Virus record (IMG/VR): IMGVR_UViG_3300045922_001096
Span: 1 to 38,213 of that record
Origin: a virus
DNA: 38,213 nt
Strand: one strand, 5' to 3'
In this document: positions 1 to 38,213 of the stretch, in pieces
Position numbering within the stretch: the first letter of the stretch is position 1
Layout of the letters: each line of letters starts with the position of its first letter
Made by a program: the position numbers and the translations under genes
Notes under the pieces: model-generated
What the model was told of the DNA's origin: nothing
Databases searched by the model: none
Seen by the model: only the letters and a program-made list of their open reading frames with translations

Positions 1-216
1 CAAACTACGTTAGCGACGACGATGATAGTTTCCGCGACAGAGCGCGCAAACGCCGCAAATCGGTTGTCTGCGCAATTGACACATGGGCTGACGGCGAAAC
101 GCTACGAGGTTGCGATAACGACGGCGCGAACCTAACGCGCCGCATTTTAGAGCGCTGGGACGTTCCAAATTCAGACATTGAGCGGATTCTGGCGCACTAT
201 TGGTCAAAACCTGATG
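1..216. repeat. Terminal redundancy of the contig, left copy
   Basis: Bases 1-216 match 37998-38213 at a constant offset of 37997. The only difference I found is G at 128 against A at 38125. The repeat lies inside the caspase-like gene, and the reading frame stays open across the join. This is the signature of a circular molecule, or circularly permuted reads, assembled past its own start. The mismatch is a synonymous third-position Ala change. Confidence 0.95.
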
Positions 217-917
217 GGCTGTTTATGCGGGTGCAGTGGCGCGATTGCGAACTACGCGTTTTGCGTAATAACTACGCTACGTGCGCCCGCGCTCGGCAGG
301 CTATGGCGTGGGTAACAAGCGGGCTAGCCAACGACGGGCGGGCGTTTTGGGGACAATCCTCGCATGGCACGCAAACGCCGTCGGATACCGAAATTGACCA
401 ACTCGACGAATGCTGGGTAATGTACGACCACGATTGGGATAAACCAATGACGTGGTTTATTGACGACATTATCGGCGACGCGCAGAAAAATCTCAAAGCG
501 GGGCAAGGGCTAAAAATCCTTTCGGATTCTTGCCACAGCGATAAAATGCTGCGTAATGCCAGTCCCTCCGCAATTTCGCGTTACCTCGTACCGCCCGCCG
601 ATTTGGTCGGCGCGCGCAAAACAGCGCGCAAAGCGTGGTTTTGGGGGAATGCCGAAACAGAGAGCGCAAACGCCGCTCTGTTGTCGGGCTGCACCGCAGA
701 CAGCGTGAGCTATACGCAGAAATACACCATCAACGGCGAAACAGTTTACGAGGGCGCGCTGACGCACGAAACTTTGCACATCGAAAACGCTGCGCCGTCG
801 CTGACCCTGCGTCAAGTGCATAGCGCTGTGTACAAAATTTTGTCGTCAAGCCGGAACAAACAGGAGCCGCAATTGGAGGGCGCCGACTGGCTTATTGACG
901 AACCGCTTTTTTTCTGA
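1..917 (+). CDS. Caspase/metacaspase-type cysteine protease (peptidase C14), 3' part; the gene starts at 37883
   Basis: Joined to 37883-38213 across the circular junction, this gives a 343-residue protein (codons here start at base 3). The N-terminal part has the family's first strand and helix pattern: SVVCAID, LRGCDNDG, then an LTRRILERW helix. The catalytic His lies in SSHGTQ (about H160). An acidic DECWVMYD stretch and FIDDII follow, matching the metacaspase S1-pocket region. The catalytic Cys lies in LSDSCHSD (about C216). The C-terminal subunit shows LLSGCTADS, then GALTHETL and QEPQLEGADWL, as in metacaspases. Cys-His proteases of this clan usually cut after Arg/Lys (metacaspase type) or Asp (caspase type). 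The position between a holin-like gene and a gp37-like gene implies late expression. Virion-protein processing, killing or lysis timing, and counter-defence are all open. The family call is strong; the role is inference. Confidence 0.93.
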   Translation, partial: NYVSDDDDSFRDRARKRRKSVVCAIDTWADGETLRGCDNDGANLTRRILERWDVPNSDIERILAHYWSKPDGLFMRVQWRDCELRVLRNNYATCARARQAMAWVTSGLANDGRAFWGQSSHGTQTPSDTEIDQLDECWVMYDHDWDKPMTWFIDDIIGDAQKNLKAGQGLKILSDSCHSDKMLRNASPSAISRYLVPPADLVGARKTARKAWFWGNAETESANAALLSGCTADSVSYTQKYTINGETVYEGALTHETLHIENAAPSLTLRQVHSAVYKILSSSRNKQEPQLEGADWLIDEPLFF

Positions 918-936
918 ACCCGCAATGGGAAACAGC

Positions 937-1260
937 ATGACTATAGAGAAAACCATTGAGCGGCTAAAATTTTTCACGGGCAAATTCTCTAGCCTCTGGG
1001 GCGTGAGAGCGGACGTAGCGGGGACGCGCATGGATTTCCTCCCGCTCGGCTACGCGCCTTTGCCCGCGCCGCGCGTTGTGTTTTCGGTTTATCAGCTGTC
1101 TAGACCATGCCAGGCGTGGCGCGTAATAGAGGAACTTTCGCTCTACGAGCGCAAAACTATGCCCGTTTGCGTGGAAATAGCCGCCGGAGACGTCCGCGAA
1201 ATTGCGGGAGTAGCGGCTGACGAAAAGCAACAGGTGTTTCTTCTTACTATGCCTACATGA
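937..1260 (+). CDS. Conserved-looking small protein of the tail connector region, function unknown
   Basis: This encodes about 107 residues. The frame is open from 895, overlapping the caspase-like gene, with possible starts at 895, 925 and 937. I prefer 937 because a weak GGGA lies about nine bases upstream and the predicted helix (TIEKTIERLKFF) begins there. Its stop overlaps the start of the gp37-like gene (ATGA at 1257), so the two are translationally coupled. In Mu-like phages this spot, just before the gp37-like gene, may hold another small connector protein. I do not recognise the family. There is no signal peptide or membrane segment. Confidence 0.6.
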   Translation: MTIEKTIERLKFFTGKFSSLWGVRADVAGTRMDFLPLGYAPLPAPRVVFSVYQLSRPCQAWRVIEELSLYERKTMPVCVEIAAGDVREIAGVAADEKQQVFLLTMPT

Positions 1261-1799
1261 TACCTATCGCCAAAATAGAAGAGGCTGTTGTGCGACGTTT
1301 GCGGGCGGCGCTCCCATTAAAAACGGTGCAGATAGAAACGTTCCCCGCCAATGCGCGAACGTTCATTGACACATTTCGCGCGGCTTCTGGAGCTCTTTTA
1401 GTACAGTATGCAGGGCGGAAACGCAAGCATACCGCCGATTACGCAGGCACGGACGTATTGACGCTTGAAATCACCGCAATCAGCCGCAACCTGCGTGGAG
1501 ACCACAGCGCAATTTACACGCTGCTGGACGCTGCGCGGTTGGCTGTTTCCGGAATGAATTTGACGGAAACCGTATCAACGGGCGACGCTGAAAATCCGAC
1601 GCAAGAGCGGCTGATTGGAGCGCGGTTTTATCTCCAGGATGAGGAATACGAGGCGTATTTAGAAAAAAACGGTCTATGGATATACAAACAAACCTACCTC
1701 AGCGACCCTATTGGCTGGATTCAGGAAGAGAGCGCGGATATTGTTATTACCGAAATCACAGTAAAATCACCCTCAGGGATTGAGGAAATCATCCCGTAA
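1257..1799 (+). CDS. Mu gp37-like tail terminator/connector protein (DUF1834 family)
   Basis: The protein has 180 residues. It opens with IAKIEEAVVRRLRAAL, the N-terminal helix pattern of the DUF1834 family (Mu gp37), followed by a mixed alpha/beta body and an acidic C-terminus. Mu gp37 lies directly upstream of the tail sheath gene and is thought to act at the tail terminus or head-tail junction. Here the gene likewise precedes a small gp38-like gene and the sheath. It overlaps the upstream gene by four bases. The call rests on the N-terminal pattern, length and order, and no catalytic motif is expected. Confidence 0.75.
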   Translation: MIPIAKIEEAVVRRLRAALPLKTVQIETFPANARTFIDTFRAASGALLVQYAGRKRKHTADYAGTDVLTLEITAISRNLRGDHSAIYTLLDAARLAVSGMNLTETVSTGDAENPTQERLIGARFYLQDEEYEAYLEKNGLWIYKQTYLSDPIGWIQEESADIVITEITVKSPSGIEEIIP

Positions 1800-1816
1800 C
1801 GAAAACGGAGTTATGT

Positions 1817-2092
1817 ATGGTAAAAAATTATCGCTATGTGGGCGAGGCGCGCATTAACGGCGTATCGCTCCGAAACGGCGCCGAAATTCTCCTGCACTAC
1901 GGCGAAACGTATGCGCTGGACGACAGCGAGACGTTTGTGCAAACGTTTTTGAAAAAACGCGATGCGAACGGTATGCCCGCGCCGTGGTTGATTGCCGTAG
2001 AGACGGGAACAGGGTATGCAGCGTCAGAGGCAGAGGAAACAAACGAATCTCACGAATTCACGAAACAGCAACCAACAAAACGGAGCAAATAA
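1817..2092 (+). CDS. Small protein upstream of tail sheath, DUF2635/Mu gp38-like position
   Basis: The protein has 91 residues. A Shine-Dalgarno CGGAG lies upstream of the ATG. The first 65 residues are a compact beta-rich segment; the last 25 are acidic and polar (EAEETNESHEF) and look disordered. In Mu a small gene (gp38, DUF2635) occupies the slot between gp37 and the sheath, so I assign it by position. The sequence match to that family is weak by eye. The stop is one base before the sheath ATG, so the genes are tightly coupled. Confidence 0.6.
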   Translation: MVKNYRYVGEARINGVSLRNGAEILLHYGETYALDDSETFVQTFLKKRDANGMPAPWLIAVETGTGYAASEAEETNESHEFTKQQPTKRSK

Positions 2093-2093
2093 T

Positions 2094-3593
2094 ATGCCGG
2101 CAACGTTTCATCACGGCGTAGAGATACAAGAGGTCAAATCGCGCACACGAACAATATCTCTCGTACAAAGCGCAATTATTGGAGTAATTGGCACCGCGCC
2201 GATTCATCATTTGCCCGCCGCGCAGCGCACGCTGAACCGCAACGTCCTTATCGCGTCCGACGCCGACAAGGCGTACTATTGCGGCGCCGACGCCGATAGC
2301 GCAGGCTATACGCTAAACCGCGATATTGAGATAATTTTCAAACAGGCGAATACGGCTGTCATCGCTATTAACGTTTTTGACCCGTCGCAGCATCGCACGC
2401 TCGGAGCGAATATCGCAACCAGCGGCAACGCGTCTCGCACCGCAAACGTTGCAACCGTTACCACTGCGGCGCCGCACGGTCTTGTAACCGGCGATTTTGT
2501 CAATCTGACCTCGTTTGCCGCCGATTTTGCGTCGTTTAATCACGATTATGTGAAAATAAACGCGCCGACAGCGACGACCATTACGTTCCCTAGCGTGGGA
2601 GCGGATATTGTCGCTGCGGCTCAGAGCGCGGGTATCGTGAAAAAAATCACCTTTACGCCGGAGGCTGTTACGGCTAGCGACATTATCGGGGCGGTGGAAT
2701 CGGACGGCAGCGTTACGGGGATGAAAGTGTGGGCGGCGGCGCGGGGGCAATTTGGGTTCAGCCCGCGTATTTTGATCGCCCCGTCGTATTCCACGCAGCA
2801 ATCAGTCGCTGCGGAAATGCGCATCATCGCCGACCAAATCCGCGCAAAGGCGATTATAGACGTCCCCGCAGGTCTTACGTATCAACAGGTACTCGAAGGG
2901 CGAGGCGTAAGCGGCACAATAAACCTCAACACCTCCAGCCCCCGCGTGGATATTTGCTACCCGCACGTGTACGGCACATCGGTCGTGGACGGCACGGAAG
3001 AATTGCACCCATTTTCGCCGTACTATGCCGGCGTTATGGCGGCTACCGACCTCGAAGAGGGGTACTGGACGCCGCCCAGCAACCGCGAGATCAGAGGCAT
3101 TACGGGCGTAGAGCGGAATATTAGTTTTGACGTGCTGAACACGAACACGGAGGCAAACAAACTCAACGCTGCGGGCGTGGTAACGATTGTCCGCGACTAC
3201 GGCACTGGTTTTCTCGTTTGGGGCGTTCGCTCTGCGGCGTTCCCTAGCAGTTCCGACCCGGATTCGTTTACGTCTGTACGCCGCACGAAGGACATTCTGC
3301 ACGATTCACTGGGCTACGGATTGCGCCCGTATTTAGGGAAACCAATGACGTTGGCAAACGTCGATTCGGCGCTCATGACCATTAACGGTTTTCTGCGAGA
3401 CCGCATTGCCGCCGGAGCGTTGATGCCGGGATCTGAGGCGAAATTCCTCCCCAGCGACAACAGCACCACACAAATGGCGCAGGGCAAAATCTGTTTTTAT
3501 CTCAATCAAATGAGTCCGATTCCAATGGAGCATATTATTCTGAAAAGCCAGGAAAATATTGATTTGCTCGAGGCTCTATACGAACTGTCCTAA
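2094..3593 (+). CDS. Tail sheath protein (P2 FI / Mu L family)
   Basis: The protein has 499 residues. The chosen start has an upstream CGGAG and gives the typical sheath N-terminus: FHHGVEIQEV, then TRTISLVQSAIIGVIGTAP, the usual opening of P2 FI-type sheaths. Later features are SPRVDICYPH, then SPYYAGVMAATDLEEGYWTPPSN and ITGVERN, matching the conserved sheath core in which subunits assemble around the tube. The C-terminus (CFYLNQMSPIPMEHIIL) matches the sheath C-terminal domain that donates strands to neighbours. The frame is open further upstream to 2016, but that extension overlaps the previous gene. This gene makes the window a contractile-tail phage. Confidence 0.95.
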   Translation: MPATFHHGVEIQEVKSRTRTISLVQSAIIGVIGTAPIHHLPAAQRTLNRNVLIASDADKAYYCGADADSAGYTLNRDIEIIFKQANTAVIAINVFDPSQHRTLGANIATSGNASRTANVATVTTAAPHGLVTGDFVNLTSFAADFASFNHDYVKINAPTATTITFPSVGADIVAAAQSAGIVKKITFTPEAVTASDIIGAVESDGSVTGMKVWAAARGQFGFSPRILIAPSYSTQQSVAAEMRIIADQIRAKAIIDVPAGLTYQQVLEGRGVSGTINLNTSSPRVDICYPHVYGTSVVDGTEELHPFSPYYAGVMAATDLEEGYWTPPSNREIRGITGVERNISFDVLNTNTEANKLNAAGVVTIVRDYGTGFLVWGVRSAAFPSSSDPDSFTSVRRTKDILHDSLGYGLRPYLGKPMTLANVDSALMTINGFLRDRIAAGALMPGSEAKFLPSDNSTTQMAQGKICFYLNQMSPIPMEHIILKSQENIDLLEALYELS

Positions 3594-3626
3594 CCTACTA
3601 ACCCCTAACTAAAATGGAGAATAATA

Positions 3627-4142
3627 ATGGCTGAAATCAAAGTCCTCACGGGCGCAAATGTGTACATTAACGGCGGTTCTCGCATCGGGCAGGTGGACAC
3701 GTTTGAAAGCCCCTCCATTGTTCAGAAAACAATGGAATACGCCGGTCTAGGGCTAACAGGCGCGCAGGATATTCCTATTGGCCCGGACAAAATGGAGGCG
3801 ACTCTGAAATTTGCGGGCATGTATGGCGATACGCTCAAATTGGCGTCCGACCCACACAAAAAACACGATTACATGCTGCGGGGCAACATTGACGTTGTCG
3901 GCAGCGACGGGCGAACGGAACAAAAGCCCTATAAGGCGGAGATGAAAGCTTATAACCTTGAACTAAAACCCGGCAGCATTAAAAGAGGCGACGAATCCGC
4001 GCCCGAAGTAAAGCTCGGCGTGCGATTTTACCGCCTCGAAATTGACGGCGAGGAAATCGTGAAAATTGACCTTGACAACCACATTTACGCGGTCGCCGGA
4101 GAAGACAAAATGGGCGGGTACCGGGGCAATCTTGGTATTTAA
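3627..4142 (+). CDS. Major tail tube protein (P2 FII family)
   Basis: The protein has 171 residues, the usual FII length. The ATG follows a clear Shine-Dalgarno (TGGAG). The sequence has the FII pattern: an N-terminal INGGSRIGQVDTFESP segment, a central DIPIGPDKMEATLKF strand pair, and a C-terminal GVRFYRLEIDGEEIVKIDL followed by a short tail. It polymerises into hexameric rings inside the sheath. The adjacent sheath gene and a hairpin immediately downstream, often placed after highly expressed tube genes, fit this call. Confidence 0.93.
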   Translation: MAEIKVLTGANVYINGGSRIGQVDTFESPSIVQKTMEYAGLGLTGAQDIPIGPDKMEATLKFAGMYGDTLKLASDPHKKHDYMLRGNIDVVGSDGRTEQKPYKAEMKAYNLELKPGSIKRGDESAPEVKLGVRFYRLEIDGEEIVKIDLDNHIYAVAGEDKMGGYRGNLGI

Positions 4143-4162
4143 CGTCTATTTGTTGCAATGAA

Positions 4163-4187
4163 GGGCGCAATCAAAAGGGTTGCGCCC
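4163..4187 (+). terminator. Hairpin after tail tube gene (terminator or attenuator)
   Basis: GGGCGCAA at 4163-4170 pairs perfectly with TTGCGCCC at 4180-4187 across a nine-base loop, and ATTTT follows four bases later. This is probably a partial terminator that sets sheath and tube expression above the downstream tail genes, or an mRNA-stabilising stem. The short T run makes it a weak terminator. Confidence 0.6.
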
Positions 4188-4219
4188 GGTATTTTGCCTT
4201 ACAATCATCAAAATTTTTT

Positions 4220-4837
4220 ATGAAAACTTTCGAACTCTCTCGGCAAATAACGGCGGCGCTGGACGACCAAATCACGTATCAGAAATTTCTTTTGTGGAAC
4301 AGGATAGGCGACGAATCGAAAATACTGCAGGAGATGATTTTGGGCAACGTAAAATTTTTGCATCCGCCATCGGGAGAATTTCGCCCTATTAGCGAGGCGC
4401 AGTATCAGCGTCTGCCCGTGCAACTAGTCAGGCAGTTGAACGCATGGTTGGCTGCGGAATTACTCGTCAAAGCCACGCCGGACGCAAACGATAAAAATCT
4501 CGCAACGCTGCCAAGCGGTCAGCGCGTGCGGTGGCGAACCGCGCTGATGGGCGACCAACTGGCCGCCGAAAAATGGGCGGCAAAACAGCCGCATTTGCTC
4601 ACGGCGTACGTCATTGAGCGGACATTTGAGTTTGAGAACGATGACGGGGAATTTGAGCAGCGGTTGGTCGAGGATATTTTGGAGATGAGTTTGCAGGACG
4701 GCTACGCTATGTCGGAGCTCTCAACGAGCGAGGAGAATAGCGCCGATTTTTTCGAGGATTTCTGGGGAGAAGCCTCCGACAATACGTCGCAGGACTCATC
4801 TACCACGGGTTCACGCTCACGGAAATCAAGAGCATGA
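4220..4837 (+). CDS. Tail assembly chaperone, zero-frame product (P2 gpE analogue)
   Basis: The protein has 205 residues and sits between the tail tube and tape measure genes, the invariant place of tail assembly chaperones. These coat the tape measure protein during tail building. The body is helical and carries acidic segments (FEFENDDGEFEQ, EENSADFFEDF). The last 27 residues are low-complexity Ser/Thr/Arg, as expected for the tail of a zero-frame product whose conserved C-terminus is in another frame. A second reading frame overlaps its end and appears to be joined by -1 frameshifting (see the 4220-4917 entry). Confidence 0.82.
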   Translation: MKTFELSRQITAALDDQITYQKFLLWNRIGDESKILQEMILGNVKFLHPPSGEFRPISEAQYQRLPVQLVRQLNAWLAAELLVKATPDANDKNLATLPSGQRVRWRTALMGDQLAAEKWAAKQPHLLTAYVIERTFEFENDDGEFEQRLVEDILEMSLQDGYAMSELSTSEENSADFFEDFWGEASDNTSQDSSTTGSRSRKSRA

Positions 4838-4917
4838 CCGTTGGCGAATTTTGGTTTTGGCTGCAAACCGTTCACAAATTTAACGAGGAGCAAGCCGCGC
4901 GCATGAAAAATCAATAG
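4220..4917 (+). CDS. Tail assembly chaperone, -1 frameshift fusion product (P2 gpE+E' analogue)
   Basis: Reading from 4220 to the slippery run at 4747-4753, then shifting back one base, gives a protein of about 232 residues. The shifted part, ending at TAG 4915-4917, contains LRQYVAGLIYHGFTLTEIK and then MTVGEFWFWLQTVHKF. That resembles the aromatic, helical C-terminal extension found on the long form of tail chaperones, whereas the zero-frame end looks like filler. The shifted frame has no good independent start far enough upstream; the first ATG in that frame is at 4834. Frameshifted chaperones are near-universal in lambda- and P2-type tails. Confidence 0.78.
4731..4753 (+). promoter_or_regulatory. 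Programmed -1 frameshift signal
   Basis: The heptamer TTTTTTC (4747-4753) is phased T_TTT_TTC in the zero frame, a canonical -1 slippery site. AGGAG at 4731-4735 lies 11 bases upstream, the spacing at which an internal Shine-Dalgarno stimulates -1 slippage in dnaX-type sites. A GGGGAG lies downstream. Together they would create the long chaperone form. Confidence 0.75.
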
Positions 4918-4960
4918 CAATAGCATACACCAACCTTGCGGAACGAAAAATCAACAGCAT

Positions 4961-7897
4961 ATGGCGTCATTTGATTTCGGCATACGAATTAAAGCGACAG
5001 ACGGCGCAAGTTCCGTTATCGCGGGCATCCAGCAGAAACTTTCGGGGGTTGGCGCGTCCATTTCCGGCGCCGCCGAGCGAATGGCGAAATTTGGCTTTAT
5101 TGCCAGCGGTATAAGCGCAGCTTCATCGTCAATCAATTCGTTTTCTAACGGGTTTGTAGAGCTCGACACCGCAACCGCGAAAATCCGCACTTTGGGTGGA
5201 GACGCGAAAGCGCTTGCGCCGCAATTCCGCGACGTAGCGCTATCTATGGCAAACACCATGCCGCTCACCGCCGAGAGCATTCAGGCGGCAACCTACGACG
5301 CACTTTCGGCGGGGATTGAGCCCAGCAAAGCGGCAATTGAATCATTCATGGACGCGGCGGGAAAATTGGCGGTAGGCGGCTCGGAAACGGTCGGCAATGC
5401 GGTTAATGTTTTGTCGTCTATGCTGAACTCCTACGGCGCGTCGGCAATTGAGGCGACGAAATACAGCGACATTCTGTTTACAACGGTTAATTTGGGCAAA
5501 ACGAGCATCCCCGAATTGTCGTCGTATTTATCGCAGGTCGTACCAACGGCGGCGGCGGCGGGAGTTTCGCTGGATAACGTTGGCGCGTCGTTGTCGGTGA
5601 TGACGGCAAACGGCGTGCCGACGGCGCAATCAACGACGAAACTGAATCAGCTGTTATTGGAATTGCAAAAACCGGGGAAAGATCTGCAGCCGATTCTCGA
5701 AGCGGCGGGAGTTTCGCTAGAATCATTGAAAAACGAGTCCCTGCCGGAAAACCTTGCGCGGGTGCGAAATGCAATGGCAAAAGCGGGGAAAACAGCCGCG
5801 ACCGCGTTTTCGTCATCGGAAGCGGGCGCGGCGTTCAACGTGCTGACGAAGGACATTTCTAAATTCAGGGGAACGCTCGACGGTTTTAAATCGAGCGCGG
5901 GGACGACGGAAGCGGCGTACCAGGACATGGCGCAGTCAATTGACAATCAAACGAAACAATTGGAAGCGCGGATCGGCGTGCTCAAAATACGGGCGTTGGA
6001 TTCTCTGGGGAGTTTCGGCGTAATAGCCGTATCAGCCTCGCGCCAATTTTCAGCGTTAGCGCCCGAAATCACCGCGCTTGCGGGTATAAAATCATTGCTG
6101 CCGGAGGGCGCGTTTGCGAGTCTCAAAACAGGGATTGCCTCCGCGTTGTCTGGGGTGGGCGGTATCGCAACGAGCGCGTTTTCGTCGGTGCAAAGCGCGT
6201 TTGGGCGCATGGTTGCGGGGCTGAGGGGTTTTTCGTTTTCCGGTATGTTCTCTAGCATTGCATCGAGCGCGTATAGCGCTGTTTCCGGCATGAGTTCGGC
6301 TCTGTATAGCGGCGTTGCGTCGCTGCGCGTTTTTGCCGCGCAGCAGCTTGCGGCGGCGCGAAGTTCGGCGCTCTTCTCCGGCGGGATTGGCGGTTTTGCA
6401 AAAACTATCGGCGGCAGTCTGGTGGGCGGCGTCCGTTCGGTACTATCCAGCGTTATGGCGATGAATATGGCGTTTCTCACCAGTCCCGTGACATGGATAG
6501 CCGTTGCGCTAGCAGGCGCGGCGTTTTTGATATACAAAAATTGGGCTCCGATTAAAGAATTTTTCGGCGGACTATTCGACGGTATTGGCGGGTTTTTTGA
6601 CGGATTCATGGCGGGTATTGGAGCGGCGTTTGCCGCCCCTTGGTCAATTCTGCAAGAGGTTTTTGCCGCGTTTTCGCCTATCATTGACGCGGTAAAAGCG
6701 CTGTTTACGCCCGTTGAGGCGGTTGCGGGAGCGGCGGGCAAAACAGCGAATCAATTTGCGTGGCTCAAAGACGCGGGCGTGGTAGCCGGTCAATATCTCG
6801 GCACGGCTTTGCGTGTGCTTGTTACGCCTATTTTGTGGTTGGCGAAAGTCGTTGGTCAGGTCATTGGGCTGATGACGGGCTTGAGTACGACCGGCGGGAA
6901 CATGGCGCGAGTACTAGTGGGCGCATTTACGGCTATTACGCTGCCAATACAAACAGTAATGGGTCTGCTCGGCGGACTGTGGACGTTTATTACCGATTTG
7001 TTCTCCGGCAAATCGTTTGCTGAGGCGGGGACGAACCTCGTTATGAGCCTGTGGGAGGGCATTCAGGCAACGTGGGGGAAACTTGTCGAGGGCGTAAAAG
7101 GGCTTGTAAACGGCATTACAAACTTGTTTTCCGGCAAAAAAGACGAGGCGCAAGCAAAAGTCAGCGCCGCCGCCGTCAGCAAAACCAGCAACGACGCCGC
7201 AAAAACTGCGTCTGCCGCCGTTCAAAAAGCCGTTCCAAAACAGATTAAAGCGCCCAAAGTGGAAAAACCGAAAGTCCCGAAACCGGACCAGCCCAAACTT
7301 ATGCCGCTCCGCCCGCCGCTGGCGCCAGATTTTTCGTGGATTGCCAAACAAAACATTGAACCGCCGAAATTTAAGCCGATGGAACCGCCCAAACTCGCAA
7401 CCGATACGGGCAACGCTGCGAAAACAATCAACGAGGAACTGAAAAGTATTTCTGTCGAGGGCACGGATTTGTTCTCGGCGAATTCCACAGCATTCAAACT
7501 GCCGGAACCGCCGCTTGAGACGGGCGCGTTTCGACGAATTGATTTTGAAAACATGCCCGCGCCGGCAATCACATTGCCGCCGTTTGAGCAGCCAAAATTT
7601 TCGCTGCCCACGTTCAACATCCCCAATGTATCGTTCCCGCCATTGCCGGATTTACCGCAAAGCGCGCCGTCGCCGCCTTTGCCGCCCCAAATCGGAGTTC
7701 CCGCGGCAAGCGGCGGCGTCGTGGTGAATTTCAACGTGAACATCAACGCAGACGGAGCGGGCGGGAGCGGCGCATCGTCGGCGCAGGATATAGCCAACGA
7801 GGTGGAGCAGGCGCTTCGCAAAATGGCGCCCGACATCGCGCGGCAGATTGAGGAGGCAAACCGGCAACTCAAACGCCTGTCGTTTGCAGGATTCTAA
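4961..7897 (+). CDS. Tail tape measure protein
   Basis: The protein has 978 residues and is the longest gene in the window. The N-terminal part (about residues 40-330) has the TP901-type tape measure core: SINSFSNGFVELDTATAKI, NVLSSMLNSYG and VSLDNVGASLSVMTANG. A hydrophobic stretch of membrane-span character (LTSPVTWIAVALAGAAFLIY, about residues 503-522) follows, typical of the part inserted during DNA ejection. The C-terminal third is Pro/Lys-rich (KVEKPKVPKPDQPK) and probably extended, ending in a short helical segment. Tape measure length sets tail length; the usual rule of about 1.5 Å per residue suggests a tail near 140-150 nm, an inference only. Confidence 0.93.
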   Translation: MASFDFGIRIKATDGASSVIAGIQQKLSGVGASISGAAERMAKFGFIASGISAASSSINSFSNGFVELDTATAKIRTLGGDAKALAPQFRDVALSMANTMPLTAESIQAATYDALSAGIEPSKAAIESFMDAAGKLAVGGSETVGNAVNVLSSMLNSYGASAIEATKYSDILFTTVNLGKTSIPELSSYLSQVVPTAAAAGVSLDNVGASLSVMTANGVPTAQSTTKLNQLLLELQKPGKDLQPILEAAGVSLESLKNESLPENLARVRNAMAKAGKTAATAFSSSEAGAAFNVLTKDISKFRGTLDGFKSSAGTTEAAYQDMAQSIDNQTKQLEARIGVLKIRALDSLGSFGVIAVSASRQFSALAPEITALAGIKSLLPEGAFASLKTGIASALSGVGGIATSAFSSVQSAFGRMVAGLRGFSFSGMFSSIASSAYSAVSGMSSALYSGVASLRVFAAQQLAAARSSALFSGGIGGFAKTIGGSLVGGVRSVLSSVMAMNMAFLTSPVTWIAVALAGAAFLIYKNWAPIKEFFGGLFDGIGGFFDGFMAGIGAAFAAPWSILQEVFAAFSPIIDAVKALFTPVEAVAGAAGKTANQFAWLKDAGVVAGQYLGTALRVLVTPILWLAKVVGQVIGLMTGLSTTGGNMARVLVGAFTAITLPIQTVMGLLGGLWTFITDLFSGKSFAEAGTNLVMSLWEGIQATWGKLVEGVKGLVNGITNLFSGKKDEAQAKVSAAAVSKTSNDAAKTASAAVQKAVPKQIKAPKVEKPKVPKPDQPKLMPLRPPLAPDFSWIAKQNIEPPKFKPMEPPKLATDTGNAAKTINEELKSISVEGTDLFSANSTAFKLPEPPLETGAFRRIDFENMPAPAITLPPFEQPKFSLPTFNIPNVSFPPLPDLPQSAPSPPLPPQIGVPAASGGVVVNFNVNINADGAGGSGASSAQDIANEVEQALRKMAPDIARQIEEANRQLKRLSFAGF

Positions 7898-7914
7898 CTA
7901 TTTCAAAAACGCTA

Positions 7915-8502
7915 ATGGCACGAATTTACGCAACATTAGGCGGAGTAGAATTTGAGATACCCGCTGTCGAGGAACTTTCCGACACTATCCAGTGGGAATA
8001 CAAACAGCAGGAAACGGTCGCGGAAAAGGCGGTCATTCAGTTCGCGGGCGCAAAGGCGCGGACGATGTCCCTGAAAATTCACCTGCACGCCAGCTTTTGC
8101 AACCCTGAACAGCGGAAAAAGGAGCTCGAGGACAAAGCGCGTTTGATTGCGCCGTTGCCGCTTATTTTGGCAAATGGTAGGTTGCTGGGGTATTTTGTTA
8201 TCAGCGAAATTAAATCGTCGCTGCAAAAAACAGACAAAGACGGCAATATTATTGCCAGCGAATTGCAATTATCGCTCACCGAATCGGAAAGCGGCTCGGC
8301 GGGATCAGGTGGAGCAGGCGGCGGGAGCGCAACCGGTTTGCCGCCAAAACCCTCCGCCGGCGCGGCGCCGATACAAAAAATTCCAGCGTCCGCTTCTAAA
8401 GCCAAAGACCCGGCGGCTGCTCTTGGCTCGTTTATGCGAGAGAAACAGCAAAAAGCCGCTGGGGTTGCATCGTCCGTTAAACAATCGCTACGGCTGCCAT
8501 GA
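7915..8502 (+). CDS. Tail protein, P2 gpU-like
   Basis: The protein has 195 residues. The first 125 follow the gpU pattern: an N-terminal strand, then SDTIQWEYKQQETV, then a central GYFVISEIKSSLQKTDKDG and an SLTESE strand. P2 gpU lies between the tape measure and gpX/gpD genes, as here, and is needed for tail completion. The last 65 residues are Gly/Ser/Ala/Pro-rich and then Lys-rich, an unusually long disordered extension. It overlaps the gpX-like gene by four bases. Confidence 0.8.
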   Translation: MARIYATLGGVEFEIPAVEELSDTIQWEYKQQETVAEKAVIQFAGAKARTMSLKIHLHASFCNPEQRKKELEDKARLIAPLPLILANGRLLGYFVISEIKSSLQKTDKDGNIIASELQLSLTESESGSAGSGGAGGGSATGLPPKPSAGAAPIQKIPASASKAKDPAAALGSFMREKQQKAAGVASSVKQSLRLP

Positions 8503-8723
8503 TTGAATACCGAACATACACAACGCTCGACGGCGACACGTGGGACCATATTGCGTGGCGGTTCTATAACGACCCTACGGCAATCGAGGATATTATTCGG
8601 GCGAACGCTCACGTGGCAATTACGCCTGTTTTGCCCGGTGGAATAGAGTTGGTTATTCCCGCTCGTGCGGCAGCCTCACCGACTATCCCCAATGCGCAAC
8701 GTCCACCGTGGAGGGCAAAATGA
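8499..8723 (+). CDS. Tail protein X, LysM-like (P2 gpX family)
   Basis: The protein has 74 residues. The sequence TTLDGDTWDHIAWRFYNDP, then IIRANAHVA and PGGIELVIPA, is the LysM-like fold of P2 gpX, which lies between gpU and gpD. It is a baseplate hub component; the fold may bind peptidoglycan or act only as a structural module. It is coupled to the gpU-like gene by an ATGA overlap, and its stop is one base before the gpD-like start. Confidence 0.88.
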   Translation: MIEYRTYTTLDGDTWDHIAWRFYNDPTAIEDIIRANAHVAITPVLPGGIELVIPARAAASPTIPNAQRPPWRAK

Positions 8724-8724
8724 T

Positions 8725-9714
8725 ATGGCAACAATAAAAATCCCCGAATTCAAAATTACCGTTAATGGGCAAGCCACCGACGACCTCAGGGGTCAGGTGG
8801 TTCAAATTATCGTTGAGGATTTTGAACACGGGCGAGCCGACAACTGCGAGATTGTTTTTCAGGACGTAAAAAAATTGTGGTCTGGGGCGTGGAAACCTAT
8901 TCGCGGGGATACGGTAAAAATTGAGCTAGGCTATAAAAACGAGGCTCTGGCTGATTTTGGCGAGTTTGAAATAGACGAACTAGACCTAAAATCTCCGCCG
9001 AACACGCTCACCGTCCGCGCTCGCAGCGCGTTCCCTTCCAAGGCGTTTTTCCAGCAAAACAGCGTTTCGTACAGCGATACGAGTTTGTCGGAGGCGTTAA
9101 ATCTTATTGCCGGCGCTCACGGGCTGAAAGCGGAGTTTGAGGGGAAAAACGTGCGGTTCAAAACGCTGGTGCAATATCGTGAATCGGACACGGCGTTTTT
9201 GAAACGCATTGCTGAGATGTACGGATTTATTTTTAAAATTACCGAAAAAAAAATGATCTTGTACGAGAGGGAAATAGTCGAGAAACGCGCGCCCGTTGTA
9301 ACGTTACGAGAGGGCGCGAATCATACTATTTCCCTGCGAGAAACTAGCACAGGCGAGATAAAAAAATCGCGTGCCGTTTGGTACGACTGGAGAAACGAGA
9401 AAACCATTGAGAGCGTCGAAACGAGCGTTTATCAACCCGTCGCAACGGACGAAATGCGCCTGTACGAGCGGGTAGAAAACGCCGGACAATCGCAGCGTAT
9501 CGCCGAATCCGCTCGACGCTGGGCGGATTACTACCGCGTTCAGGGTACGATTATAGCCCGCGAGCGGCAAAACCTCCTACAGGCGGGCGTAACGCTCAGG
9601 TTACGGGATTACGCAAATTTTGACGGCGTTTATTTCGTAGAGTACGCGCGCCACATTATGAACGGCACGTCGCATTATGAAACCGAATTAAAGGTCAAAA
9701 AAGTCGCAAAATAA
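8725..9714 (+). CDS. Baseplate hub protein, P2 gpD-like
   Basis: The protein has 329 residues. The start at 8725 gives IKIPEFKITVNGQ; the frame continues upstream to 8665 but overlaps gpX. The hub fold is recognisable: VQIIVEDFEHGRADNCEIVF, then GDTVKIELGY, then DELDLKSPPNTLTVRARSA, then LVQYRESDTAFLKRIAEMYG. The last motif is highly conserved in gpD and T4 gp27-like hubs. Three copies form the hub ring that carries the spike encoded next. In P2 this family is annotated late control protein D for historical reasons; the role is structural. Confidence 0.92.
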   Translation: MATIKIPEFKITVNGQATDDLRGQVVQIIVEDFEHGRADNCEIVFQDVKKLWSGAWKPIRGDTVKIELGYKNEALADFGEFEIDELDLKSPPNTLTVRARSAFPSKAFFQQNSVSYSDTSLSEALNLIAGAHGLKAEFEGKNVRFKTLVQYRESDTAFLKRIAEMYGFIFKITEKKMILYEREIVEKRAPVVTLREGANHTISLRETSTGEIKKSRAVWYDWRNEKTIESVETSVYQPVATDEMRLYERVENAGQSQRIAESARRWADYYRVQGTIIARERQNLLQAGVTLRLRDYANFDGVYFVEYARHIMNGTSHYETELKVKKVAK

Positions 9715-9715
9715 A

Positions 9716-10228
9716 ATGTTTTACCGCACGGGCCTTATTGAAAAATTAGACTACGCAACAGCGCGGGCGCACGTCGTGTTTCGCGCTGAGCGTGGGCGAA
9801 CAACCGGCGAAAATTTTGCGCTGTGGCTGGCTGTTCTGCAGACGCGCACGAAAAACGACGCTTATTACACCATGCCGGACGCGGGAGAAACTGTGGCTTG
9901 TCTATTAAACGAAACGTTCGAGGACGGCGTAATTTTGGGCGGGCTCTATACCGAGAAAAACAAACCGAAAAACAGCATGGTAAAAAACCGCGCTGTTATT
10001 GAGTTTTCGGACGGCACAAAAATTCAATATGACCGCAGCGAAAAAAAACTCCTGATTGACGCGGTTGGCGATATTACTATCAAATCGGCGTCCGGTACGG
10101 TAAAAGTCGATGCGATGACTGTCGACGTGAACGCGACAACGGCAAACATCAAGGCGTCGGGCGGCAGCGCCTCGCTGCTGGACACGTTTACCGGATTAAC
10201 CAGCCACATTTTTGTACCAAACGCATGA
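9716..10228 (+). CDS. Baseplate spike/assembly protein V
   Basis: The protein has 170 residues and starts one base after the hub gene. An OB-fold-type N-terminus is followed by MPDAGETVACLLNETFEDGVILGGLYTEKNKPK, then a repetitive beta region (IEFSDGTKIQYDRSEKKLLIDAVGDITIKS, then VKVDAMTVDVNA) that would form the triple-stranded beta-helix spike of gpV. It ends without the metal-binding tip seen at the end of P2 gpV. That tip signature appears instead in the next gene. It overlaps the next gene by four bases. Confidence 0.9.
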   Translation: MFYRTGLIEKLDYATARAHVVFRAERGRTTGENFALWLAVLQTRTKNDAYYTMPDAGETVACLLNETFEDGVILGGLYTEKNKPKNSMVKNRAVIEFSDGTKIQYDRSEKKLLIDAVGDITIKSASGTVKVDAMTVDVNATTANIKASGGSASLLDTFTGLTSHIFVPNA

Positions 10229-10449
10229 TAGTTACATCCGTCGTTCAGGGATTAGTGAAGGCTCAAATTGCAGCCAACCCAAAATTTCAGACGGTTACGC
10301 CGGAATTAGGGGCGGTGGTGGACGCCATTACGGGGGAGATTATTGCCGCCGTACAACAGGAACTCACAGTAATGAAAACCACATTTAACGCCCATACTCA
10401 CGTAACCGGCGTCGGTCCCACCGCTCCACCTGTCCCGCCAATGACATGA
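10225..10449 (+). CDS. Small spike-associated protein with HxH tip motif
   Basis: The protein has 74 residues. The N-terminal half is a helical region (VVQGLVKAQIAAN). The C-terminus is FNAHTHVTGVG followed by PTAPPVPPM. An HxH motif with a Pro/Gly-rich end is the signature of the Fe-binding apex of P2 gpV and related spikes. It probably caps or completes the spike encoded just upstream. It overlaps both neighbours by four bases, so production is tightly coupled. The tip role is inferred from the motif and position. Confidence 0.7.
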   Translation: MIVTSVVQGLVKAQIAANPKFQTVTPELGAVVDAITGEIIAAVQQELTVMKTTFNAHTHVTGVGPTAPPVPPMT

Positions 10450-10898
10450 TAGACATTAGTACCGAACTAGAAGATCGCGAGCTTATAAACGCGCTCAGCC
10501 GTTTGCGAAGAAAAATCTCGAATATGCGTCCGGTTATGGCGGAAATCGCCGAGACGCTCCGCTCTAGCGTAGAGGAAAATTTTGCGCGTGAGAGTTCGCG
10601 CGGACCGCTAGCGTCTAAGGCAAAAGTTGGCGCGTGGGCGGCGCTCGCGCCCAGCACCCTAAAAAACCGCGCACGGCGGGGGAAAACGGGCAAAAAACTA
10701 CAGGTTACGGGTCAGCTGCTAGCCTCAATACAAACGAAATCGTCCGACGTGGAGGCGTTGGTGGGAACGAACAAAAAATACGCCCGTTTCCTGAACGACG
10801 GCACAAAAAAAATGCCCGCCCGCCCGTTTATGGTTATTCAACAGGCAGATTTGCAGGAAATAGAGCAAACTATCAACGAGTATTTTTCGGAGGTATAA
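10446..10898 (+). CDS. Virion morphogenesis/tail completion protein (Mu gpG / P2 gpS family)
   Basis: The protein has 150 residues with the phage virion morphogenesis pattern: LRRKISNMRPVMAEIAETL, then SVEENF, then GAWAALAPSTLKNRARRG, and near the end YARFLNDGTKKMPARPFMVI. The family adapts the tail to the head; in Mu gpG lies among head genes and in P2 gpS with tail completion genes. Here it is the last gene of the rightward tail operon, ahead of the terminator and attP. Confidence 0.88.
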   Translation: MIDISTELEDRELINALSRLRRKISNMRPVMAEIAETLRSSVEENFARESSRGPLASKAKVGAWAALAPSTLKNRARRGKTGKKLQVTGQLLASIQTKSSDVEALVGTNKKYARFLNDGTKKMPARPFMVIQQADLQEIEQTINEYFSEV

Positions 10899-10943
10899 AA
10901 ATACGCCGTAAAACTAACGCGCTCTAGCCGTTAGGTATGGATT

Positions 10944-10969
10944 TTGAGACCAATATGAGACCAATAAAC
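10944..10969. repeat. 26-bp direct repeat, left copy (candidate integrase arm site)
   Basis: The same 26 bases occur at 11235-11260. Each copy holds two tandem GAGACCAATA units spaced 11 bp apart, about one helical turn. Flanking the tRNA-like core on both sides, next to a tyrosine integrase gene, they fit arm-type binding sites for the integrase N-terminal domain. Confidence 0.75.
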
Positions 10970-10994
10970 GAGAGGGAATTGGGCTATTTTTGAG

Positions 10995-11067
10995 AAAAAA
11001 CGTCAGGGAGCAAAAAAAAGGGGAAGCGGGCAATATGTGCTATATTGCCGGCTTTGACGTTTTTTTT
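10995..11067. terminator. Bidirectional terminator between tail operon and integrase
   Basis: The inner stem GGCAATAT (11029-11036) pairs with ATATTGCC (11042-11049) over a five-base loop, extended by AAGC/GCTT flanks across a G-G mismatch. An outer pair AAAAAACGTCA (10995-11005) and TGACGTTTTTT (11055-11065) encloses it. There are eight T on the + side and six T on the - side, so it can stop both the rightward late operon and the leftward integrase operon. Confidence 0.75.
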
Positions 11068-11112
11068 AGAGAGCCAATTATGGGGCTTGAACTTACGAAA
11101 TGCTCATTCTCG

Positions 11113-11150
11113 ATCAGAAGGTTTGGAGTTCGAATCTCTACGGGTGCACA
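11113..11150 (+). other. attP: Candidate attP core: 3' half of a tRNA, probably tRNA-Arg(TCT)
   Basis: The segment reads as the 3' end of a tRNA. ATCAGA resembles the 3' side of an anticodon stem. A variable loop follows, then T stem TGGAG (11124-11128), loop TTCGAAT, stem CTCTA (11136-11140), acceptor strand CGGGTGC (11141-11147) and an A discriminator. No matching 5' half is present. Phage attP sites commonly restore the 3' end of a host tRNA. The acceptor CGGGTGC would need a GCACCCG 5' end, typical of tRNA-Arg(TCT), so the identity is an inference. The flanking 26-bp repeats and the integrase at 11261 support it. Confidence 0.72.
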
Positions 11151-11234
11151 AATAAAAAAAACGCTTAAACACAAGCAAAGAGTAGAATTTCCCCTTGCTT
11201 TGAAAATACCTCTATTGCTGAGTTAGCGTCGTTG

Positions 11235-11260
11235 TTGAGACCAATATGAGACCAATAAAC
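11235..11260. repeat. 26-bp direct repeat, right copy (candidate integrase arm site)
   Basis: This copy is identical to 10944-10969 and abuts the integrase stop codon at 11261. Two GAGACCAATA units lie in tandem. Together the copies frame a 265-bp interval that holds the terminator and the tRNA-like core. Confidence 0.75.
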
Positions 11261-12325
11261 TTAAAATTTCTGCATTACTGCGTCTAACCGCTCACGAATT
11301 TCATTATTATCGTAGAACGTGTAATGCCCAAGCGTAACGTCCGGCGATGAGTGGCGCATAAGCCGCATCTGGAACTCGAAAGGCAAGTGGCGAATACGGA
11401 ACTTGAACGTCGTGCGGAAATTTTTGAAACTGCGCCCGTTTTTCTCCACGCCGGCGCGTTTCATGCTCGCGTTAAGTCTGTCTGTTACGCAGGGAAGCGA
11501 TGAATGTTGCCACCGAAATACCCGCTCACGCCCTCCGGCTAACGCCAACGCTTCCCGCAACACCTCGCGCGCACGCGCGGAAATTGGCGTCGACTCAATA
11601 TTCTTCGTGATTTTATTGCGCCAATTTACAACGCCGTTTGCCAAATCCACATCGGTACATTTCAGATTCAGCGCATCCACCGGGCGCGCTCCCGTCTCGA
11701 CCATCACCCCCACTAACAGCCCCAATTCTCTGTCGCGCTCGGCGCAATCCTTGAGAATTGCGCTTACCTCCTCGTCGGTGAAAATCTGCACTTCTTTTTT
11801 GATTTCTCGCTGGCCGAACTGCGCTTTGAACTTGGTTTGCTCTAAAAACTTGCGCTCTGTGCAGAAATTCAAAAACACCTGAAACCCGCGCAAATATGTG
11901 TTAATCGTTACCGCAGAGAAATTGCGCTGCACTGCCGTGCGGTTTTTGAAGTACAGAACATCCCCCTCCAGATTGTCAAATGTCAGTACGTAGTTTTGTT
12001 TGCGCGTGATAGTATCAAACGCTAGCTTGTAATTTTTAACGGTTTTGGGCAGGAGGTTTTTACTTTGGAGAAAAAGTTCAAAGGCCTCCTGAATGCGGAT
12101 AACGCGAATTTCTTCTTTTTTCGGGAGGAATTGCCGCACGTGGAGTTCATACTGCTTTTTCTCCACCAATTTGCGATTGGCGGGGGTGTCGGCGAGCTTG
12201 GTGTAAATTTTTCGATACTTCGGTTTCCCGTTCCGGTCTATTTCGTTGTTTAGACGAATTTTCAAAACGAGTTGCCCCCGCACAACGAAAATAGAGCCGG
12301 GGAGAACATTCTTTTTACGAGCCAT
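11261..12325 (-). CDS. int: Tyrosine recombinase/integrase
   Basis: The protein has 354 residues. The N-terminal arm-binding region (about 1-75) is basic, the SAM-like core-binding domain covers about 75-170, and the catalytic domain about 180-354. Visible catalytic residues are Arg214 in TGARPVDALNL, Lys near 238-241, Arg304 in FKNFRTTF, His325 in MRHSSPDV and Tyr335 in LGHYTFYD. The usual HxxR box reads KxxR (Lys301), a tolerated substitution in some integrases. It would insert and excise the phage at the attP core just downstream. It is the last gene of the leftward lysogeny operon, seven bases after the lipoprotein gene's stop. Confidence 0.93.
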   Translation of the reverse strand: MARKKNVLPGSIFVVRGQLVLKIRLNNEIDRNGKPKYRKIYTKLADTPANRKLVEKKQYELHVRQFLPKKEEIRVIRIQEAFELFLQSKNLLPKTVKNYKLAFDTITRKQNYVLTFDNLEGDVLYFKNRTAVQRNFSAVTINTYLRGFQVFLNFCTERKFLEQTKFKAQFGQREIKKEVQIFTDEEVSAILKDCAERDRELGLLVGVMVETGARPVDALNLKCTDVDLANGVVNWRNKITKNIESTPISARAREVLREALALAGGRERVFRWQHSSLPCVTDRLNASMKRAGVEKNGRSFKNFRTTFKFRIRHLPFEFQMRLMRHSSPDVTLGHYTFYDNNEIRERLDAVMQKF

Positions 12326-12331
12326 AGTTTT

Positions 12332-12802
12332 TTACGGAGCTTTTACGGTGTCGCCGCGCTGGGTAGCGCCAAAACCGAAACGATGCACTTGTATGCCCTG
12401 AGCATTGATGAGAAACAGCGTGTCGCCCGTGTTGTTCACAAGTTGCCGTCGGTCAGAGTACAAAATACGTTGCGTCCGAGCGGGAATCGGCGAAATGGTG
12501 TCGAGTTTCCACGTCCAGTTTTTTAAGTCTTTAAGTACCCAGCCCCGCACATCCGCCGGCGCATTGCTGAAATTCCCAATGCTGAATACCTCGACGTCGG
12601 CGTTCGGGATAACCCAAACAATGCGTACATTGCTGATTGGGTTGCCCCCAGGCATTGCGTCAGGGACTTGCTGAGTAATCACACGCCCGTTTACGACAAC
12701 GGTCGCTACCGCAGGAGCTACGACGGGAGTTCCGGCGGGGGGTTCGAAGGATGTGCACGACGCAAAGAGGCATAGCGCCGCGACGAGAGTAAAAATGTGC
12801 AT
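12332..12802 (-). CDS. Lipoprotein with lamin-tail-like (LTD) domain, probable lysogenic conversion gene
   Basis: The protein has 156 residues. A short signal peptide ends in a lipobox-like FASC (Cys15), followed by a Pro/Ala/Val-rich linker. Residues about 60-150 have the lamin-tail pattern: ADVEVFSIGNFSNAPADVRG, then WVLKDL, then a PIPARTQRILYS strand and NNTGDTLFLINAQG. LTD domains occur in many bacterial secreted and lipid-anchored proteins, usually as binding modules. Lying between repressor genes and integrase, it is probably made by the prophage and placed on the cell envelope, where it could block superinfection or alter the surface. An A/T-rich TATATTTT lies just upstream and may be its own promoter. 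The role is inference. Confidence 0.7.
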   Translation of the reverse strand: MHIFTLVAALCLFASCTSFEPPAGTPVVAPAVATVVVNGRVITQQVPDAMPGGNPISNVRIVWVIPNADVEVFSIGNFSNAPADVRGWVLKDLKNWTWKLDTISPIPARTQRILYSDRRQLVNNTGDTLFLINAQGIQVHRFGFGATQRGDTVKAP

Positions 12803-12839
12803 AGAAAATATACAGTTACGATGTGGCTTTTATTTTTTA

Positions 12840-13307
12840 TTATTTACTACGTGGAAATCTGTGGTAACGACCAATGACCACGCCCTTAATGCTCACCGTA
12901 TTGTAATCTGCAAAGTGAATCGGTTCGTAACGAGGATTTTCCGGCATAAGAATTGGCTGAGCCCAAAATTTTGCTTTCAACCGATAGGTCTTGACGGTCA
13001 TTTCCCCGTCAATATCGGCGAGCACAATATCGCCGTCTTTTGCCTCCAGATGCGAATCAACAAACACCAAATCGCCATGTTCTAGCCCCGCGCCTATCAT
13101 CGAATCGCCAATAACGCGAAAAACATACGTCATATTGGGGCGCTGCGAGATATAGTCTCCAACCGTTTCGCGCTCTTCTTGAGGAATATCCTCAAAGGAT
13201 TCTTGCGGCGTTCCGCAGGGGACGCTGCACATAATCGGCATAGAGGCAATATCAAAATCGAGTATTTCTACGTTGCCTATCGCTCTACGTTCCTGTAAGG
13301 TTTGCAT
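12840..13307 (-). CDS. UmuD/LexA-type S24 protease, probable regulator of lysogeny
   Basis: The protein has 155 residues. Catalytic Ser69 lies in VIGDSMIGAGLEHGD and Lys106 in GEMTVKTYRL, 37 residues apart as in UmuD (Ser60/Lys97). A Cys31-Gly32 pair in SVPCGTPQESFED matches the UmuD self-cleavage site. The protein has no DNA-binding domain; instead it overlaps the upstream HTH gene by 23 bases, with AAAGGG ahead of its ATG for coupled translation. CI-type repressors normally carry HTH and S24 in one chain, so this looks like a two-protein version. RecA-triggered self-cleavage is expected for the family. It could sense DNA damage for the repressor or be a phage UmuD homologue; no UmuC is present. 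Confidence 0.88.
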   Translation of the reverse strand: MQTLQERRAIGNVEILDFDIASMPIMCSVPCGTPQESFEDIPQEERETVGDYISQRPNMTYVFRVIGDSMIGAGLEHGDLVFVDSHLEAKDGDIVLADIDGEMTVKTYRLKAKFWAQPILMPENPRYEPIHFADYNTVSIKGVVIGRYHRFPRSK

Positions 13308-13698
13308 CGGTTTGCCCTTTGATTTTTGTAAGAAGAGATTCCAGCGTTTCTACCTCGCTATCGCTCAGGTTTACAATATGCTGACGATATCCCGGCATAT
13401 CCGAAAGATGCCCCAATAATTCCGGCTCGTGCTCCTTCCCTAATGCCTGCTTTTTTTTCCTTAACGCCCTACCCGCCTCGTTATCGGCGTACATGCTGCC
13501 TTCGCCTGTCAATATCCAATCCGAACTAATCCCGACTTTCCAAAGCTCCGTAAGAAATTCACCGCCCGGTATGCTATCTTGCTTAAAATACGAATTAAGC
13601 GTATCGGGTCTTTTCCCAATTGCACGCGCAAGATTCGGACGTTTGTTCTCAAAGAATTCTTCGATAATTGTGGTCAATCTTTTTAGGACGTCGTTCAT
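13285..13698 (-). CDS. HTH repressor, CI-like N-terminal half as a separate protein
   Basis: The protein has 137 residues from the start at 13698; the frame is open to 13731, but that extension runs through the operator. The N-terminal helices (VLKRLTTIIEEFF, then NLARAIGKRPDTLNSYF) form a helix-turn-helix. The motif GISSDWILTGEGSMYADN is the hallmark segment following the HTH in many phage repressors of the CI/S24 type. The C-terminal 55 residues are charged (LSDSEVETLESLLTKI) and lack the S24 domain, which is encoded by the overlapping next gene. It is first in the leftward operon and adjacent to the palindromic operator, so it is the likely lysogeny repressor. Confidence 0.85.
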   Translation of the reverse strand: MNDVLKRLTTIIEEFFENKRPNLARAIGKRPDTLNSYFKQDSIPGGEFLTELWKVGISSDWILTGEGSMYADNEAGRALRKKKQALGKEHEPELLGHLSDMPGYRQHIVNLSDSEVETLESLLTKIKGQTDANLTGT

Positions 13699-13715
13699 AA
13701 AAATTCTATCTATTA

Positions 13716-13743
13716 AAATTAACCTTGACATTAAGGTTAATTT
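13716..13743. promoter_or_regulatory. Operator palindrome between divergent repressor and early genes
   Basis: Arms AAATTAACCTT (13716-13726) and AAGGTTAATTT (13733-13743) are a perfect 11-bp inverted repeat around GACATT. The site covers the -35 of the rightward promoter and lies 18 bases from the repressor start. It is the obvious binding site for the HTH repressor, giving repression of early genes and autoregulation. Confidence 0.8.
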
Positions 13744-13755
13744 CCCTTATATTTG
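13725..13755 (+). promoter_or_regulatory. Rightward early promoter with Bacteroidota-type -7 element
   Basis: TTGACA (13725-13730) is followed after 17 bases by TATATTTG (13748-13755), which fits the TAnnTTTG -7 consensus of Bacteroidota. The predicted start site near 13760 leaves a leader of about 20 bases before the ATG at 13781. The operator overlaps the upstream element, as expected for a repressed lytic promoter. Confidence 0.75.
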
Positions 13756-13780
13756 CATTTAGATAACTCACAGAAACCCC

Positions 13781-14035
13781 ATGAGAATTTCTCACAAGAA
13801 AGATATGCAAACCTTAAAACTTATCAAAGAAAAAAAAGAGCAGGAAAGGAAAGATACAATTTCTTTTTCGCTGCCGTCGGAAATGATACGAACGATTAAA
13901 CGGCTTGCGGATGAGAACGAAATTAGTAGTTCCAACATTGCCGAGTATGCGCTGAAGGAGTTTTTGGATAGCCTTAGCGACCCCGACCCGGCGCAAAGTG
14001 GACTGCGGCACACAAATCACAACCATGTACATTAA
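13781..14035 (+). CDS. Small basic DNA-binding protein, ribbon-helix-helix-like, first early gene
   Basis: The protein has 84 residues. A Lys-rich N-terminus (KLIKEKKEQERKD) is followed by TISFSLPSEMIRTIKRLADENEISSSNIAEYALKEFLDSL. The strand-helix-helix pattern (ISFSLP, then IRTIKRLADEN, then SNIAEYALKEFL) is typical of Arc/CopG-type RHH proteins. It is the first gene after the repressed rightward promoter, the place of Cro-like or early regulatory proteins. An internal ATG at 13805 is an alternative start. The last 20 residues are polar and probably unstructured. Confidence 0.7.
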   Translation: MRISHKKDMQTLKLIKEKKEQERKDTISFSLPSEMIRTIKRLADENEISSSNIAEYALKEFLDSLSDPDPAQSGLRHTNHNHVH

Positions 14036-14041
14036 ATAAAA

Positions 14042-14074
14042 ACGGCGCAGGGTTCCCGTAAAACCCTACGCCGT
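14042..14074 (+). terminator. Hairpin after first early gene
   Basis: ACGGCG (14042-14047) pairs with CGCCGT (14069-14074) and AGGGTT with AACCCT, with one internal mismatch and a seven-base loop. No T run follows, so it is more likely an attenuator, mRNA-stability stem or antitermination target than a full terminator. The next gene has its own GGAG. Confidence 0.5.
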
Positions 14075-14104
14075 GTATCATAAACCTCTAAGACAGGAGT
14101 ATTT

Positions 14105-14488
14105 ATGTCCTTTTCAAGAGAACAGGCGCAATCATTTACTGCGCCTACCCGGTTTATCGTTGTTCAGCAAAAATACGCTGAAAATACGTCAAATGCAAAC
14201 GCAAATGTAACCGCTGACGAGCAATCGTCTCGTTTAGCGTCGTGCGTTGCCGATATAACCCGTCTGCGCAACGCCGCGCGCGGCAAGCGCACGGACAGCG
14301 CTTGCGCGCTGGAAATGCTGCGCCGTATTGACGACGCGCGTGAAACGCTCGAAAATATTCTCAACGATTTCCTCGCCGACCAATGCGCCGGAATCCGCGT
14401 CCTCAATTTAGAGGAACTGCATAGTTTCCTGCGCGCGGAGGGCGACAGTTACGACGAAAGGGGGTATTATGTCCGCGCAGCCAAATAA
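14105..14488 (+). CDS. Early protein of unknown function
   Basis: The protein has 127 residues. The start has a good Shine-Dalgarno (CAGGAG). The N-terminal 45 residues are polar and low in structure. Residues about 50-95 form Arg/Ala-rich helices (ADITRLRNAARGKR, then LEMLRRIDDARETLENILNDFL) likely to coil. The C-terminus is acidic, then ends RGYYVRAAK. I do not recognise a family. The place between an RHH protein and an HTH protein in the early operon suggests a regulatory or host-takeover role, without direct evidence. It overlaps the next gene by 20 bases. Confidence 0.6.
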   Translation: MSFSREQAQSFTAPTRFIVVQQKYAENTSNANANVTADEQSSRLASCVADITRLRNAARGKRTDSACALEMLRRIDDARETLENILNDFLADQCAGIRVLNLEELHSFLRAEGDSYDERGYYVRAAK

Positions 14489-14780
14489 TAAAGCGCCCAA
14501 ACCCCCGAATATCGAACCGCGCTGGCTCAGCGTTGATGACGTACACGCCTATTTTGGCGGCATTATCAGCCGCGAGGAAGTCGAAAAACTGATGAAGAGC
14601 AACTTTATCCCGTCTCGCTATTGCAAAAGCCGTCTCTCTGCGCACATTAGGGACGTTGAACAGTGGGACGACGACGTGCGCCGCGCGAAGGACACTGGGG
14701 CGACCGCAAGACTGGGCGCGGGCTTTATTACGCCCGTTGCATACATTGTCCGTCAGGAAACCGGAAAGCGAGGTCAGTAA
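14469..14780 (+). CDS. Small HTH protein, excisionase/MerR-like
   Basis: The protein has 103 residues. RWLSVDDVHAYFGGIISREEVEKLMKSN, then a SRLSAHIRDVEQWDDDV segment, follows the winged-helix layout of excisionase-family DNA-binding proteins: a helix, a turn, a recognition helix and a short wing before a final helix. The ATG has AAGGGGG upstream. A temperate phage with an integrase needs a directionality factor, and this is the best early-gene candidate, but it could equally be a transcription regulator. Confidence 0.6.
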   Translation: MSAQPNNKAPKPPNIEPRWLSVDDVHAYFGGIISREEVEKLMKSNFIPSRYCKSRLSAHIRDVEQWDDDVRRAKDTGATARLGAGFITPVAYIVRQETGKRGQ

Positions 14781-14786
14781 TATAAT

Positions 14787-15020
14787 ATGCGTCGCATCGG
14801 CAAAATTCGCATTACGGATATTCGCGTGTCGGCGCTCGACCCAGATACAAACTCATGGCTAAAATTAGCGCAGGAGTTTGATTCGTGCGTCCCGACAACG
14901 CAAAAAATATGCGCGATACACAATATCGCTACCCCCCACATTGATTCAACATCTACCCAGAAAAAACACTATGGAAACCGTAGCAATCTCAAAACAAAAC
15001 GACATAATTCCGCGCAATAA
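14787..15020 (+). CDS. Possible small early protein, doubtful
   Basis: A 77-residue frame overlaps the start of the RecT-like gene by 50 bases. The first 40 residues (RRIGKIRITDIRVSALDPD, then WLKLAQEF) look protein-like; the rest is low-quality sequence shadowing the next gene. A GAGG lies 13-14 bases upstream, too far to be convincing. The alternative is a leader for the RecT-like gene, whose frame is also open here from 14878. Confidence 0.3.
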   Translation: MRRIGKIRITDIRVSALDPDTNSWLKLAQEFDSCVPTTQKICAIHNIATPHIDSTSTQKKHYGNRSNLKTKRHNSAQ

Positions 15021-16008
15021 CGTTTTAGAAATGGCGCGGTATTTACCCGAAATGCGCGAAATGGCGCAGATATTCGTAAAAGCGTCCATTGTCAATAAGC
15101 AGCTAGACACGACGGAAAAAGTTTTGGCGGTTATGCTCAAAGCCCACGAGCTCGGCGTATCGCAAACGTATGCGCTGGAGAAAATGTCGGTTATTAACGG
15201 CAGTATCATGATGGAGTCCGAACTCATGCTCGCGCTCATCTACAAAAGCGGTCTTTGCGCCTCGCTGGACATCAAAGAAAGCGCATCGTCGTGTACGGTA
15301 ACGATGGCACGGAACTCTCCGAAAATTCGTCACAGCGCGACGTTCAGCCTGGACGATGCAAAACGCGCGGGGCTGAACGCAAAGGAAAATTGGGCTAAAT
15401 ACCCGAAAACGATGCTCCGCTGGCGCAGTATCGCCGATTGCGCCAAAATCGTTTTTCCCGACGTCCTTGGCGGGCTGCTGGACAATGTTCCGCTGCTTGT
15501 GCGCCTCCCGCAAATGGAGCAGGAAGCGCAAGAAGCGGCGGCGCTTACGCCTGAATTAACCGCCGGAACGCCGGCGGCTGAAGAGCCGCCGCCAACCGCC
15601 GAACCCGCCGAGCCGAAACGACCGATGAAACCCGCCGAGCTCAAGAACCGCATTTTGGCGTATGCCGCCCGTGCGGGGAACATCGGCGATGCGCAGCAGA
15701 AACGTAATTGGACGCGCAACAGCCTACGCCTCCTCACCGTGCAGGACGCAGAGGTGGGCACGCTCTTGCGGTATTTATTCGGGAAATCTGCCGTGGACGA
15801 CCTGAGTATCGCTGAATGCAAGGCGCTCGCCAAATGGCTGAACGTCTCGAAAAACGGCGACGAACTCCTCGCCGACCCGCATAGCGTTTCGGAATTTCAT
15901 TTAGTCATGCGGGAGCGCGGCGCTAGTACACGGAGCGTTGCGGAGCAATTGATTTTTAACGGAGAGCAAACCAGCAAATCACGGAACTACAACGCTATTG
16001 CAGAATGA
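14971..16008 (+). CDS. RecT-like single-strand annealing recombination protein
   Basis: The protein has 345 residues from the ATG at 14971. Features seen in phage RecT-like/recombinase proteins are TTEKVLAVMLKAHELGVSQTYALEKMSVINGS with MMESELMLALI, then FSLDDAKRAGLNAKENWAKYPKTMLRWRSIADCAKIVFPDVLGG. The central conserved block ends near residue 170. A Pro/Glu/Ala linker (about 185-215) leads to a C-terminal helical domain of about 130 residues that I do not recognise. It would anneal single strands during replication and recombination. No partner exonuclease is seen nearby. The upstream frame to 14878 lacks conserved sequence, so the later start is preferred. Confidence 0.65.
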   Translation: METVAISKQNDIIPRNNVLEMARYLPEMREMAQIFVKASIVNKQLDTTEKVLAVMLKAHELGVSQTYALEKMSVINGSIMMESELMLALIYKSGLCASLDIKESASSCTVTMARNSPKIRHSATFSLDDAKRAGLNAKENWAKYPKTMLRWRSIADCAKIVFPDVLGGLLDNVPLLVRLPQMEQEAQEAAALTPELTAGTPAAEEPPPTAEPAEPKRPMKPAELKNRILAYAARAGNIGDAQQKRNWTRNSLRLLTVQDAEVGTLLRYLFGKSAVDDLSIAECKALAKWLNVSKNGDELLADPHSVSEFHLVMRERGASTRSVAEQLIFNGEQTSKSRNYNAIAE

Positions 16009-16016
16009 GGTAAGCG

Positions 16017-16232
16017 ATGCGCGAACAACAATCAACACCCAAAACGCATCTTCTCGGCTATAACGTTATTGCCCGCCGCCACACCATGCGCGACAACAAA
16101 AAGCAGTGGCGGTCTCTGGCAAGCGCTATCGTTCAGAATATGGAAGAAGCGTTGAAACTCCGTGACGAATATCTCAACGAACACCTGAATTGCATGGTGG
16201 ATATTGTTCCCCTTTACACACTTACCAACTGA
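16017..16232 (+). CDS. Small early protein of unknown function
   Basis: The protein has 71 residues. A GAGGTAAG Shine-Dalgarno stands before the ATG, and the gene fits neatly between the RecT-like and initiator genes with gaps of about eight bases. The sequence is basic and then amphipathic (KKQWRSLASAIVQNMEEALKLRDEYLNEHL), predicting one long helix. No family is recognised; an accessory replication role is possible from context only. Confidence 0.6.
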   Translation: MREQQSTPKTHLLGYNVIARRHTMRDNKKQWRSLASAIVQNMEEALKLRDEYLNEHLNCMVDIVPLYTLTN

Positions 16233-16240
16233 GGAATAGC

Positions 16241-17080
16241 ATGGCTCGACCACAGAGAAAAAACGCCGAATATTTCAGCCACGATGCGAATTTGCGCAAT
16301 GACCCGAGAATTCGGGCGTTGCGCACCCGCTTCGGGCTAACGGGTTACGCGGTGTATTGTATGCTGCTGGAAATTCTGACGGGAGCGGACGGATTTTCGG
16401 TGCAGTGGGACGAATTTTCTCAAGAAATTTATGCCGGCGACGTTGGTGTTTCTGTGGCAGAAATGCAGGATATTGTGAATTTCTGTTGCAGAATCCAGAT
16501 TCTGGCTCTCAATGCAGAAATGCTGTCGTGCGCGAAATTGACCGACAGTTTGCGCCCGCTGTTGGAAAAACGCGAGAATCTACGGCAGAAACACCGTGAA
16601 AAAACCACATTAGGCGATGTTTCTGACGCAGAAACCCACGTTTCTGACGCAGAAACCCACGTTTCTGACGCAGAAATGCCACAAAGTAAAGTAAAGTATA
16701 GTAAAGTAAAGGAAAGTAAAGTAAAGGAAAGTAGAGGAGAGGAGAGGGAGAGAGAACACACGCGCGCGCACACAACAGCGCAATCCTCTCAGCGAATCCC
16801 CGAAACGGAGCTTGCGAGACTGCAGGGGACGTGCTCTATGAGCGGCGTACCGCCGGACTTTACCGAGCGGCTGTGGAATCACTACGAGGCGACCAAGCGC
16901 ATGGACGGCTCTTGGATTGACAGCAACGGGCATATAATTTCAAACCCCGCTAAAAAAATTGTGGCGCTTTGGCAAACCGAAAGGGCAAAAACAAATGGAA
17001 ACAGCAACAGCAACGCCGCTAACGGCATACGACCACATCCAGGCAAGTACGACCAATACGACAAGTATGCCGGTCTGTGA
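16241..17080 (+). CDS. Replication initiator-type protein (Lin1244/Lin1753, DUF4373 N-terminal domain)
   Basis: The protein has 279 residues. The N-terminal domain (about 1-95) has the family signature: RKNAEYFSHDANLRNDPRIRAL, then FGLTGYAVYCMLLEIL, a winged-helix fold found in phage replication proteins of Bacteroidota and Firmicutes. Residues 127-147 are three copies of VSDAETH or near-identical, followed by Lys/Ser repeats (SKVK) and an Arg/Glu run. The DNA under these repeats looks like an origin. The C-terminal part (TERLWNHYEATKRMDGSW, then NPAKKIVALWQ) resembles the end of DnaD/O-like initiators. It is followed by a DnaC-like loader, the lambda O-P arrangement. Start chosen at 16241; the frame is open from 16190. 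Confidence 0.8.
   Translation: MARPQRKNAEYFSHDANLRNDPRIRALRTRFGLTGYAVYCMLLEILTGADGFSVQWDEFSQEIYAGDVGVSVAEMQDIVNFCCRIQILALNAEMLSCAKLTDSLRPLLEKRENLRQKHREKTTLGDVSDAETHVSDAETHVSDAEMPQSKVKYSKVKESKVKESRGEEREREHTRAHTTAQSSQRIPETELARLQGTCSMSGVPPDFTERLWNHYEATKRMDGSWIDSNGHIISNPAKKIVALWQTERAKTNGNSNSNAANGIRPHPGKYDQYDKYAGL
16449..16676. repeat. Iterons: five palindromic TTTCTGnnGCAGAAA sites inside the initiator gene
   Basis: Sites at 16449-16463 (middle TGG), 16480-16494 (TTG, last base changed), 16620-16634, 16641-16655 and 16662-16676 (all ACG). Each is an inverted repeat TTTCTG/CAGAAA around three bases. The last three are in a 21-bp tandem array, two helical turns apart. Their position in the initiator gene just before a purine-rich tract matches a lambda-type origin. 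Confidence 0.7.
16684..16757 (+). other. Purine-rich strand-asymmetric tract, candidate DNA-unwinding element
   Basis: About 74 bases composed almost only of A and G plus single T in GTAAA units: repeated AGTAAAGTAAAG, then GAGGAGAGG and GAGAGAGA. A CACACGCGCGCGCACACA alternating run follows. In lambda the origin iterons in gene O are followed by a similar A/T-rich, purine-biased tract that melts first. No other tract like it exists in the window. Confidence 0.6.
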
Positions 17081-18014
17081 ACTAACGCCGGTCTGTGAAC
17101 TAACGCCGGAGCAGAGCGAGGCGCTGGCATGGTGGGAGTCCCATCTCGCAGCGCGAGAGCGGGGAACGCGCCCGCCCAAACACAAAAACGAACCGGACGA
17201 ACCATTTGCGGAATTTTGTGAAAAATTATTTGAGCGGCTGAGAGCAAAAACTCACGCTCTGGAATCGCTCTACGACGCTGCGGAGCGCTCTTGCGAAATG
17301 GTTGTCCGACGGTATGCCGAGCGGGTGAGGGCGAATATCACGCAATCGCGGCAAATCCCCACGTTCTGCCGGCTGCCGTATTCGGTGCAGGACACCCGCC
17401 CAGACGGAGAGGTGTGCGCCGCAATTCACGAGGCGGCAGCCAACGGGAAAAACCTGTATATCTCCGGCACGGTTGGAGTCGGCAAAACCTACGTTGCGTG
17501 TCAGTGCGTGTATCTGTGGTGTAGGCAAAATCTCCGTTTTACGTGCGCAACGTCGCTCTACGACGTCGCTGTCAATCGCGTGCCGCCGCAGCCGGTTATT
17601 GAAAATTTTCACGAAACGCAGCTGTTGCCCGTCAAAAACTATCCGGTTTTTCTGTCGGCGCGGGATTTCCTCTACGAACTCCGCGCCACGTTTGACGGCG
17701 GGGGCGGCAGCGAATCGGAGGTTCTGCAAAAATATTTATCCATCCCCATACTGATTGTGGACGATTTGGGCGCGGAGAAAATCACGGATTGGACGCGGGA
17801 CAGAATGTTTTTTTTGTTGGATAAACGCCTTTACGACAGGAAAAAACAAACAATCATCACGTCTAACCACCGCATCGGGGAACTAGCCGCCGTTTTAGAC
17901 GACCGCCTCGCCTCCCGCATTGTCGAAACGTGTACGGTGTTCCGTTTAGAGGGCGCGGACAAACGCATTAAAAACATGAATTTAAAAGAGGAAAACGATG
18001 ATACTCCACGATGA
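16995..18014 (+). CDS. DnaC-like AAA+ helicase loader
   Basis: The protein has 339 residues from the ATG at 16995 (GAAAGGG upstream; the frame is open from 16959). The first 150 residues are helical and would contact the helicase or initiator. The ATPase domain has Walker A GTVGVGKT (about 158-165), Walker B ILIVDDLGAEK (about 253-263), sensor-1 IITSNHR and an arginine-finger-like DRLASRIVE. This is the DnaC/IstB-type set. Following the initiator gene with an 86-bp overlap, it should load the host replicative helicase at the iteron origin. An 18-bp tandem duplication adds PVCELT to its N-terminus. Confidence 0.88.
   Translation: METATATPLTAYDHIQASTTNTTSMPVCELTPVCELTPEQSEALAWWESHLAARERGTRPPKHKNEPDEPFAEFCEKLFERLRAKTHALESLYDAAERSCEMVVRRYAERVRANITQSRQIPTFCRLPYSVQDTRPDGEVCAAIHEAAANGKNLYISGTVGVGKTYVACQCVYLWCRQNLRFTCATSLYDVAVNRVPPQPVIENFHETQLLPVKNYPVFLSARDFLYELRATFDGGGGSESEVLQKYLSIPILIVDDLGAEKITDWTRDRMFFLLDKRLYDRKKQTIITSNHRIGELAAVLDDRLASRIVETCTVFRLEGADKRIKNMNLKEENDDTPR
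17069..17104 (+). repeat. 18-bp tandem duplication spanning the initiator stop codon
   Basis: Two identical 18-bp units (17069-17086 and 17087-17104) begin GCCGGTCTG and end CTAAC. The first contains the TGA stop of the initiator gene. In the loader frame they encode PVCELT twice. It looks like a recent slippage or recombination duplication that leaves both proteins intact. Confidence 0.8.
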
Positions 18015-18741
18015 TTGTTTTAACGTTCTTGCATCAATGCCGGACGGTTCGGTGGATATGATATTGACAGACCCGCCGTATGGTACGACAGATTTGGGAT
18101 GGGACGCGGCGCCGGATTTAGCGCGAATGTTTGCAGAGTTTAACCGCGTGGCAAAACCAAACGGCGCAATCGTGGTCATGGCGCAACAGCCGTTTGCGAC
18201 CGATTGTATCGTGGCGAACCGTGAACGGTTTCGATATGAATGGGTTTGGGAGAAAACCGCCGCTCTCGGATTCCTAGACGCCAATAAAAAACCGCTCAGG
18301 GCGCATGAGAACATACTCGTATTCTATAAATCGTTGCCAACGTACAACCCGCAGAAAACGAAAGTAATAAGCGACCGTGTAGGAAGTTTTAAAAATAGAA
18401 AACAACACGGTTGTTATATTGAGCATTACAATAAACACAGGACAGGTGTATATGTATATGACGGCACGCGTTACCCTAGAAGCGTGGTAAAATTCTCAAA
18501 CCGTATTGAAGCAACCCAGCACCCCACGCAAAAACCGCTTGCGCTATTTGAGTATCTAATCAAAACTTACACAAACGAGGGCGAAACGGTACTGGATTGT
18601 TTCGCGGGCTCCGGCACAACGGCTGTGGCTGCAATTAACACGGGACGCGGGTATATTGTAATAGAGAAGGAAGAAAAATACATTGACGTCATTAAAAGCC
18701 GCGTAGAGGCGGCAAAACAAACGCTATTTACGCAAGATTAA
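17998..18741 (+). CDS. DNA methyltransferase, DPPY type (N6-adenine, possibly N4-cytosine), beta class
   Basis: The protein has 247 residues. The catalytic motif IV DPPY is at residues 25-28 (MILTDPPYGT). The SAM-binding motif I DCFAGSGTTAVAA lies near residues 199-211, preceded by QHPTQKPLALFEYLI. Motif IV before motif I defines the beta class. The middle third is the target recognition region; the site cannot be read from sequence. No restriction enzyme gene is nearby, so it is an orphan enzyme, probably shielding phage DNA from host restriction or tuning replication. A GAGGAAAACG precedes the ATG, which overlaps the loader gene by 17 bases. Confidence 0.9.
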   Translation: MILHDDCFNVLASMPDGSVDMILTDPPYGTTDLGWDAAPDLARMFAEFNRVAKPNGAIVVMAQQPFATDCIVANRERFRYEWVWEKTAALGFLDANKKPLRAHENILVFYKSLPTYNPQKTKVISDRVGSFKNRKQHGCYIEHYNKHRTGVYVYDGTRYPRSVVKFSNRIEATQHPTQKPLALFEYLIKTYTNEGETVLDCFAGSGTTAVAAINTGRGYIVIEKEEKYIDVIKSRVEAAKQTLFTQD

Positions 18742-18762
18742 ACGCAAACGTAATACAATACT

Positions 18763-18936
18763 ATGTACAAATTCCCACAATTCTGGATTTTATTCTTGCT
18801 CGCTATCGTGTTTCTAATGTTTGCCATTGGCACGGCGATACAAATGCTAATTGATTGGCTCTACACGCGGCGCAACCGCCGCGCATTGCAGAGACGCGAT
18901 AACGCCGCGCCGCCTGCGGGCAGGGAATTGATATGA
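18763..18936 (+). CDS. Small single-span membrane protein
   Basis: The protein has 57 residues. A hydrophobic segment (FWILFLLAIVFLMFAIGTAI, residues 7-26) forms one membrane span, followed by a very basic tail (YTRRNRRALQRRD). By the positive-inside rule the C-terminus would be cytoplasmic. The 21-base spacing after the methyltransferase gene suggests the same early operon. The Shine-Dalgarno is poor. Small early membrane proteins often act in superinfection exclusion or lysis inhibition; no specific function is evident. Confidence 0.5.
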   Translation: MYKFPQFWILFLLAIVFLMFAIGTAIQMLIDWLYTRRNRRALQRRDNAAPPAGRELI

Positions 18937-18942
18937 AAGCGT

Positions 18943-19023
18943 AGGCGCGGCGGAAGGGTAGTGTGCGTGAATTATGCTGCACTCACACAAATAATTATTT
19001 TACAATTCTGTAACGCCGCGCCT
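18943..19023 (+). other. Nested inverted repeat, possible structured RNA or 3'-UTR element
   Basis: AGGCGCGGCG (18943-18952) pairs with CGCCGCGCCT (19014-19023). Inside, GTGTGCGTG (18961-18969) pairs imperfectly with CACTCACAC (18980-18988). The stretch between the end of the early operon (18936) and the terminator (19101) otherwise has no reading frame, but contains three copies of an AAACTCTCAAA repeat at about 19044-19080. Confidence 0.35.
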
Positions 19024-19100
19024 TTTAATGCTAACACACACACAAACTCTCAAAGGGGACGCAAACTCTCAAACTCTCAAAGGGAATATATGGTAACGCA

Positions 19101-19141
19101 AAAGCGGCTTAGAATCAGCTTCTAAGCCGCTTTGTTTTTTT
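19101..19141. terminator. Strong bidirectional terminator ending the early operon
   Basis: AAAGCGGCTTAGAA (19101-19114) pairs perfectly with TTCTAAGCCGCTTT (19120-19133) over five bases, followed by G and seven T. It closes the rightward early operon and overlaps the stop of the convergent gene at 19115. A downstream T run on the - strand is short, so it acts mainly rightward. Confidence 0.88.
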
Positions 19142-19366
19142 CTTCAAACGGGCGTTTTTAATTTTTTCGACAGCGCTTTCGTAGAAATACGTTCTCATGC
19201 GGTGGTTTTCGATTGTTTCTTCGTAGTCGGAAGCGTCTAGTAGCGCGGGTTTTGACCATTCTATTTTTCCGTTTCGTTTCACAGTTTGACCATTTTTCGC
19301 GCGTGTAAGTTCGGGCTGCGTGATGCCAACAATTGCGCAAACCTCGGCGGTAGTGTATTTTTTCAT
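19115..19366 (-). CDS. Small HTH protein of unknown role
   Basis: The protein has 83 residues. KKYTTAEVCAIVGITQPELTRAKNGQ is a helix-turn-helix of the excisionase/MerR type, followed by RNGKIEWSKPALLDASDYEE as a possible wing and a basic C-terminus (IKNARLKKKTKRLRS). AGAGGTG precedes the ATG. It overlaps the upstream gene by four bases, forming a two-gene leftward unit. It could be an alternative excisionase or a local regulator. Confidence 0.65.
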   Translation of the reverse strand: MKKYTTAEVCAIVGITQPELTRAKNGQTVKRNGKIEWSKPALLDASDYEETIENHRMRTYFYESAVEKIKNARLKKKTKRLRS

Positions 19367-19809
19367 AGCACACCTCTCAATCGAAACATCTGCACATCAA
19401 TCTCTATCAGTGCGGCAATGGCGGGGTGTTTGTCAAGAACAAATTTATTCAATCGCTGCAAAAAACCGCTCTCGTCAATCTCAACAACATCGCCGAAATT
19501 GTTCGTCATCATATCTAATGCGGCAACCCATTCGTGCTGCTCGCCGTCCCAAACCTCTAACGCGGCTGTAATTGGGTCGTCTCGGAACTCACAATCTACG
19601 CCGATGGTCAAACGAAACGGCGCAGTAGTGGCAACCTCGCAACCTGCAATATGCTCAACGTTTTTCTGGTTCAATTTTACAGAATACTCCGTAAAATTGC
19701 CCCACTTAAAATGGCAGCGCACACGCGGGTTTGTGATAAGTATTTCGCGGTGCAGGTCGATGAGAATATTTTCAGGCGCGTTTTTGGGGATAGTGTATGC
19801 TGGTTTCAT
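19363..19809 (-). CDS. Hypothetical protein, accessory region
   Basis: The protein has 148 residues from the ATG at 19809; an in-frame GTG at 19821 is the alternative. It has alternating strand-like segments (FTEYSVKLNQ, then RLTIGVDCEFRD) and a C-terminal helical region (GFLQRLNKFVLDKHPAIAALI). No motif or family is recognised and there is no signal peptide. It is coupled by a four-base overlap to the downstream HTH gene. Confidence 0.6.
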   Translation of the reverse strand: MKPAYTIPKNAPENILIDLHREILITNPRVRCHFKWGNFTEYSVKLNQKNVEHIAGCEVATTAPFRLTIGVDCEFRDDPITAALEVWDGEQHEWVAALDMMTNNFGDVVEIDESGFLQRLNKFVLDKHPAIAALIEIDVQMFRLRGVL

Positions 19810-19867
19810 AGTTATTTGCACCGAAAACCAACCGACCTCAGCGGGTGGCGTTTAACTGAAAATTAAA

Positions 19868-19900
19868 AAGCGCGGCGGTTAATTAGATTTCGCCGCGCTT
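19868..19900 (-). terminator. Terminator for the acidic-protein gene
   Basis: AAGCGCGGCG (19868-19877) pairs perfectly with CGCCGCGCTT (19891-19900) over 13 bases. On the - strand the stem is followed by TTTTTAATTTTC, a good Rho-independent terminator. It lies 34 bases past the stop of the gene at 19934-20737 and before the start of the next leftward gene. Confidence 0.8.
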
Positions 19901-19933
19901 GTTTGCTGTATCGTTTACGACTAAAATTGCAGA

Positions 19934-20737
19934 TTAGTGGTATCTGTTCATATAGCGGGTTTTTACGTCGTTATCGTCAATATTTGAATTAATGTGTTCA
20001 GTTAAAAAACTATCAAAATCGCTAACAGGGAAATATTTTTTAACGCCAAGTGAATTTGTTTTGAAAACAGCCACGTTATCAAAATAAATTTCAGCCGAAT
20101 CAAAACCCGTGCGGCATGGGGCATGATAGTAGGCGCATTCACACTCGTCAAATTCAAACCTAAGCTCGCCCGCAATTTCTTGAATTTGCGGCGCGTACAT
20201 TTGAGCAAAATTTTCTGAACATTCATGTTCATACGCGCTCTGTCTGTCATCCTCGTCGTATTCCTCGTCGTCGTATTCTTCTTCGTCATCGTATTCGCCG
20301 CAATCGCCCCATTCGCTAGGGTCGCACGCGATATTGACACGAATTCCCATGCTCCACGATTTATTTTTGTTGGCAGCCTCTATTTCCCAATCTGCATTGT
20401 CCCAATCTGCATCATCCCAATCATACACGTTCCAAGCGGGGGAGAGCGAATCGTCGAAAACTAAATACCCGTCTTGGCTTGCCGAATAAACGGCGTCGTC
20501 AATAATAGGCAAATCATTTTTATCGCAGCCGTCCCAAACGGGTAAATCGCGCCAAAAATCATTTCCGAAAATTTCGTTTAGCTCTTCCGCGCTATGATTT
20601 TGCCACACGTTATTCAAAATATCGCATAATTCATATATATTCTCTGCATTACGAATTTGAGCGCGAACAGAATCGCGGAGCGTTTCAATCGTTGCAGCGT
20701 TTGCAACTGCGAGGCGGGAAATTTCGATAGCGTTCAT
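19934..20737 (-). CDS. Highly acidic protein, candidate DNA mimic/anti-defence
   Basis: The protein has 267 residues. Acidic residues are spread throughout, with a run of Asp/Glu/Tyr at about 149-164 (YDDEEEYDDEEYDEDD) and an Asp/Trp repeat at about 105-120 (YDWDDADWDNADWEIE). The N-terminal 60 residues are helical (IETLRDSVRAQIRNAENIYELCDILNNVWQ). The C-terminal part contains FDSAEIYFDNVAVF. It is monocistronic, with its own promoter and terminator and a GGAG before the ATG. Highly acidic phage proteins of this size include DNA mimics such as ArdA and Ocr that block restriction enzymes. No specific family was recognised, so this is a composition-based inference. Confidence 0.65.
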   Translation of the reverse strand: MNAIEISRLAVANAATIETLRDSVRAQIRNAENIYELCDILNNVWQNHSAEELNEIFGNDFWRDLPVWDGCDKNDLPIIDDAVYSASQDGYLVFDDSLSPAWNVYDWDDADWDNADWEIEAANKNKSWSMGIRVNIACDPSEWGDCGEYDDEEEYDDEEYDEDDRQSAYEHECSENFAQMYAPQIQEIAGELRFEFDECECAYYHAPCRTGFDSAEIYFDNVAVFKTNSLGVKKYFPVSDFDSFLTEHINSNIDDNDVKTRYMNRYH

Positions 20738-20924
20738 TATAGTTCTCCAATTTGCCCCTGACCACCGAGGCGCGTGTCGTTTGCAATCGGGAAACGAAAC
20801 CGTTGTGTTTTAATTACAGATGCAATGTACAACAATTGATTGATGTATGCAAGAAAAAAATGCAAAAAATGCAAAAAATTAAATTTTTTTTTTGAAGCTA
20901 GGTTTTAAAAACCGCGTTCGCGCA
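20738..20924 (-). promoter_or_regulatory. A/T-rich promoter region of the acidic-protein gene
   Basis: On the - strand TTGCAT (20852-20847) is followed after 17 bases by TACATTGC (20829-20822), matching TAnnTTTG in most positions and with the same spacing as the early promoter at 13725. The predicted start near 20815 leaves a leader of about 78 bases. Upstream A and T runs (20850-20895) include repeated TGCAAAAAA. Confidence 0.5.
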
Positions 20925-23126
20925 TCAACGAGGTTGTTTCTTTTGATATTCCGCCCAAATATCTGGCGGATAATCGCTCGATCTTGGCTGGAAGGGCGCA
21001 TCGGGCGTGGTTGCAAAACTTGGGTCCGGCTGCACATGCTGGTAGTCGTTCCCGCTTTCGACCGTGCCGCCGTACCGCTGTAGCTCGCGCTCGTTCAGCG
21101 CCACCACGCGCGAGCGGCATTTATAGTGTCGCGGGGGATAGTTCACGCTCCAAAAATTATCGTCAAACCGGAATACCTTGCCGTCCAATTCCCTGCATCC
21201 TGGGGTGGTAGATTTGTCCATCACCGCCACGAATTTCCAAAACGGTTTTCGCTCGCCGATAGCGGTTTGTTGCCGAAACCGCGCCGCCATAAACGCCGAC
21301 TGCAAATTTGTACGGTAAATGGTTTGGAAGCGGCTTTCGGGCAGCGTCCGCGCAATCAGTTCATTTTCGGTCATCGCTTTTTTGAATTCCTCAAAACTCT
21401 GTCCCTCTTCGAGCGCTTTTTCCACAAGCGCGCGGATAGCCACCAGCACGTCCATTTGCGCCACCCCCGCAACCGTGAACACCACCCGAAACACCTCTGG
21501 AGAAATGCCCTTGAATGTTGTGAAAATAGCGGATTCTTTGCCGTACAGAAACGCAAGCGCGTCGTCGGGTTTCATGGTAAAGGCGAGCGCAATGCGAGCG
21601 GGCGTAATGGGCGGCACGTCGTCGGCAAAGTCGGCAAAATCCGCAAAATCCGCACCCGCTTCCTCTTCCACGCTTTTCGCTCCCAGAATGTCAATCAGAC
21701 TCAACTGCGCTGCCAGCCGCTCCCGCAAACGTTTTGTGTCCATTTTGCCGTAGGTCTGAACCAGCCCGCGTTTCACGTCGTCGAAACTGCTTGCGTTCCT
21801 GATAAGCTCTGCAATGGGGCGAATCAGCCCTTGCGCCTGCCGTTCCCACTCCGCCGCATCCGTTTTTATTATTGATTCCTCCAGACCGTCCTGCACGGCG
21901 TTGGCATTAAGCGGCGCCGCAGAGGCAAAATTTATGGGGAACGCGCCGGTAGGCGGGGAGGGCGGGTCGTTTGGCGCAAGCTCGAAATCGCGCTCGTTCA
22001 GCCCATACGCTGTTGAATAATACGATTTTTGGAAACGCACGCCCGTATCGAACAAAATTTTATCGCGCTCGGCTAGAGTTTTATCGACGTCGTCCTGCTC
22101 GAACAGTATAAATTTTGCGGGTCTGGCAGATGCGCCGACATTGAGAGTGTATATCCACGTAATCAGCGTGTTTAGGGACTGCTCTACGAGACGTTTGTCC
22201 GCCTCAATGATTTCCCGCTGAACGTCAAAGTGGACTTTTGTTGCGGCGTAACTGCCGCCGCCCGTGCTGCTCATTTCGGTGGAGAGCGTTTGTCCTAATA
22301 TGGCTTTCGAGATTTCTGCATTGCAAAAGCTCAGAAACTCCTTGTATATATCCGTATTCGCAACGCCGCTTACGCTCATAATTTCCGCCGAAGCGCCGGC
22401 GGGCAACGCAATGACGGCGTCCTGCACCATTTCCGAAACTACCTGCACAATTTCGTCGACTTTTGCTTGGTTATTGCCAAATTCATGTTTTAGCGAAATG
22501 AACGGCGTCCCGAATTTCTCTGTAAACGTATTCCAAAAACGCTGGACATTTCGCTTGAAAAATTGCGCCCAATAGCAGCGAGCTAAGACCGCTTCGCCAT
22601 ACGGGTTCAGGTACGTAGGACGGTGTTGCACTACCAAAAAACGGTATGGCGGCAATTCAACGCCCTCAATCATAGAATATTTTGTTTTCAGCCGCAAATT
22701 CCCATCCACGTCGAACACAAACCACTCAGGCGGTTTTGCAACGACCGCGCTTGGCAGTAGAAAGCCCTCGCGCACCTCCCATAATATTTCGAGCGGCTGA
22801 AATCCGTAGAGCGGCGCGTCGAGTATCGACTCTATGATATTATACAGGTTCAGGCGCTCAAAACAGGCGCGCACCGTTTCAATTGTTGCGTCGTTTTCCT
22901 CGCTGCGGAGCATCCACTCCAATTTAAGCGCTCCCGCTTTGCGAGACTGCACGCACGCTCCAGTATGCGGGTCGTAGAGCAGTTCGCGGTAATCGCCAAT
23001 ATTTTTGCCGGTTTTGCGCAAAATCGCGTCCGGATTGGGCAATTGATTCCACAGCGACGACGACCATAAAGCCGCTTGGCGCGTGGCTATTTCGGGGCTT
23101 GTGAGTTTGCCGGTGTTGATTCCCAT
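20925..23126 (-). CDS. Portal protein fused to head morphogenesis protein (Mu gp29 + gpF/SPP1 gp7)
   Basis: The protein has 733 residues. About 1-420 follow the Mu gp29/DUF935 portal pattern: NPDAILRKTGKNIGDYRELLYDPH, then LNPYGEAVLARCYW, then FGTPFISLKHEF, then a STEMSSTGGGSYAATKVHFDV motif. An acidic linker (ADFADFADFADD, about 490-500) leads to a C-terminal gpF/SPP1 gp7-type domain (about 510-715). That domain shows SRFQTIYRTNLQSAFMAARFRQ and a Cys/His-rich TTPGCRELDG with NYPPRHYKCRSRVVAL. In Mu these are two genes; here one chain would place the minor head protein on each portal subunit. It lies downstream of the terminase genes. Confidence 0.88.
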   Translation of the reverse strand: MGINTGKLTSPEIATRQAALWSSSLWNQLPNPDAILRKTGKNIGDYRELLYDPHTGACVQSRKAGALKLEWMLRSEENDATIETVRACFERLNLYNIIESILDAPLYGFQPLEILWEVREGFLLPSAVVAKPPEWFVFDVDGNLRLKTKYSMIEGVELPPYRFLVVQHRPTYLNPYGEAVLARCYWAQFFKRNVQRFWNTFTEKFGTPFISLKHEFGNNQAKVDEIVQVVSEMVQDAVIALPAGASAEIMSVSGVANTDIYKEFLSFCNAEISKAILGQTLSTEMSSTGGGSYAATKVHFDVQREIIEADKRLVEQSLNTLITWIYTLNVGASARPAKFILFEQDDVDKTLAERDKILFDTGVRFQKSYYSTAYGLNERDFELAPNDPPSPPTGAFPINFASAAPLNANAVQDGLEESIIKTDAAEWERQAQGLIRPIAELIRNASSFDDVKRGLVQTYGKMDTKRLRERLAAQLSLIDILGAKSVEEEAGADFADFADFADDVPPITPARIALAFTMKPDDALAFLYGKESAIFTTFKGISPEVFRVVFTVAGVAQMDVLVAIRALVEKALEEGQSFEEFKKAMTENELIARTLPESRFQTIYRTNLQSAFMAARFRQQTAIGERKPFWKFVAVMDKSTTPGCRELDGKVFRFDDNFWSVNYPPRHYKCRSRVVALNERELQRYGGTVESGNDYQHVQPDPSFATTPDAPFQPRSSDYPPDIWAEYQKKQPR

Positions 23127-23158
23127 GCTAAAATAGTGTTATGTTGTTGAAAATTGTG

Positions 23159-24772
23159 TTAATCGCCCGGCATAGAAATGGACATTCGCCGACCCGCTCC
23201 ACGCCCGAATGACGATGGGAATACCCATTCGGTTGCGCTTTTTATCTGTTCCCATGCCGAAACGCACAGTACGAAAGCGTCGGCGTGGTCGGGGCTGCGC
23301 CGCAAGCGTTTTTTAATGGTCTCTTTCGGCTCAATCACAAATTTGCCGTCTGAGGGGTTGTAGTACGTGTTGTCGAGTTCCTCGTAGAGGATTTCGTCGT
23401 TGGTTATGCGGATTTCAAGCTCCCGCCCTTGTTTTGTGCGCTCGGCGGCAGTCGCGGCGGCTTGCTGGATAAGCTCGCGGGCGTGGAAATACAATTGCGC
23501 GCGGCGGTTGGCGTAGCGTCCGCTTGCGCTTGCGTGGTTTTCGTTCTGCGGCGTTTCGCCAAACATGACGGGCTGGATTGTGCTGTAAAACGCCTGTTGT
23601 AGCCTGTCCGCCACGCCCTTGCCCACAGCCGCCGCGTCAATGCAGACTTTCCCGTTGCGGTCGTGGACGGCGCGGCATATATCGTAAAGCCGTTCAACTT
23701 GGCGCATCGTGTCGTATTCCTCGAATGCGTTTTGAACAAAAAACGCCCCGCTCCGCGTTGCCGCGTACACTACCGTTTTGTCGGGTTTGCCAAGCCCGAT
23801 ATCAATTCCCAGCGCAATAATTTCGGCGTCGCTGGGCTTTTGCGGTGTAAAAAGGCGGCTTAAGTCGCTAGGGACAATAATTTTGAAGTCGCTTTCTTCC
23901 ACGTCCCAGTCGCCGTACCGCAGCATTTTGAGCATTGCGCCCGACATCGTAGAGAACGCCCGCGACACGTAGCGCGACGGCAAAAGCGGGTTGTTGTCGG
24001 GCAAGGCGGCAATGTACACGTGCGAACCGTCCGCAACGCGGGTTTGCGGCTCAATAAACAGCCGCTTGAGCCAATTTTTGCCCGGTACGGGGTTTGTGGT
24101 CATGTAAATAAATCCCGAAAGCGTTTCGCCTGTTGCGATGCAATACGCATCGTGCCGGAGCAGCGACGGCAGCAATTCGTAGAACGCTTCGTCGAATTGG
24201 CTGGCTTCATCCACGAAAATTGCGGAAAGTTCCAAGCCGCGCGTTTTTTCGTAATTGCGGTCAAGACTGCGGTCGGCGGCGTAGAACCAAATTTCGTTGC
24301 CGTTCGCGCAATACCAAACCGATTCAGTTTTCCGCACAACAAATTCAGGCGGGAACATTTTCAAAAAACTCTGTTTTGTGGTATCGTGCAAATCGGTGTA
24401 ATTTTTCCGCATGACCGCATACCGACCGCCTGTGTAGTGCGCAACGAGGTGCTGCATAATGCGCACGCCTGTCCCCGTTTTGCCCCCGCCTTTCGCGCCG
24501 CCAAAGAGCACATACAACGTTTCTTCGCGCAGCGCCGCTTGAAGAGCCTCGAACCCTTGCACGGTAACAACTTGGTACTGTTGCTGTTCCGTAGTGAGGG
24601 CGAGAGTGTCGGATTTATTTGCTACGACGCGGAGCGTTTTGAGCGCGTCTCCTTGCCGCCTTCGCCGGCGCTCTCTCTCGGCTGCCACCTGAATCAGCAT
24701 GGGCGGCGTTTTGGTCGTAACCAATGACTGACTCAATATTTTCGCCGTTTGCAATCCGTTCCAATTGTTCAT
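23159..24772 (-). CDS. Terminase large subunit
   Basis: The protein has 537 residues. The ATPase domain has Walker A GGAKGGGKT (91-99) and Walker B AIFVDEAS (about 184-191), with a coupling MTTNP. The RNase H-like nuclease domain has Asp residues in LGIDIGLGKPDKT, in KVCIDAAAVGKGV and in SPDHADAFVLC, the usual triad. It packages DNA through the portal encoded just downstream. The frame overlaps the small subunit by 158 bases; an internal ATG at 24700 would reduce this to 86 and still keep all motifs. No strong Shine-Dalgarno decides between them. Confidence 0.93.
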   Translation of the reverse strand: MNNWNGLQTAKILSQSLVTTKTPPMLIQVAAERERRRRRQGDALKTLRVVANKSDTLALTTEQQQYQVVTVQGFEALQAALREETLYVLFGGAKGGGKTGTGVRIMQHLVAHYTGGRYAVMRKNYTDLHDTTKQSFLKMFPPEFVVRKTESVWYCANGNEIWFYAADRSLDRNYEKTRGLELSAIFVDEASQFDEAFYELLPSLLRHDAYCIATGETLSGFIYMTTNPVPGKNWLKRLFIEPQTRVADGSHVYIAALPDNNPLLPSRYVSRAFSTMSGAMLKMLRYGDWDVEESDFKIIVPSDLSRLFTPQKPSDAEIIALGIDIGLGKPDKTVVYAATRSGAFFVQNAFEEYDTMRQVERLYDICRAVHDRNGKVCIDAAAVGKGVADRLQQAFYSTIQPVMFGETPQNENHASASGRYANRRAQLYFHARELIQQAAATAAERTKQGRELEIRITNDEILYEELDNTYYNPSDGKFVIEPKETIKKRLRRSPDHADAFVLCVSAWEQIKSATEWVFPSSFGRGAGRRMSISMPGD

Positions 24773-25319
24773 CAGACAATTTTGTTAGGTCGAATGTTTG
24801 AATTGTGCCGTTAATGCGCGTCGGTTTGTCTAAACCGAGCAAACGAGCTTTCCGCTCCATGACAAACAACACGCCCTCCAAAAATCGCGGGTTGCCGTCT
24901 CTCATTCCCTCGCGCGCTTCGTTTTCGCTGGGGGTAGCGTCAGTTTTTTCGCGCACTGTTACAAGCGAGTTTTTGCGCGGTTGCTGCGAGCGCTTCCATC
25001 CAGCCCAGTATTCTCGCTCCAAAATTTCTAATTTAGCGATTTCGTGTGCGACGTGTTCGTCGAAACTGACATCTGCCTTTTGAAGCCACCGTTTTTTCAC
25101 CTCTTGCAAATCGCGGCTAATTGTTTGTTGCGACAAATTAAGTTGCTGGGCGATAACAGTTTGTTTTACATGTTGTAGCGTCAATTCGGCGATAATTTCG
25201 AGGTCGTGCAAACGCTGTGCGGGAGTGCGTTTTGGGCAATGCTTACTAACTGGTGTTTTGCTTTCTGTCAAATCCTGTGGAATCCCATTTTTGTGCGTTG
25301 TGGGAGTTTTTTTTGCCAT
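24615..25319 (-). CDS. Terminase small subunit
   Basis: The protein has 234 residues. A helix-turn-helix lies near residues 40-75 (LHDLEIIAELTLQH, then VIAQQLNLSQQTISRDLQEV). A central helical region (HVAHEIAKLEILEREYWAGW) would form the oligomer, and DLTKLSDEQLERIANGE is a motif common at the end of small terminases. The Ala/Arg-rich last 30 residues overlap the large subunit gene. It binds the packaging site and recruits the large subunit. Confidence 0.85.
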   Translation of the reverse strand: MAKKTPTTHKNGIPQDLTESKTPVSKHCPKRTPAQRLHDLEIIAELTLQHVKQTVIAQQLNLSQQTISRDLQEVKKRWLQKADVSFDEHVAHEIAKLEILEREYWAGWKRSQQPRKNSLVTVREKTDATPSENEAREGMRDGNPRFLEGVLFVMERKARLLGLDKPTRINGTIQTFDLTKLSDEQLERIANGENIESVIGYDQNAAHADSGGSRERAPAKAARRRAQNAPRRSK

Positions 25320-25380
25320 AATTTTTTTTTGATTTTTAGTTAGTGCTTAGAGTTAGTACGACCGCATTTAGACTGAGTTT

Positions 25381-25734
25381 TTACGCTTTTGCATACGTTA
25401 CTATACCTCTAAAACGTCGCCGCGCCTTGTTTTGTTTTTGGCGTTTAATTGATTCATGTAATTGCTTTACGCATTTGCGGACGTGTCCGGGGTGAACTCC
25501 AAGTGCTTCCGCCGTTATCTGTGAAACCTGACAAGCGCTTAAAAACGCGCCGTGCTTCTCCATCATTGAAGCGTAGAATGCCGCAATAACGCGCGGCTTC
25601 GACAATTCTTTCCCGCTCATTCGCACGATTTCCTCGCCGCTTGTCGTTTGAATGATAACGACGCAGTCATCAACGTCCATAACGCCGATTTTACGCCCCG
25701 TTGCCGTCTCAATGTATAACTGGGATTGTAGCAT
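25381..25734 (-). CDS. Small HTH regulator divergent from the head operon
   Basis: The protein has 117 residues from the ATG at 25734. The frame is open to 26166, but that part overlaps the protease gene on the other strand and lacks protein character. An N-terminal beta domain (LYIETATGRKIGVMDVDDCVVIIQTTSGEEIVRM) precedes helices. The HTH segment is SQITAEALGVHPGHVRKCVKQLHESI and the end is very basic. A TATATTTG -7-like element lies 43 bases upstream. It is divergent from the head genes, so control of the late promoter or of packaging genes is plausible. Confidence 0.6.
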   Translation of the reverse strand: MLQSQLYIETATGRKIGVMDVDDCVVIIQTTSGEEIVRMSGKELSKPRVIAAFYASMMEKHGAFLSACQVSQITAEALGVHPGHVRKCVKQLHESIKRQKQNKARRRFRGIVTYAKA

Positions 25735-25775
25735 AATCGCGGGAGCATCTAATTTTAAGACCAATTTTTTGTTGT

Positions 25776-25784
25776 GCAAATATA
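25776..25784 (-). promoter_or_regulatory. Bacteroidota-type -7 element for the divergent regulator
   Basis: TATATTTGC on the - strand is identical in its core to the early promoter's -7 element. A predicted start a few bases downstream would leave about 36 bases before the ATG at 25734. No TTG is found 17 bases upstream, so it would need an activator or be weak. Confidence 0.45.
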
Positions 25785-25832
25785 CGCGTTTGCCACTGTT
25801 TCCCCGGTACGTTTTTATTGAAACCCAAATTT

Positions 25833-25872
25833 TTGCGCACTTTTGCCTGCATTTTTGCGCCAAAATGCGCAA
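25833..25872. promoter_or_regulatory. TTGCGC repeats and inverted repeat in the divergent head/regulator promoter region
   Basis: TTGCGC at 25833-25838 and again at 25855-25860; the second forms an inverted repeat with GCGCAA (25867-25872) around CAAAAT. TTTTGC units recur at steps of 10-11 bases. On the + strand TATATTCG follows near 25891, a possible -7 element for the head operon. The repeats fit a regulator binding site. Confidence 0.5.
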
Positions 25873-25945
25873 CATTTCCCCAGCTATATCGCTATATTCG
25901 CATTGAATTACCGCTATCCCTCCAAAAAATACGTTGTTACGCACA

Positions 25946-27199
25946 ATGGCGTATCCATTTCTAAAAATATTCCTCGCCGGCAGGCATCGCACAGCCCACC
26001 CCAAAAAACAGTGGGACGATTCCGATATTGATAAAATCCTCGCTAGCACCCTTGCCGGCAGCGAGGACAAAATTCCGTTTACGGCACAACTGCCAAACGG
26101 TAAACATCCACGCGGGAATCTCCCTGTGTACGGATTAGCGAACAAAAACACGCTGCGCAAAACCACCGTAAACGGCGTAACGGCGCTCGAAATTCAGCCG
26201 TGCGATTTTGCGGAGGGATTGCTGGATGCGCTCAGAGGCGAGGGGTTGGACAAGATGAGCGTGCGCCTGAACGGTTCGGATTTCTCGCTAGAGCATATTT
26301 GTTTTGTTGCCAACCCCGCCGTGCAGGGGATTCCCGCTATTAGCGATTATGATTTTTCCGCGTCGGACGGCGGCAACTGGATTGACCTCAGTTCAGGCGC
26401 AAGCGCCGCCGATTTTGCAGATTCGCGGATGTCCATTGTCGGCAAAGCGTTGCGGAGTTTGCGCGATTGGATTATCGGCGAAAAAGGGATAGACGTTGCC
26501 AATACCGTGCTGCCGGACTACGGTTTGGACGAACTAAAAGAATGGCAACCGGAATTGCCGGATTGGGCGCGGGAGCAAATTAACGACGTTCTCATGCGCG
26601 TGCGCGCGTTGGAGGAACGAACAGGCATACAACAACCGAAAATCATTTCCGATTACAACTTTAACGAGGACGCAATGAAAGAACTCGATGAACTAAAAGC
26701 CGATTTTTCGGCATTTCGAGAGTCTGCCGCGAAAAACGAGGCGGCTATAAAAGCGGAGAACGAGGCTCTCCGCAAAGCAAACGAGGCGCTTTTGAAAACC
26801 GTGAGCGAGATGCGAGAGACGGGTATCAACCGCGACAACGCGGATTTTATTGACGCGCTGGTGCGCGAGGGCAAAATTCTCCCCGCCGAGCGCGATTTGC
26901 AGCTGCTAGAATTAAACATGGCGGCGAAAACAGAGGGGAAAATCAATTTTTCCGGCGTTGAAAAAGATATGCTCACGGCAAAGCGGGAACTTCTGGCCGC
27001 GCGCCCCGTCATTGCGCCGCTTGGCAAGCCCATCGCTACCAAAAGCGCCGCAAGCAGCGGGAGGGCGGATTTTAGCATGGACACCTACGAGGAGCAAGTA
27101 AGGCTGCGCAAAGCGGCGGAAAAGCTAGCGCGAGAGCAAAATATTGATTTTGGCTCGGCGCTCAACATTTTGTTAGACGACCAAAAATATGGAGAGTAA
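25946..27199 (+). CDS. Prohead protease/scaffold, Mu gpI-like
   Basis: The protein has 417 residues from the ATG at 25946; an in-frame TTG at 25934 is possible. The N-terminal half has the layout of Mu gpI-type prohead proteases, ending in FSLEHICFVANPAVQGIPAI, close to the TNNPA/TNxPA region of that family. The catalytic residues are not obvious by eye. Residues about 240-300 are a long coiled coil (ELDELKADFSAFRESAAKNEA, then ALRKANEALLKTVSEMRE), the scaffold part. The C-terminus carries SMDTYEEQVRLRKAAEKLAREQ. The gene directly precedes the major capsid gene, four bases apart. Confidence 0.75.
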   Translation: MAYPFLKIFLAGRHRTAHPKKQWDDSDIDKILASTLAGSEDKIPFTAQLPNGKHPRGNLPVYGLANKNTLRKTTVNGVTALEIQPCDFAEGLLDALRGEGLDKMSVRLNGSDFSLEHICFVANPAVQGIPAISDYDFSASDGGNWIDLSSGASAADFADSRMSIVGKALRSLRDWIIGEKGIDVANTVLPDYGLDELKEWQPELPDWAREQINDVLMRVRALEERTGIQQPKIISDYNFNEDAMKELDELKADFSAFRESAAKNEAAIKAENEALRKANEALLKTVSEMRETGINRDNADFIDALVREGKILPAERDLQLLELNMAAKTEGKINFSGVEKDMLTAKRELLAARPVIAPLGKPIATKSAASSGRADFSMDTYEEQVRLRKAAEKLAREQNIDFGSALNILLDDQKYGE

Positions 27200-27202
27200 A
27201 TA

Positions 27203-28162
27203 ATGTCGAATCAACTTTCAAGAGCGCGAAAATTTGCGCAAGCGGCGTCGCCGATTTTGCAGGGCATTGTATCGGGGTACGCCAATAAACCAAGTCTCTT
27301 TGTTGCGGATTCCCTGTTTCCTGTTGTTGACGTGGAGGATATAGCATTCAAAATCCCCGTTGTCGGCTCGGATTCGATGCGTATTTTCCCTACCGAACGC
27401 GCGGCTGGAGCGAAATCAAATATTATCGTTCCCAAAGCTACCGACTTTGTCGATGTTCTTTTAGAGGAACACGATTTGTCGTATCCGTCCGATTATGCCG
27501 ACGAATTGGGGTCGCGCCGTTGGCGTTCGGCTCGGCAAATCGGCGTGCAAATTAACTGGAACGCCATGATGCTGAAGCGGGAGTATATCGCGGCTCGATT
27601 GGCGCAGGACGTCGCCACATATAAGCCGGGCTACACCCTCGCCCTCTCCGGCGCAAGTAAATGGTCAGACGAAAATAGCGACCCTGTCGGGGACATTCAA
27701 GAGGCGATTGCAACAATTGACGCCGACAGCGCGAATCGGCTCATTTTAGGGGCAAGAACGTTTTTAGCGCTCCAAAGACACAAAAAAATACGGGAATTAG
27801 TATCATACAGCCAAACAGGGCAAGCAAACACCGGACCCGTCGTTACGGAGGAACATCTGTCGAGAATTTTCGACATCGCCGTTGTGCGCAAAGCGCGTTC
27901 GCGCTATGTGGACGCCGCCGGCGTGAAAAATTATCTGTGGGACGACGATATAGCGATTGTAGCGTATGTGAATCCGAATTCTCGCTCGCAGGCTAATGTG
28001 TTCGAGAGTAGCTACGGCTATACGTTCATGCTGCAGGATTACCCTGTGGCGGACACATGGGACAGCGAGGACAAAAAGGTCAGCTACGACCGCATCACAG
28101 CGTGGATGAAACACGCCGTAACGGACAATGGTTGCGGCTATCTTATTACCGGTTGCGTGTAA
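27203..28162 (+). CDS. Major capsid protein
   Basis: The protein has 319 residues. GGAGAG precedes the ATG. The HK97-like pattern includes an N-terminal arm (LSRARKFAQAASPILQG), VADSLFPVVDVEDIAFKIPV, a spine-helix region around REYIAARLAQDVATYKPGY, AIATIDADSANRLILGARTFLAL, and a C-terminal P-domain (DDIAIVAYVNPNSRSQANVFESSYGYTF, then ITAWMKHAVTDNGCGYLI). This resembles the major capsid proteins paired with Mu-like gpI and decoration genes. It follows the protease/scaffold and precedes the decoration protein. Confidence 0.88.
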   Translation: MSNQLSRARKFAQAASPILQGIVSGYANKPSLFVADSLFPVVDVEDIAFKIPVVGSDSMRIFPTERAAGAKSNIIVPKATDFVDVLLEEHDLSYPSDYADELGSRRWRSARQIGVQINWNAMMLKREYIAARLAQDVATYKPGYTLALSGASKWSDENSDPVGDIQEAIATIDADSANRLILGARTFLALQRHKKIRELVSYSQTGQANTGPVVTEEHLSRIFDIAVVRKARSRYVDAAGVKNYLWDDDIAIVAYVNPNSRSQANVFESSYGYTFMLQDYPVADTWDSEDKKVSYDRITAWMKHAVTDNGCGYLITGCV

Positions 28163-28174
28163 GGGGGGAGCGTC

Positions 28175-28363
28175 ATGCCAAAATTTCTCGTAAAAAACAC
28201 GACCATCCGGCACAATGGTAAAAACTATAATCATGGCGATGCGCTGGAACTTACGGACGATGAAGCGGCTGCGCTCAGCCGCTTCATCGAACCGCAAACA
28301 ACAAAAAAAACTGAACCTATAACGCAGGAGACTGAACATGGAGCCAATCGAAAGCCCCGCTAA
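28175..28363 (+). CDS. Small head-associated protein
   Basis: The protein has 62 residues. KFLVKNTTIRHNGKNYNHGDALELTDDEAAALSRFIEP resembles the short beta domain found in small proteins located beside capsid genes of many phages (DUF7210-like), with a polar tail. AGGGGGGAG stands ahead of the ATG. It overlaps the decoration gene by 26 bases. A head completion or minor capsid role is inferred from place. Confidence 0.65.
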   Translation: MPKFLVKNTTIRHNGKNYNHGDALELTDDEAAALSRFIEPQTTKKTEPITQETEHGANRKPR

Positions 28364-28676
28364 TATCATCACGCTGCCCGTTCGCGCGGCGGCGATTCTC
28401 GCAAAAGGGCGGTTTGTCAGCGCAGCCGGAGCGCACTGCGCAAACGGCGCGCGAGCAATCGGCGTAACAGCCGACAACTATGCCGCGAACGAACCGGTTG
28501 CCGTTGTAACCGCAGGCGTTACCGCCGTTGAAACCGGAGGCGCATTTGCCGCAGGCGACGAGGTGCAGTCCGACGGCACGGGGCGCGCAATTGTCCTAGG
28601 AACGGGCAAAGCCAACGGTATTGCCCTCACCGCGTCGTCGGGCGCAGGCAAATTCGTTGCTGTGAAAATTCTTTAA
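28338..28676 (+). CDS. Capsid decoration/cement protein (DUF2190-like)
   Basis: The protein has 112 residues, all beta and Ala/Gly/Val-rich. ITLPVRAAAILAKGRFVSAAGAHC, then GVTADNYAANEPVAVVTAGVTAVETGGAFAAGDEVQSDGTGRAI, is the DUF2190 pattern of surface decoration proteins that trimerise on mature capsids. It lies two genes after the capsid gene, as in related phages. The CAGGAG before the ATG lies inside the preceding gene. Confidence 0.8.
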   Translation: MEPIESPANIITLPVRAAAILAKGRFVSAAGAHCANGARAIGVTADNYAANEPVAVVTAGVTAVETGGAFAAGDEVQSDGTGRAIVLGTGKANGIALTASSGAGKFVAVKIL

Positions 28677-28703
28677 TGAAGACGCCGTAAGCGGAGAATA
28701 ACC

Positions 28704-29183
28704 ATGTACTGCACCCGCGCCGATATTGAGAAATCTCGCATCATCCGCGACCACCTGCTTCAGCTTGTGGACGACGAAGGCGAAGGCGAGTTCTACGACG
28801 GCGCGGGAGCAACGCCGCCCAGCGACAATACGCAGCCGTTGTACAGCGATAGCGATTCGTTGATTAACAGTCGCATACAAAAATGTATCGGCGAGGCGGA
28901 TAGCGTCATTGACGCAGCGCTGCGAGGCGTGTACGCCTTGCCCATTAGCGGTGAAATTCCTACGCTCTTGACCACTATTGCCGTTGATTTGAGTACGTTT
29001 TATCTCCATGCCCGCCGCCGTCCAATACCGGACGACGTTGTAAAACTCTACGACCACGCAGACGCGCTATTAAAGCGCATTGCAAACCGCCAAATTCTGC
29101 TGCAATTGCCCACAGCCGACGCAGCCGACCAAACGACGACCCCCGCGTTCGCAGTGTATTCACGCCCACGAGTTTTTGAATAG
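28704..29183 (+). CDS. Head-tail connector, Mu gp36-like (DUF1320)
   Basis: The protein has 159 residues. It begins MYCTRADIEKSRIIRDHLLQLVDDE and continues INSRIQKCIGEADSVIDAALRGVYALPI with DLSTFYLHARRR, the DUF1320 pattern (Mu gp36). The family is helical and sits at the head-tail connector. A GCGGAG is located ahead of the ATG. It is placed between decoration and gp25-like baseplate genes, as in Mu-like genomes. Confidence 0.85.
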   Translation: MYCTRADIEKSRIIRDHLLQLVDDEGEGEFYDGAGATPPSDNTQPLYSDSDSLINSRIQKCIGEADSVIDAALRGVYALPISGEIPTLLTTIAVDLSTFYLHARRRPIPDDVVKLYDHADALLKRIANRQILLQLPTADAADQTTTPAFAVYSRPRVFE

Positions 29184-29186
29184 AAA

Positions 29187-29771
29187 ATGGTCAAAATTTC
29201 CGACATATCCGCGCGCGACTGGTCGCCCAAAATTGGGCGTTACGGCGAAATTGTAACCAACGTGGAGGACATAAAACAGGCGCTGATGATTTGTTGGCTC
29301 ACGCCCTACGGCTCTGTCCCTATCCGACGGACGTTTGGCAGCCGGATTCATCGTTTTGTAGATAAACCATATCCCGTTGCGAAATCAAACGTTCCGATTG
29401 CCGCCGTTGAAGCTGCGCAGTGGGAGCCGCGCGCGGCGATTGATAGCGTAACAGTAACGCAAACGTCTATGGCGGGAATGTCGGTTTTGATAAAATGGCG
29501 CCCCGTCGACGCGCCGGAATCCCCGCAGCAAACGGAAATCACCAGCGCGGAAATCGTCGGCGCCGCCAACAATACAGCGGTTTGGCGCGAGGCGATTAAC
29601 GCTGTTATACAGTCCGCATTGGATACGTCTGATTTTATGCGCAAATCGGAATACGCCTCCAACAAACCGGGTACGGTATTGGCAGCCGAAAAACTGCGCG
29701 GCAATTCGCCAAACGGCACGGAATACACCACAGAATTTGACAACGACGGCAGAATTATCTCTAACTCCTAA
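29187..29771 (+). CDS. Baseplate wedge protein W (gp25-like) with extended C-terminus
   Basis: The protein has 194 residues; the gp25/gpW family is usually near 115-130. The core has IVTNVEDIKQALMICWLTPYGSVPIRRTFGSRIHRFVDKP, then AAVEAAQWEPRAAIDSVTV, the T4 gp25 lysozyme-like wedge fold without catalytic role. The last 65 residues (FMRKSEYASNKPGTVLAAEKLRGNSPNG) look like the start of a tail-fibre attachment segment, an unusual addition. The gene begins the baseplate module, but J follows only after a fibre cassette of 2.4 kb. Confidence 0.85.
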   Translation: MVKISDISARDWSPKIGRYGEIVTNVEDIKQALMICWLTPYGSVPIRRTFGSRIHRFVDKPYPVAKSNVPIAAVEAAQWEPRAAIDSVTVTQTSMAGMSVLIKWRPVDAPESPQQTEITSAEIVGAANNTAVWREAINAVIQSALDTSDFMRKSEYASNKPGTVLAAEKLRGNSPNGTEYTTEFDNDGRIISNS

Positions 29772-29798
29772 CAAATTTACCACTAAACCCTAAAAACA

Positions 29799-30368
29799 AT
29801 GCCAGCAACTCGACATCTCATCGAAACCGACATACAGGATAGTTTGCATAGTAGCACAAAGCTCTGGTCGTCGGGGAAAACAAAAGCATACGTGGACACT
29901 GTTGCGCAGGGATTAAACCCGAAGCAAAGCGTGCGTGCGGCAACAACGGGGAATATTACCCTTTCGGGCGAGCAGACGATTGACGGCGTAGCGTTAGTGG
30001 AGAACGACCGCGTTTTGGTGAAAAACCAAACGGCAGCCGAGCAAAACGGTATCTATACTGTTCACACGGGCGCGTGGGTGCGCGCGGAGGATGCAGACAC
30101 GTCTGAAAAAATCCGCGCGGCGTTCTGTTTCGTGGAGGAGGGCGACGCCAATGCGAACAGGATGTTCAACCTCGTTACGGACGATATCACGCTGGGCACA
30201 ACTGCACTGACGTTTTCGCAATTCGGCGCATCAATTGACCTCAGCGCGGTCACGGACGATATTGAAATTACCGACAGCGCAAAGGGGGTAATTCTTCGCA
30301 GCCCTAACGACACGCGCTGGCGTATCACCATCGGCAACGACGGGGCGCTCATTGCAACTAGTTTGTAA
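29799..30368 (+). CDS. Tail fibre/baseplate-associated fibre protein
   Basis: The protein has 189 residues. The central domain (VRAATTGNITLSGEQTIDGVALVENDRVLVKNQTAAEQNGIYTVHTGAWVRAEDADT, positions about 45-100) is the repeat seen in many phage tail fibre and tail spike proteins; TTDDITLGTTALTFSQFG-like sequence ends it. The C-terminal part (EITDSAKGVILRSPNDTRWRITIGNDG) resembles short fibre ends. It directly follows the wedge gene and is the first gene of the inserted fibre region. Confidence 0.8.
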   Translation: MPATRHLIETDIQDSLHSSTKLWSSGKTKAYVDTVAQGLNPKQSVRAATTGNITLSGEQTIDGVALVENDRVLVKNQTAAEQNGIYTVHTGAWVRAEDADTSEKIRAAFCFVEEGDANANRMFNLVTDDITLGTTALTFSQFGASIDLSAVTDDIEITDSAKGVILRSPNDTRWRITIGNDGALIATSL

Positions 30369-30374
30369 TTTGTT

Positions 30375-30446
30375 ATGCTCAACCTCGCGCGACCAAATTA
30401 CATCAACCGCTGTAATAATGACAATCGGACATTTAACAGAAAATGA
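30375..30446 (+). pseudogene. Relic of the gpJ gene start
   Basis: The first 36 bases (30375-30410) encode MLNLARPNYINR, identical to the N-terminus of the gpJ gene at 32161. Four base differences between the copies are all synonymous third positions. After residue 12 the frame becomes unrelated and stops at 30446. It marks an insertion or recombination boundary between an old J start and the fibre genes. Confidence 0.8.
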
Positions 30447-30735
30447 CCTGCCCGCCATTGCCGCACTTGCGGCGGGTGTGGCAATTCAGGACGCCGAGCC
30501 AAGCGCCGGCGTACTCTGGCTCAATACCGCCGATTATATGGTGGTAAGGGGCGCAACCATACCGATTCAACGGCTCTACGTGAAATCGGATGACGTGTTC
30601 CGCACCTGCGATGGAATGGCGGTTTATCCTAACGCAATTTATTGCAATCGTTTGGAATTGTTCGCCGGGAAACGGCTGTTTTCGCGTCCAAACGCTGCGC
30701 AATCCGATTTTTACAATTACGTAACGTGTATCTGA
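30418..30735 (+). CDS. Hypothetical fibre-cassette protein
   Basis: The protein has 105 residues from the ATG at 30418; the frame is open from 30352. No Shine-Dalgarno is visible, and the start lies eight bases after the J-like relic. The middle (VLWLNTADYMVVRGATIPIQRLYVKSDDVFRTCDG) is beta-rich, resembling short adhesin or fibre-tip modules. It ends seven bases before the next fibre-cassette gene. Confidence 0.55.
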   Translation: MTIGHLTENDLPAIAALAAGVAIQDAEPSAGVLWLNTADYMVVRGATIPIQRLYVKSDDVFRTCDGMAVYPNAIYCNRLELFAGKRLFSRPNAAQSDFYNYVTCI

Positions 30736-30742
30736 AAAGTCT

Positions 30743-31138
30743 ATGGCGCTTCAACCACAATTTGCGGCAGTCCCGCGCGTGAGCGTTGGCGTAATTTCCG
30801 CCGCGAACTCGAACCGGAATGGCAGCGGCGCAGTCGTTGACTGCTTTACGGCAGGCACTAACGGCTCGCTCGTGCGGAGAATCACAATTCAGGCGACCGT
30901 TAGCACGTCGGCGGGGACAGTGAGGATTTACGTTTCGATAGGCGGCACGACCTACCTCTATCGTGAGATTGCCGTTCCGGCAATTACGGTAAGCGGGACG
31001 GTGCAGGCGTTCAATAGCTCTTTCACGCTCTACGATGCGAATAGCGATGGTATGCCACTGCCGAGCGGCGGAATCATCCGCGCATCCACGGAGGTTGCCA
31101 ATAACATGAACGTCATCGTTGAGGGCGGGGACTACTAA
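30743..31138 (+). CDS. Hypothetical beta-rich tail fibre-cassette protein
   Basis: The protein has 131 residues, almost all strand-forming: NGSLVRRITIQATVSTSAGTVRIYVSIGGTTYLYREIAVPAITVSGTVQAF, then MPLPSGGIIRASTEVANNMNVIVEGGDY. The jelly-roll-like pattern is common in phage receptor-binding or collar proteins; similar small proteins accompany tail fibres in Bacteroidota and other phages. Exact family not recognised. Confidence 0.65.
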   Translation: MALQPQFAAVPRVSVGVISAANSNRNGSGAVVDCFTAGTNGSLVRRITIQATVSTSAGTVRIYVSIGGTTYLYREIAVPAITVSGTVQAFNSSFTLYDANSDGMPLPSGGIIRASTEVANNMNVIVEGGDY

Positions 31139-31139
31139 A

Positions 31140-31571
31140 ATGCAAATTCACGTCTGGACAGGCTCGAAATACGTTCCGCAGGATGTGTATGAGAATATGC
31201 AGCCCGCTTCGTCGTTAGCGGCGCTCAAAACGGCGCGAAAACAACAATGTGAGCAAACATATTACAGTCGGCTCGCCGCAGGATACTATGATGGAACGCT
31301 GGGAATTCGCCTCGCCGCTACTCAGCACGACCAAAATATGTTCGGGAATCTTGTTGCTATGCACCTTCTCGCTCAAACCGATGACGCCGCTACCCTGACG
31401 ATTGCCGATCACGGTGGAGAGTTCCAGCAACTACCATACGGCGCATTCAAGGGGCTGATGTTGCGATTTGGCGCATGGTGCGCCGCTGAATGGAGCGCCC
31501 TTGTCTCCGCAAAACAGGCTATTGACGCTGCCGAGGACGAATCCGCAATCGAGGCGGTGGTCTATGAATAA
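31140..31571 (+). CDS. Fibre-cassette protein, possible tail fibre assembly or chaperone-like protein
   Basis: The protein has 143 residues from the ATG at 31140. It begins MQIHVWTGSKYVPQDVYENM and contains a helical stretch (SLAALKTARKQQCEQTYYSRLAAGYYDGTLGIRLAATQHDQNMFGNLVAMHLLA), then ends in a helical AKQAIDAAEDESAIEAVVYE. The central KxxRxxxC...L...I.L.A...DQ..F pattern resembles the DUF4376-type segment found at the end of tail fibre-related and chaperone proteins. It overlaps the next gene by eight bases. Confidence 0.55.
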   Translation: MQIHVWTGSKYVPQDVYENMQPASSLAALKTARKQQCEQTYYSRLAAGYYDGTLGIRLAATQHDQNMFGNLVAMHLLAQTDDAATLTIADHGGEFQQLPYGAFKGLMLRFGAWCAAEWSALVSAKQAIDAAEDESAIEAVVYE

Positions 31572-32151
31572 CGGCTGCCTGGTTCGCCCCAAAAAGGCGC
31601 CGCTTGCCATGCGTGGCGGTTCACTCCGTTTTATAAAACCACAGCGTATAACTGGATCTCCATCTCTCGGCAATAGATACGAGTTCTTGATGTCGAGCAA
31701 CACAGCGCAGGCTTCTGGCGTCGCCGGTTTGGTTAATAGCGTAGAAGCGTCCACCGAATATGGTGTGTTATACCAAGCGTGGAAGGCGTTCAACAAATTT
31801 AATTGGACAGGTTACTACGGATGGTCCGCCGCCCCCGGCTCAACGTCGTCATGGCTACGTGTCAATTTCAACTACGCAATCGTAGTGCGGCGCATTGATA
31901 TTGTCGCGCATTCCGACTATTTCAGCTACGCCCCGAAAACGTTCACGATTGAAGGCGGCAACGACGGCAGCGCGTGGGATATACTCTCGACACAAACGGA
32001 AGTCCCCGCATGGGCGGCGAATGAACGCAGAACGTACGCGTTCAGCAACAACACGGCATATCTGTACTACCGAATCAACGTAACGGATGTTGAGAACCTC
32101 AGCTACGGTTCTGGCTATGTGTACATCGGCGAAATGGAATTTTACGATTAA
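31564..32151 (+). CDS. Discoidin (F5/8 type C) domain adhesin of the fibre cassette
   Basis: The protein has 195 residues from the ATG at 31564. Residues about 60-195 form an F5/8 type C carbohydrate-binding domain: ASTEYGVLYQAWKAFNKF, then SSWLRVNFNYAIVVRRIDIVAHSD, then APKTFTIEGGNDGSAWDILSTQTEV, then YLYYRINVTD and GYVYIGEMEFY. This fold binds sugars and is used by phages as a receptor-binding module. It is the last cassette gene and lies 9 bases before the J gene. A role in host surface recognition is the natural inference. Confidence 0.8.
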   Translation: MNNGCLVRPKKAPLAMRGGSLRFIKPQRITGSPSLGNRYEFLMSSNTAQASGVAGLVNSVEASTEYGVLYQAWKAFNKFNWTGYYGWSAAPGSTSSWLRVNFNYAIVVRRIDIVAHSDYFSYAPKTFTIEGGNDGSAWDILSTQTEVPAWAANERRTYAFSNNTAYLYYRINVTDVENLSYGSGYVYIGEMEFYD

Positions 32152-32160
32152 CCTATCATC

Positions 32161-33309
32161 ATGCTCAATCTCGCACGACCAAATTACATAAATCGCAACA
32201 TTGCGGCGATTACCAATGAACTGGTCGCAGAGTATGAATCGCTGAGCAACAAACGCCTCTATCCCGGTCAGCCGGAGCGTTTGATGATTGACGTGATAGT
32301 GTACGCGCTCTATCTGTTGCGTCAGCAAACGCAGGAAATAGCCGAACAAAATTTAGTTCAATATGCAAGCGGCGTTGTCCTAGAGCATATCGCACAATTC
32401 TACGGTATTGCACGGCTGGGCGCGCTCAAAGCGAAAACGGTATTGCGGTTCACGGCGCAAGAGCCCGCGCCGGCAGGCAGCCGCCCGACGCCGATTTTTA
32501 TCCCCGCCGGAACGGTTGTTCGGAGCAGCGACGGCAAGGCGAGTTTTGCAACGCTGTCGAGCGTTGAAATCGGGATGGACGCGCTAACGGCGGACGTCAA
32601 TGCTGAATCGCTGACGGCGGGGAAATCGGCAAACGACTACGCGCCCGGCTCTATTTCCGAATTGCTCACAACTATCGCGTGGCTGGATTCCGTTGAAAAT
32701 ACCGTCCTTTCTCATTCCGGCGCGGACGCCGAAACGGACGACCAACTACGAGAACGCATCGTTCAAGCGCCGGAATCGTTTAGCGTTGCCGGACCTGTCG
32801 GAGCATACCGATACCACGCTCTGTCGGCGCACCCGGCAATTATAGACGTTGCGGTAGAAAGCGATCTGCCCGGCAGGGTCAATGTGTACCCGCTTTCCAA
32901 CGCCGGCGCCCCGTCGCAGGAGATTTTGGACGCTGTCGCGCTTGCGGTCTCGGACGAAAAACGCCGCCCGCTGACCGATACGGTGCGGGTGTTGCCCCCC
33001 GCGGCAAAAACGTTCTCTATCAACGCAACGGTAACGCTCTACGCAACAGCGCCGGCTTTGGAAACGAAAACGATTATTGAATCTCGTTTGGCGGACTATG
33101 CAACGGAGAAACGAAAAAAATTAGGGCGCGACGTTGTCCCGAACCATATCGTTGCGCTGATTCAGTCGGTAACAGGCGTGTATAACGTAACGCTCGCAGA
33201 GCCGACGTTGATAAGCGTCGCCGCCAGCGAATTTGCCGACTGCGCGGCAATAACCGTAACTCTAACACCCGCCGTGAATGAAGAGCCTGCTACCTATCAG
33301 TATTCGTGA
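32161..33309 (+). CDS. Baseplate protein J
   Basis: The protein has 382 residues. N-terminal part: ERLMIDVIVYALYLLRQQTQEIAEQNLVQYASGVVLEHIAQFYGIAR. Middle: PAGTVVRSSDGKASF, then GADAETDDQLRERIVQAPESFSVAGPVGAYRYHALSAHPAIIDVAVES, the most conserved J motif. C-terminal part: ADYATEKRKKLGRDVVPNHIVALIQSVTGVYNVTL. This is the P2 gpJ/Mu gp47 family, the wedge protein that pairs with gpI. The same N-terminus is duplicated at 30375. Confidence 0.93.
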   Translation: MLNLARPNYINRNIAAITNELVAEYESLSNKRLYPGQPERLMIDVIVYALYLLRQQTQEIAEQNLVQYASGVVLEHIAQFYGIARLGALKAKTVLRFTAQEPAPAGSRPTPIFIPAGTVVRSSDGKASFATLSSVEIGMDALTADVNAESLTAGKSANDYAPGSISELLTTIAWLDSVENTVLSHSGADAETDDQLRERIVQAPESFSVAGPVGAYRYHALSAHPAIIDVAVESDLPGRVNVYPLSNAGAPSQEILDAVALAVSDEKRRPLTDTVRVLPPAAKTFSINATVTLYATAPALETKTIIESRLADYATEKRKKLGRDVVPNHIVALIQSVTGVYNVTLAEPTLISVAASEFADCAAITVTLTPAVNEEPATYQYS

Positions 33310-34213
33310 TGAACACTATGAAACGCTCGCTGAACTACTAGAGGAATTTTTCACGCTGGAGGTTTGGCAGCCGCTCGTCCCGATGCTTATTGACACTGTC
33401 CCCGCTGAAGGGCTCACGCATTTAGCGGAATTTTTCTCGGTTCTTGGCGCCGACGGGTGGGAATACGTAGCGACGGAGGCGGAAAAGCGCGCGCTCTTAA
33501 AGCAGGCGGTCGAACTGCATCGGCACAAGGGCACCCCGTGGGCTGTTCGCACGTCGGTAGAGCAGGCTGGTTTTGGCGAGGTTTTGATTGAAGAGGGATT
33601 CGGGAATTTTACCCATCAAATGGCGTCGATTGACTACGGCAAACCGCTCTTGTACGACGGTTTTGCAGTGTACGACGGGACATTTGATTTCGGTAGCGGC
33701 GTGGGCGGCAACGCGCGTCTGCTGTTGGATTCCCCCGCTATTCAATGGGCGCTGTTCCGCGTGGTGGTGATTTTGGCTGATAGCGAGCGCGTTTCGGCTG
33801 CAATCGTTGAGCGCTGCCGAGCGGTGATCAACGCCTACAAAAATGAACGTTCGTGGCTGACGGATTTAGGATTTGTTTCGAGAACAAGCGATTCCGTGCC
33901 GCTTGTTCCCATCTCTGAAATTGCGCCGCGTATCTCTGTACCGGACGAATTTTTCGATTGGGCGGCGCGCTACGACGGCGAATACGCTTACAACAACGCA
34001 ATAACCTACGGCACGGCAAACGGGCTGACCGATACGCCGGACGACGAGGCGGCGGCGCAGGTGTTTTTTAACGGCGACTTCTTTTATGACGGCGCGATTT
34101 ACTATTCCGGCAATGACAACACGCCGCGTTTGCGGTTTCCCATGATTGCCAATATCGGAACATCCGAAACATTAACAACGACAGAGACGGTAACGATTTT
34201 GATAAATCCATGA
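33278..34213 (+). CDS. Baseplate/tail protein I (P2 gpI family), extended
   Basis: The protein has 311 residues; P2 gpI is near 176. The N-terminal 115 residues have the family core: LPISIRDEHYETLAELLEEFF, then PMLIDTVPAEGLTHLAEFFSVLGADGWEYVATEAEKRALLKQAVELHRHKGTPWAVRTSVEQAGFGEVLIEE, of which the KGTPWAVRT motif is diagnostic. The C-terminal 120 residues are beta-rich with repeats (YDGEYAYNNAITYG, FYDGAIYYSG) and likely carry the fibre. It overlaps J by 32 bases and the next gene by four. Confidence 0.9.
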   Translation: MKSLLPISIRDEHYETLAELLEEFFTLEVWQPLVPMLIDTVPAEGLTHLAEFFSVLGADGWEYVATEAEKRALLKQAVELHRHKGTPWAVRTSVEQAGFGEVLIEEGFGNFTHQMASIDYGKPLLYDGFAVYDGTFDFGSGVGGNARLLLDSPAIQWALFRVVVILADSERVSAAIVERCRAVINAYKNERSWLTDLGFVSRTSDSVPLVPISEIAPRISVPDEFFDWAARYDGEYAYNNAITYGTANGLTDTPDDEAAAQVFFNGDFFYDGAIYYSGNDNTPRLRFPMIANIGTSETLTTTETVTILINP

Positions 34214-34713
34214 ATATAGTCGAAAAAACAATGCCCCTGCGCGGGTCGGTAGAGCTTGTCGCGCTGCGAGGCGATAGCGTGCTGTGGCGCTCTGAGACGG
34301 ACAATCTCATTGTAACGGTCGGCAAGGACGCACTGGCAAAATTGCTGGGCGGCAACCGTTCGCAAAACGTTACGAAAATTAGCGTCGGCACAAACGGCGC
34401 AGCCGCAAACGCCAGCGATACGGCTCCCACAAACCCGTTTTCAAAAACACTCGAGGCAAAACGGTATAACGGTTATACCGGCACGTGGTATGGCAATAGC
34501 GTGAACGTTTTGGCGGGGCAATTGCGGTGCGAGTGGATTCTGCTAAACAGCGAGGCGAATGGTTTGGCGATTCGGGAATTTGGGCTGCTGTTTAGCGACG
34601 ACGTTTTGTTTGCCCGTTATGTACGACCACCCTCAGGCGGCGAGCCGGATACTATTTTGAAACAGTCCGACATGACGCTTGCGGGCGCATGGACAATCAA
34701 CTGCGGAGTATAA
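34210..34713 (+). CDS. Tail fibre or collar protein
   Basis: The protein has 167 residues. The beta-rich sequence (GSVELVALRGDSVLWRSETDNLIV, then ITKISVGTNG-like VTKISVGTNGAAANASDT) leads to AIREFGLLFSDDVLFARYVRPPSGGEPDTILKQSDMTLAGAWTINCGV. That ending, a tail collar or fibre strand, is common to many phage proteins located directly after gpI. It overlaps gpI by four bases; the next gene starts one base after its stop. Confidence 0.7.
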   Translation: MNIVEKTMPLRGSVELVALRGDSVLWRSETDNLIVTVGKDALAKLLGGNRSQNVTKISVGTNGAAANASDTAPTNPFSKTLEAKRYNGYTGTWYGNSVNVLAGQLRCEWILLNSEANGLAIREFGLLFSDDVLFARYVRPPSGGEPDTILKQSDMTLAGAWTINCGV

Positions 34714-34714
34714 C

Positions 34715-35311
34715 ATGGCATTTTTAACAGGTTCCAACCCGTACCCACCGAATACAAGCGCATTCACGGACGACGTGGTGCGCATTGATATTACCGACCG
34801 CGTCAAGGGATACGACCCCGGCGCGCCCAGCATTGTCGGCAAAGCGAACGAACAAGCCTTGACGCTTTTGCAGCGCACCGTGCATTTGCTCTCTCGTATT
34901 GTCGGTATTGAAAACACGTTAGGCGGTCTCGATACAACAACGCTAGCGGGGCTAGATTTGCTCACAGTGAAATACGAAAACACACGGCAGACGGTAACGG
35001 TAGCGGCGGGCGAGACAACAAAAACAATCAATTTGGCGCTGGGCGCTGTGGTTGCGCTGTCTCTGAACAACACAGCCGCCGTAACGCTGTCGTTTACGAA
35101 CCTGCGCCCCTCGCTGTCGGGTATGCTGATTTTAACAGCCGTTGGCGCTGACCGCACGTTCATTTTGCCCTCAACGTGGCAACCGCAGGACGTTTCCCGC
35201 ACCCTCGTTGTCCGCTCTGGGCAAAAACGAATATTAGCGTTTGAATGCGAAACAGTTTCACCGGCGCTGGTTTCGGCGAGCGCTCTCTCTGAACCTCTAC
35301 TAACCACCTAA
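34715..35311 (+). CDS. Tail fibre protein, beta-structured
   Basis: The protein has 198 residues from the ATG at 34715 (GGAG upstream). The N-terminal 50 residues (NPYPPNTSAFTDDVVRIDITDRVKGYDPG) look like a baseplate-attachment segment; a helix (NEQALTLLQRTVHLLSRIVGIENTLGGL) could form a trimer stem. The C-terminal 110 residues are all strands (TVTVAAGETTKTINLALGAVVALSLNNTAAVTLSF). This is the likely proximal part of a fibre whose tip is the next, Gly-rich gene, which starts immediately after its stop codon. Confidence 0.65.
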   Translation: MAFLTGSNPYPPNTSAFTDDVVRIDITDRVKGYDPGAPSIVGKANEQALTLLQRTVHLLSRIVGIENTLGGLDTTTLAGLDLLTVKYENTRQTVTVAAGETTKTINLALGAVVALSLNNTAAVTLSFTNLRPSLSGMLILTAVGADRTFILPSTWQPQDVSRTLVVRSGQKRILAFECETVSPALVSASALSEPLLTT

Positions 35312-36364
35312 ATGCGCTCAACATTTGCAATGGTTTCGGGCGGCTCTCAAAACTATTGGGGCAACGGCAGCGACGGCGTTCTAAACACTAGCGGCGACGT
35401 TACGCTCCCCTCGACGCTCGACGGCGATATGGTTGTCAGAAATTACATTTCGCTGACTATCAACGCAGGGCATACGCTCACGGTGGCAAATCGCTGCAAA
35501 GGCCTGGTCATCTACGTCCGCGGCGACTGCACTATCAACGGCACGCTGTCAATGACGTGGCGCGGCGCGCACGCAGACGCAAGCGCGGCTGGGGACTCAA
35601 ACGGTACGCCGGGCTTGAAATTCCCGCGCTTTACCGCTACAGGCGCGGACACGTACACAGCCCCGTCTACCGTATCGCTCGCAAACGCGGGGGCGGCAAT
35701 CATCGCAGCGGAGGCAAACCAAAAACGCATTAACGAGAGCGGCACAGTTTACACCATCGCACGATACGGGAGCGGCGGCAAAGGCGGCGACGGCTTCAAC
35801 GCCATCACTGTCGTCAATGAGCTTCACTCGGGAAAGGGCGCAATGGGCACGTGTTTTAGCGGCGGCAGCGGCGGCGGGGCAGCCTTTGTCCTGAACCCAG
35901 GATCCTTCCACCAGGGTATACAAGTCGCCCCCGGCGCGAATGGGGCTCCAAACGGGGGCCCAGGCGGCGCCGGCGGCGGCGGCGGCGGCAGCGGCGCGGG
36001 TGGCGGCGCGGGCAACCCCGGCGGCATAACGCTGGGCTACGGGGAGAACTACCAAGCCGCGAATGGCACGGGCGGGACAATTATTCTGTTTGTAAAGGGC
36101 AATTTGATTATCGGATCATCGGGTAAAATTGAAAGCAAAGGCGGGAATGGCGGTTTGTTCCCCCACTTGATCACCGCTATGGGCGGCGGGTCGGGCGGCG
36201 GCCCAATCTTGGTTCTGTACGGCGGTTCGCTCACGAATAACGGAGTAATTCAATCCGTCGGTGGGAACCAACCTACGGACCAAAATGCAACAATAGATTA
36301 TAACCTTATAGCCGTGGCTACGGGCGGCAGCGGTATGGTCGTTGTTGAAAAAATCAAAGTATAA
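35312..36364 (+). CDS. Glycine-rich tail fibre adhesin
   Basis: The protein has 350 residues. The N-terminal part is beta-helix-like (LPSTLDGDMVVRNYISLTINAGHTLTVANRCKGLVIYVRGDCTINGTLSM). Gly-rich segments lie at about residues 151-156, 183-190 and 212-238 (including PGGAGGGGGGSGAGGGAGNPGG), then GGNGG and GGGSGGGP. Arrays of Gly-rich motifs between short hydrophobic strands define the polyglycine-II sandwich of T-even gp38-type adhesins, which recognise receptors at fibre tips. It is the last tail gene before lysis. Similarity to that fold is by pattern, not by sequence alignment. Confidence 0.75.
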   Translation: MRSTFAMVSGGSQNYWGNGSDGVLNTSGDVTLPSTLDGDMVVRNYISLTINAGHTLTVANRCKGLVIYVRGDCTINGTLSMTWRGAHADASAAGDSNGTPGLKFPRFTATGADTYTAPSTVSLANAGAAIIAAEANQKRINESGTVYTIARYGSGGKGGDGFNAITVVNELHSGKGAMGTCFSGGSGGGAAFVLNPGSFHQGIQVAPGANGAPNGGPGGAGGGGGGSGAGGGAGNPGGITLGYGENYQAANGTGGTIILFVKGNLIIGSSGKIESKGGNGGLFPHLITAMGGGSGGGPILVLYGGSLTNNGVIQSVGGNQPTDQNATIDYNLIAVATGGSGMVVVEKIKV

Positions 36365-36394
36365 CTTTATTTCAATCTTAACATAATTCTCGAC

Positions 36395-36670
36395 ATGGAA
36401 AACTCTTTGCTTATCGGCGCTCTGATTATGGCGGTAACGTCGTTTTTACCTCTGGCGGGCGTGCTCATTCGCACCGGCGGGCTTGTTCACACCGTTATGC
36501 AGTTAGAGTAAAAAATCGGGAAACTAGAAAACAACCTGCAATCGCGAATAAAAAATAACGACAATTGGCGCGAAACGCTGCTGATGCGTATCAGCGCAAT
36601 GAACGAAAATATCAAAATTATCGAAACAAAACTACAATTACTAGAGACGCAGCGCTCGCAACATCAATGA
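36395..36670 (+). pseudogene. TM plus coiled-coil lysis gene interrupted by TAA (i-spanin/holin-like)
   Basis: The first 38 codons (36395-36508) encode a membrane segment (LLIGALIMAVTSFLPLAGVLI), then TAA at 36509-36511. The same frame then stays open for 52 codons to TGA 36668-36670, encoding KIGKLENNLQSRIKNNDNWRETLLMRISAM and a second amphipathic helix, a clear coiled coil. The final TGA overlaps the amidase ATG (ATGA), as in a real coupled gene. A CAA to TAA change would explain the break. Full-length, 91 residues, TM then coiled coil resembles an Rz-type inner spanin, or a small holin partner. Readthrough, a fresh mutation or a sequence error are all possible. Confidence 0.7.
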
Positions 36671-37302
36671 TTCTCGTGCAAAAATATCGCCTGCCGCAAA
36701 CGCAACTGCTTCCACAAAACGGGAAATTGCGCCGCATCGTACTCCACCATACCGCCGGAGCGAGCGCAAAATCCACGTTTGATTATTGGGCGTCAACGCC
36801 GGAGCGCGTCGGAACGGCGTATATGATTGAGCGAGACGGCACAATTTACGAGACGTTCGACCCGGCAAAATACTGGTGTTACCACATCGGTTCGGGCAGC
36901 AATAATCGGGATAACGCCGAGAGCGTTGGCATAGAATTGTGCAGCGCCGGAGGCTTGAAAAAACGCGACGGCAAATACTATGCGTTTGGCGTGTATTCTC
37001 CCAAAACAGAGGTAAACGCGGCAGACGTTTTTGATAATGGAACGCTATATCGTGGATTTCAGTATTTCGCTCGCTACACCGATGCGCAAATCGCGTCGGC
37101 GCTCGAATTGATTGAAAAACTGCTCGAAACCTATCCGACTATTGAGCGCAAAACCCCGAAAAATCATACAGCGTACTACAACGATTGGAAAAATTTTGGC
37201 GGCGTCGTCTCGCACACCCATCTCCGCGCAGATAAAAGCGACGTTCACCCCGGATTCCCGTGGGAGCGGCTGATTCAAAACAGTAATTTACAAGTTTTTT
37301 AA
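36667..37302 (+). CDS. Endolysin: N-acetylmuramoyl-L-alanine amidase (Amidase_2)
   Basis: The protein has 211 residues. The Amidase_2/T7 lysozyme fold is visible: LRRIVLHHTAGA (zinc His27/28), then VGTAYMIERDGTIYETFDPAKYWCYHIG, then AESVGIELCS, then a late VSHTHLRADKSDVHPGFPW with the second His ligand and the third ligand near 192-194. It hydrolyses the bond between N-acetylmuramic acid and L-alanine in peptidoglycan. The start at 36667 is chosen because it overlaps the stop of the upstream gene; the frame is open to 36565, inside that gene's coiled coil. Confidence 0.92.
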   Translation: MILVQKYRLPQTQLLPQNGKLRRIVLHHTAGASAKSTFDYWASTPERVGTAYMIERDGTIYETFDPAKYWCYHIGSGSNNRDNAESVGIELCSAGGLKKRDGKYYAFGVYSPKTEVNAADVFDNGTLYRGFQYFARYTDAQIASALELIEKLLETYPTIERKTPKNHTAYYNDWKNFGGVVSHTHLRADKSDVHPGFPWERLIQNSNLQVF

Positions 37303-37324
37303 TTTACGTTATCGGGATACTACC

Positions 37325-37585
37325 ATGCCAGAAACAACGCAAAATCAATACGGAATCGAATCGCTGGAATCATTGGCGAAGGCGATTGTCAGCTCAATTA
37401 AGGTCAGTTTAGACGGGTTTGGGCTGGACGATTTAGGCGTTCACATTAAAACAGCGACCACTATTGCCAGCCAGTGGCGCGAGGCAAAAAATGAAATCAG
37501 CGATTTGAGCGCCTCTGAGGCGTTGCGTCTGAATGAAGCGCTCTCGCGCGAAATCCGCGTGCAAATTTTTAACGATACAAATTAA
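37325..37585 (+). CDS. Small protein of the lysis region, function unknown
   Basis: The protein has 86 residues. It starts with a polar N-terminus (PETTQNQYGIESLESLAKAIVSSIKVSL), then two helical segments (IKTATTIASQWREAKNEISDL, then EALRLNEALSREIRVQIF). No signal peptide or membrane segment. A GGGATACTACC precedes the ATG. It is located between amidase and a holin-like gene; similar small helical proteins occur in this place in phages of Bacteroidota, but I know no function. Confidence 0.6.
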   Translation: MPETTQNQYGIESLESLAKAIVSSIKVSLDGFGLDDLGVHIKTATTIASQWREAKNEISDLSASEALRLNEALSREIRVQIFNDTN

Positions 37586-37601
37586 AAAAAATCAGAACGC
37601 T

Positions 37602-37886
37602 ATGAAACTCCCATCAATAAAACTTGTTGCGTTGGCTTTCGTTGCTAATATCGCGCCGCTGGCTACGGGTATCGTCCAGATTTTGTTAGGGAACATACCG
37701 ACAGGGATAGGAGCGATAGCGGGCGGTATTGGCGCAATGGCTGCGCAGGTTATGAACGCGCAGGCGGAAGCGCAGCAAACGCGGTCGCAGATCACAGTGG
37801 CGTGGTTCTTTTCGCGGGTGTATGTTTGGCTGACCATCGCAATTGGTATCGTTGTTTTGCTCGTCCTATTTGGGAAATATCTATGA
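37602..37886 (+). CDS. Holin-like membrane protein
   Basis: The protein has 94 residues from the ATG at 37602; the frame is open from 37533. Two membrane segments are seen: about 8-48 (LVALAFVANIAPLATGIVQILLG, followed by a Gly/Ile/Ala-rich GIGAIAGGIGAMAA) and about 67-91 (WFFSRVYVWLTIAIGIVVLLVLFG). A polar linker with QAEAQQTRSQ joins them. Size, membrane topology and place next to the amidase fit a class II-type holin. The stop overlaps the start of the caspase-like gene (ATGA at 37883), so translation of the two is coupled. Confidence 0.75.
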   Translation: MKLPSIKLVALAFVANIAPLATGIVQILLGNIPTGIGAIAGGIGAMAAQVMNAQAEAQQTRSQITVAWFFSRVYVWLTIAIGIVVLLVLFGKYL

Positions 37887-38213
37887 GTAACATTCTTTGC
37901 GCGGCTTGGCGCGCTCTCAAAAATGCGTTGAAATTGCGGAGCGTATTAACCGATGAACCTGCGCCGAGCAGCCCCGCGATTATTGAGAATAAACTCCCAA
38001 ACTACGTTAGCGACGACGATGATAGTTTCCGCGACAGAGCGCGCAAACGCCGCAAATCGGTTGTCTGCGCAATTGACACATGGGCTGACGGCGAAACGCT
38101 ACGAGGTTGCGATAACGACGGCGCAAACCTAACGCGCCGCATTTTAGAGCGCTGGGACGTTCCAAATTCAGACATTGAGCGGATTCTGGCGCACTATTGG
38201 TCAAAACCTGATG
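37883..38213 (+). CDS. Caspase/metacaspase-type protease, 5' part; continues at base 217
   Basis: The ATG at 37883 overlaps the holin-like stop (ATGA). The first 60 residues are a polar N-terminal extension with an acidic patch (SDDDD) and a basic run (DRARKRRKS), a possible cleavable or targeting segment. The first core strand of the C14 fold (SVVCAIDTW) begins near residue 60, followed by LRGCDNDG and a helix. The frame runs without a break into base 217 of the window, because bases 1-216 repeat this segment. Catalytic residues lie in the other part (see the entry for 1-917). The full protein has 343 residues. Confidence 0.9.
   Translation, partial: MSNILCAAWRALKNALKLRSVLTDEPAPSSPAIIENKLPNYVSDDDDSFRDRARKRRKSVVCAIDTWADGETLRGCDNDGANLTRRILERWDVPNSDIERILAHYWSKPD
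37998..38213. repeat. Terminal redundancy of the contig, right copy
   Basis: Matches bases 1-216 with one difference (A at 38125, G at 128), synonymous in the caspase-like gene. Removing one copy gives a circular unit of 37,997 bp. Confidence 0.95.

Follow-up and report, generated by a model that had tools for sequence, protein, structure and literature searches.

The Locus

The window, the whole 38,213-nucleotide stretch of viral DNA analyzed here, begins and ends with the same 216 bp: positions 1–216 repeat positions 37,998–38,213 except for a single base (G versus A at window position 128). Such terminal redundancy points to an assembly that is circular or circularly permuted and was cut inside a gene for a caspase-type protease. 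When the ends are joined, the 5′ part of this gene (37,883–38,213, + strand), which supplies the ATG start and residues 1–110, continues into the 3′ part (217–917, + strand), which supplies residues 111–343 and the stop codon, giving one unbroken 343-residue frame. A preliminary description of this DNA had joined the same frame and listed in it SSHGTQ (H160), LSDSCHSD (C216), and further motifs, all of which are present. An assembly artefact at the contig ends is ruled out because three other IMG/VR contigs (L003, L004, and L005) carry the gene uninterrupted, encoding proteins that are 95–98% identical. Only the first 39 residues depend on the join; the whole protease domain, on which PF00656 is detected, falls within window positions 3–917.

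The genes around the caspase lie on one strand in the order amidase, 86-residue protein, 94-residue transmembrane (TM) protein, caspase, 121-residue protein, and tail module, and the order around the caspase is identical in L003. The first gene encodes an endolysin, an N-acetylmuramoyl-L-alanine amidase (Amidase_2; 36,565–37,302, +; PF01510, E = 3.3e-14; phrog_1794 amidase, E = 3.7e-17). It is followed by a gene for a soluble 86-residue protein with no convincing family (37,325–37,585, +) and by one for a 94-residue protein with two hydrophobic segments (37,602–37,886, +), which gave no match in family searches and is called holin-like by its size, hydrophobicity, and place only. The successive gaps from the amidase to the caspase are 22, 16, and −4 nt, the last being an overlap of the caspase start codon with the stop of the TM gene. 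A simple promoter scan upstream of the caspase found four sigma-70-like sites, no excess over the 2.8 ± 1.6 in shuffles. On the other side, a gene for a 121-residue protein with no convincing family (895–1260, +) overlaps the end of the caspase gene, and tail genes (1257–3593), including a tail sheath gene, follow directly, starting with a Gp37-family gene (1257–1799, +; PF09646, E = 2.3e-11). These neighbors, an endolysin and a holin-like gene before the caspase and a tail module after it, support the late-operon setting given in the preliminary description.

Several other features of the phage were recorded. A 90-residue frame with a TM segment and a coiled coil upstream of the amidase (36,395–36,667) is interrupted by an in-frame stop in the window but intact in L003 (3847–4119); as read here, the window copy is broken or variable. 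The phage has a large terminase gene and an integrase-like gene (11,261–12,325), the latter named by sequence judgment only. A gene for a 156-residue lipoprotein-like protein (12,332–12,802, −) stands beside the integrase-like gene and a repressor-like gene and is a possible lysogenic-conversion gene. A perfect 21-bp tandem repeat of 2.8 copies (16,619–16,676) lies in frame within a gene for a 296-residue protein, where it encodes the seven-residue repeat VSDAETH. Relatives of the capsid protein were found at 24–35% identity in Bacteroidota genomes (14 of 396) and at 25–32% identity in proteobacterial phages.

A Metacaspase-Type Cysteine Protease

The product of the joined gene is a tailed-phage cysteine protease of metacaspase type (C14B-like, orthocaspase-like), compact and with a single domain. 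Two checks on this assignment had been named beforehand, a search of the protein against a C14 profile and a comparison of its predicted structure with metacaspases. The profile search gives a match to PF00656 (Peptidase_C14) of 39.6 bits, above the cutoff of 21.4 (E = 6e-10). The best sequence matches in the PDB are metacaspases: Yca1 (1.6e-5), Candida metacaspase-1, Geobacter GSU0716, and plant MC4 and MC9. An AlphaFold2 model computed from a 41-sequence alignment has a mean pLDDT of 81 and a pTM of 0.81, with very low confidence limited to the N-terminus and two stretches between residues 185 and 220. Its best Foldseek matches (AtMC9, Geobacter GSU0716, AtMC4, Candida metacaspase, and Yca1) are likewise those of a metacaspase fold. 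Searches of PHROGs and NCBIfam returned no convincing family for the protein, and a 16-member alignment of the caspases contained no stretch conserved enough for scanning.

The catalytic residues and the substrate pocket are intact. In the translation of window positions 3–914, H121 and C177 correspond to H160 and C216 of the 343-residue protein. The codons of this pair (363–365 and 531–533, both +) lie in the motifs SSHG and DSCHS; all 41 phage proteins have both residues, which also line up with the catalytic His and Cys of metacaspases of known structure. In TbMCA2, Cys92, Asp95, Ser156, and Asp211 have been tied to substrate binding or activity (PMC4357240). Their counterparts in the window protein (3–914 numbering) are C37, D40, S119, and D175, matched by spacing: the Cys and Asp are three apart, the Ser is two before the catalytic His, and the Asp is two before the catalytic Cys. 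The first two belong to a CDND motif (111–122, +), of which the terminal redundancy holds a second copy within 37,998–38,213. All four S1 residues are invariant in the 41 aligned phage proteins. The residue after which metacaspases cleave is Arg or Lys (PMC4357240). Given that the catalytic dyad and the complete metacaspase S1 pocket are conserved without exception in the 41 proteins, the window protein is predicted to be specific for Arg or Lys at P1 and is likely to be active as a protease.

The calcium site is kept in part. TbMCA2 binds Ca2+ through four conserved Asp residues, 173, 189, 190, and 220 (PMC4357240). By alignment, D135, D154, and D155 of the window protein (region 405–467, +) correspond to Asp173, Asp189, and Asp190, and the fourth ligand, Asp220, is replaced by Arg184 (codon 552–554). 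Gating by Ca2+ is doubtful because 35 of the 41 phage proteins carry Arg or Lys at this position. Type II metacaspases are defined by an insertion of ∼70 residues after the catalytic Cys that carries an Arg/Lys self-processing site; the low-confidence loop at 185–220 contains Arg and Lys and is shorter than that insertion.

Values of dN/dS between the window caspase and its relatives are 0.12–0.29, which places the protein under purifying selection; one near-identical pair gave 0.58, a value that says little because its members are three substitutions apart. The preliminary claim of a C14 metacaspase-type protease with an intact His–Cys dyad is therefore borne out by sequence, fold, conservation across 41 proteins, and dN/dS. 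The possibility that an amphipathic helix at the N-terminus targets the protein to membranes was also considered and dropped, since the hydrophobic moment of the window protein did not stand out from shuffles (p = 0.11).

Relatives on Other Viral Contigs

A detectable relative of the caspase was found in 1 of 50,697 phage records, the 485-kb LR745208, which carries no annotation. In alignment-based scans of IMG/VR, about 40 distinct contigs of 10 to 485 kb carry C14 proteins, which appear not to have been described previously. A large-terminase profile matches 15 of 35 tested caspase-carrying records, which is weak support for a viral origin because the same profile matches most bacterial control genomes; for the remaining records, viral status was taken from IMG/VR. 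QTSADA is a common stretch in the phage relatives, and the window protein has DSVSYTQ in its place.

A maximum-likelihood tree places 39 phage proteins in a single group that takes in just two non-phage rows, and the phage/non-phage label changes twice, compared to 13.3 times in shuffles. This grouping is biased, since the sequences were collected by mutual similarity with only a small number of cellular ones among them. The sister of the window caspase is the protein of L009 (support 98/93). Most phage caspases are compact and single-domain, at about 240–370 residues, compared to 480–1180 residues for most of the cellular relatives found. These data bear on whether the gene is a passenger, captured recently from a bacterium and without a role for the phage. 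In its favor, C14 genes are common in bacteria; however, the low dN/dS, the clustering of the phage proteins, and their compactness relative to most cellular relatives all speak against it, and we consider it very improbable.

Individual relatives show features of their own. A single TM segment is predicted at the C-terminus of the caspases of L014, L015, L034, L035, L036, and L043 and at the N-terminus of that of L037, which suggests that these proteins may be membrane-anchored. The caspase of L012 (4801–6795) has an intein-like insertion (CFAGDTRV...VHN, with an HNH-like stretch) right after the catalytic SGHG, an assignment made solely from the sequence. The terminase matches in the L037 (47 kb) and L043 (385 kb) records contain in-frame TAG or TAA codons, possibly reflecting stop-codon recoding or interruption. 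On a Rhizobium plasmid (L082, 3869–6709), a gene annotated "lysozyme" lies between caspase-family genes, a cellular caspase–lysozyme neighborhood.

Association with Lysis Genes

The window caspase is positioned beside lysis genes, the amidase identified by PF01510 and the other neighbor being holin-like only, and the sister caspase of L009 also occupies a tail–lysis region, with an amidase endolysin (PF01510, 1.5e-20) two genes downstream. Similar placements recur in other lineages. An M15 peptidase endolysin (4.4e-15) lies two genes upstream of the caspase in L022, a phage lysozyme gene (1.2e-11) overlaps it in L046, a phrog holin gene overlaps it in L041, and a small TM gene overlaps its start in L017. 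Three hydrolase families were searched and only records with an over-cutoff match were counted; on that basis, such a hydrolase lies ∼1.5 kb or less, center to center, from the caspase in four of four records below 60 kb (combined p = 0.003), the distance over all eight records, with the addition of four larger ones in which the hydrolase is mostly remote, gives p = 0.018, and small TM genes are enriched 1.6- to 2-fold around all 40 caspases (p 0.01–0.04), values that are suggestive only because the tests were post hoc, made after the pattern had been seen, and used simple gene calls. Many copies in large phages are not beside lysis genes: the caspase and the detected hydrolase are about 124 kb apart in LR745208, 170 kb apart in the 385-kb contig, and 39 kb apart in a 92-kb contig. 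The overall enrichment of caspases near lysis genes is modest. The lysis end of late operons is also a common place for accessory genes, so adjacency alone is not proof of function.

Proposed Role and Alternatives

The best explanation, to which we give about an even chance, is that the protein is a late, lysis-coupled, Arg/Lys-specific metacaspase that acts on host or lysis proteins. We infer both late expression and a role at lysis. The caspase would be a late product of what appears to be a single operon shared with the endolysin and the holin-like protein. At host lysis or shortly beforehand, it would most likely cleave proteins on the C-terminal side of Arg or Lys. Such cleavage would inactivate or process host or lysis proteins, and the cell could thereby be dismantled or opened more completely. 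A possible trigger would be Ca2+ entering once the membrane is holed, which is doubtful with Arg or Lys in place of the fourth ligand in most of the phage proteins. A broader proposal, that several tailed-phage lineages use a metacaspase coupled to the holin gene, activated as the membrane fails and cutting host or lysis proteins, is put forward tentatively and is rather unlikely as it stands.

The preliminary description had offered three roles: dismantling of the host cell, processing of a virion protein, and cutting of a defense protein. Dismantling at the time of lysis fits best because the gene overlaps the holin-like gene behind the endolysin and because the sister and several other lineages have a similar kind of neighborhood. 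A role in processing virion proteins, or as a virion-borne protease that is injected, would be in keeping with the tail genes that directly follow the caspase region and with the tail-like genes after the caspase of L012. However, head maturation in this phage has a protease of its own (25,934–27,199, +; phrog_976, E = 4.6e-27), which makes capsid processing unlikely, and the caspase of the window group comes last in the lysis module. A virion role is accordingly judged quite improbable.

The third role, a counter-defense protease that cuts a host immune protein during infection, is less favored. Counter-defense genes are usually early, whereas this one follows the endolysin gene among genes for lysis, and nothing in its context points to an immune target. 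Proteases can inactivate host factors, and the purifying selection and conserved active site imply that activity matters, which would suit a counter-defense function; we nevertheless rate it as a poor candidate.

The main rival to a lysis-coupled metacaspase is accessory cargo, a moron or a defense effector (abortive infection against other phages) with no part in the phage's own lysis. Bacterial C14 proteases are known defense effectors, and the position of the gene in the window is typical for cargo. On two viral contigs, L053 (7578–8654) and L080 (811–2200), a C14 gene adjoins a gene for a ThsB-type TIR protein (PF08937), and one of these pairs lies ∼1.5 kb from a gene that we judge from its sequence to be lysozyme-like; the two are probably TIR–caspase defense modules carried by phages or prophages. 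These pairs differ from the window gene, however. They form a separate clade in the tree (97/94), and with the PADLOC caspase model they reach 74 bits and lysis-region relatives 40–59 bits, whereas the model has no match to the window protein at E ≤ 0.01. Among the neighboring genes that were read and profile-scanned, no TIR-like protein or other sensor was seen beside the window caspase. The gene is not expected to be expressed on its own in a lysogen, because it overlaps its upstream neighbor and the promoter scan shows no excess over shuffles. Cargo is thus unlikely, although it ranks first among the alternatives.

Comparison with Known C14 Systems

Known settings of caspase-type proteases include cell death, bacterial anti-phage defense, and viruses of eukaryotes. 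Our searches place C14 proteins with an invariant active site on about 40 viral contigs, compared to the single phage record in which a relative was otherwise detected. If some phage caspases act in lysis, the fold of a death protease would have been taken to the phage side and phage lysis would gain a proteolytic step; a phage metacaspase as an execution step of lysis would then be a viral counterpart to caspase-driven cell death. The preliminary statement that no phage caspase of lysis or assembly is well described held in the literature and in a viral fold library. A search of the open-access literature (by titles, abstracts, and term matches) turned up no account of a caspase within a phage lysis module, and in the viral structure library the 24 proteins that match the model at E ≤ 0.001 all come from viruses of eukaryotes and none from a phage. 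Among virus-encoded C14 proteins, the metacaspases of giant viruses (Fadolivirus, Clandestinovirus, and others) match the window protein in fold; unlike the window phage, those viruses have eukaryotic hosts.

Thoeris-type TIR–caspase pairs, which combine a ThsB TIR protein with a caspase-like protease, have a C14 protease in common with the window gene. The window gene was rejected as a module of this type because no TIR gene was seen among the neighbors read and scanned, it belongs to another clade, and it gives no PADLOC caspase match. Bacterial orthocaspases and "caspase family proteins" (GSU0716 and those of Nostoc, Rhizobium, Deinococcus, and Bacteroidota) have the same C14 domain motifs; they are encoded on chromosomes or plasmids and are mostly long, whereas the phage proteins are compact and stand alone. 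With type I and type II metacaspases (Yca1, TbMCA2, AtMC4, and AtMC9; MEROPS C14B), the window protein shares the fold, the His–Cys dyad, and the Cys/Asp/Ser/Asp set of the S1 pocket. It differs from them in being encoded by a phage, in its sequence, which is about 18–20% identical to theirs, in having Arg in place of the fourth Ca2+ ligand, and in carrying an N-terminal extension of its own.
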